In this document: positions 1-64,000 of the stretch, piece by piece
How positions within the stretch are numbered: the stretch's first letter is position 1
How the letters are laid out: each line of letters begins with the position of its first letter
Origin: Beroe forskalii
Lineage: Eukaryota > Ctenophora > Nuda > Beroida > Beroidae
Assembly (NCBI GenBank): GCA_011033025.1
Contig: WFMF01000033.1
Span: 558,001-622,000 of the forward strand
DNA length: 64,000 nt
Direction: 5' to 3'
Program-made: the position numbers and the translations under genes
Notes under the pieces: model-generated
Told to the model about the DNA's origin: nothing
Database searches by the model: none
Seen by the model: the letters and a program-made list of their open reading frames with translations, nothing else

Positions 1-98
1 ACCACAGTATTACATGACCAGCATTACCGGGCAGCAGTAGTAGTAGTAGTAGTATTTAAAAGCTCAAATTATCCTGGTAATTAAGTACCTACCTGTAG

Positions 99-1980
99 TA
101 TGACGAATGTGCTTCAGGGAGCTACCAATGCTCGGCAGGACGGTACTTTAACTCTGACCCTGTCCTCTGCGAGGAGTGTCCTCCAGGTGAGTCCTGCACG
201 GTCCTGAAAATAACAACAAACTTAGGGGAGCTATCGGGTGGGAATATAGATTATATGAGTACAACAGATTATATCATACAGTACCAATAGCGGGAATTGG
301 GGATCATGGCTGATGAATACCAAAAATACATAATACAACCAACATACGACCAAGAGGAAAAGCCTCCGGGCTGACCACGTTTCAAAAATCTGGCAGATCT
401 TTTTGCGAACTCAGATGAAGATTTCTGATAAAAATATTTCATCGCAAATAATTATGATTTTGTCGAAGATGAATACAATAATTTAATCAAAATTTCGGAA
501 TTTAAGCCTTATGGTGGCACCTTTTGTTATTTACACCAGCACATAATTCAATTAGAGTTTCACACTTCGGAATTATTTGAAACTAATCAAAAATCCCATT
601 TCTCTAAATTCTCCTCATTATGTATTGTCCCAGGTAAAACATCAGTGGAAGGGTCGACAAGTTGCACCCTTTGTGCTGAAAATACGATCTCAACAGCACC
701 AGGTATTTGTTTACTCACATCGTATTTTTGTAATTACATAAGATTCCTTGTTGACCTTGCAATTTATAACATTTGCAGGAGAATAATTACATCGTAGATG
801 AGTATTCATATCGATAGAATAGCACTTGACTGCTCATAACCCACCTCACACAACTGAAACCCCTCTAACCCCTCCCCAGCGAGCATAGAGTGCACGGCCT
901 GCAATTACCTGGAGTACAGTAGTGAGGACAGGACTTACTGCCGGTCCTGTGCTTCCGGGGACACGGACAACATCAACTGCTTGGGAGGCAGGGGCTATGT
1001 AGACAACCTGGTGGCGGAAACAGTCGGCAATACCGAGCTCAGATCCCCCGACATAGACTTATTCAGCGGTTCTTATGTGCGCAGCACTGGGTCATGGTCC
1101 CTCGACTTGAAGGATGGGGCGAATTATTTCGTTACTTCGATAACTATGGTCTTCTCGGATGGGGAGGTACGGTTATTCGGATTCAACCTTGTTCCATATG
1201 TATGTGCATCTCAAATTCTAAAAACTCGAATCGAGGTTTCAAAAATTAACCTAACAGGCGAATCTAATTTAAGTTTACTAGTTGTTTAGTAGAAGTAAAG
1301 TAACAATGAGACAGTGGTGCACGTTTAATTTTCAGGAGTATCCAGATAGAGTCACGGAAACGTCTCCTGGTTGTGCCAAGAAAGCAAGATCAGGTTACCC
1401 AAGCAACACTCTGGTATTCACGTGCCAAGCAATTCAGGATGCTAGCTCATCCCTGAACTTCGAACTCAGTGACGGCATCAGCCTAAAGAAGTTATTCGTC
1501 TTGGGGGTCTTGTTCAGTAAGTCCTTATAACTCATTGGCATTGCTATCTTTCTGCTTTGCTGTTATCATACCGCCCTTGACGCAACGTATCAAATATTAA
1601 TTGTTATGACCATCTAACACGCAAACACAAAAAGACTACAGTTATTAATTATCTTTTCAAATTCGAGTAAATTATCCCTGCACCTTCGTCCCTATCACTT
1701 CCCTCCCATATGCTCGTCCAATAACACACCCCTTACACTTGTAACCCTGTCCCAGGTGAAGCCCCTACTCCGGAAGGGTACTCCAACACCGGCACGGAGT
1801 TCAGGAGGTGCGAGACAGGGAGTTTCAGCAAGGGAGGGAAGGGAGTGACGTGTCAGCAGTGTCTAGAGAACCAGTACCAGGACAAGAGAGGGCAGTCTGA
1901 GTGTCTGGGGTGCCAGGAGGGCCAATACTCGGCCAAGGGAGCGGCCCAATGCACCGTGTGTGCTTCCACTACTGATAGTC
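99..1980 (+). other. cysteine-rich GCC2/GCC3 (ephrin-receptor-like) repeats of the receptor
   Basis: Exons 99-186, 634-702, 880-1166 and 1756-~1980 encode repeated C-x(n)-G-x-Y/F ... C-x2-C-P/A-x-G units. Examples are CSAGRYF...CEECPPG, then CTLCAENT, then CTACNYL...CRSCASG, and a last pair QQCLENQYQ...CLGCQEGQYS. This pattern is that of GCC2/GCC3 or ephrin-receptor-like extracellular repeats, which are usually stacked and disulfide-bonded. The exon at 1336-1516 between them encodes a non-repeat segment that I do not recognise, with paired cysteines (SPGCAKK, FTCQAI). The repeats place this part of the receptor outside the cell; ligand unknown. Splice phases between 99-186, 634-702, 880-1166 and 1336-1516 are 1, 1 and 0 and all match. 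Confidence 0.7.
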
Positions 1981-4900
1981 CTGCTTGTCAGGGCCTTAGC
2001 AATGCATGTGCACCTTACACTTAGTGCCTTAGATTCATACACAGAAAATATAGATTTTATGATCATAATATCGTATTGCCTGATAGAGAAGAAATTTCGG
2101 TTCATCCGTTTATCACTCATGCATTGGTGGATTTGAATGTAGATCATCACCCATGAATTGGTAAATTTAATTCCCATTCCTCCGTCAGATGCATGTGCAC
2201 AGGATAATGAGAACAATCCCATCTACGGATCACACACCTACAACTGGCCGATAGCATTCGAGGATGACGTGATGGAGCTTCCCTGCGAATACAATGTTTG
2301 AAGTGAAAGTGACTTATTGATCATATTATGGCAACTTCATGACTAAATTCAATTCCAGAAATAGCTTAGTGAATCACAAGTTACAACCCATATATAGCGA
2401 AAAAAACGTCATTTTAGAAGTTTGTACGTATAGAAATTGTCTTAGAATAACGAGAAAGCAACAAAGAAATGTGAAGTGATAAACGGGAAGTATGAATACG
2501 CAGCTACAGATTTCAGTAAATGCAACACCAAAGTAACAGATGAGATAGACGCGATTGCAGAGGTATGTTACGAGGCTAAAGTGTAACCTGGGTACAATTC
2601 CAAGCAATTAATTGAAATTAATTCGTTACAAACGACCAACGTGTGATTCCGTATACAAAGTAAATAAGACATCAATTCGGGACATGATTTTTGAGGAATG
2701 AAAAAACCCGTCTCGGATTAGAAAGATCTTAATTCAAAATATGCCCAAGACCACCACTCTACCAAAATACTACGCCAGGAGACAGTGGAAAACCAGGAAG
2801 AGCAAGTGGAAATGTCAGAGCAAATCAAGGAGATAACGGAAGAGAACTCGGATATCATGAATACAGACAACGTAGAGAAGACAGCCAGCATCATAGACGA
2901 TGTCCTGGACTACCAAACTGATGAACCGCTTCCTGAGGATGTGAGTAAATATATCATGTAACGTGTATAGTTTCACAAAAATGGTAAGGCTGAAAGTAAT
3001 CACCTTTCTGAAAGTAAATGGAAATGTCAAAATTTGAGAGCCCTCATGCAGATCAAATAGAAAATTGACTGGCAAGACTCACTTCATCATGTGCAAGTTT
3101 AAGGAAAATATTTTCTGATGTAGAAAAGTGAAAAGCTCTGTAATAAACATCGATTATTCAGGTAAAAGAGAATGTGCTGAAAACAGTGGACTCAGTGCAT
3201 CATTCAACTAAATCTGAAGAACTACAACAAGGAAACGCAGCTTCTGAGTATGAATACGATTTCCTAGTACTAGTAGATACTAGATTTTGATTTGATCATA
3301 AATTGTTTGATTTCGCCATTTCCCAAATAGTCTTCAAGTCTTCACAGTATTGGAGTGCAGACTGCCATTCTACAGATCCCCACAACACTTCTACCCAGGA
3401 TGAGGGAGTCAGTGAAGAAGTTGTCGGACAGAATGTCTGACGCCGACACCTCCGAGTACATCACGGAGCCGACTATTGGGGTGGCAGTGGTGGAGCCTAA
3501 TGCTAACTCCTCCGACACTGCGTTTAGTATCGTTGGGGATGCCACCGACTTCTCCAAGACGAGGAGTGTGTCGGCCGAGGGGGCAGATACAACCAATCGA
3601 CCTGTCATCTTTTCTGTGAGTCACTGAGTAATGCATTTATAGATTCATAAAACGTAGAAGAAATGTTCCGTCTTCTATCGAACAAGAAAGATCTGGGGTA
3701 TCTTTAAATACTTCCATAATAGCACCTATCAGTGGAGACAGGACTAATTTCAACTAAAACCTAAGAGGTAAGAGGGGGACTTTACACCAGTGCCATGTTC
3801 AGGTGAAGGTCCCGGCTGAACCCGGACAATCGAGCAGTGACAGCTATCCTCTACGACACCACCAAGTTCTACCCAGACAATGAGACAGTCACGGAGGTAG
3901 AGTCTGTCTTTGCAGCTCAGTTCACCGGCTCCTCCTCAAAGAATAGTGTGAGTGGCTCAAGTCGAATGAGAATTATCTTCTTGATCTCATCTCAACAAAT
4001 GCCAATCTCACTGTGAGATTGGCATTTGTTGAAATAAGATCAAGAAGATAATAAGCTTAACCGATTCATTTGAATACTAATAATATGTCAACATGTTGAT
4101 CTTGTCAATTAAATTTGTGAACTGTAAAGTGATCTATATCTAAGTATCTACAGTCTTCAAATTTTCAGGACATCACAAAGATTGTCTCCATGGTAACAGA
4201 TGTCAGCTATTCAAAGACCGACGAGAGGGTAGACTTTGCTGATAATAAGAACATCGAACTCAAATATGCTGTCAAGGAGGGTATTCAGTATTCACATGGG
4301 GTTTCATGGTTTTAGGTTACTTATCATCCCTCACTCTGTTATATGCTGCAAAACCAGCTCACTTTTCGAATGGCTCATCAATAAATCTTATCAAATATCA
4401 GCGGGGTCCTGTTTTCTCGCGGGCAGATTAGGCATCTAAGATCTGATAGTGATTTTGGGACACTGAGGTTTAAAAAAAATAAAAGTAATAAAAAATAAAA
4501 ATATTTAAAAAAAATCTCAATACTCACTTGATAAGGGCCCAAACAACCTATTACCCGCCCAACACAAAAACCATCTCCCAAACCAGACCTAACCTATATG
4601 ACCCTCCCCTCCCTCTCACTACCCATTACCCACCCGGCCCACTAACCGCCCCCACCCAGGAGGAGACCCCTAACGTGTACTACAAGATGCACCTGACCTA
4701 CGAGTACGAGTGTGTGTACTACGACACCGAAACCAGCACGTGGGTCAGAGGCGAGAAGTCAGGTAAATAACCAACCCTACAACATCACATTGACTTGGGT
4801 CAGGAAATGATCCCTTAATTCCTGTTTAATTCCTGTGGGTCAGAGGCGCGCAATCAGGTAAATTACCAACCCTGCAACATCGCATTGACTGACGCAAACT

Positions 4901-7900
4901 GGCTTTGCTTTGACCTTCAAGAGGGCACCGATATCTAGATTCATGTCAAGCCTTCAAGCAAGGCAGCTAGATTCTAGTCTTACTTCTTTCATTGATCAAT
5001 GATCAGTCTGTGCAAACCAGATTGGTTGAACATACCCAACGTGCAAAATACCACACTATCTTTTCAGCTATTCGATTCATTCAAGTATGTAGTCCTTGCA
5101 GCATGGCATCCTAATGAGCTAAAGGAAGTTTGTGTCTCAGGTTGTAAGACGATTGTGGACGTGAAAAAGAACGGAGAGAACATAGTGACATGTCAGTGTG
5201 ATCACATGACCAGCTTTGCTGTGCTTATGGTAAGCATGCATTTTCAATTATACATACAAATTTATAGTGAAACCATACATTATACTAACCATACAAAGAA
5301 TGTACCATCAGCCTCAGACCTATAGTTGTTTTTTTGATAATTGAACTTTAATTAAGTGTAAAATAGCCTGAAATATTTCGGCACATTTTCAATGCGGAAT
5401 GCAATCTTGAACTCGAATATTAAGTAGGTAATTACATGCAACTGCTTATGACAAAGTAATATTCCAGCACGGATTCTATACTATCTCTTGATAAACCATA
5501 CATTATACTAACCATAAAAATAATGCAATGAATTTACCATAAACACTTCTAATCAACTCCCTCCGCAGTCGTTTGGCAGTGATTACGACCCAATAGAGGA
5601 GATAATATCACAGATACTGCTAGCCATCAGTCTCGGGTGCCTCTTCTGTACCATCGTGGCGTACCTTCCAGCCAAGTTAGTAATCGCATCCAGGTGGGAC
5701 TTGAGAAGTGAGTCAATTGGCATGAAGTGATCACCACAATATAAAACTTAATTGAGAAAATAAAATAGGTCTGTCACTCGAAACCAGCGCCAGCTTATGA
5801 CTTCACCACTCCTCAGGGATCTCCTGAAGACGCGGACAGTTCGTCTGAACCTGCTGCTGGTGACGTCACTGATCTTCGCTATTATTATCTTCTACTTCAT
5901 GGAGGTGGTTGTTTCAACGAACATCCAGGACGGAAATGTGCCTTCAGACACTGACACACCCTCCGTACAATGCATCATTGTAAGTACACTCCTTACTTCT
6001 TTAGTCCTTTACCTGGCCACAGGCCAAAATAAAAAATAGCCCGATTTATTTGGCTATTGCCAATTCTTGCAGACGTTTAATGATAACCACATAATTGTGT
6101 ACACAGTGTGTTTCTGTTTCACTAACGACCTTGAATGGCCATATGAAAGTTACTATAATCACTCACCAACATCAACATCAAAGTTATATTATTAACAAAT
6201 TAGAGGGCTCTGGATTAGCCGTACTTCTTGATTATACACACTATAGTTTGAGGATCTAAATTGTGAAATGCTTCATCAGCAGCAAAATGTCTGAACATAC
6301 ACCAGTCCTGATTATGCAATGATAATTAACACAATTAACCGTTAATCTAATGCCAAGCACGGTATGACGAGCTGCATATATAGGGCTCTCTACCGGCTAG
6401 TCGGCTACCCGTGTCTCAACTCTGAGCTATGTATCCTGATCGTTTCCAGTCTAACTTCTAAACGTTCTAAACTTTTGTGAAGGAATTACACTTGCTTCAA
6501 TTTTTCGCAGGTACCCCAAATATTCCCCTAGAACATCACCTCACTACTGCAGGTTGCCTTCCTGATGAACTACCTGTGGCTGTGTCAGATGGGGTGGATG
6601 GTATGTGAGGCTGTGGTCATGTACCGGGCACTGGTCAGCTGCGTCGTCAACTCCCACATACACAGATACATGCTCAAGTTCAACCTGGCCTGCTGGGGTG
6701 AGTTAGATCTCTTGACTCTTTCTTCAGCCATTTGATCTGATTGTTGACTGTTAAAGGTTTGGGATACACCCATTCATCAACGAATAATTAGATGGCACAA
6801 TAGTTTAGCAATTCTGTAAATATTTAATGGTTTGAGTTACTTAGTCTATTCTTGCACATAACTTCTTGCTAAGCTTAGCTTTCTGCGGCGGTCCTAGTTA
6901 TAACCCTGTTCTTGCATTTGAAAATACGCTGTTTTTCTCCAGTTAACTGATCTGACCATCAAGGTTCACAACAGCCCAACTATAGAATTAATGATTCACA
7001 ACAGCAGTCAGCAGTTCTTGTGACGTTTTTATTAGGGCGTTCGGAAATGATTGTCACTACAGGCATAAAATGAAAAATATGACCAAATATGTCAAAATTT
7101 CGACATATTCGAGTACAAGGGTCTCTACCAGACTGAATTGCAAATTTTCAGTGTTAACGAAGATTTTTGAGTGGGTCATCTAGCTGGTTTTTTGATTGCT
7201 TTCAGGTGCTCCGCTGTATGGCGAATTCTACATCTTCTAGGCCATGTTTTTATGGTCCGATTTCACTATTCAGGACATATTCAGGGCGTTCAGGTCCAAA
7301 ACTAAAGAATAGGATGATTGGTTGACATTCGGGGCAAATTTATGTACAATTTAACCGTGTATGATTGATAAAGATTGGAGCTAAATGTGGCAAATTTAAC
7401 AGCTCAGTAACCGATAATGCAGTACACATCTTGCACACAAGTTTCTGAAATTAAGACAATAACTCAAAATCTTAAAAATGGTTGTCCCGTGTACGGAAAG
7501 GTCTGAAGTAATAGCCTAACACGATAACCGAACGTATCGAGTTATTTAAATGTTATATTTCTGGGTAATTGTCAGAGCAAAAGTTGCAATTGCCCTATCT
7601 GGAGCATATCCTTTTTGAGGTTAAAGCACCCCTTAAGATTATTTCAACTCGACGAAAAACAGTTCATTTGTTCCAGTAAGCATCCACGTGTGCTGCAACA
7701 TCCTCATTTTGATTATCTCACACTTCCTGGGTCCGTTGATAGCGTGTTTTCTTTGATAACGAAATTTGTGGTCAGTTTCGTACAGCGGAGCAAAAAATTA
7801 GAAATTTGAATCCGCCGTAGAATGGGCTAAGAAAATTTAGTTATCGGTAAAACACGATTATCTTAATCCAAAAATGTCTGAAAAAAACGAATATCGCATC

Positions 7901-10900
7901 AAAAAGTCACTTCCGCGGCAGCCGTTTCTCCAGGAAATTGCAAGTGACAATCTTTTCCGAACGCACTATTATAATTCTCCACTGGTTTAGTGGTTTTCAT
8001 ATCTAATTTTTAAAATTTTGGTTTGAACTCTCTAAGACTTCAGAACTCAGAAGACCTAATATGCATATAAATTAAACTTTAGTCGAGAACGTTTAAGCTT
8101 AAGAGATAAAGATGCTTTCGATGGCTATCAAACTTCACTCGATCTGCAGCAAAAACGTTTAATTGCCATGTCACCTATATGATTACACACGATATCATTT
8201 AACAGACCATGCATGGACGCCTTATTATATGAGTTCCGGAACTAATCAAAAACGACGGCTAAGTCATCAGTTTCAATAATTAAGGCATTTGATATTCTGA
8301 TGATTTGAATTGTCAACATTGTCAAGTCTACAGTTTACTGCACCTTTCAGATTGATAAACTGTATCGATTATGACGCATTTAATGGCCACATACAGCAAA
8401 GGTAGACAGTTCAATCGGATCTCACAGTTTTTGTGATTTTGTAGCTTAAGTCCTTTTAGTGTGCACTGTGCCGTGCATCATAACCCGATAACCACATATC
8501 AGCTATACCAGGATAGGAAACCAGGATTGCAATTCATTGCTTACGAGAGCCCCATAAAAACCATGTAGTATACTGTACCTGGGTAATTATCCCACATTAG
8601 ACGCTAGCGAGACTGCGAGAGTGTTTAAGCTCGGCGTATAACATAGTTAAAGGGATTAGATCTTATACAAGAACCACTAATATACAGTTCTGAGGGAACA
8701 CACTTAACTTATTTTTATTGTTTACTTAATATTTCCTATCTTTATGATAATAGTTATGTTCAGTCACCAGAGTGTATGAAATGCGAGCGTTCAGGTCGCG
8801 TTCTTCCATTCATGTGCTCCTTTTCTTGTGGGATCCATTGCTCTTAGTCTCATTTAATCCCACAACTATTTAACAATAGCACTACGTAAGTGCTTTTAAA
8901 CAGTGTCAGTGGTGAGGGTTTAAGTAAGCTCTCAGTAACATTATCTATCAGTTTCTTTGTCAGCTGTTATCAGCACGTCAATGCGAACGTCAATCTTCCA
9001 GGCATACTCAGATAGTAGAATTAGAAATGTGGTGCCGAAATAGTGCTGATTGAAGTCAATAGCAATTCGGAATTCCCCCTTTTCAAATCTTTCCGCTCGG
9101 CTTTCAAGTTCTTATAGCTGTGAGCTTATTCTTGCTTTCATCAAATCCAGCCGGTTTGCATTTTTACTGCCTGTAATTTTGAATGCTTGGTATTTGTTCT
9201 TAGTGCTCTAAGCACGTATAAATAGCGCAAATACCATTCAATGGACATGATATTATGTAGTGTAAACTGATCTAGTCGCTCCAAACGTTTGTTATCAATT
9301 GTTATGACTTTACGGTTTTGTAATGATCAATCCATATTATGGTTTTTGAAGCATGTTCAAAAGTTACGCTGTGTGCATTGCTGTATTGGTAACACTGATT
9401 CTCCTTACAATCATCTTGCTGTCCTATTTCTTCAGTCAGGTACAATTCCACCAGAGTTTAGGCAATAGGCATTAATTACAGTATTACCTTCTTAACTTTT
9501 AGCTTATGAGGCGAATAGCCAATTTTAAATTGCAACGCGGTACCTAATAAACATATTGTATTTAACCAATACCATTTCACCGAAATACCACAAACCAAAT
9601 CTCGTGGTTTTGGCCCATCTAATGTGTTTGGCTCATGGTTAAATAGTGTATAATTAATCGTGTATCATTAATCGTGTCAATAAACAATTCGGCCTGCGGC
9701 CTCATTTTTAATTGCACTGATTAATGCATACAATCCGGATGATAAACCCTTTATTAATCAACATCGTTACATCGACCAAAAGCACATCATTTAATTCATG
9801 GTTACATATTACATGCTAAATGGCCGATAGGCTATCATGAATGTACCGCTAATTGCAATTTCTCTCAATTAACAATAACATTGCAATAATGCAACACAGG
9901 TTTTGTTTGAATAATTTTCAAATAATTTCAGGAATTCCACTGATATTTCCCATAATTGGAGTGAGTTGGGGTAAAGAAGATTTCGCAAATCCCAAAACGT
10001 ACGTATCACTTGCTGGTATTTATAAAATTGCTGATTTTCTCTTTCAGTGAAATCTTTGCCAGCTCTTTGAAGCTTTTCAATTTGAAGCATCAATAATATT
10101 TTCACTCCTTGTTTCTGATTGTCAGCAATGACCATTGAACTGCAATTGAAGTTAAAGCAAATTACCAGAGGAATTCTTTCAGGTGTTTTCTTCGTGAAAA
10201 GTACGGCTACGCTACGTTTTACGGTCCTGTGGTGGTGTGCATCGCCTTCAACATCTTCATCTTCATACGAGTAGCGTGGTCGATAGGCCGCAACCAGAAC
10301 ATGGGGACCAAGGTTCCAGTGAGCGACATGGAGCGAAGGAAAGTGAGTAACCTACGAGCTTACGATTAAACTTTATCAAGCTTAGAATTAGGTTTAGAAT
10401 CAACAGATGGAAATGACCTCATGTTTGGTCAAAGACAAATAAATCGACACCAGTTCCCCCAATGAATTGTCCAGTGCGTCCATTATAGCTCTTGCCCACT
10501 ATCTGTATTTTCTTCACTTCCCATTACAGATTTTTTGTAAACATTGACAAAACTAGCATAGCAGATAGCTGAAAACTGCTGTTGAATCATTGATATTTTT
10601 TCTGTTTCATCATATTTTCTTCATATATCTTTTAAATCTCTCTTCATTTGTCAAACTTTGGAATTTTTACGATCAAAGAGAGATTCGATAACTAATTTAT
10701 TCTCTTTTAACGCAAAGTGCCGCTGAAGAATGATTGACAATGGTGTTCATTACTGACTGCCAGTAAATAACACCATTGTTTACCTTTTATCAGTACCTCA
10801 CACTACCACCGAGTGAATTTAAGAACTTAACAGAAGAAATTCTAGTTAATTAAGCCATACAACTCATCTACGATCACCCGATCCATGGTATCTACCTTAA

Positions 10901-13900
10901 ACACATTCTTCTCTTCTTCAGAAACAATTCAAGTTCGCGGTAACTGTCATGAGTCTCCTCGGGGTCGCATGGATCTTTGGTTTCTTCCTGATTCTGGAGG
11001 AAACCAACTCCATCTGGCTACGATACCTCTTCATCATCTTCAATTCAACTCAGGTAAGGTGCAGGGGTTATGTCTTTCGACAATTCTACGTCTTGTAGGA
11101 CGAGAATTATTCAAACAAAGAGGAAACATTTACAGTTCTATTGCTCACCAAAAACAGTCAGTCATTGATAAACTCAAGGGCGTAGCCAAGTGGCGATCAT
11201 AAATGCTGAAAAATTCCAGATGTCTTCAACTCTTATCAAACACAATCCTGCAGGGTATTTTCATCTTTATCTTGTACGTTGTGTGCAATGACAACCTAAA
11301 GAAGATCTGGAAGAAGCTACTGGGTATGTCAGGGTCAGACGACAAACCGTCCCACTCCAGTGTCCCTTATTCCAAGTCTAAAGGTGACCAATGTATACGC
11401 TGATCTATCTTTTTAGAGGGTGATCTTATAAGCTTACATTTTGTTCACAAAAATACTAAAGCTTCAATTTTTCACAAAAATACTAAAGCATTGCCAAAAC
11501 GCATACAATATAGATAGCACTGGAAATCAAACTGGAGTTATTTTCTCGACCCAATGCCAACTGGTCATATCTAGACACCTGAACACGATTAATAGGCAGA
11601 AACCATGAAATAGTTGCATTTATTTTATTAGCACTCCACAGCTTGCATATTAACCCTCGAGTTTGGAAAGTTTTTATTGTGGATTATGTTTAGCACTGGC
11701 CCCAAATGATGACCAATGAAGGTACACACTTGTATTTCTACACACGGTATACCTGGGAGTGTGCTCATACCTGTGTCCTGATTAGGGGCCAATGTGTACT
11801 CGGATGGGACAAGTAGAGAGGATCACTCCAGTAAAGGGGGTAACTATAAACTCTGATTCTCATCTCTCATACCTAATCAGGATGCTACTTACCGCCATGC
11901 TGCGTGGGTTTATCTTTTAACTGCTTCTCTTTATTATCTTTTTTTCTAGTTATAGTAGTGAGTGAATAGTATGACTTTTCAAATAATAGGTATAAACTTT
12001 ACGAGAACCCTTCTCTCATGCTCTCAGCTCTGTGCATAAAAGGCTGATAGTTAATTTAGGTTACATAAAATTTAATGGTTAATTCAGGTTAAAAGTAATA
12101 TATTATTGCTGGAATAGATCTATTCAAGCATTCAGCAAATAAAATTCAATAACATGACATCACAATAGCTCAATAAGCATCGCTAGGTACATAATACTAT
12201 TATCATAGAGTACAGAGGATCCATTGACGTTTAGCATTCACTTGAAATCACAATAGCTCAATAAGCATCACTAGAGACATGATGCAGTCAGTAAGATGCA
12301 GGCTCAGACCAGTGTGGTATAATGTGATTCCAGCTTTAAACAGCGACTTAAAAAATGTGACCTGAGGTCATAGGGTCCCAATAGTAACAATAAGTGTAGC
12401 ACCTGGTCATTAGTAAAAAATATTATGTCTTTTGCAGTGACATGGCTCATAAAATTCTGCGAAATATTGATTATTGATACTTAGTAAATATTAATACAGT
12501 TAAGCAATAAATGTGATTTGAGAGACATTGAAAACGTTCATCAGAATACAAAACTAACCATTAACCAAGGCATTTTGCTTTATTTTCGGAATCCATGCAT
12601 ACACTAAAACTCGAAACGCAATTTTTAGCCAATCACAGAATGATGATTATGTTAACAAGTGCCTGAATAAAGTTTCCTATACATGAATCTGTAGTGAAAT
12701 TTTCAAAACTGAGACAAATTCCTGAGACATATTTGAGACGTATCTGAATTTTTAAAAAAAATTATGTTGTGATGAACTTGAAGAACTCAAGTATGTTTGT
12801 GTCTCAGGCGGTGTGTCACTGGTGACAGCTTCCACCGAACTGTGTGATGCGTGATGATGCCGACTTCCAACAAGAGAGAGTGTGTGTGATCAGTGTGAGT
12901 GCGTGATTTAGTGTGATAAATATCTACTTATTGTGCGGGGAGTGTATGTTCCTAATAAGGGTTGGAGAAAATCAGAAAATTAGTTAATCAAACCTTTTAT
13001 TTAGGAACAAACCACAAGCTCTTTTGCAGTGATCCAGGCCAGTAAAATCTTCAAATGAATGGGGCCAGGGTGTATAATTGATCTTTTACATTCTAACTTT
13101 CTAGGGCTAAGAAGATTTCTATCATCAAATAAAAGAATGATAAATAATCTAAATTTCCTCACTGTAGGCATTAGGACTGCCTATCACATCTTAAAATATA
13201 TCTAGAACTGCAGTAGTGCATGAAATGAAAGCTATTCCACGAAAGAATTCCACAGTTTCACCTTGCATATTGTTATGTGCGTTTTCGAATGGTTCAGTAA
13301 CTTTGTCATTAATTTAAACTTAAACTATCATTTCTGAAGAATGTGGTGAAAATTATGAAACACAACTATATTATGGCTGCAGGCTGCAGTTCATGAATAG
13401 TCTGTATGTGGGTAAGAATTGATAATGGATCACAATCTCTAAAATGCTTTTCTTTAGAAAATGCATTATTTCTTTTTATTATGATGCTTTTCTTTACATT
13501 ATATTGTAACCAATCTTCGGCTGACAAAAAGCTAGAAACTTTAGCTTATCTACCAGTTTCCTGCGATCAGTGACACACGATCAAAACTTGTCGCTTTGAA
13601 ATCTTCTGACTTCTTGCCGCTTTGAGAACTATTTGCCGCTTGGATAACTATTAAGTATTAAGTATAGCCGCTTCATGGCAACTTCTAGCCGCTTTACTGC
13701 AAGCGCAATAGAACATTGCTAAGCAACAAGCAACTTTTTGACCACCATCTTGCAATAGGTATCGTATAATTACATACTTGCATACTTGGATGCTTTGAGC
13801 CACGAGTGAACATGGATCGATCGAAAGATCCGTCGAAAGAATGCGCAAATTACAATGCGCGCGCAATGCTGTAATTAGCTTTTCATTTTTTCATTTAATT

Positions 13901-14621
13901 TTTGTTGAAATTGCGCTTTTTTTTCGAAAGATCTTTCTATCTCTCAATCGACGCATGTGCACAAATATCAGTTATTATTATTGTAAAGATGGGAAGTTTA
14001 CGTTTGTGACGCAGCGTTCAGTTTCAGGAAATTAAAAAATACAGATAGAAGTATAGAAATTAAAATCTTAAAAATCAATTTTCAATCGAATAATTTTAAA
14101 CCTTCCAAGACTTGATAAGTCGTGGGCAAGGATATTTTGTTCCTTATTTATTCGACCAGACTCTATTTTCTAACTCTGGTGTTTCACCAGGTGACCAGGG
14201 TACGAAGCAGACGACCTTTACCAACACCCGGAGTATGAGCGGTGGTGGTGGAGGAGGAGATCAGGGCATGATCTCCATGACGAGCCGTAACCCTGCCACC
14301 ACGGGGCTGCCTCCCTCCTCCTCCTCAGCAGCAGGAAGGGCTGCACCCCGGCCGGGGAACGCAGTGAGGGCACCAGCTACTGCTACTGCTGGTAAACCTG
14401 TCCAGAACTCTGCTGGTTTTACCAACGCTCCGGCACCCGAGGAAAACGTGTACAGCGAGGCGGACGCTGTGCACATCTACGACAATGCGGCAATAGCCAC
14501 GGGACCGGCGGACTCTTACACGGACGATAGGAAGTTATCCCAGGGTATGGGGGACGTAGGGGGCGTTGGTAGTGCGGCTGTTTTGTATAATAACACGCGC
14601 CGAAGGGATTCTCAAATCTGA
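99..14621 (+). CDS. adhesion G-protein-coupled receptor, 3' part of gene (5' end outside window)
   Basis: Multi-exon receptor gene; the start lies upstream of the window. Exons I infer: 99-186, 634-702, 880-1166, 1336-1516, 1756-~1980, 2189-2295, 2446-2562, 2779-2940, 3162-3247, 3348-3615, 3803-3947, 4169-~4260, 4660-4762, 5141-5229, 5569-5707, 5817-5979, 6553-6697, 9932-9998, 10183-10342, 10922-11053, 11254-11383, 11786-11839, 14191-14621. Most junction phases agree. Order of parts: cysteine-rich repeats, GAIN domain, GPS, seven transmembrane helices, glycine/serine/proline-rich cytoplasmic tail. Family signatures seen are GVAWIFGFF in TM6 and FNSTQGIFIFI in TM7, with a TCFL cysteine in the second extracellular loop. 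These receptors sit in the plasma membrane, self-cleave at the GPS and signal through G proteins when the tethered peptide is exposed. Uncertain points: the ends of exons ~1756 and ~4169, and a one-base frameshift near 3821. I cannot assign a subfamily. Confidence 0.85.
3803..3947 (+). other. receptor exon with an apparent one-base frameshift
   Basis: The splice acceptor at 3801-3802 is good and the preceding exon ends in phase 0, so reading should begin VKVPAEPG. After about 3823 that frame runs into a stop. The next frame instead gives a clear GAIN-like continuation (RAVTAILYDTTKFYPDN) and ends in phase 0 at the donor at 3948. One extra C in the run near 3821-3823 would explain this. It may be a sequencing error or a real lesion; the rest of the gene looks intact, which favours an error. 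Confidence 0.55.
3973..4051 (+). repeat. near-perfect hairpin in a receptor intron
   Basis: Two arms of about 38 bases are reverse complements with only two mismatches, separated by a 3-base turn. The hairpin begins about 25 bases after the splice donor at 3948 and would be transcribed in the receptor pre-mRNA. It may be a tiny MITE or a structured RNA. The loop is very short for a classical pre-miRNA. Confidence 0.85.
4660..5229 (+). other. GPS autoproteolysis motif of the receptor
   Basis: Two exons (4660-4762 and 5141-5229, joined in phase 1) encode the GPCR proteolysis site that ends the GAIN domain. The cysteine pattern is complete: ECVYYD, a tryptophan in STWVRG, then GC, then VTCQCDHMTSFAVLM. 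Cleavage in this family occurs between the H-L/M and the following T/S, so here it would fall inside DHM|TSF. The residues after the cut (TSFAVLM) match the usual tethered-agonist start. All key residues are present, so cleavage competence is plausible. Upstream, exons 2446-2562, 2779-2940, 3162-3247, 3348-3615, 3803-3947 and 4169-~4260 look like the helical and beta-rich parts of GAIN. Confidence 0.8.
6698..9931 (+). other. 3.2 kb intron of the receptor gene
   Basis: The largest intron of the receptor within its seven-helix region, between the TM3 and TM4 exons. I see no recognisable gene family, but one short open stretch at 9353-9439 could be an exon (listed separately). The rest is AT-rich sequence without clear repeats. 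Confidence 0.6.
9353..9439 (+). other. possible small hydrophobic exon inside a receptor intron
   Basis: An ATG at 9353 opens 29 codons that end exactly at a GT donor (9440). The peptide starts MFKSYAVCIAVLVTLILLTI and continues as one hydrophobic helix, as in a signal anchor. Its end phase (0) does not fit the next receptor exon at 9932 (phase 1), so it is not an obvious alternative receptor exon. It could be the first exon of a nested gene, or chance. I found no downstream partner. Confidence 0.2.
11786..11839 (+). other. small tail exon of the receptor
   Basis: A 54-base phase-1/phase-1 segment after an AG at 11784-11785 encodes a short polar stretch (ANVYSDGTSREDHSSKG). The exon before it (ends 11383) and the one after it (14191) are both phase 1, so it can be included or skipped without a shift. 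Its first bases resemble the start of the intron at 11384. Confidence 0.45.
14191..14621 (+). other. last exon of the receptor: low-complexity cytoplasmic tail
   Basis: Begins after a CAG acceptor in phase 1 and encodes a tail rich in Gly, Ser, Pro and Ala, including a run of six glycines, and ends RRDSQI-stop. The last three residues S-Q-I fit a class I PDZ-domain ligand (S/T-x-hydrophobic). A possible polyadenylation signal (AATAAA) lies near 15,117. Confidence 0.7.
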
Positions 14622-17600
14622 AAAAAATCATGTTTTGTACAACTCTTTTATTCGTTTTGAGTATATCATTGTATGCTTTTACCTGTACGTAGATGGCTGA
14701 AAATCAAGAGCAAAGAATTGTTGATAGGTAAATTTTCTTTTCACAGATTTTCACCGAAAATTTTAATCTTCCTTTTTCATGTTTTTGGAATACTTTCAGA
14801 TAGTGTTTTTGATTTTTTGATTTATTCTCACACACTTTCGAAAGCCTACGGTTGATAGCAATGAAGTTTTTGACAATGGATAATATCTTAGAAGGGTTTA
14901 GAAATTGGTAGTCATGAAAGGGAAATTGAATTGAGTGGTTACAATATTTCTACGATGAATTTGAAGATCTAAGAATTAAACGTTCTGGGTTCCATTCCGA
15001 AACGGACTTGAAGTCATAAAACCGAATTGAGTAAAAAGTTAAATGCAATTTTGCACTGAAATTTTGACTTAAATCGGTCAATCTTAAGTCTGTTTCGAAA
15101 AGGACCCCATACGGTAAATAAAGCAATAATCTTATTGAATATGATTCAGTGAACCAGTGATTTTTAATCAATTTCATGCTAAGATGATATATTCAAATGG
15201 GATACTGTAACTTAATAATTAATAATCTAGTTCAGCGTTTTCACACTAGACATGCGGACTCTGATCTTTACGACCATATAATTGCAATCACAAATATTAA
15301 AGAACGTAAGAAGTAAACAAGGAGATCCGTTATATTGGTAAGCTGTGTAAGCTCGAATAGTCTCATACCATGATTAAACATAATATTTATTGGAAAAGAT
15401 AGTCGTGCGGCGTGCAATGCTCGCACAGGCTCCCTCTTGCTCTAGCTTGTGTCACTTCAACCAGAATATTGTGGTGAATTAACTCAGTACACCAATGATT
15501 TCCTTGTGTTTTAATAAAACTTTCTCGTTATAACTAGTTTTTGTTAACCTGAAACATGGATGATGTTCATGGATGATGTTCATTGACAAAGTCACGATTT
15601 CCGATTTAGCCATTTTATTGTTAATCTAAATTCTTTCATTCATTATTCAATTTCATTTTATTTGATTAACTATTATGATTGTTTCTCCTTTGTTCATTTC
15701 GTAATTTTAAACTTACACACCGACAGGAATTGCAAAAGGGACAGAAATTAAGGTGGGTTTTTATAGATACCCAAAAAATAGCATGTTCGCTCAGTCAATA
15801 ATCAGAGCTTGTGAAGACTGATGATGTGGGATGATAAAGACATATAAGTGGTAGAAAATGGGTATCATAATATCATAATATTTAGGACGAATAATACGTA
15901 CCAATATCAATATAAAACAACCTGGATATAAACTGAAGAGCGTGACATTGCCTACGAGCCTCTCACTACTTAGCGCTGTTTGACAACATGATATATCGAA
16001 CATTATCAGCAGGTGACGCTAGGATGACAGTTTATATCCGTCTACTTGACGCAGATAGTCATCAGCAAAACGTTGTCAACAGGTATTAGGGTATTGTATT
16101 GTCTCACATCCCAAAGGATGGGGACAGTTCCTTGTTACTCTGCTAGGGCGTAGGAAAAGCCACCACAGGGGCCACGGAGCACCACTTGTAGCTTTGTACC
16201 GTAACTGGGATGCTTCTGGTACCCACGGTGTGCTTCAAGGGGATTAGAATTCAAGCATTGCACGAATAAACAGTGAAGTTAATGTGTCTGCCTCATGGTT
16301 CAGGTGAAGCCGAGACTTAGTAAGTCGTATATGATGGACGAGGCGTGCCGAGTCAATTAATAATTATGGAAACCCGGATAAACGCCGTATCCTGTATCCA
16401 ACTGTACTATGTTTCGGTTCCGCTTCGACCGTATAATTTGCTGTCACCACTTCTTCACCATGTAACAACTTATTGAGTTATTAATCGTGTGCAATTGCTG
16501 TTCAAAAATAAATCTAAAATTGAATTCTACCCAGCTCTACCTATAATGGGAATGTGGGATGCAAAATGCAGATGATGTAACCTAAGACTGGTTTCATACA
16601 ATTCAAAGAGTACACCTAAGGATGAAGGCGATCATTTGTCTCTCAATTCTTCAATTGGTTGCTATGTCACAGAATAGCGTGAATTGAAACTAATCGCCAT
16701 GTATTTTACAGTTTTGTTGGTTGAGAAGACGATTGACTTTTGGTATTTTAATGAATAATTTTCAGTAATCTCTTTTTTGGCTCGGCGAAGTGTAACTTCA
16801 GCATCATCAGGAACATCTCAAATATTCCTGATTACCATCTAACTTCAAGCGTTTTTTGGGGGCGCTTCCCCTGTAAGTGTAGGCACTATGCAGAGGTCCA
16901 AAACCAAAAGATCATTATCAAAATGGATACATACTTTACATCTACCGACTTGCAGTCAAGAAACAAATGTATCGTATTACATTGATTCCAACTTTGGTAA
17001 TCACGCCAGGTCCGTGGATCCAATTCGCCTGAAGCCAACGGGGCGAACAGTGGACTCAAGGACCCGCTTTTAAAATATCCCCTTCAAACATTAGTTTGAG
17101 CTCTGTGACAAAGTAGAACGTCGAACCCACCCTTCACCTGCGTTAGACTTAACAAATGGGAGCGAATGCCGAAAATAGCGGCCACCATTAGAGGCAATTC
17201 TTATGTGAATTAATAATAAACATGGATTACGTATGGATTACGTGTACTTTCAACATCTCAACCGTCACAACATTCATAAAGTTTTGTAATAATTCATTGA
17301 GTTTTATTGTAATTCATTAAGTTTTGTTGTAATATTCGTTATGAAAATAAACAGCTGCATTATTTTGATTTACAAACAAGCACTTTCAGAATTTTATCGT
17401 ATGGAATTGGGATTTCAAGTACTCAAGTATTTTTATTTATTTTCTTTCAATTTGGCCGATTTTTCAAAACTGCATATTTTTATTTCGTTTTGCATATTGT
17501 ATCTATGATGGCCAGAATGAGATTATTGCACCACTCATCAGTCTGGCGCAAGTCCGATAAATCAATGATACCAGTCTGATTTTTCACAGACACCAGCCTG

Positions 17601-18497
17601 ATTTTTCACCGACACCTGGACACCAGTCTGAAGTATGAGTGGTGTCGGTGCTGACGACGATAATCACAGGATTTTCGAAAGCTTCTGATTAAAATTCTCT
17701 CGTATCAGTTTCTCGTTTAAAATTCAATATCTTGAGTATGAGTGGTACCATTCTGAAGTCTCACTGACACCAATTTGAAGTTTTATTGACAACAGTCTGA
17801 CGCTATGGATGCATCAGTGACACCAGTCTGACGCATCACCAACACCAGTATGCCGCATTTGAGGACAAAGTCTGAGTCGGCATATAAAGGCATAATATCG
17901 GCTAATTTATTGTATACCTGATTGACATGTCGATGGAGTTAATCAGGAAGATAATTGCGTTGTCCTGACAACCGTAGCTCCGTACCCCGAATAAGCGAAC
18001 TATACAACTTAGACTCTGCGATGAATGCAGCTCCTTGTTAAATCTGGTCACGAAGTTCACGAATATTGGAGAATATTGAGACTATTCTTAGCTCTGACCC
18101 TTTAGTTTGAATATGTTGCCAAATTGTTGCTGATCTCCTAAAATAGATTTTCTTGAAATGGCCCTATACGGGGGAGGGGGGTGGAGTTTGATACTCTATC
18201 GAGCCTCAATAGGTTTGCCGTGCCATGGTCTTTCACAAAGACCAATCGTGATGTGTCATTCCAACATCACTTTCCTTCTTTCCGTCAATGAAGCAATGTT
18301 CGGCATTTAAAGTATATCACTCAGTTCCATGACCTATGATACACGGCATATACTAGTCCGGTGCTCTAGAATAGAGCTCAATAGGCAGTCACGCAAGTTT
18401 ACAGTTGTCTTTCGTTGCTCAGACTGCGCCTGAGCCGCAAGATGGCTCAACTCAAGGGTGCCTTGGTTCAATCTCGGAATAGTGTTTTATTTATGTA

Positions 18498-18665
18498 CTT
18501 TAGAGGCGTAAGACGAACACGCAGACAATATAGAGCCCTGCGAGAGCAGGGCTCTATGTCGACAGCGCAGCTGGAGACATTTAAATGATTTAGAGTGCGA
18601 GGCGAAGCGAAGCTGAGCCGAGTGCTCTAAATCATATTTCTGCGGTGAGTTTGAGCCTCTAAAGT
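18498..18665. mobile_element. short MITE-like palindrome
   Basis: The ends TACTTTAGAGGC and GCCTCTAAAGTA are exact reverse complements. Two further hairpins lie inside: one around AGAGCCCTGC/GCAGGGCTCT and one around GATTTAGAG/CTCTAAATC. Confidence 0.5.
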
Positions 18666-19240
18666 ACTATAGTAGTCGAACGGTGTACACAAGACACACC
18701 CTATACACAACAAGCACACATTACCTTATATGGTAATAAGCAAATTGCTTGTTTACACATAACAAAAAAGCGCATAACTCAGCCGTTTTTTTGAGCAATT
18801 TTGATCAAATTTTCAGGATATTACGGGCAACATATGACAAATACAATCCTGGAGTAGCTAACATTTTTGACCTTCAGAAGTTGAGATATGGCAAATTAAC
18901 CGGTTTTATGTTTTCAAGTCATCGTTTAAGAACTGGCTTTTCGGTCATAACTCCGCTTCTGGAGTTCAAAAATGAATCTAAACTTCACTGAGATGTTGCT
19001 CTCATTGAGCTCTAAATATCCTGAAAGTTTCATCAAGTTTGCTCAAAAAACCTCGGAGATATGCACATTTTTGTAACGCAAAAGCAAAGGTCGCGTAGAT
19101 GTGTATTTAAATTGGTATTATATAACAGTATAACGATCGTTATATAATTCTTGCTCTGATAATTTTTGTTATATAACGGCTTCAAAAATGGAGTTCAGGG
19201 GTCAATTAATAATTTTCATAAGATTTTAAAATTTTCGAAA

Positions 19241-19341
19241 TTTTGGGGTGTGATAATTTTTCAGGTGTGTGATAACTATACAGTTATCACACCCCTCAAA
19301 GAGCAGTTATCACACCTTTGAAAAATTATCACACCCCAAAA
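19241..19341. repeat. nested hairpins
   Basis: Outer arms 19,241-19,263 and 19,318-19,341 are reverse complements built on TTTTGGGGTGTGATAATTTT. Inside lies a second hairpin (about 19,266-19,297) and a further copy of the GTTATCACACC motif. Confidence 0.75.
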
Positions 19342-19414
19342 ATCAAAACTTTAGAATTTTGTTATTCGTATTTATTTGCTATGTAAAATCATTTCAATCT
19401 GACTTTTAGTCAAT

Positions 19415-20040
19415 TCTCTCACTCCATTACGATACACCAGTGTATACATCTTATTATGTTATCTTGTTTATGCATTCACCGTTCACGTTAGTCATTATAT
19501 GAGCCGCGCACGCACGTGCCAGTAAAGGAGTAAGACCACTTGATCTAAATCAATACACCAGTGTATACATATTATGTTATCTTGTTTTGGTTTCATGACT
19601 CATGAGTTTATGTATACTTGTTTGTCAGTAAGTGAGCCGCGCACCCACGTGCCAGTAAGACCACTTGCTCTCACTCCATTACGATACATCAATGTATACG
19701 TATTACGTTATCTTGTTTTGGTTTCATGAGTTTATGTATACTTGTTGGTCATTATATGAGCCGCGCACCCATGTGCCAGTAAGACCACTTGCTCTCACTC
19801 CATTACGATACATCAGTGTACCTATACGTATTAGGTTATCTTGTTTTGGTTTCATGAGTTTATGTATACTTGTTGGTCATTATATGAGCCGCGCAGCCAC
19901 GTGCCAGTAAGACCACTTGCTCTCACTCCATTAGAATACATCAGTGTAGCAGTGTATACATTTATTTTGTTATCTTGTTTTGGTTTCATGAGTTTTTGTA
20001 TACCCGGTAGTCGATATATAAGCCGTGCACCTACTTACCC
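19415..20040. repeat. minisatellite, about five units of ~125 bases
   Basis: Units begin with CACTCCATTA and include TTATCTTGTTTTGG, TTTATGTATAC and a conserved block GAGCCGCGCACCCACGTGCC. Unit starts are near 19,415, 19,541, 19,668, 19,791 and 19,918. Open frames through it are by-products of the repeat. Confidence 0.75.
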
Positions 20041-20431
20041 TCACTACATGTCTACAATTTGCCTATAAATGTGCATCTGTTACGGCGTTACACACTTACA
20101 CAGAAATGATCTTTCAAATTTGTTTTGATGTTGCTACACATTTCAATCGACGATCACTTTATAGTACCTAGTTTTCCAAAAGATATGAGCAAAGTTCATA
20201 AAGATTCCGTACTTACGTTTTATGCATACTTTGAAGGCAAATTTAGATATACATAGCCACTCTTCACCATCTAATCTAAGATTCCTGGCCAATCTTGATA
20301 TTTTCCTAAGTCAATTTCAGGCCCTCTACTCTCTAGCTCAAAGGGTTTTCATATTTAAAAGCTTCTAAATTTGCTTTTTATTGGAAAAACCAGTGTAGAT
20401 CTCCGCCCGTTTCTCACGTTATATAATAGAT

Positions 20432-20600
20432 TAATCAAACACCCTGAGGATACGTTTATATCAATTATCACACTCGCCTTCGGCTCGAGTGATAATTGGA
20501 ATTATTGCACTCGCCTTCGGCTCGAGCAATAATTCGAATTGTCACACTCGCTTCGCTCGTGTGATAATTCATATAAACGTATCCTAAGGGTGTTTGATTA
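20432..20600. repeat. cloverleaf-like palindrome with three inner hairpins
   Basis: Outer arms 20,432-20,461 and 20,571-20,600 pair over about 30 bases. Between them are three adjacent perfect or near-perfect hairpins (20,463-20,499; 20,500-20,536; 20,537-20,571). The first two share the apex CGCCTTCGGC, which contains a C(TTCG)G tetraloop. Confidence 0.85.
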
Positions 20601-22550
20601 TCCTATATTAAATCACAGTGTGTCATAACAAACACATGATATAAAGCGCGTGTAGCACACGACTCTACGCAGATAGTACTACCCTCTAAATCGGTCTAAA
20701 CCTGTCGTGAGACTACTATAAAGTCTTAGTTGGTAATTAATAAGACTCAATGGTAGTTAATTTAGTAATTGAATGATGCAAACCGAAGGCATTATATTCT
20801 GCAAATGGTTTTAAAGCGCTTTTGGCTGTTTAAAAGACGAGTCGTTTTGGCGGATTAGTGACTAAAGCAGCTGTATTTACTTAACAAGTCCACGAAAATG
20901 TTTTCATAAATCTTGTGAAGTTTTGACTATAGGCTCCAGAATTGGGAGCAAAAATTTAATATTTTTAATAAAAATTAACAATTTAAAGTTGATGCAAACA
21001 AGTTTGAGCATTATATTGATACTTGTGGTTTACATATCATTCCAAGCATCATAATGACGATCTGATAACAAATTAACTGAATGATGAATAGATCTATTAT
21101 TTACAATGCGGCGCAATTAATTTTAGGAGTTAAAACCGGTATTTATTGAATTGCTGACTGCAAAGTCGAGCAAACAGTATTACATATTCTTATTATCTTT
21201 TGTTTTCAGGGGCCGCCAATCGAATATACCAGTTTTAATACCAGGCGGTTGAATCACCTCGAACCTCACCATTTTACCCACTTTTTCCTAATCTGTAACC
21301 CTAATTACTCGGTTTTATGTTGTATTCGGGTAGATAAAGAGTATAACATCTGTTGTTTGGTGTGCGGCCTTTGTATCATGATAAATGCAGCCTTTCAAAT
21401 ACTGAAAGCCGCGCACTATTTTCCTGGCGCAGTGGAATGTGAACTATTTGGACTGCTTAAATTGTATGTTTATTGATTTTTGCTTTTGTAACTAATAATA
21501 CTTCTTTTCAACTCTCAAGTAAAGTAACCAACACATATGAGAGATATAAGCATGTAATAATCATCTCCGGACGTTATATATTATGTGACACTGGGGCTTT
21601 CACTCAAATTTCTAGGTTGCCTCACTCCTTCATGGTCCGATATGAAGTGAAACTGCAGCACTTCCTCACTTTTAGAGGAGTGCAACCGTCTCTGCGGTTA
21701 GGTGCACAACTCTCAAAGTGAGAAGGTACTATTTCAACATTTTATCTTCATCTAAAACTACCAAACAAAATATAACTCGTGGTTTTGAATTACCAGCTGA
21801 ACCATGAGAAACTGAAAGCATGCGTCCTAAGAAAGAGTTTCTTCCAGTTGTAGGTATACCTTTCTCAAAGTTAAAAAAGTTGCGTCATTTAGTACTGATG
21901 AGTTATGTACATATCAGGAACATCTAGTTACCAACAACCTTAAAATAATAGGATATAGTAGGACTTAGGGAGCAAGTTAAAACGTTCAATGTTACGAAAA
22001 AGTTTTAAAATCAGTGGGATATAGTAGGCTTTGAAATTCTTAACTTCACCCTTTTTTTGGTTCTCTGTCACTCGCTACACTGCTCAGGGAGGGTTCTGGA
22101 AGATGAGCGGGAGGAGCCCCACCTCACTTCCTTCAAGACGGTGGTACAGACCGTGCAACACCTCCTTCGTAGCAGGTTCAGCTGTCAGCTGGCAAAGACA
22201 AAGCTACAACCGGTAATTAATGATAATATTTTGTAAAATATTCTGCTTATGTGTAAATACTAGTAAAACACTGTAATTGCCCAGTTCCAGTGTAAATACT
22301 TAATACTATTTACACATGGGCAAAATAAAGAATAATTTACCGTACTTATGGCTCATATTGTATGAATGAAGGAGCTTTCACGCACATTCCGTAATGATCA
22401 CGCAAAAAATATAAGTTCTATGCGTGCTATAACATACTTTAAACTATGCATGTTAATTGCGGTTAAAAACCATTTTAAAAACAGCGTTTAAAAAATTTAA
22501 AAAAATTTTGGTTAAAAAAATGGGCCATTTTTCCTTTTTTTAAAAATTTC

Positions 22551-22650
22551 NNNNNNNNNNNNNNNNNNNNNNNNNNNNNNNNNNNNNNNNNNNNNNNNNN
22601 NNNNNNNNNNNNNNNNNNNNNNNNNNNNNNNNNNNNNNNNNNNNNNNNNN
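22551..22650. other. assembly gap of 100 N
   Basis: Exactly 100 unknown bases, typical of a scaffolding placeholder of unknown real length. It lies between the two copies of the duplication. Confidence 0.99.
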
Positions 22651-25600
22651 AAAAAAAAACCTGGATATAAACTGAAAGCGTGATTTTTAGATTCCCCTTT
22701 TGCGCTGTTTACAAATGAATAAAATCAAACATAATCGTATGGAGAGATGACGCTAGGATGACAGTTTTACCCCGTTTTTTGAAAGTTCAAAAAGTTGTAA
22801 AAGGTATTGGATTGTTTTTTCTCCACCCCAAAGGGGGGGACATTCTTGTTACCCCTTAGGGCGTGGAAAAGCCACCACGGGGGCCAGGGCCCCCCTTTTT
22901 TGTGGGGGGTTTTTGGGCCCCTCCAGAAAATTCAAGCTTCCCGAATAAACATAAATTAATTGCTCCCCAGGTTCAGGTACCGAGACTTAGTAAGCCCCAA
23001 TGGACGAGGCGTCCAGTAAATTAATATTATAAACCGGATAAACTATCCTGTATCCAATTTAAATATGTTTGGTTTTATTGAAATTTTGTCCCCATTTCTT
23101 ACCTTTTTAACAACATTGATTTATTAATCTGTAATTGCTGAAAAAATAAAACAAAATTAAATTCCCTAAAAATGAATTTATAAAAACTGAATGTAACTTG
23201 GGCTTTTTCCACAATTCAAAAATACCTAAGGATGAACGATCATTTTCCCCAATTTTTTAATTGGTTTGTCACAAAAACGGGTGAAACCATCCCTGTTTTT
23301 TGTTTGTTTTGAGGATTGATTTTTTGGTTTTTTTAATGAATTTTTTAGTTATCTTTTTGCTGGGGGAAAAATTTAACATCATCGGGGAACACCCAAATAT
23401 TCCAATTGTTTAAAAGGGGGCCCCCCTGAATTGACCTTTGAGGGCCCAAAAAAAGATTTATCAAAATGGATATTTTAATCCACTTAAATTCGGTTTGCGT
23501 CAAGAAACAAATTTATTTTTCAAACCCACTTTGAGGCCCGGCCCGTGGATAAAACCCAAACCCCAACGGGGCGAACATGGACTCAAGGCCCCTTTTAAAT
23601 ACCCCCTTCAAACATTATTTTGGGTTTTGAAAAAGGGGACGTAAACCCCCCCGTCACAACATTCATAAAGTTTTGTAATAATTCATTGAGTTTTTATTGT
23701 AATTCATTAAGTTTTGTTGTAATATTCGTTATGAAAATAAACAGCTGCATTATTTTGATTTACAAACAAGCACTTTCAGAATTTTATCGTATGGAATTGG
23801 GATTTCAAGTACTCAAGTATTTTTATTTATTTTCTTTCAATTTGGCCGATTTTTCAAAACTGCATATGTTGTATTTCGTTTTGCATATTATAGTATCTAG
23901 GATGGCGAGAATGAGATTCTACCACCACTCACCAGTCTGGCGTTTTGATGACACAAGTCCAATAAATCATTGACACCAGTCTGATTTATCACTGACACCA
24001 GCCTTATCTATGACTATCACCGACACCAGTCTGACGTATGACTGAAACCCGTCCGATGTCTCACTGACACCAGTTTGAAGTATCATTGACACCAGTCTGA
24101 CGTATCACAAACTCCAATCTGACATATCATCGATGCCTGTACAGTCCTACGCTATCGATGCATCAGTGAGACCAGTCTGATGTATCACTGACACCAGCCT
24201 GATGTATCACTGACACCAGCCTTACCAATGTCTATCACCAACACCAGTCCGTCGCATGACTGGCACCAGTCCGACGTCTCACTGACACCAGTTTGAAGTA
24301 TCATTGACACGTATCTGACGCATCATAAACTCCAATCTGACGTATCACCGACACCCGGACACCAGTCTGACGCAGTGACGCTATCGATGCATAGTGGCAC
24401 CAGTATGATGTATCATTGACACTAGTCTGATTTATCATTGACACCAGTCTCATGTTTCATTGACACCAGTCTGATTTATCACCGACACCAGTCAGACGCT
24501 ATCGACGCATCATTAACACCAGACTGACGTATCACCGACACCAGTATACCACATTACAGGCTCAAGTCTGAGTCGGCATATAAAGGCATAATATCGGCTA
24601 ATTTATTCTATACCTGATTGACATGTCGATGGAGTTAATCAGTAAGATAATTGCGTTGTCCTGACAACCGTAGCTCCGTGCCCTGAATAAGCGAACTATA
24701 CAACTTAGACTCTGCGATGAATGCAGCTCTTTGTTAAATCTGGTCACGAATTTCACGAATATTGGAAAATATTGAGACTATTCTTAGCGCAGAACCTTCA
24801 ATTTGAATATGTTGCCAAAATGTTGCTGATCTACTATAAAATAGATTTTCTTGAAATGGCCCTATACGGGGGAGGGGGTGGAGTTTGATACTCTATCGAG
24901 CCTCAATAGGTTTGCCGTGCCATGGTCTTTCACAAAGACCAATCGTGATGTGTCATTCCAACATCACTTTCCTTCTTTCCGTCAATGAAGCAGTGTTCGG
25001 CATTTAAAGTATATCACTCAGTTCCATGATCTATGATACACGGCATATACTAGTCCGGTGCTCTAGAATAGAGCTCAAAAGGCAGTCACGCAAGTTGACA
25101 GTTGTCTTTCGTTGCTCAGACTGCGCCTGAGCCGCAAGATGGCTCAACTCAAGGGTGCCTTGGTTCAATCTCGGAATAGTATTTTATTTACTTTCTTAGT
25201 TGGTAATTAATAAGACTCAATGGTAGTTAATTTAGTAATTGAATGATGCAAACCGAAGGCATTATATTCTGCAAATGGTTTTAAAGCGCTTTTGGCTGTT
25301 TAAAAGACGAGTCGTTTTGGCGGATTAGTGACTAAAGCAGCTGTATTTACTTAACAAGTCCACGAAAATGTTTTCATAAATCTTGTGAAGTTTTGACTAT
25401 AGGCTCCAGAATTGGGAGCAAAAATTTAATATTTTTAATAAAAATTAACAATTTAAAGTTGATGCAAACAAGTTTGAGCATTAAATTGATACTTGTGGTT
25501 TACATATCATTCCAAGCATCATAATGACGATCTGATAACAAATTAACTGAATGATGAATAGATCTATTATTTACAATGCGGCGCAATTAATTTTAGGAGT

Positions 25601-26960
25601 TAAAACCGGTATTTATTGAATTGCTGACTGCAAAGTCGAGCAAACAGTATTACATATTCTTATTATCTTTTGTTTTCAGGGGCCGCCAATCGAATATACC
25701 AGTTTTAATACCAGGCGGTTGAATCACCTCGAACCTCACCATTTTACCCACTTTTTTCTAATCTGTAACCCTAATTACTCGGTTTTATGTTGTATTCGGG
25801 TAGATAAAGAGTATAACATCTGTTGTTTGGTGTGCGGCCTTTGTATCATGATAAATGCAGCCTTTCAAATACTGAAAGCCGCGCACTATTTTCCTGCCGC
25901 AGTGGAATGTGAACTATTTGGACTGCTTAAATTGTATGTTTATTGATTTTTGCTTTTTGTAACTAATAATACTTCTTTTCAACTCTCAAGTAAAGTAACC
26001 AACACATATGAGAGATATAAGCATGTAATAATCATCTCCGGACGTTATATATTATGTGACACTGGGGCTTTCACTCAAATTTCTAGGTTGCCTCACTCCT
26101 TCATGGTCCGATATGAAGTGAAACTGCAGCACTTCCTCACTTTTAGAGGAGTGCAACCGTCTCTGCGGTTAGGTGCACAACTCTCAAAGTGAGAAGGTAC
26201 TATTTCAACATTTTATCTTCATCTAAAACTACCAAACAAAATATAACTCGTAGGTTTTGAATTACCAGCTGAACCATGAGAAACTGAAAGCATGCGTCCT
26301 AAGAAAGAGTTTCTTCCAGTTGTAGGTATACCTTTCTCAAAGTTAAAAAAGTTGCGTCATTTAGTACTGATGAGTTATGTACATATCAGGAACATCTAGT
26401 TACCAACAACCTTAGAATAATAGGATATAGTAGGACTTAGGGAGCAAGTTAAAACGTTCAATGATACGAAAAAGTTTTAAAATCAGTGGGATATAGTAGG
26501 CTTTGAAATTCTTAACTTCACCCTTTTTTTGGTTCTCTGTCACTCGCTACACTGCTCAGGGAGGGTACTGGAAGATGAGCGGGAGGAGCCCCACCTCACT
26601 TCCTTCAAGACGGTGGTACAGACCGTGCAACACCTCCTTCGCAGCAGGTTCAGCTGCCAGCTGGCAAAGACAAAGCTACAACCGGTAATTAAAGACTCAA
26701 GTATTTAATAAGTTAATAGATTATCTAATAAGGTCTTTAATATTTTATTTGATAGGTTATTAAATATGTTTTTTAAAAGGTACCATACTCTGCTCATGTT
26801 TGAATACTATTTACCCATGGGAAAAATAAAGTAGAATTAAAACCGTAATAAATGTATGAATAAAGGAACTTTCAGGCATATTACGTAATGATCACGCAAA
26901 AAATATAAGTTCTATGCGTGCTATGACATTCTTTAAAATATGCATGTTAATTGCGGTTAA
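22651..26960. repeat. copy B of the large duplication
   Basis: Matches copy A in order. It begins at the equivalent of about 15,906 and ends about 26,960, where it continues into the Merlin-type element. It lacks the 2.2 kb insertion of copy A (junction near 25,195) and carries a longer minisatellite (about 23,930-24,560, versus 17,520-17,860 in copy A). The first 1,000 bases contain inflated runs of A, T, C and G, as if poorly base-called. Confidence 0.85.
23930..24560. repeat. minisatellite with ~23-base units
   Basis: Repeated GACACCAGTCTGATGTATCA-type units, many with small changes (ACGTATCAC, TTTATCACT). A shorter form of the same array is at 17,520-17,860 in the other copy, so the array length differs between copies. 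Confidence 0.8.
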
Positions 26961-27118
26961 ACACCTATTTTAAAGAAGCAGCGTTTACAAAAAATCGAAT
27001 GTTACTTTTCACTAAAAGTTTCTGGTTCAAAGTTTCAGTGGCTTGATGCTTCTTTGGTGAGTTATTATCTCTTCGCTGAACTTATTTTGAATTTCCTACA
27101 ACAGGAATGCATGAATAG

Positions 27119-27150
27119 GATAAGAAATCATCAGTCAGATGATTTCTTAT
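27119..27150. repeat. palindrome at the left edge of the Merlin-type element
   Basis: ATAAGAAATCATC and GATGATTTCTTAT are reverse complements around a 5-base centre, directly beside the first terminal repeat base. Confidence 0.7.
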
Positions 27151-27858
27151 CTGTCGACGGACAGTTACCGGTCGGTAACCGGTCGGTTACCGACCACTTA
27201 ACGGTCACTTAACGGTCGGTTAACGGTCGGTTGACGGACGGTTACCGCCCACGGACAGTTACCGGTCGGTTGACGGATACTTAACGGACGGACAGTTACC
27301 GGTCGGTTACCGGTCGGTTACCGGTCGGTTAACGGTCACTTAACGGTCGGTTAACGGACGGTTACCGCCCACGGACAGTTACCGCTCGGTTAACGGTCGG
27401 TTACCGGTCACTTAACGGTCGGTTAACGGTCAGTTACCGCCCACGGGCAGTAACCGGTCGGTTAACGGTCGGTTACCGGTCACTTAATGGTCGGTTAACG
27501 GACGGTTACCGCCCACGGACAGTTACCGGTCGGTTAACGGTCGGTTACCGGTCACTTAACGGTCGGTTAACGGACGGTTACCGCCCACGGACAGTTACCG
27601 GTCGGTTAACGGTCGGTTACCGGTCACTTAACGGTCGGTTAACGGTCAGTTACCGCCCACGGACAGTTACCGGTCGGTTAACGGTCGGTTACCGATCACT
27701 TAACGGTCGGTTAACGAACGGATACCGCCCACGGACAGTTACCGGTCGGTTAACGGTCGGTTACCGGTCACTTAACGGTCGGTTAACGGACGGTTACCGC
27801 CCACGGGCAGTAACCGGTCGGTTAACGGTCAGTGACCGGTCACTTAACGGCCGGTTAG
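27151..27858 (+). repeat. left terminal minisatellite array of the Merlin-type element
   Basis: Higher-order repeat of about 70 bases built from 10-13 base units, each ending with the block GGTTACCGCCCACGGACAGT. The right array is the inverted counterpart. Confidence 0.85.
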
Positions 27859-28228
27859 TGTCACAATCAATTGAATGCGATATATATTAATTAACTAGCA
27901 TATTATCTAATTGATAAACTATCGTTTACAAATAAAATAAAAACTAAACGAGAAGTAACCTCTAGTTTAGTAAGGTGGGAAATACCAATTTCATCACGTA
28001 TATAGCTAGTAATGTCGTTGTGCCATAACATGAAGGTGTAAAATCTCACGATAGGAACATGGGGATTTCACGAGGATTTTTTTGTAGCAATGGTTAGTAT
28101 CATTAAAAAAATAGCACCTTTTCCGGAGCAGAGGCCAGAGAAACCCTTTCAGCTTCATAATTTCCTTTAATCGTCAGTGCAGTTCTCATCTCTTCACTTC
28201 TACTACGAGTACATGACATGTCCTGGAG

Positions 28229-28713
28229 GTTGATGCGAATCCAAATTCGGGAAGAGGAAGTATACTCGGGGACGACGTGTTAAGGGGAAGTGGGTGCTTG
28301 GTGGTTGCTGTCGGAACAGCGGGGACTGTTTCCTTGTTGAGTGTCCAGGGAACAGGCGAGATAAATACACACTCATCCGTCTCATCAAGAAGTAAGTTTA
28401 AGCAGGAACTGTCATCCTGACAGACGGCTCCCTTTCTCATCACGGCTTCACCCGTCTGGTGGTCAACCAAAGAAGAGGCTTCGTGGACCTACTCACTGTT
28501 GAACACACCAACACCTGTGAGGGCATGTGGTTTCATGCCAAGAAGCACAGGCGGCTTGGAACTGGACAAAGCCGATCAAACTCCTCTAGCATGGCGATTG
28601 CTCTGTGTGTATTCATGTGGGTGAAGAAGCGAAACCTTACCAGAACTGGTCCTTCCATCATACAGAACTTCAGCAAGGAGATCCCTGAACTGATGAGACG
28701 AATTTTTGATTAA
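28229..28713 (+). pseudogene. Merlin/IS1016-type DDE transposase, broken
   Basis: Reading along the plus strand across lesions gives the catalytic core of the IS1595/ISXO2-like family. The first Asp is in EVD (about 28,232), followed, after a 2-base insertion, by ESKFGKRKYTRGRRVKGKW and GNRRDKYTLIRLIKK. The second Asp is in TVILTDG (about 28,423). The Glu is in HTNTCEGMWFHAKK (28,519-28,521), and FMWVKKRNL follows. The 2-base insertion after the first Asp and two in-frame TAA codons near 28,392-28,400 make it non-functional. The family joins transposon ends by DDE chemistry. The only long open part is the C-terminal third (28,459-28,713). Confidence 0.85.
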
Positions 28714-29097
28714 GTTATATAATATCGTATTTTACCGTATAATTGATTTAAACTTTGTTTTATTAGCTGATGCTCTGATGCGGCGTAATGGGGGGGCTAA
28801 TTCATATAATTTAAATGTTAAAATTTCCTACTTAGTGCAACATTCACTTACCCATGATAAACGGATGGCAATTTCTTACTCATCAGTTAAACGGTGTGCC
28901 ATATATTATATTTATAAGTGTTTGTCAATGGAAATATATTATACATCATCATCTAATAAGTGCCATTAAAGCATTAAAATTGGTTTTTAACTAATTACAT
29001 AATCATGTAGCATCCGAATGGAGAGAGGGTTTGCGATTGCTGACTGATGAGAGGGGGTTTGAGGGTCTGGAAAAACAATTGAGATGCTTAAAACGGC

Positions 29098-29632
29098 CTT
29101 TAGCGACCAGTAACTGACCTTGGGCGGTAACCGTTCGTTAACCGACCGTTAAATGACCGGTAACCGACCGGTAACTGTCCGTAACCGAGCGGTAACCGTC
29201 CGTTAACCGACCGTTAACGTCCGTTAAGTGACCGACCGGTAACCGACCGTTAACCGACCGGTAACTGCTCGTGGGCGTTAACCGTCCGTTAACCGACCGT
29301 TGACCGGTAACCGACCGTTAACGGTATCTCCGTGGGCGGTAACCGTACGTTAACCGACCAGTAACTGCCCGTGGGCGGTAACCGTCCGTTAACCGACCGT
29401 TAACCGACCGTTAAAGGACCGGTAACTGTCTGTGGGCGGTAACCGTCCGTTAACCGACCGTTAAGTGACCGGTAACCGACCGGTAACTGTCCGTCCGTTA
29501 AGTGTCCGTTAACCGACCGGTAACTGTCCGTGGGCGGTAACCGTCCGTTAACCGACCGTTAACCGACCGTTAACTGACCGGTAACCGACCGATAACCGAC
29601 CGTTAACCGACCGGTAACTGTCCGTCGACAGA
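29098..29632 (-). repeat. right terminal minisatellite array of the Merlin-type element
   Basis: Inverted counterpart of the left array: CCGTTAACCGACCGGTAACT-type units with the block CGTGGGCGGTAACCGTCCG. It is somewhat shorter than the left array. Confidence 0.85.
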
Positions 29633-31022
29633 TTACCAAATTGCGCAGTACACTTCATGTCGTAGTGAAATCATTTTAACTCTCTCACTGTGAGTGTCTT
29701 GTGCGTTGTTCACTTAACAAGCTCGTGGTATATTTTCTGAGGAATGAGTCTTCTCCTCATCTAGCAGATCATACTCCTCATCCTGTGCTTCAGTGGGGAC
29801 ATATTACCTGATAATCGTCACATATTCCCCTTTATTTTGTGGTGTGCAGAACCATTCTCCCTATCTGAAATATGATCCTCTCCTGAACCAATGAGTGTTC
29901 ATAAGAAGGTTCGTTTTCATGCCTCTTTATTAATGGAATTGAAGGGACTTTGTCACTTGAAATAACCATTATATTATTGATATATCATTGAGCTATATTA
30001 CATAGCCATATATTAATGTAATTGATGGTTGTTAAGCTCACGCGCCACATATCGGCTTTTAACTCGTGTACATTAATACTTATGCATCCGAAATCATAAT
30101 TGATGTTCTCTAATCGGACAAGCATCGCTTGATAGCTGCTCCTGCACAACGTATTTAATAATATATTGAAATGAGAGTGCTGTGTATCATTTGCTTGCTG
30201 TGTTGTTGGTAAGTTTTGCTTGCTCACATTTCGTCAACACTCATCTATGTAATATTATTATTCTGTGTACCATTTCATGGTTTAGGATATACCTTGGAAA
30301 ATTTTTTAGGTAAGTTGAATTGCTGAATTGTTAGTGTGAAATGGCACGAGATAATTTCAAAATTTTCCATGAATTTTCGAGTATCTTCCACCGTCTACAT
30401 ATATCACACAACAATTTTAACATTGTACCACTTGATTTATCACTCAGCATGGTGGATTGCAGCAACTGCAGCAATTTTAACAGAACTTTACCGTAATTAG
30501 AAGTACTAGCAGTCTAAATATCCGGTAGCCTAGCAACCACCCCAAATTGTATAATACATTCCGGTGAAAACTGAACCCTCTCCTTAACGTTTCGTTCATT
30601 GTTTGTAATGATGCTGTTTTTACCGGGTGCCATGGCAACGACAGCTTGTACGCTAGTGAAAGTGCACGCTACTTGACACATTGAAGAGTTTTAAAGCAGT
30701 CAACGTACGGCCGAGTTAAATTAACTATTCAAAGAATCTAAGAATAGAATTTCTGGAGTGAATTTGAAAATTGTACGTCTATTTATTAAATTAATCGATT
30801 TACAAAATTGATTCATTCTTTTGATCCGGATAATTTGGCGAAAAGCCAAAAAAGGTTTTTGGCTGTGACACGATCAGTAATCATGGATAATGTGGTATTG
30901 CAATAGCTGATAACATAGCACTTGGCGCAAATTACCAAAATTCTAAAAATTCGGCCCGCTGAGCACAAGACTAATGGGAAAATAAAAACTATACAATTAT
31001 ACATCTCTAGATTCTGGATGTA

Positions 31023-31558
31023 CCGGGTGTTCACGGCAGTTGTTCCTAACTTTGAGCGACGATTGTGGGAGAACCAAAGCAGATAGGCTTACCAAACTTT
31101 GAAAAATGGTTCAAAATGGCTATGAAATAGTGACTAGCTATCCCAGCTAAATTTTTTTGATGATTTTGTCCCCGTTCACCTAGGGCCTTGTTGTTTATGT
31201 TTCGTTGTGACTTGTGCTGCAGTACGCGTACGGCGTGTTTATGCTTTTTACATAATTGGTCATAAAATCAAAACGACTTATTGGATCTTTCTGAAATTTT
31301 TACACAGTGTTAATTAGATGTCAGAGTTCATCCAACCAAAATTTCAAGGCCCTAGGTGACCGGGAACATGTCGAACTTCTTACGTCCAGTATGGCAATAT
31401 TAAAAAGAAAATCATCAAAAAAATCAGCTGGGATAGCTAGTCACTATTTTGTAGCCATTTTGAACCATTTTTCAAAGTTTGGTAAGCCTATCTGCTTTGG
31501 TTATCCCACAATCGTCGCTCAAAGTTAGGAACAACTGCCGTGAACACTGAACACCCGG
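31023..31558. mobile_element. foldback MITE with TA target duplication
   Basis: Inverted arms of about 130 bases (31,023-31,155 and 31,424-31,558) begin CCGGGTGTTCACGGCAGTTG. TA stands directly outside both ends (31,021-31,022 and 31,559-31,560). The right end has a local 7-base duplication (TGAACAC twice). There is no coding capacity. TA duplication suggests mobilisation by a Tc1/mariner-like or other TA-targeting transposase. It lies some 20 bases upstream of the first visible exon region of the WD-repeat gene. Confidence 0.85.
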
Positions 31559-31604
31559 TATCATATCACTCGTGTTTCAGACGACCCCCTCGACTGACGA
31601 CACT

Positions 31605-34600
31605 ATGAAAGGCGGAGAACCTACAGAACGTAGGGCCAGCAACCAGGAGGCGGTTATTCAGAGGTAAGCGTTTTCTCGCAGTATTATAAGCTTTTTTCAG
31701 AACCATGTCATTACGTGTTTTTGGAGTGTGTGTACCATGCCATTGGCCATTACACGGAGCTTGAAAGAGTGTCTCCAATAAGTGTCAAGAATATGTGGAC
31801 CGCTGGAGTAATTAGTCTCTGTCAGCTGCTCCATTGTTTTCCTATCATTACTTGCTTGTTGATACTTTGATATGATGCTTTGAGCTCCTGTCTGTAAAAG
31901 TTTTCTCTGCCTCTGCTATTTGTTTGTCATATCTTAACGGTAAAACTTTGTCATATCAAGGCAAGGTTTTCGATCGATGTTAAATTTTGAGTCTGATTTT
32001 TTTAAATCGTTGTTGCATTCCCCTCTATTCTCTAAATTCCACCCCGTAGTTACGATACGAAAGACAACATCCAGCTGGCGGAACATGTCACAATCAAGGA
32101 CCTCAAGGAGCTGATGAACCACTTCTCAGCCGGTAAAGACGGGAAGCCCTCCTCTGCCATATCCCTCGACAAGAAGCAGTTCATGAGCGCAATCACGGAG
32201 CTGCTGGAGAACTCCCAGTGGGAATACCTCTTAGGAAGCCCAGAGTGGGAGAAGCAGCTAGACTTGCTCTTTAATAAGGTGAATTGTGACAAAAACAGCT
32301 AGACTTGCTCTTCAATAAGGTTGATAACTTGATAGACACAAAAATTCCCCGAATCATTCTCCAATAAGGTGACAAAAAAGCTAGACTTGGTCTTCAGTGA
32401 CAAAACAGCTACACAGTGACAAAACAGCTACACCAAGTAATTAAATGACATTCACATAGCGACAGCTAAAGAAGCCTCACAGACCATGGTAACCAGCTGT
32501 CCATATACTACCTTTATATCGCCAGGTGGATGCGTCGTGTGACGGGCTGGTAGACTGGAATGAGTTCTGCACGTACATGCTGCTGCAGTACCAGGAAAAG
32601 GACGCAGTGCACAGCAGGAAGGCGCCCTTCAAGAGGGAGGAGAAGTACGTTAAGGACAGTGCCAGCAAGGAGACCATCACGAGGGTCTGCTACGCTAACA
32701 ACCCCAGCAGATACCTCAGCGTCACCAGGGTCAGTGCCCGTTATGTGTCACTAGGGTCAGTGCCCGTTATATGTCACCAGGGTCAGTGCCCGTTATATGT
32801 CACCAGGGTCAGTGCCCGTTATATGTCACCAGGGTCAGTGCCCGTTATATGTCGCCAGGGTCAGTGCCCGTTATGTGTCACTAGGGTCAGTGCCCGTTAT
32901 ATGTCACCAGGGTCAGTGCCCGTTATATGTCACCAGGGTCAGTGCCCGTTATATGGCCCGGGATTAAGGGGGTATTTCAATATTAAATCACGCTGAAAAC
33001 ACGAATAATGTAGTATTGAGAATTCTGCTAAATGCTGTTTAGTGTTTAATAGTCAGGGACGAATTGGTCAATATATAAATCCCGTGCATATGGAGTGTTA
33101 ATAAGGAGTTAGGAACGGTTTCGTGTACTTTAGACTATTCTGAATCGATTTAGACCTGCCGCCAATTTTTTTTTCGATGGCGTCACCCATTTTTGGCCAC
33201 GCCCATTTTTGTCCTATCGCAGACCCACGTCAGATCATCAAAATGTTATTTTTTCACAAATATGGCATGTAGGGTATCGAAATAGGGGTTTTTTGGGACG
33301 AGAAACACGATGCAACTATTGTTTTTAGCCCTAAGTGTTCCCAATTTAAGATAAGGTGACCACACCCACTTTTTATCAGTATGCGTATGCGAAAATGATG
33401 CAAATTTTAAGATTGACTTTCTTATAGCATGTAGGGTATCGGAATAGGGGTTTTTTGGGACGAGAAACACGATGCAACTATTGTTTTCAGCCCTAAGTGT
33501 TTCCATTTTAAGATAAGGTGACCACACCCACTTTTTATCAGTACGCGTATGCGAAAATGATGCAAATTTTAAGATTGACTTTCCTATAGCATGTAGGGTA
33601 TCAAAAGAGGGGTTTTTTGGGACGAGAAACACGATGCAACTATTGTTTTCAGCCCTAAGTGTTTCCAATTTAAGATAAGGTGACCACACCCACTTTTAAT
33701 ATCAGTACGCGTATGCGAAAATGATGCAAATTTTAAGATTGACTTTCCTATAGCATGTAGGGTATCAAAATAGGGTTTTTTTGGGACGAGAAACACGATG
33801 CAACTATTGCTTTAAGCTCTAAGCGTTTCCATTTTAAGATAAGGTGGCCACGCTCTCTTCAGATAATTGTGCAAAGGCAAAAATGACGAAAAATCAAAGT
33901 GGGTTATTTGGAACCAGTGTTTTCATTTTGAACCATGGTTACCACTCCTACGAGTCATTATCACCTGAAGACTGGAAAGAAATCAAATCTTGATAGAAGC
34001 ATTCATATAACAAAATCGGTATTATCCTTGTATAGGCTTACAGAGATACAAATATGAAATGTGCATTGGATGGCATAAGATATATAAATAGAGTCAAAAA
34101 GGGACAATATCAGTATTAATACTGTAAAGGGATGGTTCCACAATCAACACATTGGTTATCAATGTTGTAGGTAATTTGAATCCAGGTTACTCACATCGAG
34201 ATTACGATTCCTCAACTGCAGTAGTTGCTTACCTTACCTTATCTTTGATGTGGAATCATTGACTGTGGATGTCTCGATCAGCTTATGAAATATTACTTAA
34301 CTTTCGTTCGAGGCTTGTGATTTCGATTGAAGGTGGTGCTGATATCAACGATGTTGTTTTTACTGATGAAGAGTTGGCAGCATCAATTTTGGTATACGCA
34401 ATAATACGGGTAGGTAGTTATTCTTCTAAATTAGAACCATGAAATGTATATTATTTTCATGAATGTATGTTGAATTCTTTGGAAGGATGCCCTAAATCGT
34501 GTTACATAAGTTTACTCCAGGAAGTAAGTTTTGCGATACTTGAAACTTCACCTTATCACTTTTTCCTAGAAAAATAGTTGGAAATGCATGAAGTGTCTGG

Positions 34601-37600
34601 AACGGTTAATTTCTGTTCATCACAAAGTAGAGGACACTGAACTTCGTCATAAGATCATCCAATGGCTTATAACTTACAAGGATACCAGACAAGGTCCAAT
34701 TCTTGTACGTAGAAAGCTTGCACCCTTGAAAGGGTGGGACCCAGAAACATTGTACTTGGAATACATCAACTTTAACAGTTTATGGAAACAGTTCATTGGT
34801 GTTGCTGTCACAGGTTTGATTTCTACTTTTCTATTCGAATTTCATTTCATTCGAACCAAAAAACGATCAATCATAGAGCATAAAATATTAACAAAAAATG
34901 CCACATTTTTAAATTCATTCTGCTTTTTGATGAACTACCAATATTGCAGCAAAGACATCAGTATCGGTGGAGGGTATAGCATGTCTTCTGTACCCTTCCA
35001 ATTTTCCCGAACTCATGCAGCAGCATGGAAACATATGGTTTGGTGATGTACGAGATAATAGAAGTATTAATGAATCTCCATTGGTTGAAATCACTCTTCT
35101 AGAGACAGTTCCCTACACGGACTGGGAAAGTGAATTACCGCCCAGAGGAAATTGATCTGCTGTATGCAGATCATGAAGAACCGGTTTGTCTTTTAGTTTC
35201 AGGACAACTTGATAGCTTTGAATCGATGAATGGAATAGCATCAGTCAGCCAATATGTAACCATCTACTATATGGAAGATTAAAGTGTTGAGTATTTAGTG
35301 CTAGTTTTCTGCTAGTAGTGATTCGGCAATAATTTCATAACAATCATTGCAGGCAGCAAGACGATCTGGAGTTCTCGACTTAGAATTATGCATTTATTGC
35401 CAAGAAAGAAAGCGTGATGAGAAAACAAGTATGTATAATAGTATAATGTAGTCATTTGAAGTTTATTTAAGCTGTGTGGCTGACAACACTACTGTAATTT
35501 AAGTGACTATCCAGTATCCACTATCATTTGGTGTGAAACATGAATCTCGCCTCGGTTTCATCAAACTCTAACTCATCTTCAGGTAAGTTCACCAAGAAAG
35601 AATCTTTGAAGCGATGTTTGGATTCAGTTCATGAAAGAGCTAAGTATGGGGATCAAGTTGTTCTACAGATTTGTGGCCCTTTGTTGTCTTCAAAAGTCAG
35701 TTTAGAGACAATGTTTAAAAAGGGCTGCTATCACCGTTCTTGTTATAAACGCTTCAATTCAAAGCAACACTTGGAGAGAGCCAAGCAGCGCTATGAAACA
35801 GGTATTTTGTCAAATAGTTGCAGTATAATTGAATATGAAAGTTAATTGAGAATTATCGTATCAGATTTCCTATAATTATATTGGTCTGGCAAAGTAGGTA
35901 GTGTCAGAAAAATTAGTACTGTCATATCGATAAGTTGATTGAGGGTGATATTCATTCAATAGGAGAACCTGGAAGTCTGGTACGTGGCCCTGGTCGCCCC
36001 TCTGACAGCAACTCGCAAACAGACGATTCTAGACCACTCCCAGGCGATTTGCCTGGACCTAGGGTGCTTAGGTCTAGGATGGAACCTGTCGACAAGGAAT
36101 TGTAAGTCAATATTTTGTTCGGCAATATCTTTAAATATCATTCATGGAGATATTAAATATTGATTTATCTCTTGATCGGTGGAACGATTTACTTCTTCTT
36201 ATTTCATTGCACTTCTAGCGATAATTGAGTTATCCTTAGGCTGAGACTATATTTTTCAGGTGTATTATCAATCTTGATGATGAAAGTGAAGGAAAACTGC
36301 ATCTTGTTCAGACCAAGAAGACTTGCAATGATTTAGAGTTTATTGCTAGGAACACAACTGACAACGCACTCAAGTTAAGGCTCCTGTCCAACCATGGTGC
36401 CTTAGATGCGACAGCTGGTGATGTAAAATATCATTTGCATTGCTTGGTTAAGAAGTTAAGAGAATGTGGTAGAGATGAATCAAAGAAAACAGACAGTATT
36501 ACAGTACACACCACAGCAGAGATGACATTCATTGTATGGGTTATGCGTGAGTTTGCCACAGCAAATCATGAAATATATTTAACTATGGCCCAGCTCCATG
36601 ATAAATTCATTGAAATCATCACTGATCTATTTGGATCAGAACCTGTCCCAGACAAATATATATCTCGATATTATCGAGTTGCTCTGAAAAATCTTATTGA
36701 ATCAAACTTATCCGGACTTTCTTTTGTGAAATCTCCTCGAATGAATGAGCCAGAAAGACTTATTTCACAGTCATTAGTGAGCTGGAGTGTTGATGCTGCT
36801 CTCAAGAAAGATGAACAACTTTGGAAATTATTTGAGGTATCTGCACAAATCAGGGATAAGATAACAGAATCTAGTTCAAACAGCTGGAACTTCTGTGGTG
36901 ATTTCTCTACAATGAGCATCCCCTTAGAACTAATCCTTCTATTACGGTGGATAATGTTTGGAAATAAGGAGTTAGAACTTGCTAAGGAGTATGATGTAAA
37001 GAACTCAGTTAAAATTGTTGCAAATCTTGTCATCAAAAACTTTAAAACTAGTCGGGCTATTAATCGTAGTGTTGTGACAGCAGTTAACAAAGATCAAATG
37101 AAAAGGGAGCGACGTTTCTATCGTAATGAAACCCCATTATCTGTTGGACTCAGTCTCTCAGTACATACAAGATCAAGAGACAAGTCACAAATAGAAATGC
37201 TTTCGTCGCTTAATCTTGGATGCAGTTATCAGAAGTTATTGGAGATTGATAGGAGCATCCTGAATTATGTCATGAATGAGTGCTTTCATGACAGTGGTAA
37301 GGTATTCATTCCAGCAACAATTGCTCCAGACAAGAGAGTATTCTTTGCAATTGACAATAGTGACTTTCTTCGTGATACAAAAGATGGAAAGAATCAACAA
37401 AACTATACCATTGCAGTTGTTTTTCAGAATGGAGCGAATGTAGATAAATCAGGACTTCGACAGAAACTTTTACGAGGTAAGGAACTCCCAAAAACACCAA
37501 TGACTCTTCCTTCAAGTGTTACTATAAACGAAGACTTACCTGCTCCTAAGCCTGGCCCAAACTCAACGCCAATTCATAATTTCCGAGGAACAATTCATTT

Positions 37601-40600
37601 ATCTGAACAAAGGGCTAAGGATCATGATCAATGTTGGGCAGTTTTGCAGTGCATGGAAAAATCTTCTAATATGCCTACTTATAAATCTTACAATGCCAAA
37701 ACTACTGAAAAGGCTGATGTGACAACTGTTGCCATGCTACCACTCATCAAATCTCCACCCACTAACTATGGTACCCTTCTCTCAGCTCTTCTGCAATGTC
37801 AACAAATTTCGCTGATAACCTCACCAGGCTTGAAAACAATTGTTACTTTAGATATGCAGCTTTACATAAAAGCTGTCCAACTCATTGATACCCGGCCAGA
37901 ATTGAAAGGGAAGTACATTTTAAGAATTGGGGAACTTCATGAGTTATTTGCACAACTTCGATGTATAGGAAAATATATTGAAGGGAGTGGACTAGATGAA
38001 ATCTTCACCCATTGTAATATCTTCGGGCCTGGGGTTATGGCCAAAATAATTGATGGAAAACACATGAAACGGTGTGTCAATGCTTCCTTGGTACTATATT
38101 GTTGCATCTATGATTTGTTTTTAGACAACTTCCTGGTGAAAAATGGTGATATGGCAACAAAGCTCAAGAGCATTACTTCACAAGTGTTAGATAAGATCAA
38201 AGGTAGCATGGGACAGAGTCTTATAGATGTTCATGAAACTTTCGTGCATGATCTACAAGAATTGAACTTCTTTAAAAGATTCAGAGACTTCAGAAGTGAT
38301 CTTAAAAGCCAAGGAAAATATCTGAACAATCTGCTCAGTATGATTGAAAACATGCTTCTTTACCTACGAGCAACACGTCAGCAATTATGGGAATTACATC
38401 TAGTTGCTAAAGATGAATTCACAAAGTACTACTTTGCCCTTGACTTGACACATTATGCTAGAATGTCACCTGTCTATTTATCAGCAATGTACAGTCTCAA
38501 GTCTGATGATAACGAGAGTTGGACGTTTCTCAAGAAAAACTTTTGTGTTAACAAGTCCAAGAAAGCTTTTGTAGCTATTGGGGTCGATCATGCCCTAGAG
38601 CAGATGAATAGAGAACTTAAATCTATTGGTGGAATAACTGGACTGTCTAACGAGGCCATTGATAGCCATTGCTATACAATTCCTATCAAACATGCACTAC
38701 TTGCTAAATATAGTGATGAGTTTAATGTGGCCAATTTGATTGCAAACACTTCTAGTTCTTCTGAATTTCACCACGAAGATCCAGGAAGCTTCAAAGAATT
38801 TCTTTCAAAGAGTATACATTCATATGGTGCATGCTTAAAAGAATACCTGGGAGATGATTGGGTTGATAACGAGACTGTTTTCAATGTAATGACAAATTCA
38901 ATTCTAGAACCTGATGAAGAATTGTTAGATATAGAGAAAATAGGGACCAAGCTATATGTTGATTTCATCAAAGAGAGAGAAACAAAAACAGATATTTCAG
39001 TTTGGGACACCCTGCATAAACGAAAGCTGATTACATTCCAGACTGCAGCAAAAACTCTGACAATAAAACTAAAAGACAAGGTGATCAAACTAAAGGAGGA
39101 AAAGAACCTTATGACTAAACTTTTAGTCATCTCTCGTAGTAGACCTGAGATAGATGTAGCTGCGCTTTTTAAGGTTCATGAGTTTTCAATTGTACCAAGG
39201 TCAATATTTGACAAAACTGGGACCCCACTCAAATGTACAGACAAATCTGATTGTCTACACGATTTAGAAGATTTGGTCAGTGGAGAATCAATTACAGCTG
39301 TATTGGGATCAGCTGACTGCCTTGTAATTGATGGAATGGGTCTTGTAAACCAGCTGAAAATTGGATCTACTGTTGAAACTGTCAGTGACCTTGCTGAGCA
39401 ATTCTGTAACCGCATAAAAAATCTACTGAATGGAGAAACAATTATTGTTCTGATATTCGACAGCTATTCAGAGGATAAAGAGAACATCAAAGCTCAAACA
39501 TGGACTTCGAGACACAAGAAGCAGATTCGATATAAACTATCCATGAAAACAATCATCAAAAACATAAACCTGAAGCAATTGCTGTCACATCCAGAAAACA
39601 AGAGAAGCCTCACCTCTATTTTCAGTAAATCGTTCAAACGTATATTCTCGAATATGCAATTTGTTGTTTCACATGAATTATTGATTGAAAGCAATGTACC
39701 TGGATGGACTGCTCATGAACATACTCACTTCGAGGCTGATACTCTCCTTTTGTGTGTAATTCAGGAGATAGTGACCCTTAATGACAGTCTTAAAAATTTC
39801 AAGATCATATCACCAGATACAGATGTGTTAATCTTGACAGTATGCTTCTTATTACATCATAGCCATAGACTTGATGTTGTTTTTGAACTTCTCACAAGCA
39901 AGCAAAACCGGATTATTTGGCCCAAGAAAATTATGGAAAAACTTGGAAAGCAGAAAACAGATGCTCTTCTGGGTTTTTACGTTTTGACAGGATGTGATCA
40001 AATAGGTACTTTCAATGGGGTCACAAAGAAGAGGTGTTTCAAAGCATTTATGAATTTGGCGACTAGTGATCCTTCAATCCTTGCTCTTTCACAACTTGGG
40101 TTGAGAGAAGAACCATCAGACTTATGCACGAAGGGGCTGGAGAAGTTCATGATACAAATTTATTGCAGCAAAAAGAAAGATACAGAAGAGCGATTCAAAC
40201 ACCTTGAAGATATAGGCCAGCTGAGATGGGAGTTATATTCAAAACATCAAATTGATGGAGATTTATTACCACCTACACCTGCAGCTCTTAGATTCAAACT
40301 TTTGAGAATCAATTTTGTTTGTCTGACATGGAAACGGTTGATGCATTGCTTCTCTCCAGCTATTCCCGAAATCTCTGAAAGCCATGGATGGAAAATAGAG
40401 GATGGAAGACTTATAGCTATTATGACTGATCAGTTACCAGCTCCGAAGTTCTCACTTGAACTAGCTCAGTGCAATTGCAAAAAATCCAAATGTTCTGACA
40501 AAAAATGCTCATGTTACAAACTGAATTTGAAATGCACGGAAGCTTGTGGGTGTGTTGATTGTGAGAATGATGATGACAATGGTTTTGAGCAAATTGATTG

Positions 40601-43600
40601 ATTTTTGAGCTATTGAGATAATATGGACTATGGATATAGTAGTGACGTTTCAGTGACATCAATTTTCAATTCACAAACTCCAATGTTTGAAATATATTTC
40701 AACCTTAATTCATTGTGATTGACCTACATGTGCTATATAGACATCAGTATTTCATAAATTTGCATCATTTTTGCCTACGCGTACTAAATAAAAGTGGGCG
40801 TGGCCACCTTATCTTAAAATGGAAACGCTTAGAGCTTAAAGCAATAGTTGCATCGTGTCTCTCGTCCCAAAAAACCCCTATTTTGATACCCTACATGCTA
40901 TAGGAAAGTCAATCTTAAAATTTGCATCATTTTCGCATAAGCGTACTGATAAAAAGTGGGTGTGGTCACCTTATCTTAAATTGGAAACACTTAGGGCTGA
41001 AAACAATAGTTGCATCGTGTTTCTCGTCCCAAAAAACCCCTATTTCGATACCCTACATGCTATAAGAAAGTCAATCTTAAAATTTGCATCATTTTCGCAT
41101 ACGCGTACTGATAAGAAGTGGGTGTGGTCACCTTATCTTAAATTGGGAACACTTAGGGCTAAAAACAATAGTTGCATCGTGTTTCTCGTCCCAAAAAAAC
41201 CCTATTTCGATACCCTACATGCCATATTTGTGAAAAAATAACATTTTGATGATCCGACATGGGTCTGCGATAGGACAAAAATGGGCGTGGCCAAAAATGG
41301 GTGACGCCATCGAAAAAAAAATTGGCGGCAGGTCTAAATCGATTCAGAATAGTCTAAAGTACCCAAAACCGTTCCTAACTCCTTATTAACACTCCATATG
41401 CACGGGATACCATTTCGTCCCTGACTATAAATAACCCTATCAGGACGGAAATTTATCCATGTGGTCGATGGACATGGAGCTGCAAAAGTCAGTACAGGTA
41501 TGCGAGGCTCAGGCGTCCCCGAGCGCAGTTCAAACATTCCAAGCAACTGCAACCCCTCGCAAGCAAAGGTAATGTTTTGATTATAGAGCACGGAATCAAT
41601 ATAGGAATGTAAAACTTCCAGAAAATCCCGCTAACAAGCGGTAATTCACACGCATATTGTTGACCATTATCAAGTATTGACAGCAACTTGGACACTGACT
41701 GAACCGCACAGTCCCAACAGGCTCTGGATAACGGACATGTGCGTGTTGGAGAACGTGAACAAGCTGGTCATCACGACCACCTCCCGAGAGATGTACTTCT
41801 ACGATATGAGCACCAAGACTTACTCCGTCCAGTTCCTATTGTTCGGTAACTATCGGGGATGATTCGACAGATGGAGTTTGTCGGAATAACCAAGGAATTA
41901 GTGATTGATTTAATTGCAGTTTCATTGAATATCCGACAGGATCTAACGTGCCTTTCCACTTCCCCAGAACTGGAGTACGTGCCTCTGTGTCTCACCTACT
42001 GGTACAACAAATCAGACCCTGGAGGCCGGAGTCTTCTCATATTCGGGGATGACAACGGGTGCGTCCACATCTTCAACTTCTTGCAGCCCCTCAAGGGGCT
42101 GTTCGAGTCTCCAACCAAAAAACAAGACGGCCATCTCAAGATCAACATGAAGGTAAGAAGATGTATGTTTCAGCTTAATTTTTTTGGAGGGATTTTTGGA
42201 AAGTGAATGGAATGAGGCGGAAGAATAATGATAAATAGAATTTAAAGAAGGTTGTGCCATTGTCTCAACCCGCCACTCACAGCACACATCCCACAGGACC
42301 TGTCAGACCACAGCACTCACACCTCCCTTCCCACAGGACCTGTCAGACCACAGTACGAAGGTGCACCACACACAGTGCATGGGGGGACCTGTCCACTCGG
42401 ACTGGGTGAGGAAAGTAGTCTACATCCCCGAGACAGACTACCTGCTCTCCTGCTCCAACTCCTCCGAACAAAGCATGGTCCTGCAGGACCGCGTCAAGAA
42501 GAAGAAGAACTACATCTACAAAGTCAGAAAGGTAGATATACAAAATAATATGGGGTGAATATGGGGATCCCGGCAGATTTTTTGCCGGGATTCTGGTCGA
42601 TCCTTCGCAGGGAGCTCCAGATTTTAATCTATACAAAAGAATCACTTAATTAACTATTCGCAACATATCCCATGATTGCATGAACCATCCACCACTGCAG
42701 GGCATCAACTGTTTCGACTTCAACAAGAACCTGAACATCATCGTGACGGGGAGCACAGACCACACAGTCCGGCTGTGGAACCCCTACGTGGAGAGTAAAC
42801 CCACTGCCCTGCTCAAGGGACACCAGACCTCCATCCTGGATGTAGCCATACACGAGAGCGCAGGCCAGATCTTCAGTTACAGCATGGATGTGGTGGGTTA
42901 TTACGACTTAAGTGATTTGTTAGGATCTATTTGAGAACCATTAGAACTAGATTGTATTAGAGTATTAGAATAATCTTGAAAGTCACAGCCAGGCGATACA
43001 CGGTCCAAGATGGATTTGCAAACTTGCTAACATCAGTTGAATACATAGCAAATTAAATTGTCAGGTCATTGTTATTAGGTGATCGGTAGCAAGTCTCCTA
43101 CCTTATGCAAGCGAGACAGTGACAATGTTTCATTCAATGAACAAAAATCAACACAAAACTTAAAATTCAAAAGTAGAAGATTAGAAGAAACGTGGACTTA
43201 AATTATAAGTTGGCCGTAATAATATGTGGTCGTCATAATATCAAATCATGGTAAAACTACCTATGTCCACGATGCGAATTGCGAGTGACCACTGAACGTA
43301 ATGTGCTTCCCAGGTATTGAAAGTGTACGATATCAAGGAGCACACGTGTCTACAAACTGTTATTCTCAAGTTCCCCAGAGGGAGCAGAGTTCCAGATCAC
43401 GGACCCTTCGTCCTTCACATTCAGGTACTGTCAATTCTCTCGCTCTTGGTAATCAGATACTGTAAATGATTTCGTCTTTATTCCTTCAGGGTACTGTCAA
43501 TGCTTTCGTCCTTATTCCTTGAGGGTACTGTTGATGCGTTCGTCTTTGATAATCAGATACTGTAATTGCTTTCGTCTTTGATAACCAGGTAAATCCTTTT

Positions 43601-46600
43601 GTCCAGGTGAAGGTTTATTTTTATCCAAAAAACCCGAAACATGCTCGTGATTTTTTCGCAAATATTGTTTCAATCTACGCAATATGCATCGCCATTAGGA
43701 CAATGCCTGACCCACACATGCACCAACCTTTCCACTACAGAAGAAAGTGCGAAGTGCGCTGATAGTGTGCAGTAACGACTGCATGGCGGAACTCAGAATG
43801 GGACACAGGTCACAGAACAACACAGTGAAAGCTGTGCAGAGTCACAGGAAACCCATCAGTTGCTGTGTATACGCACCACAGACCCATCAGGTTCTTCACT
43901 GTCCATAGATTTGTCATTTGTCAAAGATTTGGGGGCCACATCATATAGGAATGGCATTTGTGGTGTATTTGTAAAATTCCCATTCTCAAACTTGCAATAA
44001 TGATACAAAACGCACCGATCGGTATTTGGCAGAGATTAAAGTCTGAATGACAATATCGTAAACATGTGAAATAACCGTGGCCAATGGTCGCTGAGCAACG
44101 GGATAATAACACGGTGCAGATAAACCGGTGTTTCCAGATGATGACAGGTTGCGAGGAGTCGGTGGTTACGGTCTGGGATATCAACTCCGGAGGCAGGATG
44201 CTGAAACTTAGCAACACCCACGGTACTCAGGAGATAACCTGCATGAGCATCGACACAGGCGGCAAGAGACTCCTCACTGGAGCTAGGAATGGGAATGTCA
44301 AGGTGAGGCATTACTGACTGGAATGTGGAGCTAGAATTAGAAATGGATCTCTACCAGAAAAATGATCCTCTATCATGAGCTCAGAACTGTCCGAGACCCA
44401 GAATTATTGTACCAATCATTCCAACAACGATTCCTTTCTCATCCACTCTCTCCTTCCCTTCCTCAGGTGTGGAACTTCAACAACGGTCACTGTCTGAAGG
44501 AGTTGGAAGGAACAGCTGAGGCGGAGGTGACTGGCATCCTGGCCTTCTCAGAGAAGGGGGTTATCTACACAGCGGGGTGGAACAAGAGCATCAACGTCTA
44601 CAGGGACGACAACGAGGTAGGACTATATTAGTCACGACAGGGAGTGTGTGGTGCAAGGTGTTATCGCTATGTGTATAGAACTGTGGGATACACCATGACG
44701 TGGAACAGCTTTCTATCACTAGAACTTAGTGATTTATCCTCGTTTTATGCAAGCCACCACCTCCCTCCTCTACCATTCTACCCAACCTGAACCTCCTCCC
44801 CAACCTTCTTCCCTCCGCAGGCGTTCTACCTGCGCCCCACGGCGGAGTGGCGGGGTGGGAATGTGCACAAAGACGACATCCTGACGACGGCGTACTGCGC
44901 CCCCAACCTCCTGGCAACCGCCAGCTTCGACGGAGAGATCATCGTGTGGAGCACGGAGACTCAGAAGATATTCCGGAGGTTTAGGTCAGGGAGTAAAGCG
45001 GTGAAGCAGAGTAAGACCAACAAGAGACCTTCCTCGAGGAACTACCAGGATAGAGCTGCCACCACCGGGTAAGAGGAGAGGGATGTGAAATCACTTTAAA
45101 GTGACGGTATTGTGGTGAAATGTGGAACTACATGAGGTGACAAGTGAGGGAGTGGTGGAATGTGAAATCATGTCATCTTATCAGCATACGGGTAGTGAAC
45201 TTCAGAACAGGGTCCCTCACTAGAAAAATATATAATTCATAGATGCAGGAGGAATTTTCCATAGCTGTACCATAATGGATTCAGGATTGATGATCCAAAT
45301 TGGCAAATTAAAAATGGCCATGACTATAATCACATTATTATTCGTCTTTTGGTAGGCCAAGGTGTATAATATTCTTCACTGAGGATTCTTCACTTGGGAT
45401 TTTCATTGACTTTAAACACTTTTTGTCTCAAATAAGCCCCAAAACTTGATAATATTTTGTCTTTAAAGCCATTAAACCGCCAGAAAAAGGTTTATATAGC
45501 AAGGTCCCACCTATAATTGTGTTATGATGCTACCTTAATGTAAACGCTAAAAATCTTACCACAAATGAATGCTTCTAGTTCTAGCAAAATTAAGGCATTC
45601 ATAGACTGTAATGCTCGGCTAGTTATACAGTTATGCTGTTGTATATCTCAATCAGTTGACCAGACAGTTATCAGGACCACAAAATACAACCAAACACTGC
45701 GTAAAACGTCTAGACTTTTTGTTATCAAACAGTTTATCAGCGTAGCCATGAAGTATTCAAATGGAAGTTAAGTCGAAGAACTATATAAAGATATAAGGAC
45801 ACTTCTTGTCCCCACCAATGATATATGTTTGTGTTTATAGCCTTGATATAAAACATGTTGATTACAATGAAGAAGTGAAGCATGTAACGTGAAACAATGA
45901 ATAGCAATATCGTGGTGTCTCGACTATTTGAGGCGCAGCGTATTTCACTTCAAAAGTTCGAGACACCATGGATACACTGTATGGGCAGTGGGCACATGGC
46001 ATAAAAACGTCAGCATTTTGTTCAATAATGCCATTATTTCACTTGGCTGAATGGTTATAAGTTCTTAAGTTAAAATCCCACCTCAACTAGAATTACGTGT
46101 CCCCCATTTGACCCTATATTCCCCGTAGAGCTGCTCCAGTGGACAAGGTGATATTCCTAGAGGAGCGGGTGAGGGGCAGGAGGAATGATGACTGCATGTT
46201 AGTGAGCAGTGAACGTGGCAACGCGTACTTCTGGAATATCTACGGCGTGGCTCAATGTGGAGGTGAGATGTCATGTTGATGAGAACAAACTTTAATCAAT
46301 AATCATGTCTACTACTGGCATTATTGTGTCTACAAAGTGAGTTTCTCAACAAACCCCTGAGTCATTAAGGCTTCAAGGCTCCAGAGATCTCGATATAGAA
46401 AGTGCCTACTTCTTATTTAGAGGTACATGCAATGATTTGCAATATTTTGCCGAATGTGACATTTCCTTGTGTGGAGGTTCGTTCCTGATGGCGTGCAGGG
46501 AAGGAGAAAGTGTGCTGGCAATGTGCACTGACCCCGAGAACAAACGCCTCTTCTGTGGAGACACTGCCGGCTGTATATCTGTGTACGATATCAGAAACTA

Positions 46601-49214
46601 CGGAACTGCCGAGAACGTCGTACGTTTTCTCTCTTGCTACAGTTTAAAACTTGATTTATTTTTGTATGGATCGAGAGTTATGCATCACGAGCACTATTGC
46701 AAGCAGGGTTTAAAATCGTGCTTATGTGCGGAGATTAGTGCATAAGTTATTGAGAATGGAGCGTGATAAAAATATGAACTATTAGGAAAATGCTACAGAG
46801 TTTTGGAGAGTGCAAATGCTACCACTTGCTACATAATTTAACTGAAAGTAACCAGGTATAGTGCTTAATAATTACTGCAAAACTCATAAGTAATTAACTT
46901 AGTAATATCATGCTGCTTCCATAATTTCCTACAACCTATCATTAAACCTAACCTCAATCTACAAAGCCCCACCAGAAAAACACGCCGCCTAAGCGGCTGA
47001 CGGGGTGGCAAGCCCACACCTCCGCCGTGACGGCCCTCGAGCACATCGAACACGAGCACGGCTTGTTCCTGATGAGCTGCAGTGCCGACTGCACGGCCCG
47101 GCTGTGGACCGTACATGGGCACTTCGTGGGCACATTCGGCCAGGACACTCCCTGGGACCTCAGTAAGTGGGCAACGTGCCAAGTACTCGATTTCTAAGTT
47201 CCAACTTTTGTCCCATTATTACATTGGATTGTGAATAAAAAGGGGATACTACATGGACTACTCACATGAGTGTAATCGAGTAGAGATCTCACTCCTGCAT
47301 CCTCGCCAGGTGACAGGAACACGTTCAAGTACCCCAAGACACCCTTTGAAGCGGAGGGTATCCCGCCACCTAACTACATCCCCGCTATTGACGGACCTGG
47401 AAATAGGTAAAAGGGGTTAAATCATAAAACTCATTAGTATGTCGTACTAGTGAAGACTAGTGAAAATGTATCAAGTTTGCTTTCCGGAACCTATGAATTC
47501 ATGATCATGCTGACTTTCTAGATCTTTTCATGATTGAAATAATTTATCAATAATAATCACTTATAAGGTCCACCAATGAGATAAACACGTATAAACATAG
47601 CATGGTTAATCACCTGTTATCCCGCAGATCGGATATGCCGCACAGTGCTATGGAGATACGGCACAGTCCAGAGGGTTCCGACTCCCCCGACGCTTCTCTT
47701 CCCGCGAACTTGTGAGTACTTGAACCCGCGAACTTGTGAGTAAGGTCCAGCGAACTTGTGAGTACTTCCCGGCTTCCCGCGTACTTGTGAGTAGTTCCCG
47801 CGAACTTGTGAGTAGTTCCAGCCAATCTGCTAGTGTTTCTTTGCCAATAAAGGAGGAGTTCCATCAATTCCTGAAAAGTGATAGCAATTAATAGACTAAT
47901 AAGTCATTTTTCAGGACGCCAGACTACATAACACCAAGTATTGGGGATAAAGAAGCAGCTTCCAGGTGAAGTGGCTGACCAAGCAGTCAGCATATTGTGG
48001 TGGACAATGGGCATGTGGTTCATTTCATATCGATTGTGGATATTAAAAAATTGGATAACATATCATCTATTATGTCTATTATGTCTTGAATCAAACTTTA
48101 ACTTATTTGGTTCACAAGCTGGGCTCGCGCTCAGGGTTGGCACAACTTGACAAGTTTTTAGAATAACGAATGGGTAACAGACCATGATACCATCAGTAAC
48201 TCACCCCTGTTCCCCCATGTTCAGTGCATCCATGAGTCCGGTAGCCGTCCCTAAGATCATAGACAGACCGGAGCCGTGGAGGACAGCAGACCTGGAGAGC
48301 TGGCTGAACACCACCACGGGAAGCGACATCCTGGGGGAGTCGTGGGATAAGGTCTACAGGAAACGCATGATCACACGACAGGTAATGTGCGGGAGTCGTG
48401 GGATAAGGTCTACAGGAAACGCATGATCACACGACAGGTGCGACTTTAGCAGATAGCTGAATGTAGGAATTTACAAATGTGTGAAACTCTTTCTCACAGA
48501 TGAAAATAACTCAGGGTACTACTGAATTGCTTTCAGTTCCAATTCTTGTTTCTAAAATGCTATAGTAGAAATTATTTACATAATTTAGCTAAAACAATCG
48601 ATGGACCAGTATAACATGTAACTCACACTTTAACACAGGAACGAAGGCACGCCGTAGGAACCACTGACACCAAGCTAGCACTGAGATTCGGACACCACTG
48701 CTCTCCTTTCGCTGCTCTAGCTACTCCGGTAAGTGTTCCATCGACATTTCCTAGCTGTATAAAACTGGTCAGTGAGCTGCGCTACGGAACAAATCATTAA
48801 TAATTTTATTTGGAATAAGATAAAATCCATCCATATGAGAAATGTTAGAAAATAAACAACTCTTATAAAGACCTTTTAACAGTAATTTTCTTATTGATAG
48901 GTAAGTCTAAAGTCTTATTTCTATTCAAAGAGAATTTGAAGTTCGTAGAAATAAACCTTAACTTAAAAGTAGGTCTAATAGTAAGGTAGTATTACCGCAT
49001 CATATTATCATAGGTGATGCAAGACGTAGCAGTACCTAAGGATCTACCCAAGACCTCGCGTATGGTGAACAATAACTACGGTTTTGAGGCGTCCTCCGAC
49101 AACCCCAAGAAACTGACTATCCGGTTCACGCCGGACCCCATAGTGCAGGCAGTCGCCAAGAAGTCAATGACTCACTCATCCCGGCCAGGTTCCCAAGTCA
49201 ATGGAGACGCATGA
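31605..49214 (+). CDS. EF-hand/WD-repeat protein of the WDR49/WDR64/WDY type
   Basis: A 22-exon model with consistent phases: 31605-31663, 32050-32278, 32526-32729, 41444-41568, 41712-41845, 41968-42152, 42337-42531, 42701-42892, 43314-43424, 43741-43890, 44138-44302, 44467-44616, 44821-45068, 46129-46262, 46477-46619, 46967-47162, 47310-47406, 47628-47711, 47915-47965, 48225-48381, 48639-48728, 49014-49214. It encodes about 1,099 aa, close to vertebrate WDR64. The N-terminal part has an EF-hand loop DASCDGLVDWNE (exon 3). Many WD40 blades follow, with clear ends such as HTVRLWN, SVVTVWD, EIIVWST, GCISVYD and CTARLWT. The C-terminal tail is charged. The family is poorly characterised; relatives are often linked with ciliated or sperm cells. 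The ATG at 31,605 is chosen because the exon is open upstream only to 31,581; an earlier coding exon cannot be excluded. Confidence 0.85.
32526..32729 (+). other. EF-hand exon of the WD-repeat gene
   Basis: Begins VDASCDGLVDWNEF: D at positions 1 and 5, S at 3, G at 6, V at 8 and E at 12 of the loop form a canonical calcium-binding EF-hand. The exon ends YLSVTR and joins in phase 0 to DGNLSMWS at 41,444, which completes the first WD-like blade across an 8.7 kb intron. Confidence 0.85.
32721..32954 (+). repeat. 26-base minisatellite that copies the exon 3 splice donor
   Basis: Nine units of GTCACCAGGGTCAGTGCCCG plus TTATAT or TTATGT. The first unit overlaps the last 9 coding bases of exon 3 and its donor (AGG|GTCAGT), so each later unit carries another potential 5' splice site. 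Confidence 0.95.
33267..33900 (+). repeat. left-arm tandem sub-repeats of the 8.4 kb element
   Basis: Four units start near 33,267, 33,427, 33,590 and 33,754, each with GCATGTAGGGTATC, a GGGACGAGAAACACGATGCA block and AAGATAAGGTGACCACACCC. The unit length is close to a multiple of three, so chance open frames run through it; I do not regard them as genes. Confidence 0.9.
34269..35255 (+). other. N-terminal exons of the transposon protein, function unknown
   Basis: Exon 34269-34409 starts with an ATG and encodes MSRSAYEILLNFRSRLVISI and more, ending phase 0. It joins 34570-34813 (KNSWKCMKCLERLISVHH) and 34950-35255. In the third exon the frame changes by one base between ETVPYTDWESE and NYRPEEIDLLYADHEEP, with no room for an intron. 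The later frame ends phase 0 at a GTAACC donor that fits the next exon. I do not recognise the family. The frameshift may be a real lesion or an error. Confidence 0.55.
34269..40601 (+). CDS. transposon-encoded protein: zinc-finger modules, FEN1/XPG-like nuclease, tesmin/TSO1 CXC domain
   Basis: Seven-exon model with matching phases: 34269-34409, 34570-34813, 34950-35255, 35353-35428, 35583-35801, 35963-36101, 36260-40601, about 1,821 aa. One extra base is needed in exon 3 (near 35,125-35,150). The N-terminal ~230 aa are unrecognised. Then come two C-x-x-C/N ... Y-H-x-x-C modules (LCIYCQ...YHRSCYKRF, and LCIIN...YHLHCLVKK). The large last exon holds FEN/XPG motifs in order: CLVIDGMG (39,330), VLIFDS (~39,460), FEADTLL (39,732), SPDTDVLIL (39,816) and LTGCDQIG (39,996). 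The protein ends in a cysteine-rich CXC domain (CNCKKSKC...CSCYKLNLKC, 40,470-40,560). FEN/XPG enzymes cut flap and bubble DNA; CXC domains bind DNA. The role as transposase is inferred. Internal DDE chemistry is not excluded but not seen. Confidence 0.75.
35353..36560 (+). other. two treble-clef-like zinc-finger modules in the transposon protein
   Basis: Module 1 (exons 35353-35428 and 35583-35801) has LELCIYCQ followed after about 55 residues by GCYHRSCYKRF. Module 2 (exon 36260 onward) has KELCIIN followed by DVKYHLHCLVKK. In module 2 the second cysteine of the first pair is replaced by Asn, so metal binding may be weaker or lost. A proline- and glycine-rich exon (35963-36101) links them. 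Confidence 0.55.
39300..40100 (+). other. FEN1/XPG-type flap-nuclease core
   Basis: The acidic residues expected for the superfamily occur in order and at plausible spacing. They are Asp in VIDGMG (like the N-terminal Asp of FEN1), Asp in IFDS (as in VFDG), the E-A-D pair, the D-x-D pair in SPDTDV, and Asp in TGCDQIG, followed by a short helix-turn region with GVTKKRCF that resembles the H2TH stretch. These residues bind two metal ions in known family members. Confidence 0.78.
40470..40570 (+). other. tesmin/TSO1-like CXC domain
   Basis: The pattern C-x-C-x4-C-x4-C-x-C-x6-C-x3-C-x-C-x2-C near the C terminus matches one CRC/CXC repeat. Such repeats bind DNA in tesmin, LIN54 and TSO1 proteins. 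Only one copy is present. Confidence 0.8.
40780..41222 (-). repeat. right-arm tandem sub-repeats of the 8.4 kb element
   Basis: Three units inverted relative to the left arm, ending with GATACCCTACATGC near 40,900, 41,060 and 41,222. An AATAAA at about 40,784 lies between the gene's stop codon and the arm and could serve as its polyadenylation signal. Confidence 0.85.
47690..47825 (+). repeat. tandem copies of an exon end plus splice donor (exon 18)
   Basis: Exon 18 ends CCCGCGAACTT|GTGAGT. The same string, CGAACTTGTGAGTA or with one change, occurs five times up to about 47,815 with short variable spacers. Confidence 0.9.
48332..48440 (+). repeat. direct duplication of an exon end plus splice donor (exon 20)
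   Basis: The 50 bases from GGGAGTCGTGGGATAAGGTC to CACACGACAG|GT are repeated immediately after the donor, at 48,391-48,440. The second copy also ends with GT. Confidence 0.95.
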
Positions 49215-49221
49215 GCAGCAC

Positions 49222-49313
49222 CACGTGAAGCATGTGACACGTGTTATGTTTCAAGTCTTAGTCACGTTGGATGCCACGTGCGATGTCACGTGACGATTCG
49301 ACAAAGTCACGTG
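49222..49313 (+). promoter_or_regulatory. cluster of five CACGTG motifs just after the WD-repeat stop codon
   Basis: CACGTG occurs at 49,222, 49,238, 49,275, 49,287 and 49,308, five times in 92 bases. CACGTG is the palindromic E-box core bound by several bHLH factors. The cluster lies in the presumed 3' UTR or the downstream flank. It could be regulatory or a decayed repeat. Confidence 0.4.
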
Positions 49314-49314
49314 T

Positions 49315-52042
49315 TTGTTCAGATCTGAGTTTCTGTTTGTAAAGTATGAGTTATGAGTATGGAGATAAATGTTTATGTCGTGTAGCATATTTTAGGCGCA
49401 CATTTTATGAGTCAGACCTAAAAATGTAGACTTTGAATTTTTAGCAGCAACAAAATCTGATCCAGTTTTACAACCATTGTAAGTTATTTCGCCCGAGTGT
49501 CACCAGGTTCAGCAAGATAGTGCATGTAACTATGTAAGTAGTGGAACGCATTGTTTCTCAATGATTGTGGTGTCATTTTATTGGTATTTTAATGCAAAGA
49601 AAGTTTGATGAGACAACTAATGCTCCTTCAAACGTTTAAAACGCATAATGATGTTATGTCGATGAATTAAAGTACGTTAATTGTTCATGCATGATCAACG
49701 ATGAAAATCACTGAATGGAACCCCTTTTGAGTTTAAGATGATACTATTATTATTATTAAATAGTATCAGAACCTCAGGATAGTTTTATAAGACATATGAT
49801 TTTAATCCATTGTATTGATAATCTCTGAGTTCCATGATTGATTACGCAGGGAATATCACGTCTTTTCAGATGATATAAGCACTGAAATCGAGAGTGAGGT
49901 CTGAGTCTGACTTATCAAGTTCTCAGGTTGAGGATTTAGATATTTACAAAGAACGGCTCATCATCAGATACACATATTGCTAAACTTCCCTAAATTAGAA
50001 GCAGAATATAGGCCATATCTTCCACAATCCCCATCAATACTTCCAAGTTGGTGGACTAGTTACAGATTTTTCATATCGAACGGCCATCGAATCAAAACAT
50101 ACCTCTGAAAGGAATTTTGCCACAGCAGTGGCAATTTTGTTCATAAAACTAAGAAAAAGAGGATGGCTCTGTAGTCTGTATAGAAAAAACCTTTCGCAAG
50201 CAAGACTGGAAATCAATGGGATAAATGCTCTTAGTATGATCTGATGTTACATGGATCAATAAGCTAATTCATTAGATCATGTTATATTCATTGATGAAAA
50301 GGAGATCGACGTTTGTTAAAATAAGGTTTCTAATACTTTAACAATTGCATGCGTCGTTGTAATTATATCATTTTAGAAAGCTCTGTTTTTATGCGAACGT
50401 GAATTAAGAATTATTACATCAGTGCGAGTTTTTTCTAATTTTAGATGTAAATAACTATGTAAAGAATGTTTAAATATTTTACTTTCACATGAAAACGATA
50501 TCTTATTGCATTCGTCATGAAAGTTTCATCCTAGATCATAATTAAATGGAATCCAAGCTAATTGTGTTCAGGAAAATTATGATGTCACTTAATCCAGATA
50601 ACAATTAATATTATGTCAAAGTACTATACCTATCAACTCCCTAAAGTGACAATTGATGTTCTAATCTAGTTAACTAGTGAAGCAATTCAAGCTTAAGAGT
50701 TTCAAGCAAAGCTACAGTCATCCAGCAACTGGGAATGATTATTCAAAGCGTCGACTTATGGAAGGTGAGTTTACACAGAAAGGTGATCGTGTAGATACGT
50801 AGATGCAGTTAAATTACAAATCATCGTATACGGGTTTAAATTCAACTCCTCCTACATGCTGCTCATTATCACCCCACGCTTGTTTTAGCGACCATGTGAG
50901 CTGCGGTATGCCGGTATACGGTCACTGTGGAACCAGAGATTCAAAAGAAATTTTATTTGATGCAAAGAAGCTAAGAAGCACACAGAAATCTATTACGGTG
51001 TTGAATCCAGATGAGGGTCTTGTCACCCGGGTCGGGGAAACACTGTTTCAATGGTTTCACTATTTCTGGTCTGGGTAAATCGGGTTCAATGGTCTCAGTT
51101 ATGACCGTATACCTTCGATAATGAACTCTGCCACGCCTCGTCCATAATCTATTTGCAAAGTCTCGGCTTCACTTCGACCATGCAAGATGCAGTATACGGT
51201 CACCACTTCACCATTTAACCGCTTATTGTTAATCTACATGTATGATGCAACAAATTCTGGATCATGGCTCAATTGTATTCATTCTAATTTAATCTGATTA
51301 TAATTTGACTAGACTTTTCAAATTGATGATACGAAACTGAAATTACACTAAATGAAAACCAGGAGATCACAAATGAATTTAAGAGAATAGAATACGGATA
51401 ACACTTGAAAAATCATTTAAAAACACGGTCCATCTGTCATATATACAAAATAAGTTCAATCAATACAAGATATACTCATCACAGCATAATATGTTAATAT
51501 ACTGATCTTGAACTCATCAAGACACACGTGAATCATTCCATCTATTTTATTCTCAGAACCCAGAAATAAGCCCAAGAAATTTGCCCGCTCATCGCAACCG
51601 ACTTTGAAATAGCGAAACTTCACAACACAAAACGAAAAATATTCATGGATCAAGAAGCACGAAATCATTTCATGACACAATGCTGTTTTTTCAAAGTGAT
51701 TAATAAAACAAAAAACGAATAAAAAATAGTCATACACCATGGTAATCTATCTATGATATCTTTGAATTGCATGTGAACTGTGGAAACAAACACCAAATAT
51801 TCGACAGAGCCTACAACGGTACAAAATCATTTAGATTCTAATTAAGAATAATAAATCGTATTGAATTTAAATAAGAAATCCATGTCATTCATGTTCAACA
51901 TGTATGATGTTCGACATGTTCATGAAAAATACTCTCCATGAGAGCCATATCAGAGGGGAAAACCCTGTGATGTAAACAGATTGATCAGCTCTCCGGAGTT
52001 TAATGAATCGTGTCACTACTATATTACCATGACATACTGCCA
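49315..52042. other. intergenic stretch between convergent genes
   Basis: No gene recognised. A diverged, inverted copy of sequence also found at 16,288-16,460 lies at about 51,080-51,230 (sharing GCCTCGTCCAT and TCTCGGCTTCAC), so this is a dispersed repeat family. A TTTTATT near 51,545 could be the polyadenylation signal of the minus-strand gene. Confidence 0.5.
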
Positions 52043-55000
52043 TCAGTCCAGTTGAACGTATGAGGCTGGGAACATGCCCTTCTTGCCCTGGGACACCCCG
52101 ATCCACCACCCCTCGTCCACTGTCTCTATGTTAGTTACTTTCTGCCCCTCCAACAGACTTGTCTCATCTTCAGCAGCTGAAATCACACGATTGTCGTTCA
52201 AATTTCTGGGCGGGTACTGACAGAGTTTGTCCAATGATGGTGTTGAGTGATTTGTCGTGACAAAGCCTGACCAGGTAAGTGATATCCTTCAATTTAGTCA
52301 ATGGTTATTCTGAATAAATATTGAGGAGACATGGAGTGAGGCATTGAGTGAAATGCAATTACAGAATTGAGGAGCAGGTGTTTGGATGGCTTGATGCGGC
52401 AAACACTGTAGGGCTTTGAATGTAGGTGACCGCCAAGTTGGTAAATTATTGGCTGATTGATGATTGAGAGTTGAGACTTCGGAGCTAGCTAAGGATACAC
52501 AGCTCAGGAAAATGAAGGGCGGCTCAGGAAAATGAAGGGCAGTGGAATCCGTAATCATGAAACGTGTATCCGTAATCATGAGACGTGTATCAACTCATTG
52601 AAACTTGGAAAGCGGTCTGAGGATTGAGTGGGAAAATATTTGTGTAACCGCATGTCATATTGATATTGTGCACGCACGGTCCGCATCTGAATTTCAGCGC
52701 GTGACTGAATTCTACAAACATGAGTTTTAGGACGCGCGTTTCTCAAATTGAACTTCATGCAACCGATGAAAATGGCGGTCGCGCGTTCCGTCCCAAAGTT
52801 CGAGAATCAGCAAGGAAGTTCTTTCAAATATAAACATCTCACAAATCAAATTTCAATGCTCCCTGTGTACCCTGAAAGCGTTACCGATTGATTGCCGATT
52901 GGATGATTGAGTATTGACAACACCAATACGCAACAATGGTGATTTGAAAATTAATCAAGCTAACATTAACCTTCTACAGTAGGGTGTCAGAATTATTGGC
53001 GCGTTTTGAAAATTACGTGTATTTTGATATGAAATCGCCCATTTTCAATCGTTCATAACTCGACTTCTGATTATCGAAATTACACAATTTAAAAACAGGC
53101 TTGTAGAGGAATGTTTCAGCTTTCTAACGACATCAAATTGACCAAATGAAATTTTTCGGAACCCAAGATACGGTCCCTTAACTTCGAGGCTGTTCTTGAC
53201 CTTGACTGTTTTTATTAAGGAGTAAGGTTTTCATGAGTAAATTTTCCGGTCAAAATTTTTTTCAAAAAATGTCTGTCGGAATCAGGGCTCAGGGGCAGAA
53301 CGCCGAAGCAGAACGCCGAACATAAGGTCAATATAGCTCATCAGAAAGGGCTATTTCTACTCTAACTAAGGAACCAAAACTTTTCCACATTAACCCAACA
53401 GGAAGGTCAAGCGAGGCAATTGAAAAAAGGTGGTCGAAAAATCGATAATTTGGGCTTTCAACGGAAATATCTCGCTTCCTATTGATAGAAACAGCTTTAA
53501 ATTTGTACGGAGTTCAAGATTAATGTATTTTCTTTCAAATGAAATAAAGACGACTTGATTTGATAAATCAGAAGCGAAGATATGGTCACTGCAAGATGTC
53601 CGATTAGACAGAATTTTCATGCAAAAATAGCACCGCGCCAATAATTATGACACCCTACTGTAGTAGTAACCAGAAACCTTAACATCATTACCAATCAGCA
53701 GTCTGGAAACTGTGGTGAAACAGTAAGCCAGTAGAGGCTCAATGAAAAATCTCAAGAAACACTTGATTTTGAGCATTGAGCTACAGTCAATGTTCAAAAA
53801 GAAAAGTGATTTCGGTTTTTTGGCTGTTTTTACCGCAGTAAATTTCAACTTTGAGCGATCACTGCGTGAAACTGAAAAAAAGCTACACCTTGATTGTTTC
53901 TGATATCATTAGGCTGGCCATTGCTCTGTGTAACATTGACAAATTTTCTTGAATTTGCCCTGATATAAGCGAGTTAGGTCCATTTTAAGGTGGGTACTTG
54001 AAATTTCCAGGTTGAGTTACAAAAAATGCGATACCTCCTACAATTTTCAATATTTTTCCGTAATTCAAAGTGCATTTGGAAGCTCGTAGATGTGGCTTGA
54101 TGCTGCCTCAATCTCATGGGAATTGCTTGAGAAATGAAAAATTTGCAGTCGTGCAACTTCAGAAATTTTTCAGAAAATTTTGAGAAAAATGGAAATACCT
54201 GTTAAATGCCTTACTCCTTCATAAATCTTGCATTTCTAAAACCCTTACCCAACTTTGACGCTTTAATACTTTTTATGTTTTTTGATCGGTGCAAAATAAT
54301 CCATATCACATGAAAATTCAGACTTTCTCGGTTCTAATGTTTTTTGGGTTTTTGGAATCGGCCAATCGTATCAAAAGTTATGAGCATTTGAACGATTGCA
54401 ATTTTACAGTAGTTTCAGCTGAAATTTGCAAAATCACTTTTCTTTTTGAACGTTGTCTGTAGGTCTTGATTGATGTCCTTTCCATGAATCGGAACACAGA
54501 CGAAGAGAAAAGTAAGGTTAAAAGTAAGGCTAAAAAGTAAGGCTAAAGTAACACAATTCTTCCCTATTTCCGTCCCCTCCTTGCCTCAGCATATTATAAT
54601 CCAAAGTCGTATCTATAATGGTTTATGACAAACATAGAATAAATGTTCCGGATATAGATTTTCTAATTCAAGTATCAGAGAGGAGAGGGAAGAGACTAAA
54701 CTCTGAATCATCAGCGGTTACCTTGCAGATGCAAGGTCCCCCTTATCAACTGCGATAAGATTTTTCCATCAGAAGGTGCAAAGAGAAAACGGAGAGGTTT
54801 CAGCTCACCGTACCTCTCACAGTTCACAGCTTCAAGGCTTGGCCACCCGGAACTCCGGGCATCACCGTTTAGAGAGAAAGGGGGGATGGACATAGAAATC
54901 ACAAGAAGTGGAAGTACAAAATCAACAATTGATCAATTGTGGCACGCACTTTCTAAATGGTTTACTTTATATTATGTTTGTTTCCCATGAGGCATCAAAT

Positions 55001-58000
55001 TATCATGGCGTAGTTTATAAATTCTACCTCAGTTTGTTAATAAATTTTCAGTAATGGGGTTACTTGCATTGTTTCAGGATTTAGTTCCAGGAACAATAAT
55101 TGTATATGTAATTATAGCGAACAAAGAAATGAGTAAATACTATAACCAAAGCACTTGGTCGCCCAGGCACTAGTTTAGTTGTTCGTTTATTACATTTTTT
55201 CAGTTAAGTACATTTGTAGGACTGTACATTTAGTCGGAACATCAGACTATCTGACTTTGCAGCAAAACCAATCCGTGGAAAGGACCCAAACCCATGTATT
55301 AATTAAAACTATGTTCATCCGAAACTTTTATAAGCTAATTCCTGACATTGATGTTATCAAATCGCTATGATTACATTAACTCATTAATCGAAGGCCATTT
55401 CATCATTATCGTAAAACTGATTGTAATGATTACGTATTGCATTAGCTTATTTTGAAACCAAATTTCCGTCAATTTCGCATAAGTATATTACTTACATGTT
55501 TACATAAATGGCCTTTATTATATTATGCATGTTATCAGGTCATGCCACCTAGTACTGAGCGACGAGTTGGTCTGATCCTGCTGGGCATTGGGCGTGGTCA
55601 CTTAACCCAAGCTAACACCATGTACAAGATCCTGACCCGTCAGCTACACCACCAAGTCAGCGTGGTGGTGATCATGTGTAACGAGCATTACCTACCGGAT
55701 GTAAACGAGTACGAGTTGGCTAGTGTCCCTGTGCACCGTGTTAACATCAGCCTGAAGAACTCCCTCCCTAACTCCGTACCTTCCCTCATCATGCATACCA
55801 CGTACGAGCTCTTTAAACCCAAACCCTTCCTAAACCAACTCGAGGAAAGATTCCATGTAGACGTGTGGATGAACTTCATGGCACCCATCCAACGAACTCG
55901 CCGTCCTTTGTTCCACATCACATCTCAAGTGGCAGTGGACAGCATTCTCATAGACATCCTCGTGTTCTTCTTGTCAGGAACGTTAGTCAATATAGGAGAT
56001 GTAACGCCACGGGCTCAGCACGCCATCTCCACACTTATAGACGGTGATAAGCTAGACAGATCGCATTCTCCGTCAAGTGAAGTGCTGGTACTGGCTTACG
56101 CCGTGTCGGGAACAGCACTGCTCAACACGCTCTGTAGCATCGCAGACAACCACAAGGAAATATCTTTTCACTACTACTGCTCAGAAGCCCCAGGAGTTGC
56201 TATGCCGGCTAACGTGTCGTGGTTTGCACCGAGCTACTCTACCTTCAGGAGTAAGTTAGCTCAGTGCGCGGCTGTGCTGTGTACCAGTGGAAATGAGTTA
56301 ATCCAGGAGTGTGCCCTGAACGGCATACCATGCGCCACCCTGCCAGCTCACCCCGCTCACTTCGAACAGCACTCTAACTTCGCCAAGTACACCTCCAAAG
56401 GTTGGGCGGTGGAGATGACACCTGACTTGTCGATCAGAGACCTGTGTGGAGACACGGGGAGACTGAGGAGAGCGGCGGACGAGATGGAGACTATGTTGGG
56501 TGAGCGGAATGCGACCATCCGGTATATGCTGAGGGAGTGTGAGACGGACCTGAGGAATCCAGATAAACAACATGATAACATGGTGTCGAGGTACAGCAGA
56601 GTACGGCAAACTGTAAAACTTTCCATCCTTGTAATAGCAATTTATTGTTTGATGACACTTTTAGTAGGATGTTTTGGGAATACATAAATATGTGAAAACT
56701 AAATTTACATAGTTTGTAGGAAGCATATTATCATCTGGAATGCAGTCTTGATTAAACAAAGTAAATAAATTCAAATATTGCTTGATTATCATGTCCAGGA
56801 ACTTTGAAAGTTTTAAACGCCAAAGATGTATAAGAGAGTAGGAGGTATGTCATATACAGTATAATTTTATAAACATTGTTTTAACATAATGTCATAACGC
56901 ATATTATGCATCGTGACAACTCAGAGTTACAGAGTGTCAGTCTAGTCTTTTATTCTACGTTTAATGTTAATTGTCATAGATCTATAGATGACACATATTT
57001 TCGAATTTGAAATCCGTTAATACCTAACTTTATCTATATTGATTTATTGATTCAATCAATTCATTTTAAAGATTGAAATCTATCTTAATTCATTCTGTAA
57101 GAATACTTGTGGTGGATCATGGAAGTAGGTGTCAACTGAAATTTTTGTGTTGCAAATTTCTAAATTAAATCTATTTTATCAGTAAGGCAAATGTCATCAA
57201 AATATTTTTCAAAATCTGAAGAAAATCAAATCAGAAAAGGACAGTTTAAAGCAGACTACAAGCGTGAAGTGAAGACGTCAGCGTTCACGCAAGCTTTCAT
57301 ATGACATTCTTAGAATCTTGCAGGATTCAGCGTCAAATTTCAAGATAAGGGTTGGGAGTTACCATGGACGTAAATTATACGTACCATTTTACACGATACA
57401 TAAAATTACAAAGTTATTGAAGGTGTTTTGTTTGTGTTGTTTGGAATGTTTTGTTTGCTCCAAGTTCATTGTGATTGATAATTGGTCGCCGATTGATGAA
57501 CCGCGTCCAGCACATATTTTGTGCACTTGATCGTTGTTAATTTGAAAAGCTGAAGTAACTGCTCTCTTAAGATAATTAAAGCTTTGCAAAAATAGTTTAT
57601 ATATTCACCAAAACAGGTGCAACGCGCCACAATTGATCTAGTAGAACATAACAACCCTAATTAAGATATATATTCAATCCTCTTGATACCTATTTTTTCC
57701 CTCCCCATTGGCCTTTTTGTGAATACAAAAAGGCAAATGAGAGGGTTGGCAGAGATCGTGGTCTGGAAGGGTGAGAAATAGATTATGTGTATATCAGGTC
57801 CAGTTTTGCAATACAACTACTGTAATTTCTGGAAAGTGCCCGGATTGCTCCTTTATAATATCAGTCGCGAAAATGTCCCTCCGTCCGTCCGTCCGTCCGT
57901 CCGTCCCTCCGTCCCCATATCACATAAATCTTCAAAATAACGAATTTCTTAATTCATGGAGCTGTCGGTTGTCAAAAGTATAAATCTTATAGGTTGATCT

Positions 58001-61000
58001 GGCCCATTCGTGCCGCATGCTCGAACTCCTAAATTATGATTTAAGTTCTAAATTTAATTAGGCTGTTGAAGAATTCTTGTCTTAAAAAGTTAAAATCTTA
58101 GGTGTGAGTTGGGCGGTGGATTCGAGGAAAAGGCTTCGGTTTTGTACTAGGTTTAGTACCAAACTGCATAACTATTAGACTTTCTGCTGGATTCGACTAA
58201 GCTTGAGAAATACTATTTGCTATGAAAGACGAATATTGCTTTTTGGGACAAGAGACAGCATTGAAACAGAAAACAAAAGCACGAAATTTGAAAATCAGAT
58301 AAAGAGTAATATCAACTTAGTATAAACATTTAAGAAAATACATCGCGTGAATAAACAGTGACACAATTTGATGCGAAACGTAAACCAATTCAACAAAATG
58401 GCGCGAAATCTACAACGAACTGAGTACAACAACGAACGCGCGCGCAAGAATTTTAGAAGAAATGGCACGTGCCAATTCATATTCTCGGTGGTCGCGCGCA
58501 GCACGCGCATCGAAACAATATTTATACTCTTATCACTTTAAGTTTATAACGACTGCGTTTTGTATTATCTTATTAATTTATTATGATGCTAAGGTTACAT
58601 CAAGCACCGCGGGGGAGGGAAATTAAGCGCCTGCATACGGCCTACGGGAACAGCAATAATTGTGTCGGTGCAGGCGCAATTCTTGTTAACTTTGATTCAT
58701 GAACAATGTCATTAGTTATTGTAATTAAAATCGTTACTTGTAAGTGATCGTAATTCAAGGGACAAAACATTGCTGCTCTATAATTACTGAATGCTATTGC
58801 ATATCACGTTATCCATAGTGGTCTGAGTAATTTCAGCTTTAATAAAATATTAATTAAAAAGTTACCTGCGTCGTAGTCGTAGAGGGCAGTTCCACACTTT
58901 CCCAGATCCACCTTGGGGGCATCACTGATCTCAATGTACGCTTTAGGGAAGATGCCCCTCTTCCCTCGAGCTATTCCAATCCACCAACCCTCGTCCGGCA
59001 TCTCTATGTTAGTGATCTCCTCTCCTTCGTCAAACGATATTTCGTCGTTGTCACCTGGAGACGATATCATTATCAATGTTACTTGTACTATGATTTTTAT
59101 TCTCCTTTTAAACTCAAATTCAAAAACCTCAGAAATGAGGAAAAAATGGGTTGAAATGGTAGAATTTCAGAACTTCAGAAGAAGCTGAAAATCTCCCGAC
59201 AAAATTGCTGCCTCTTTATCAAGCCCCCTTTTGCCACGTTCAAAATGTCCAACCGGTTTTTAAGGGCGTCTAATATCTATCGTGACAAATGAAGAATAAT
59301 TCTTACTCATAAAGTCATAAGCTTTATAGCTTCATAGCACTTCTTGCAAGGTACACTTGACAAATTTTCTTATGAAATCAGATCATATGTGACAGAAGCT
59401 TTGTATTTTGAAGTTAATAATGGGGATAATTATGTCCATAGAACTGAAGAAGAATTGATAATAGCAGATTAGAGAGCTCTTTTGCAAACATCACACCAAA
59501 CATTACATATTTCAAAAGTGCAACTGCTTTCGAAGTTTCGATATTCCTAGCTTACAGGGTCATTAGTTATTATTAGTAATTCACTGGTGACGTCATCTTT
59601 TGTAGCGCACAGCAGTGACGTCAAATGGCCGATAGATTTTGGATTACTACTTTACTATATAAATTTAGTTTTCATAGTATTATAGTAAACAGAGCAACGA
59701 CTTGACCCTGCTAACCTGCTGTATAATCGTATATCGCCACCCCACACAACCCTTTGTCTTGTGGTGCCACTGGCTGGACAGGTTGTGGAGCGGCAGGTGC
59801 CAGGACAGGTGCCGGGGCAGGTGCCACCACCTCCCCTCTGCTGGGTTTGGCAGGTGTCGCTGCCTCCGCAATCAACTCCACGTAACCCAGCGGGAACATG
59901 CCCGAGCTCCCTCCGATGGAGCCAGTAGCCCACCCGTCGTCTATAGCCTGGATACCCGTGATGACGTCATCAACTTGGAATGATATCTCGTCCGAGTCAC
60001 CTGGTGGCGTTTTAAAGTGAGATTTTCTAATTTGTATACAGGAATAGGTAGCATGATCTCAACGATGGGAGAATTACAACACAGCTTGTAGTAAGGGATG
60101 TATCTGCCCCAGGCTGTAACCCCCCGTGAACTAAATCCTCCCAAAGATGTTAGAACGGAATTCGGTAGTCAATAGGCCCAAGAACCACCAAAAAAAAGTT
60201 GCCCAAGAAAATCCTTGGGGAACCTTGATTTTACCCCTTTTTACCCACGCGTAGGGTAAAACTTTAAGAGGCCATATCTCTGCTTCTTTTTTGAGATATA
60301 GAGAGGTCAACGACCAGTCTAAAATGTGCGCAATGATCACATTTGGTTGGGCGGGTCAGGTTTGAAGTCGTTATCTCGAACCGTTTTCGAGATAATCTCA
60401 AAACCTTTTTCGCCAAGCGCAAAAGGGGTAAAAAAGTGGTACTGCCAATTTGGCTCTACTGCAGGCAAATTGACCATTTTTGTAATTGAAGAAACATTTC
60501 TGAGTCGCATATATAGTCTAAAGTTGCACCAAAAAAAGTTGCCCAAGATATTCCATAAAGGAACCCCCATTTTACCCCCTTTTTCGTACCCCGTGTAAGC
60601 AAAAATTTGAAATTGGGATATCTCCGCTTCCTTTTGAGATAGAGAGATCAACGACCAGTCTAAAATGAGCGCAATGGTCACATTTAGTGGGGCGGATCAA
60701 GGTTTCAAGTCGTTATCTCATACCGTTTTCGAGATAATCCCCAAAAAACCCTTTTTCGCTAAGAGCAAAGGGGTAAAAAAGTGGTACTGCTAAATTTGGC
60801 TCTATACTGCAGGTAAATTGACCATTTTCATGATTGGAGACACATTTCTTAGTCGTTTACAGTCTAAAGTTGCACCAAGAATAAGTTGCCCAAGATATTT
60901 TATAGGGAACCTCCGTTTTAACCCCTTTTTCATACCCCTGCATGAGCGAAAATTAGAAATCTCAGCAAATTTTAATACTTCTGTTGCACTATTTGTAGAA

Positions 61001-64000
61001 AAAATTCAGAAAAAACCGAAGCCTTGATTCGTAAACAAAGCCATAGATTATTATCATTTACAATGTAATCAGCAAAGGTAATGAAAGTTGCTTCTGTTTA
61101 AACTGTAGATGTTTGAATAAACACAGTGTTTCTAAACGTAATTCTCATACAGACAGCAAAGAGAATCACAATAACAACGATCAAGATTGCCAACGAGGCT
61201 CAAACAAAGATGTGAGTTTTCATTGGCATTGCTTCTTTTTATCAGTTGCGCCTCATTGACTGTCATCCTCATATAGTCATTCTCTAGTGAGTCGTTAGCA
61301 TGGTATATCCATCATCCATTATAAAATTTGACAGCTGCTTTCAATGTGACAATGCCATTGCACACGAACAGTTTGATCCTGAAACCCTGTAAAGATGCAT
61401 TTTAACCATTCTGTAGTAGTTGAGCATAGAACCCTCTGAAGTCTACAAAGACACCTGCCTGATTGGGTCCATATTGGTTTAGACCCTCGCCCCACGGGCT
61501 CGGGCCTAAATCGGATACCACCCTCGGGAAGTATCCTTAAATGGACCCGATAGGTGCGTGTTTATTTATTTATAAAGGTTGTGGATCAAGCGAAAAAATG
61601 GAACAATGTGTGTTTCGAGTGTTCCAGGATCGTTTTCATTTCTAAACAACGATAATTACACAATTCCTAATAAACAGACAAGCAAGATATGCATTTCTTG
61701 GGCGAACAGTGGCTAACATATAAGTAAATAGACTAACCTGAGAAAGAAATAAAAGTGAAAACTTTCTTAAAGAACGCTGTCTTCGTGTCTCAAGACAAAA
61801 AGTTCCAACTTTTCGCATTCTTTGGATTAAACCACGAGTGCAATTCATCTGGATTATCCCGGAATTTTAGGGACACTGACAGTCGACAGAATATTTGGCA
61901 GAAAATAGGTCTATGATATTGAACTCACACTGCGAAAGCTATAGATAAATACTGTCAAGGCTTTTTCCGAATCACTGAGCTCGTGAAGAATGGCTTTCGT
62001 TTTCTTCTGCCCGCACTTCGGCACTTCAGGTCAACAATTTTATTACAAAGATCTAAAATTATTGACATTACAGAAAAACCAACAACCAGCAATAACCAAA
62101 AGCAGCAAAAATTTGACAGTAATATAGGTTTTTTGTTGACTTGTATTTCACAAACAAATAATGGATTTATTGTGATAATAATGGATTTATTGTGATAATA
62201 ATGGATTTATTACCCAAATAAACAATAACTGGGGCAAGTCAACGAGGATTAATCGATATTGGGTACAGGATTGGCCACCATTAATAATTAACCAATAATT
62301 TGACGTTGATCATAGATTGACAACCCACGATGGTTTATGCCATTATTGAAACCATTTCTAAATTTAAAAGCCTTGATAAGACCATTTTAATTGCACTAAT
62401 TAGGGATGATGGAAAATCTAGCTGACTCCATAGAAGTGACGAAAAATGGAATTTTGAGCAATTATCTTCAAAGCCGATGGAAAAAGCGGCCTCAAACTAT
62501 GCTCTACCCCACCAAATATATGCTCATTCAATATATTAATCTAGATTGATTGCTGACCTTTGTATCGCCAAAGGAAGCCGAGATATCCACATTTCTAATT
62601 TTCGCTCATGCAGGGGTATGAAAAAGGGGTTAAAATGGAGGTTCCCTATGGAATATCTTGGGCAACCTTTTCTTGGTGCAACTTTAGACTGTAAACGACT
62701 CAGAAATGTGTCTCCAATCATGAAAATGGTCATAGAGCCAAATTTAGCAGTACCACTTTTTTACCCCTTTGCGCTTAGCGAAAAAGGGGTTTTTGGGGAT
62801 TATCTCGAAAACGGTATGAGATAACGAAGTAACGACTTGAAACCTTGATCCGCCCCACTAAATATGACCATTGCGCTCATTTTAGACTGGTCGTTGACCT
62901 CTCTATCTCAAAAGGAAGCGGAAATATCCCAATTTCAAATTTTCGCTTACGCAGGGGTACGAAAAAGGGGTAAAAATGGGGGTTCCTTATGGGATATCTT
63001 GGGCAACTTTTTTTTGGTGCAACTTTAGACTATATGCGACTCAGAAACGTTTCTACAATTACAAAAATGGTCAATTTGCCTGCAGTAGAGCCAAATTTAG
63101 CAGTACCACTTTTTTACCCCTTTGCGCTTAGCGAAAAGGGGTTTTGGGGATTATCTCGAAAACGGTTCGAGATAACGACTTCAAACCTTGACCCGCCCAA
63201 CCAAATGTGATCATTGCATTTTAGACTGGTCGTTGACCTCTATCTCAAAAAGAAGCAGAGATATGGCCTCTTAAAGTTTTACCCTACGCGTGGGTGAAAA
63301 AGGGGTAAAAAATCAAGGTTCCCCAAGGATTTTCTTGGGCAACTTTTTTTTGGTGGTTCTTGGGCCTATGGACTACCGAATTCCGTTCTAACATCTTTGG
63401 GAGGATTTAGTTCACGGGGGGTTATGGATCAATCCCTTACTATTGTTCAATAAGAGATAATAAATGAGGTACTCTGGTATGGAATTAAAATTCAAAATCT
63501 ACATTCTGACAGTTTGATATTGATATTATTTTTAACAGGAGTCTTAACTTAGCTTTCTATTATTAGCAATTGGGAAAAACGAAAATTTGTAACAGTTGGG
63601 GATTAACTGACGTCATAGACGTCAGACAATCTAACACCGAAAAGAGATAGCCAGTAGAAAGTAAGCATGAAGAGATTAAGCGAGTTATGACTCATTTATT
63701 AAGGTATACCTATACCTAATTACCTATTAACTTTGGGCACTTATCGAATGATAATCATCACGATTACTTAGTACTTACCAGCAGTGTAGTCATAAAGAGC
63801 TCTTCCTGACTGACCAGCGTTATCTGGCACTGCTTCTCTAGCTTTCCTCTCCTCTTCAATCCTCCTCTCCTCTTCAATCCTCCTCTCCTCTTCAATCCTC
63901 CTCTCCTCTTCAATCCTCCTCTCCTCTTCAATCCTCCTCTCCTCTTCAATCCTCCTCTCTTCAGCAAGTCTCCTTTCTTCTTCAATTCTCTTCTGTTCGG
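52043..64000 (-). CDS. three-SH3 actin-adaptor protein, Abp1/drebrin-like or cortactin-like (5' part outside window)
   Basis: Exons on the minus strand, in reading order: 64000-63779 (partial), 60000-59716, 59054-58866, 52176-52043. All joins are phase 1. The first exon encodes a charged helix with six IEEERR repeats, then [10 protein letters not shown]. The SH3 domains are split at the same place: [15 protein letters not shown]...WATG...[25 protein letters not shown]...[35 protein letters not shown]...[25 protein letters not shown]. The first SH3 has a single Trp where WW is usual. A Pro/Ala-rich linker separates SH3-1 and SH3-2. Related proteins link actin filaments to endocytic partners. 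A helix of this type followed by SH3 occurs in both Abp1/drebrin-like proteins and cortactin; the N-terminal half that would decide is missing. Confidence 0.8.
52976..53660. mobile_element. 685 bp MITE with ~30-base terminal inverted repeats
   Basis: Ends CAGTAGGGTGTCAGAATTAT and its near-complement, with TA at both flanks (52,974-52,975 and 53,661-53,662). There is no open frame of note. It lies in an intron of the SH3 gene. TA duplication and CAGT-type ends resemble Tc1/mariner-derived MITEs. Confidence 0.85.
53663..55541. other. intron sequence without a recognised gene
   Basis: Part of the 6.7 kb intron of the SH3 gene. A GC-richer stretch at 54,711-54,902 is open on the minus strand, but it shows no family features and no good splice sites. 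I call nothing here. Confidence 0.5.
55542..56687 (+). CDS. GT-B type glycosyltransferase with C-terminal membrane anchor, intronless
   Basis: Single open frame of 381 aa from the ATG at 55,542 (the frame is open back to 55,452 but has no ATG). N-terminal [12 protein letters not shown] is the glycine-rich loop of GT-B enzymes of the MurG/YjiC type (PF13528-like). The C-terminal [20 protein letters not shown] followed by HFEQHSNF is the sugar-nucleotide site of the same fold. The last ~20 residues ([19 protein letters not shown]) form a membrane helix, so the enzyme may be tail-anchored. Donor and acceptor are unknown. It lies on the opposite strand inside an intron of the SH3 gene. The lack of introns and a bacterial-style fold fit a retrocopy or an acquired gene. 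A TTATCAG just before the ATG could be a 3' splice site of a 5' UTR intron. A possible AATAAA follows near 56,763. Confidence 0.75.
   Translation: MPPSTERRVGLILLGIGRGHLTQANTMYKILTRQLHHQVSVVVIMCNEHYLPDVNEYELASVPVHRVNISLKNSLPNSVPSLIMHTTYELFKPKPFLNQLEERFHVDVWMNFMAPIQRTRRPLFHITSQVAVDSILIDILVFFLSGTLVNIGDVTPRAQHAISTLIDGDKLDRSHSPSSEVLVLAYAVSGTALLNTLCSIADNHKEISFHYYCSEAPGVAMPANVSWFAPSYSTFRSKLAQCAAVLCTSGNELIQECALNGIPCATLPAHPAHFEQHSNFAKYTSKGWAVEMTPDLSIRDLCGDTGRLRRAADEMETMLGERNATIRYMLRECETDLRNPDKQHDNMVSRYSRVRQTVKLSILVIAIYCLMTLLVGCFGNT
56688..58865. other. intron sequence, includes a short (GTCC)n microsatellite
   Basis: AT-rich sequence with no recognised gene. Between 57,878 and 57,914 a run of CCGT units stands out. 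Confidence 0.6.
60091..63440. mobile_element. 3.35 kb foldback element with tandem-repeat arms
   Basis: Arms of roughly 900 bases (60,091-~61,000 and ~62,540-63,440) are inverted copies. Termini read GTAAGGGAT at the left and ATCCCTTAC at the right, and both are flanked by TA (60,089-60,090 and 63,441-63,442). Each arm consists of about 2.4 tandem units of ~365 bases carrying TTTTAGACTGGTCGTTGACC and GGTAAAAAAGTGGTACTGC blocks. The middle (61,020-62,540) has no recognised gene. It lies in the intron between two SH3 exons. Confidence 0.85.
63779..64000 (-). other. charged helix with 18-base coding repeats
   Basis: Six nearly identical 18-base repeats (about 63,845-63,955) encode IEEERR on the minus strand; [16 protein letters not shown] stands before them. 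The DNA repeat identity is higher than the protein needs, which suggests recent slippage and likely length variation. Confidence 0.8.

Follow-up and report, generated by a model that had tools for sequence, protein, structure and literature searches.

Paired strand transfer by DDE transposases yields target-site duplications of a fixed, short length. The nuclease of AcademX elements is of the XPG type, Kolobok elements duplicate TTAA, and the ends of the P-element are asymmetric in their spacers. In Tn7, the DDE enzyme TnsB is complemented by TnsA, and FEN-type enzymes in general act in repair and replication. An excerpt of PMC10045372 describes AcademX elements with a nuclease and duplications of 3 or 4 bp, and AcademH elements with a helicase and duplications of 9 or 10 bp, and ties this difference in duplication length to the helicase versus the nuclease. 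Excerpts of three further papers give a mean length of 5,565 bp for Academ elements in bivalves (PMC10294476), report that Kolobok lineages took up several accessory nucleases unrelated to one another (PMC9587614), and describe asymmetric ends for the 12/23 signals and ProtoRAG (PMC8289069).

We analyzed a locus of the ctenophore Beroe forskalii within a stretch of 64,000 nucleotides, here called the window (GenBank assembly GCA_011033025.1, contig WFMF01000033.1, positions 558,001 to 622,000 of the forward strand). The window contains a real DNA transposon, in which long inverted repeats enclose a single gene, located at 33050..41427 on the + strand (8,378 bp) and delimited by termini common to other elements of the genome and by a 3-bp duplication. 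With a probability of roughly 0.8, we consider it an autonomous cut-and-paste transposon, probably of the AcademX type, with DDE and FEN/XPG domains in one protein, one short (S) and one long (L) end, and 3-bp duplications. A first-pass annotation had recognized the transposon at 33052..41425; the element stands, and each of these limits moved by 2 bp. The long inverted repeats that it described were confirmed by inverted-repeat comparison: the left arm (33050..33698, +) and the right arm (40789..41427, -) are 97% complementary over 620 nt, and a terminal 23-nt match at 91% lies outermost. Subterminal 162-bp tandem repeats were found within the arms by tandem-repeat analysis, with about 3.6 copies on the left (33261..33886, +) and 2.9 on the right (40756..41241, -). 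A terminus-like GGGACGA motif is found in the 162-bp units and, in similar form, again at an inner position.

To define the duplication, we compared the flanks of 21 loci, namely the window element and 20 fetched relatives, and dropped three of them (L036, L042, and L044) in which one end was altered or missing from the stretch. In all 18 remaining complete elements, the 3 bp outside TAGTCAGG...CCTGACTA were identical on the two sides, and a longer match of 4 to 10 bp occurred in none. By comparison, left and right flanks paired from different elements matched over 3 bp in 20 of 306 control pairs. The duplication of the window element is TAA (33047..33049 and 41428..41430). The TA previously read as the target duplication is part of the terminus, 5'-TAGTCAGGGACGAA, since the 3 bp outside it are identical in 18/18 elements, and a TA duplication is thereby ruled out. 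The annotation had also proposed looking for empty sites. Two elements, L035 and L037, lie in a single repeat family, their insertion points about 17 bp from each other. When the joined flanks of L035, minus one CAG, were compared with the genome, 38 of the 40 places scored among 1,073 candidates matched across all 180 positions at 97-98% identity, and the remaining two ended at 178 or 179. Judged by these alignment extents, the matching places are taken as empty sites. No empty site was found for the window element in the genome search, in which each flank matched itself only.

The termini of the family, TAGTCAGGG, are shared by many genomic copies, which the annotation had proposed to test. 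Genome match counts are lower bounds throughout. The 12-mer GTCAGGGACGAA alone is just 2.5 times above background, since it gave at least 73 genome matches and the reversed string at least 29. However, two 28-bp end types gave at least 67 and at least 47 matches with up to 3 mismatches, while the reversed patterns gave 0 and 0. Of 180 candidate places with the terminal inverted repeat (TIR), 40 were scored, and all 40 matched. GTCAGGGACGAA with its TIR context is not a chance occurrence. The 20 fetched relatives look non-autonomous, because a tblastn search with the window protein found no match inside them at E 1e-3. One relative with the same ends (L041, 9.7 kb) carries large, minisatellite-like frames at 4185-7258, which are mostly low-complexity. 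One scan of viral contigs for relatives returned 68 pattern matches, with 0 confirmed.

The single spliced gene of the annotation was borne out by an open frame of 1,453 codons at 36240-40601 (+) and three upstream exons that join it with AG/GT borders and zero internal stops, giving at least four exons. The first mapped exon carries a CxxC (35353..35428, +; supported by GT/AG borders and frame continuity), and the second completes a C2HC-like zinc finger, CxxC...HRSC (35583..35801, +; supported by its borders and by tblastn with the homologs P0010 and P0016, with which it aligns). A linker exon follows (35963..36101, +; splice borders and frame continuity). The last exon (36260..40601, +), supported by the open frame, fold models, and Pfam, encodes a winged-helix-like region (36486..36779, +; frame residues 83-180), the predicted DDE and FEN/XPG domains, and a CXC domain. 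The start codon of the gene was not found. The second finger of the homologs (CVFC) reads CIIN in the window protein and may be degenerate here. The intact frame with its upstream exons was found in one copy in the assembly. Two gene remnants, C814 (43% over 60 residues, with stops) and C336 (50% over 49 residues), lie at loci that also carry the same TIR at 73-76%. The gene and the ends therefore belong together.

The annotation had identified a FEN/XPG-like nuclease and a tesmin/TSO1-like CXC domain, and our analysis agrees with both. The C-terminal part is predicted to adopt a FEN/XPG fold (39243..40376, +; frame residues about 1002-1379), and the structure search that had been suggested for the last exon found this fold with a better match than that of the DDE region. 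The seven acids D1031, D1074, E1165, D1167, D1193, D1195, and D1253 are invariant in 12/12 rows of alignment A2, which includes the window protein and leaves out P0009 and P0013; in alignment A1, P0013 has E in place of D at position 1031. By its predicted fold and putative metal-binding acids, the window protein belongs with the FEN/XPG nucleases. FEN1, EXO1, XPG, GEN1, and XRN nucleases share this fold and the seven acids, but the window domain sits inside a transposase and is about 9-14% identical to FEN/XPG-type nucleases in structural alignments. The CXC domain (40467..40571, +; frame residues 1410-1444) matched PF03638 above the cut-off (E 1.4e-6) and was the only Pfam match on the last exon at a meaningful E; a PerC match (E 0.15) was taken as chance. 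Similarly, in profile searches of solved chains with two alignments, just the CXC domain (LIN54) stood out, and a single-sequence search with the nuclease part returned one weak chain (E 0.24).

Upstream of the flap nuclease, we found a predicted RNase H-type DDE domain with a helical insertion (37326..38615, +; frame residues about 363-792) in a fold model for which the protein was folded as two overlapping pieces. D372, D538, and E787 fall where the predicted RNase H fold has its catalytic residues and are conserved in every row covering them of alignment A3, which leaves out P0003 and P0013. At column 372 of A1, where the alignment is disturbed by its repeats, P0013, the most distant relative, lacks a D. 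A search for a DDE fold had been proposed earlier; the predicted fold was found, and its structural match is moderate. VIA-align gave Hermes, RAG1, and ISCth4 as the long matches of the region, with moderate Z values, all Z being below 8 and the top row being an unrelated Smc5/6 chain; a family missing from the VIA-align list was not read as unrelated. Foldseek with the N-terminal model gave no match at E <= 0.001, its top rows being membrane transporters (E 0.06) and RAG1 standing at rank 8 (E 0.72).

Pfam DUF6589 (PF20231) matched the relatives P0020 (27.2 bits; cut-off 27), P0013 (42.8 bits), and the genome relative C441 (30.5 bits), in each case over the stretch aligned to the DDE region of the window protein, while the Pfam scan found no DUF6589 match in the window protein itself. 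In C441 (44588-45265), a 1,297-aa frame was observed that contains DUF6589 above the cut-off and also matches the C-terminal nuclease part; DUF6589 is thus probably a DDE transposase domain. This gives DUF6589 a likely role, as part of a DDE transposase domain. The DDE domain, the winged-helix-like region, and the S/L end asymmetry had all been missed in the first-pass annotation.

These domains suggest how the element may move. The zinc finger, winged helix, and CXC domain would bind the end and subterminal motifs, and the protein would bring an S end together with an L end in an asymmetric synapsis, for which the natural history of the family gives support. The DDE site would nick and join the 3' ends with a 3-bp stagger, as the conserved residues and the duplication suggest, and the FEN/XPG site may cut or trim the 5' strand. 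Such 5'-strand work could be second-strand cleavage at the donor, or the processing of 5' flaps while the element is excised or the gap repaired. By analogy, FEN/XPG beside DDE would resemble TnsA beside TnsB in Tn7. We infer a division of labor between the two active sites. The annotation had proposed the flap nuclease as the transposase, and the conserved nuclease in this proposal stands. The invariance of its seven acids and its better fold match could indicate that the FEN/XPG domain alone is the transposase and that the RNase H-like part is merely structural. However, the DDE residues are as conserved and lie at catalytic positions upstream of the nuclease, a fixed short duplication is expected from paired DDE strand transfer, and joining of DNA is not a known activity of FEN/XPG enzymes. 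A sole flap-nuclease transposase is therefore disfavored, and we regard it as highly improbable.

Another possibility is that the FEN/XPG domain has no part in end cleavage and faces the host, in gap repair or replication-coupled copy gain. This would suit the roles of FEN-type enzymes in repair and replication, and the uptake of unrelated accessory nucleases by Kolobok lineages, as described in the excerpt of PMC9587614, is consistent with it. However, the DDE and nuclease regions were found in one chain in eight proteins common to both region searches and within single frames of two distant genome families, C274 and C441, and the excerpt of PMC10045372 links duplication length in AcademH and AcademX to helicase versus nuclease. 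We consider a purely host-facing role conceivable but somewhat doubtful. With the division of labor as the preferred reading, the flap-nuclease transposon becomes an enzyme with two active sites that can be tested, for which candidate catalytic residues have been mapped and the ends and duplication length are known exactly.

The annotation had suggested a possibly undescribed class. A protein with a flap nuclease was indeed found, but its class is most likely the known Academ group. The window element combines a 3-bp duplication (18/18), an encoded nuclease, and a predicted DDD/E transposase, and probably belongs to AcademX, a known lineage, being placed by duplication length and encoded domains as compared by description. 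As far as the excerpts go, AcademX elements likewise have a DDE transposase, an encoded nuclease, and duplications of 3 or 4 bp (PMC10045372, PMC9587614), and Academ elements are long, like the window element (PMC10294476). AcademH, of the same superfamily and also with an accessory enzyme, has a helicase and duplicates 9 or 10 bp according to the excerpt of PMC10045372, whereas the window element has a nuclease and 3 bp. A Pfam scan covering the last exon plus two upstream frames found no helicase, and duplications of 9 or 10 bp occurred in 0/18 complete elements. According to the excerpt of PMC9587614, Kolobok lineages E, D, and P also combine a DDE transposase with an accessory nuclease, but their nucleases have other folds; the window family has varied 3-bp duplications, and a 4-bp duplication was seen in 0/18 complete elements. 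No RAG chain was found in the profile search of solved chains, and the window family differs from RAG and ProtoRAG in its 49/59 spacing to the inner motif and in having FEN/XPG and CXC domains.

The S/L asymmetry is the new point of this analysis, although we do not present it as unpublished. In an alignment of 36 ends, the terminal 17-bp motif of the L end (33050..33066, +) is followed, after position 17, by a 10-bp block GTCAATATAT (33067..33076, +), which occurs at L ends only; the opposite S end of each complete element (17-bp motif at 41411..41427, -) is without it. In 17/18 L ends the inner GTTAGG motif begins at position 59, and in the remaining one at 58; in 17/17 measurable S ends it begins at 49 (no inner-motif match was obtained for the S arm of L033). 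We then paired 28-bp end matches within 12 kb. From 114 ends, of which 36 had no partner within this distance and were uninformative on pairing, 39 elements were obtained: 38 S-L, 1 S-S, and 0 L-L. When the end labels were shuffled, mixed pairs averaged 19.7 and reached at most 32, compared with the 38 observed. The lone S-S pair (C447:56941-62411) may be two damaged elements.

This asymmetry may be a maintained rule by which a short end pairs with a long one, as for the 12/23 signals, with a handful of subfamilies underlying it. The main rival is common descent, with exchange happening to spare the indel, so that the asymmetry is inherited and has no function. All elements share ancestry, the 10 bp of the L ends are nearly identical everywhere, one S-S pair exists, and conversion tracts might spare an indel by chance. 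Among the 36 arms of 18 elements (L036, L042, and L044 left out), the closest arm was the element's own partner in 14, a same-type arm elsewhere in 14, and an other-type arm elsewhere in 8; since the partner was closest in just 14/36, sharing is mostly by subfamily and amounts to a handful of independent cases, not 18. In addition, the single informative column among the outermost 17 bp in these 18 elements agreed at 0.944, which equals the shuffle maximum (0.944) and is not above it.

However, mean identity past the indel was 97.2% between the arms of one element, against 86.8% for same-type and 86.9% for different-type arms of other elements; with these last two values so close, end type leaves no overall trace beyond the indel. 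Within-element agreement was above the shuffles in each of the three zones on the inner side of the indel, and in the zone nearest to it (inner columns 28-60) it reached 0.861 (shuffled mean 0.625, maximum 0.806). On the outer side, positions 10-11 were common to both ends in 28/38 genome pairs (shuffled mean 12.0, maximum 22). Subfamily changes have thus reached both arms on both sides of a kept indel. We regard inheritance without function as a serious possibility, a little short of even odds. The pairing rule can be taken further, and we tentatively propose that the family moves only as an S/L pair, the 10 bp, or one helical turn, enforcing asymmetric synapsis. This would amount to a rule of the 12/23 kind in a lineage other than RAG, for a single chain with DDE and flap-nuclease sites, the latter cutting the non-transferred strand. 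An asymmetry that persists while the surrounding arms converge gives natural-history evidence that synapsis in this group is asymmetric.

In the neighborhood, a 26-bp tandem repeat in nine copies (32721-32955) lies directly left of the element, and a WD40 repeat exon (PF00400; 42650-42934) lies to its right. Three further frames near the element had no Pfam match. Judged by eye, the frames on either side resemble exons of one host gene, and the element may thus sit in an intron. Elsewhere in the window, related 11-bp-based minisatellites (GTTAACGGTCG and its complement) were observed in opposite orientation at 27164-27857 and 29128-29625, and a 413-aa open frame at 55446-56687 resembles family 1 glycosyltransferases (PF13528, 22.3 bits, below the cut-off of 25).
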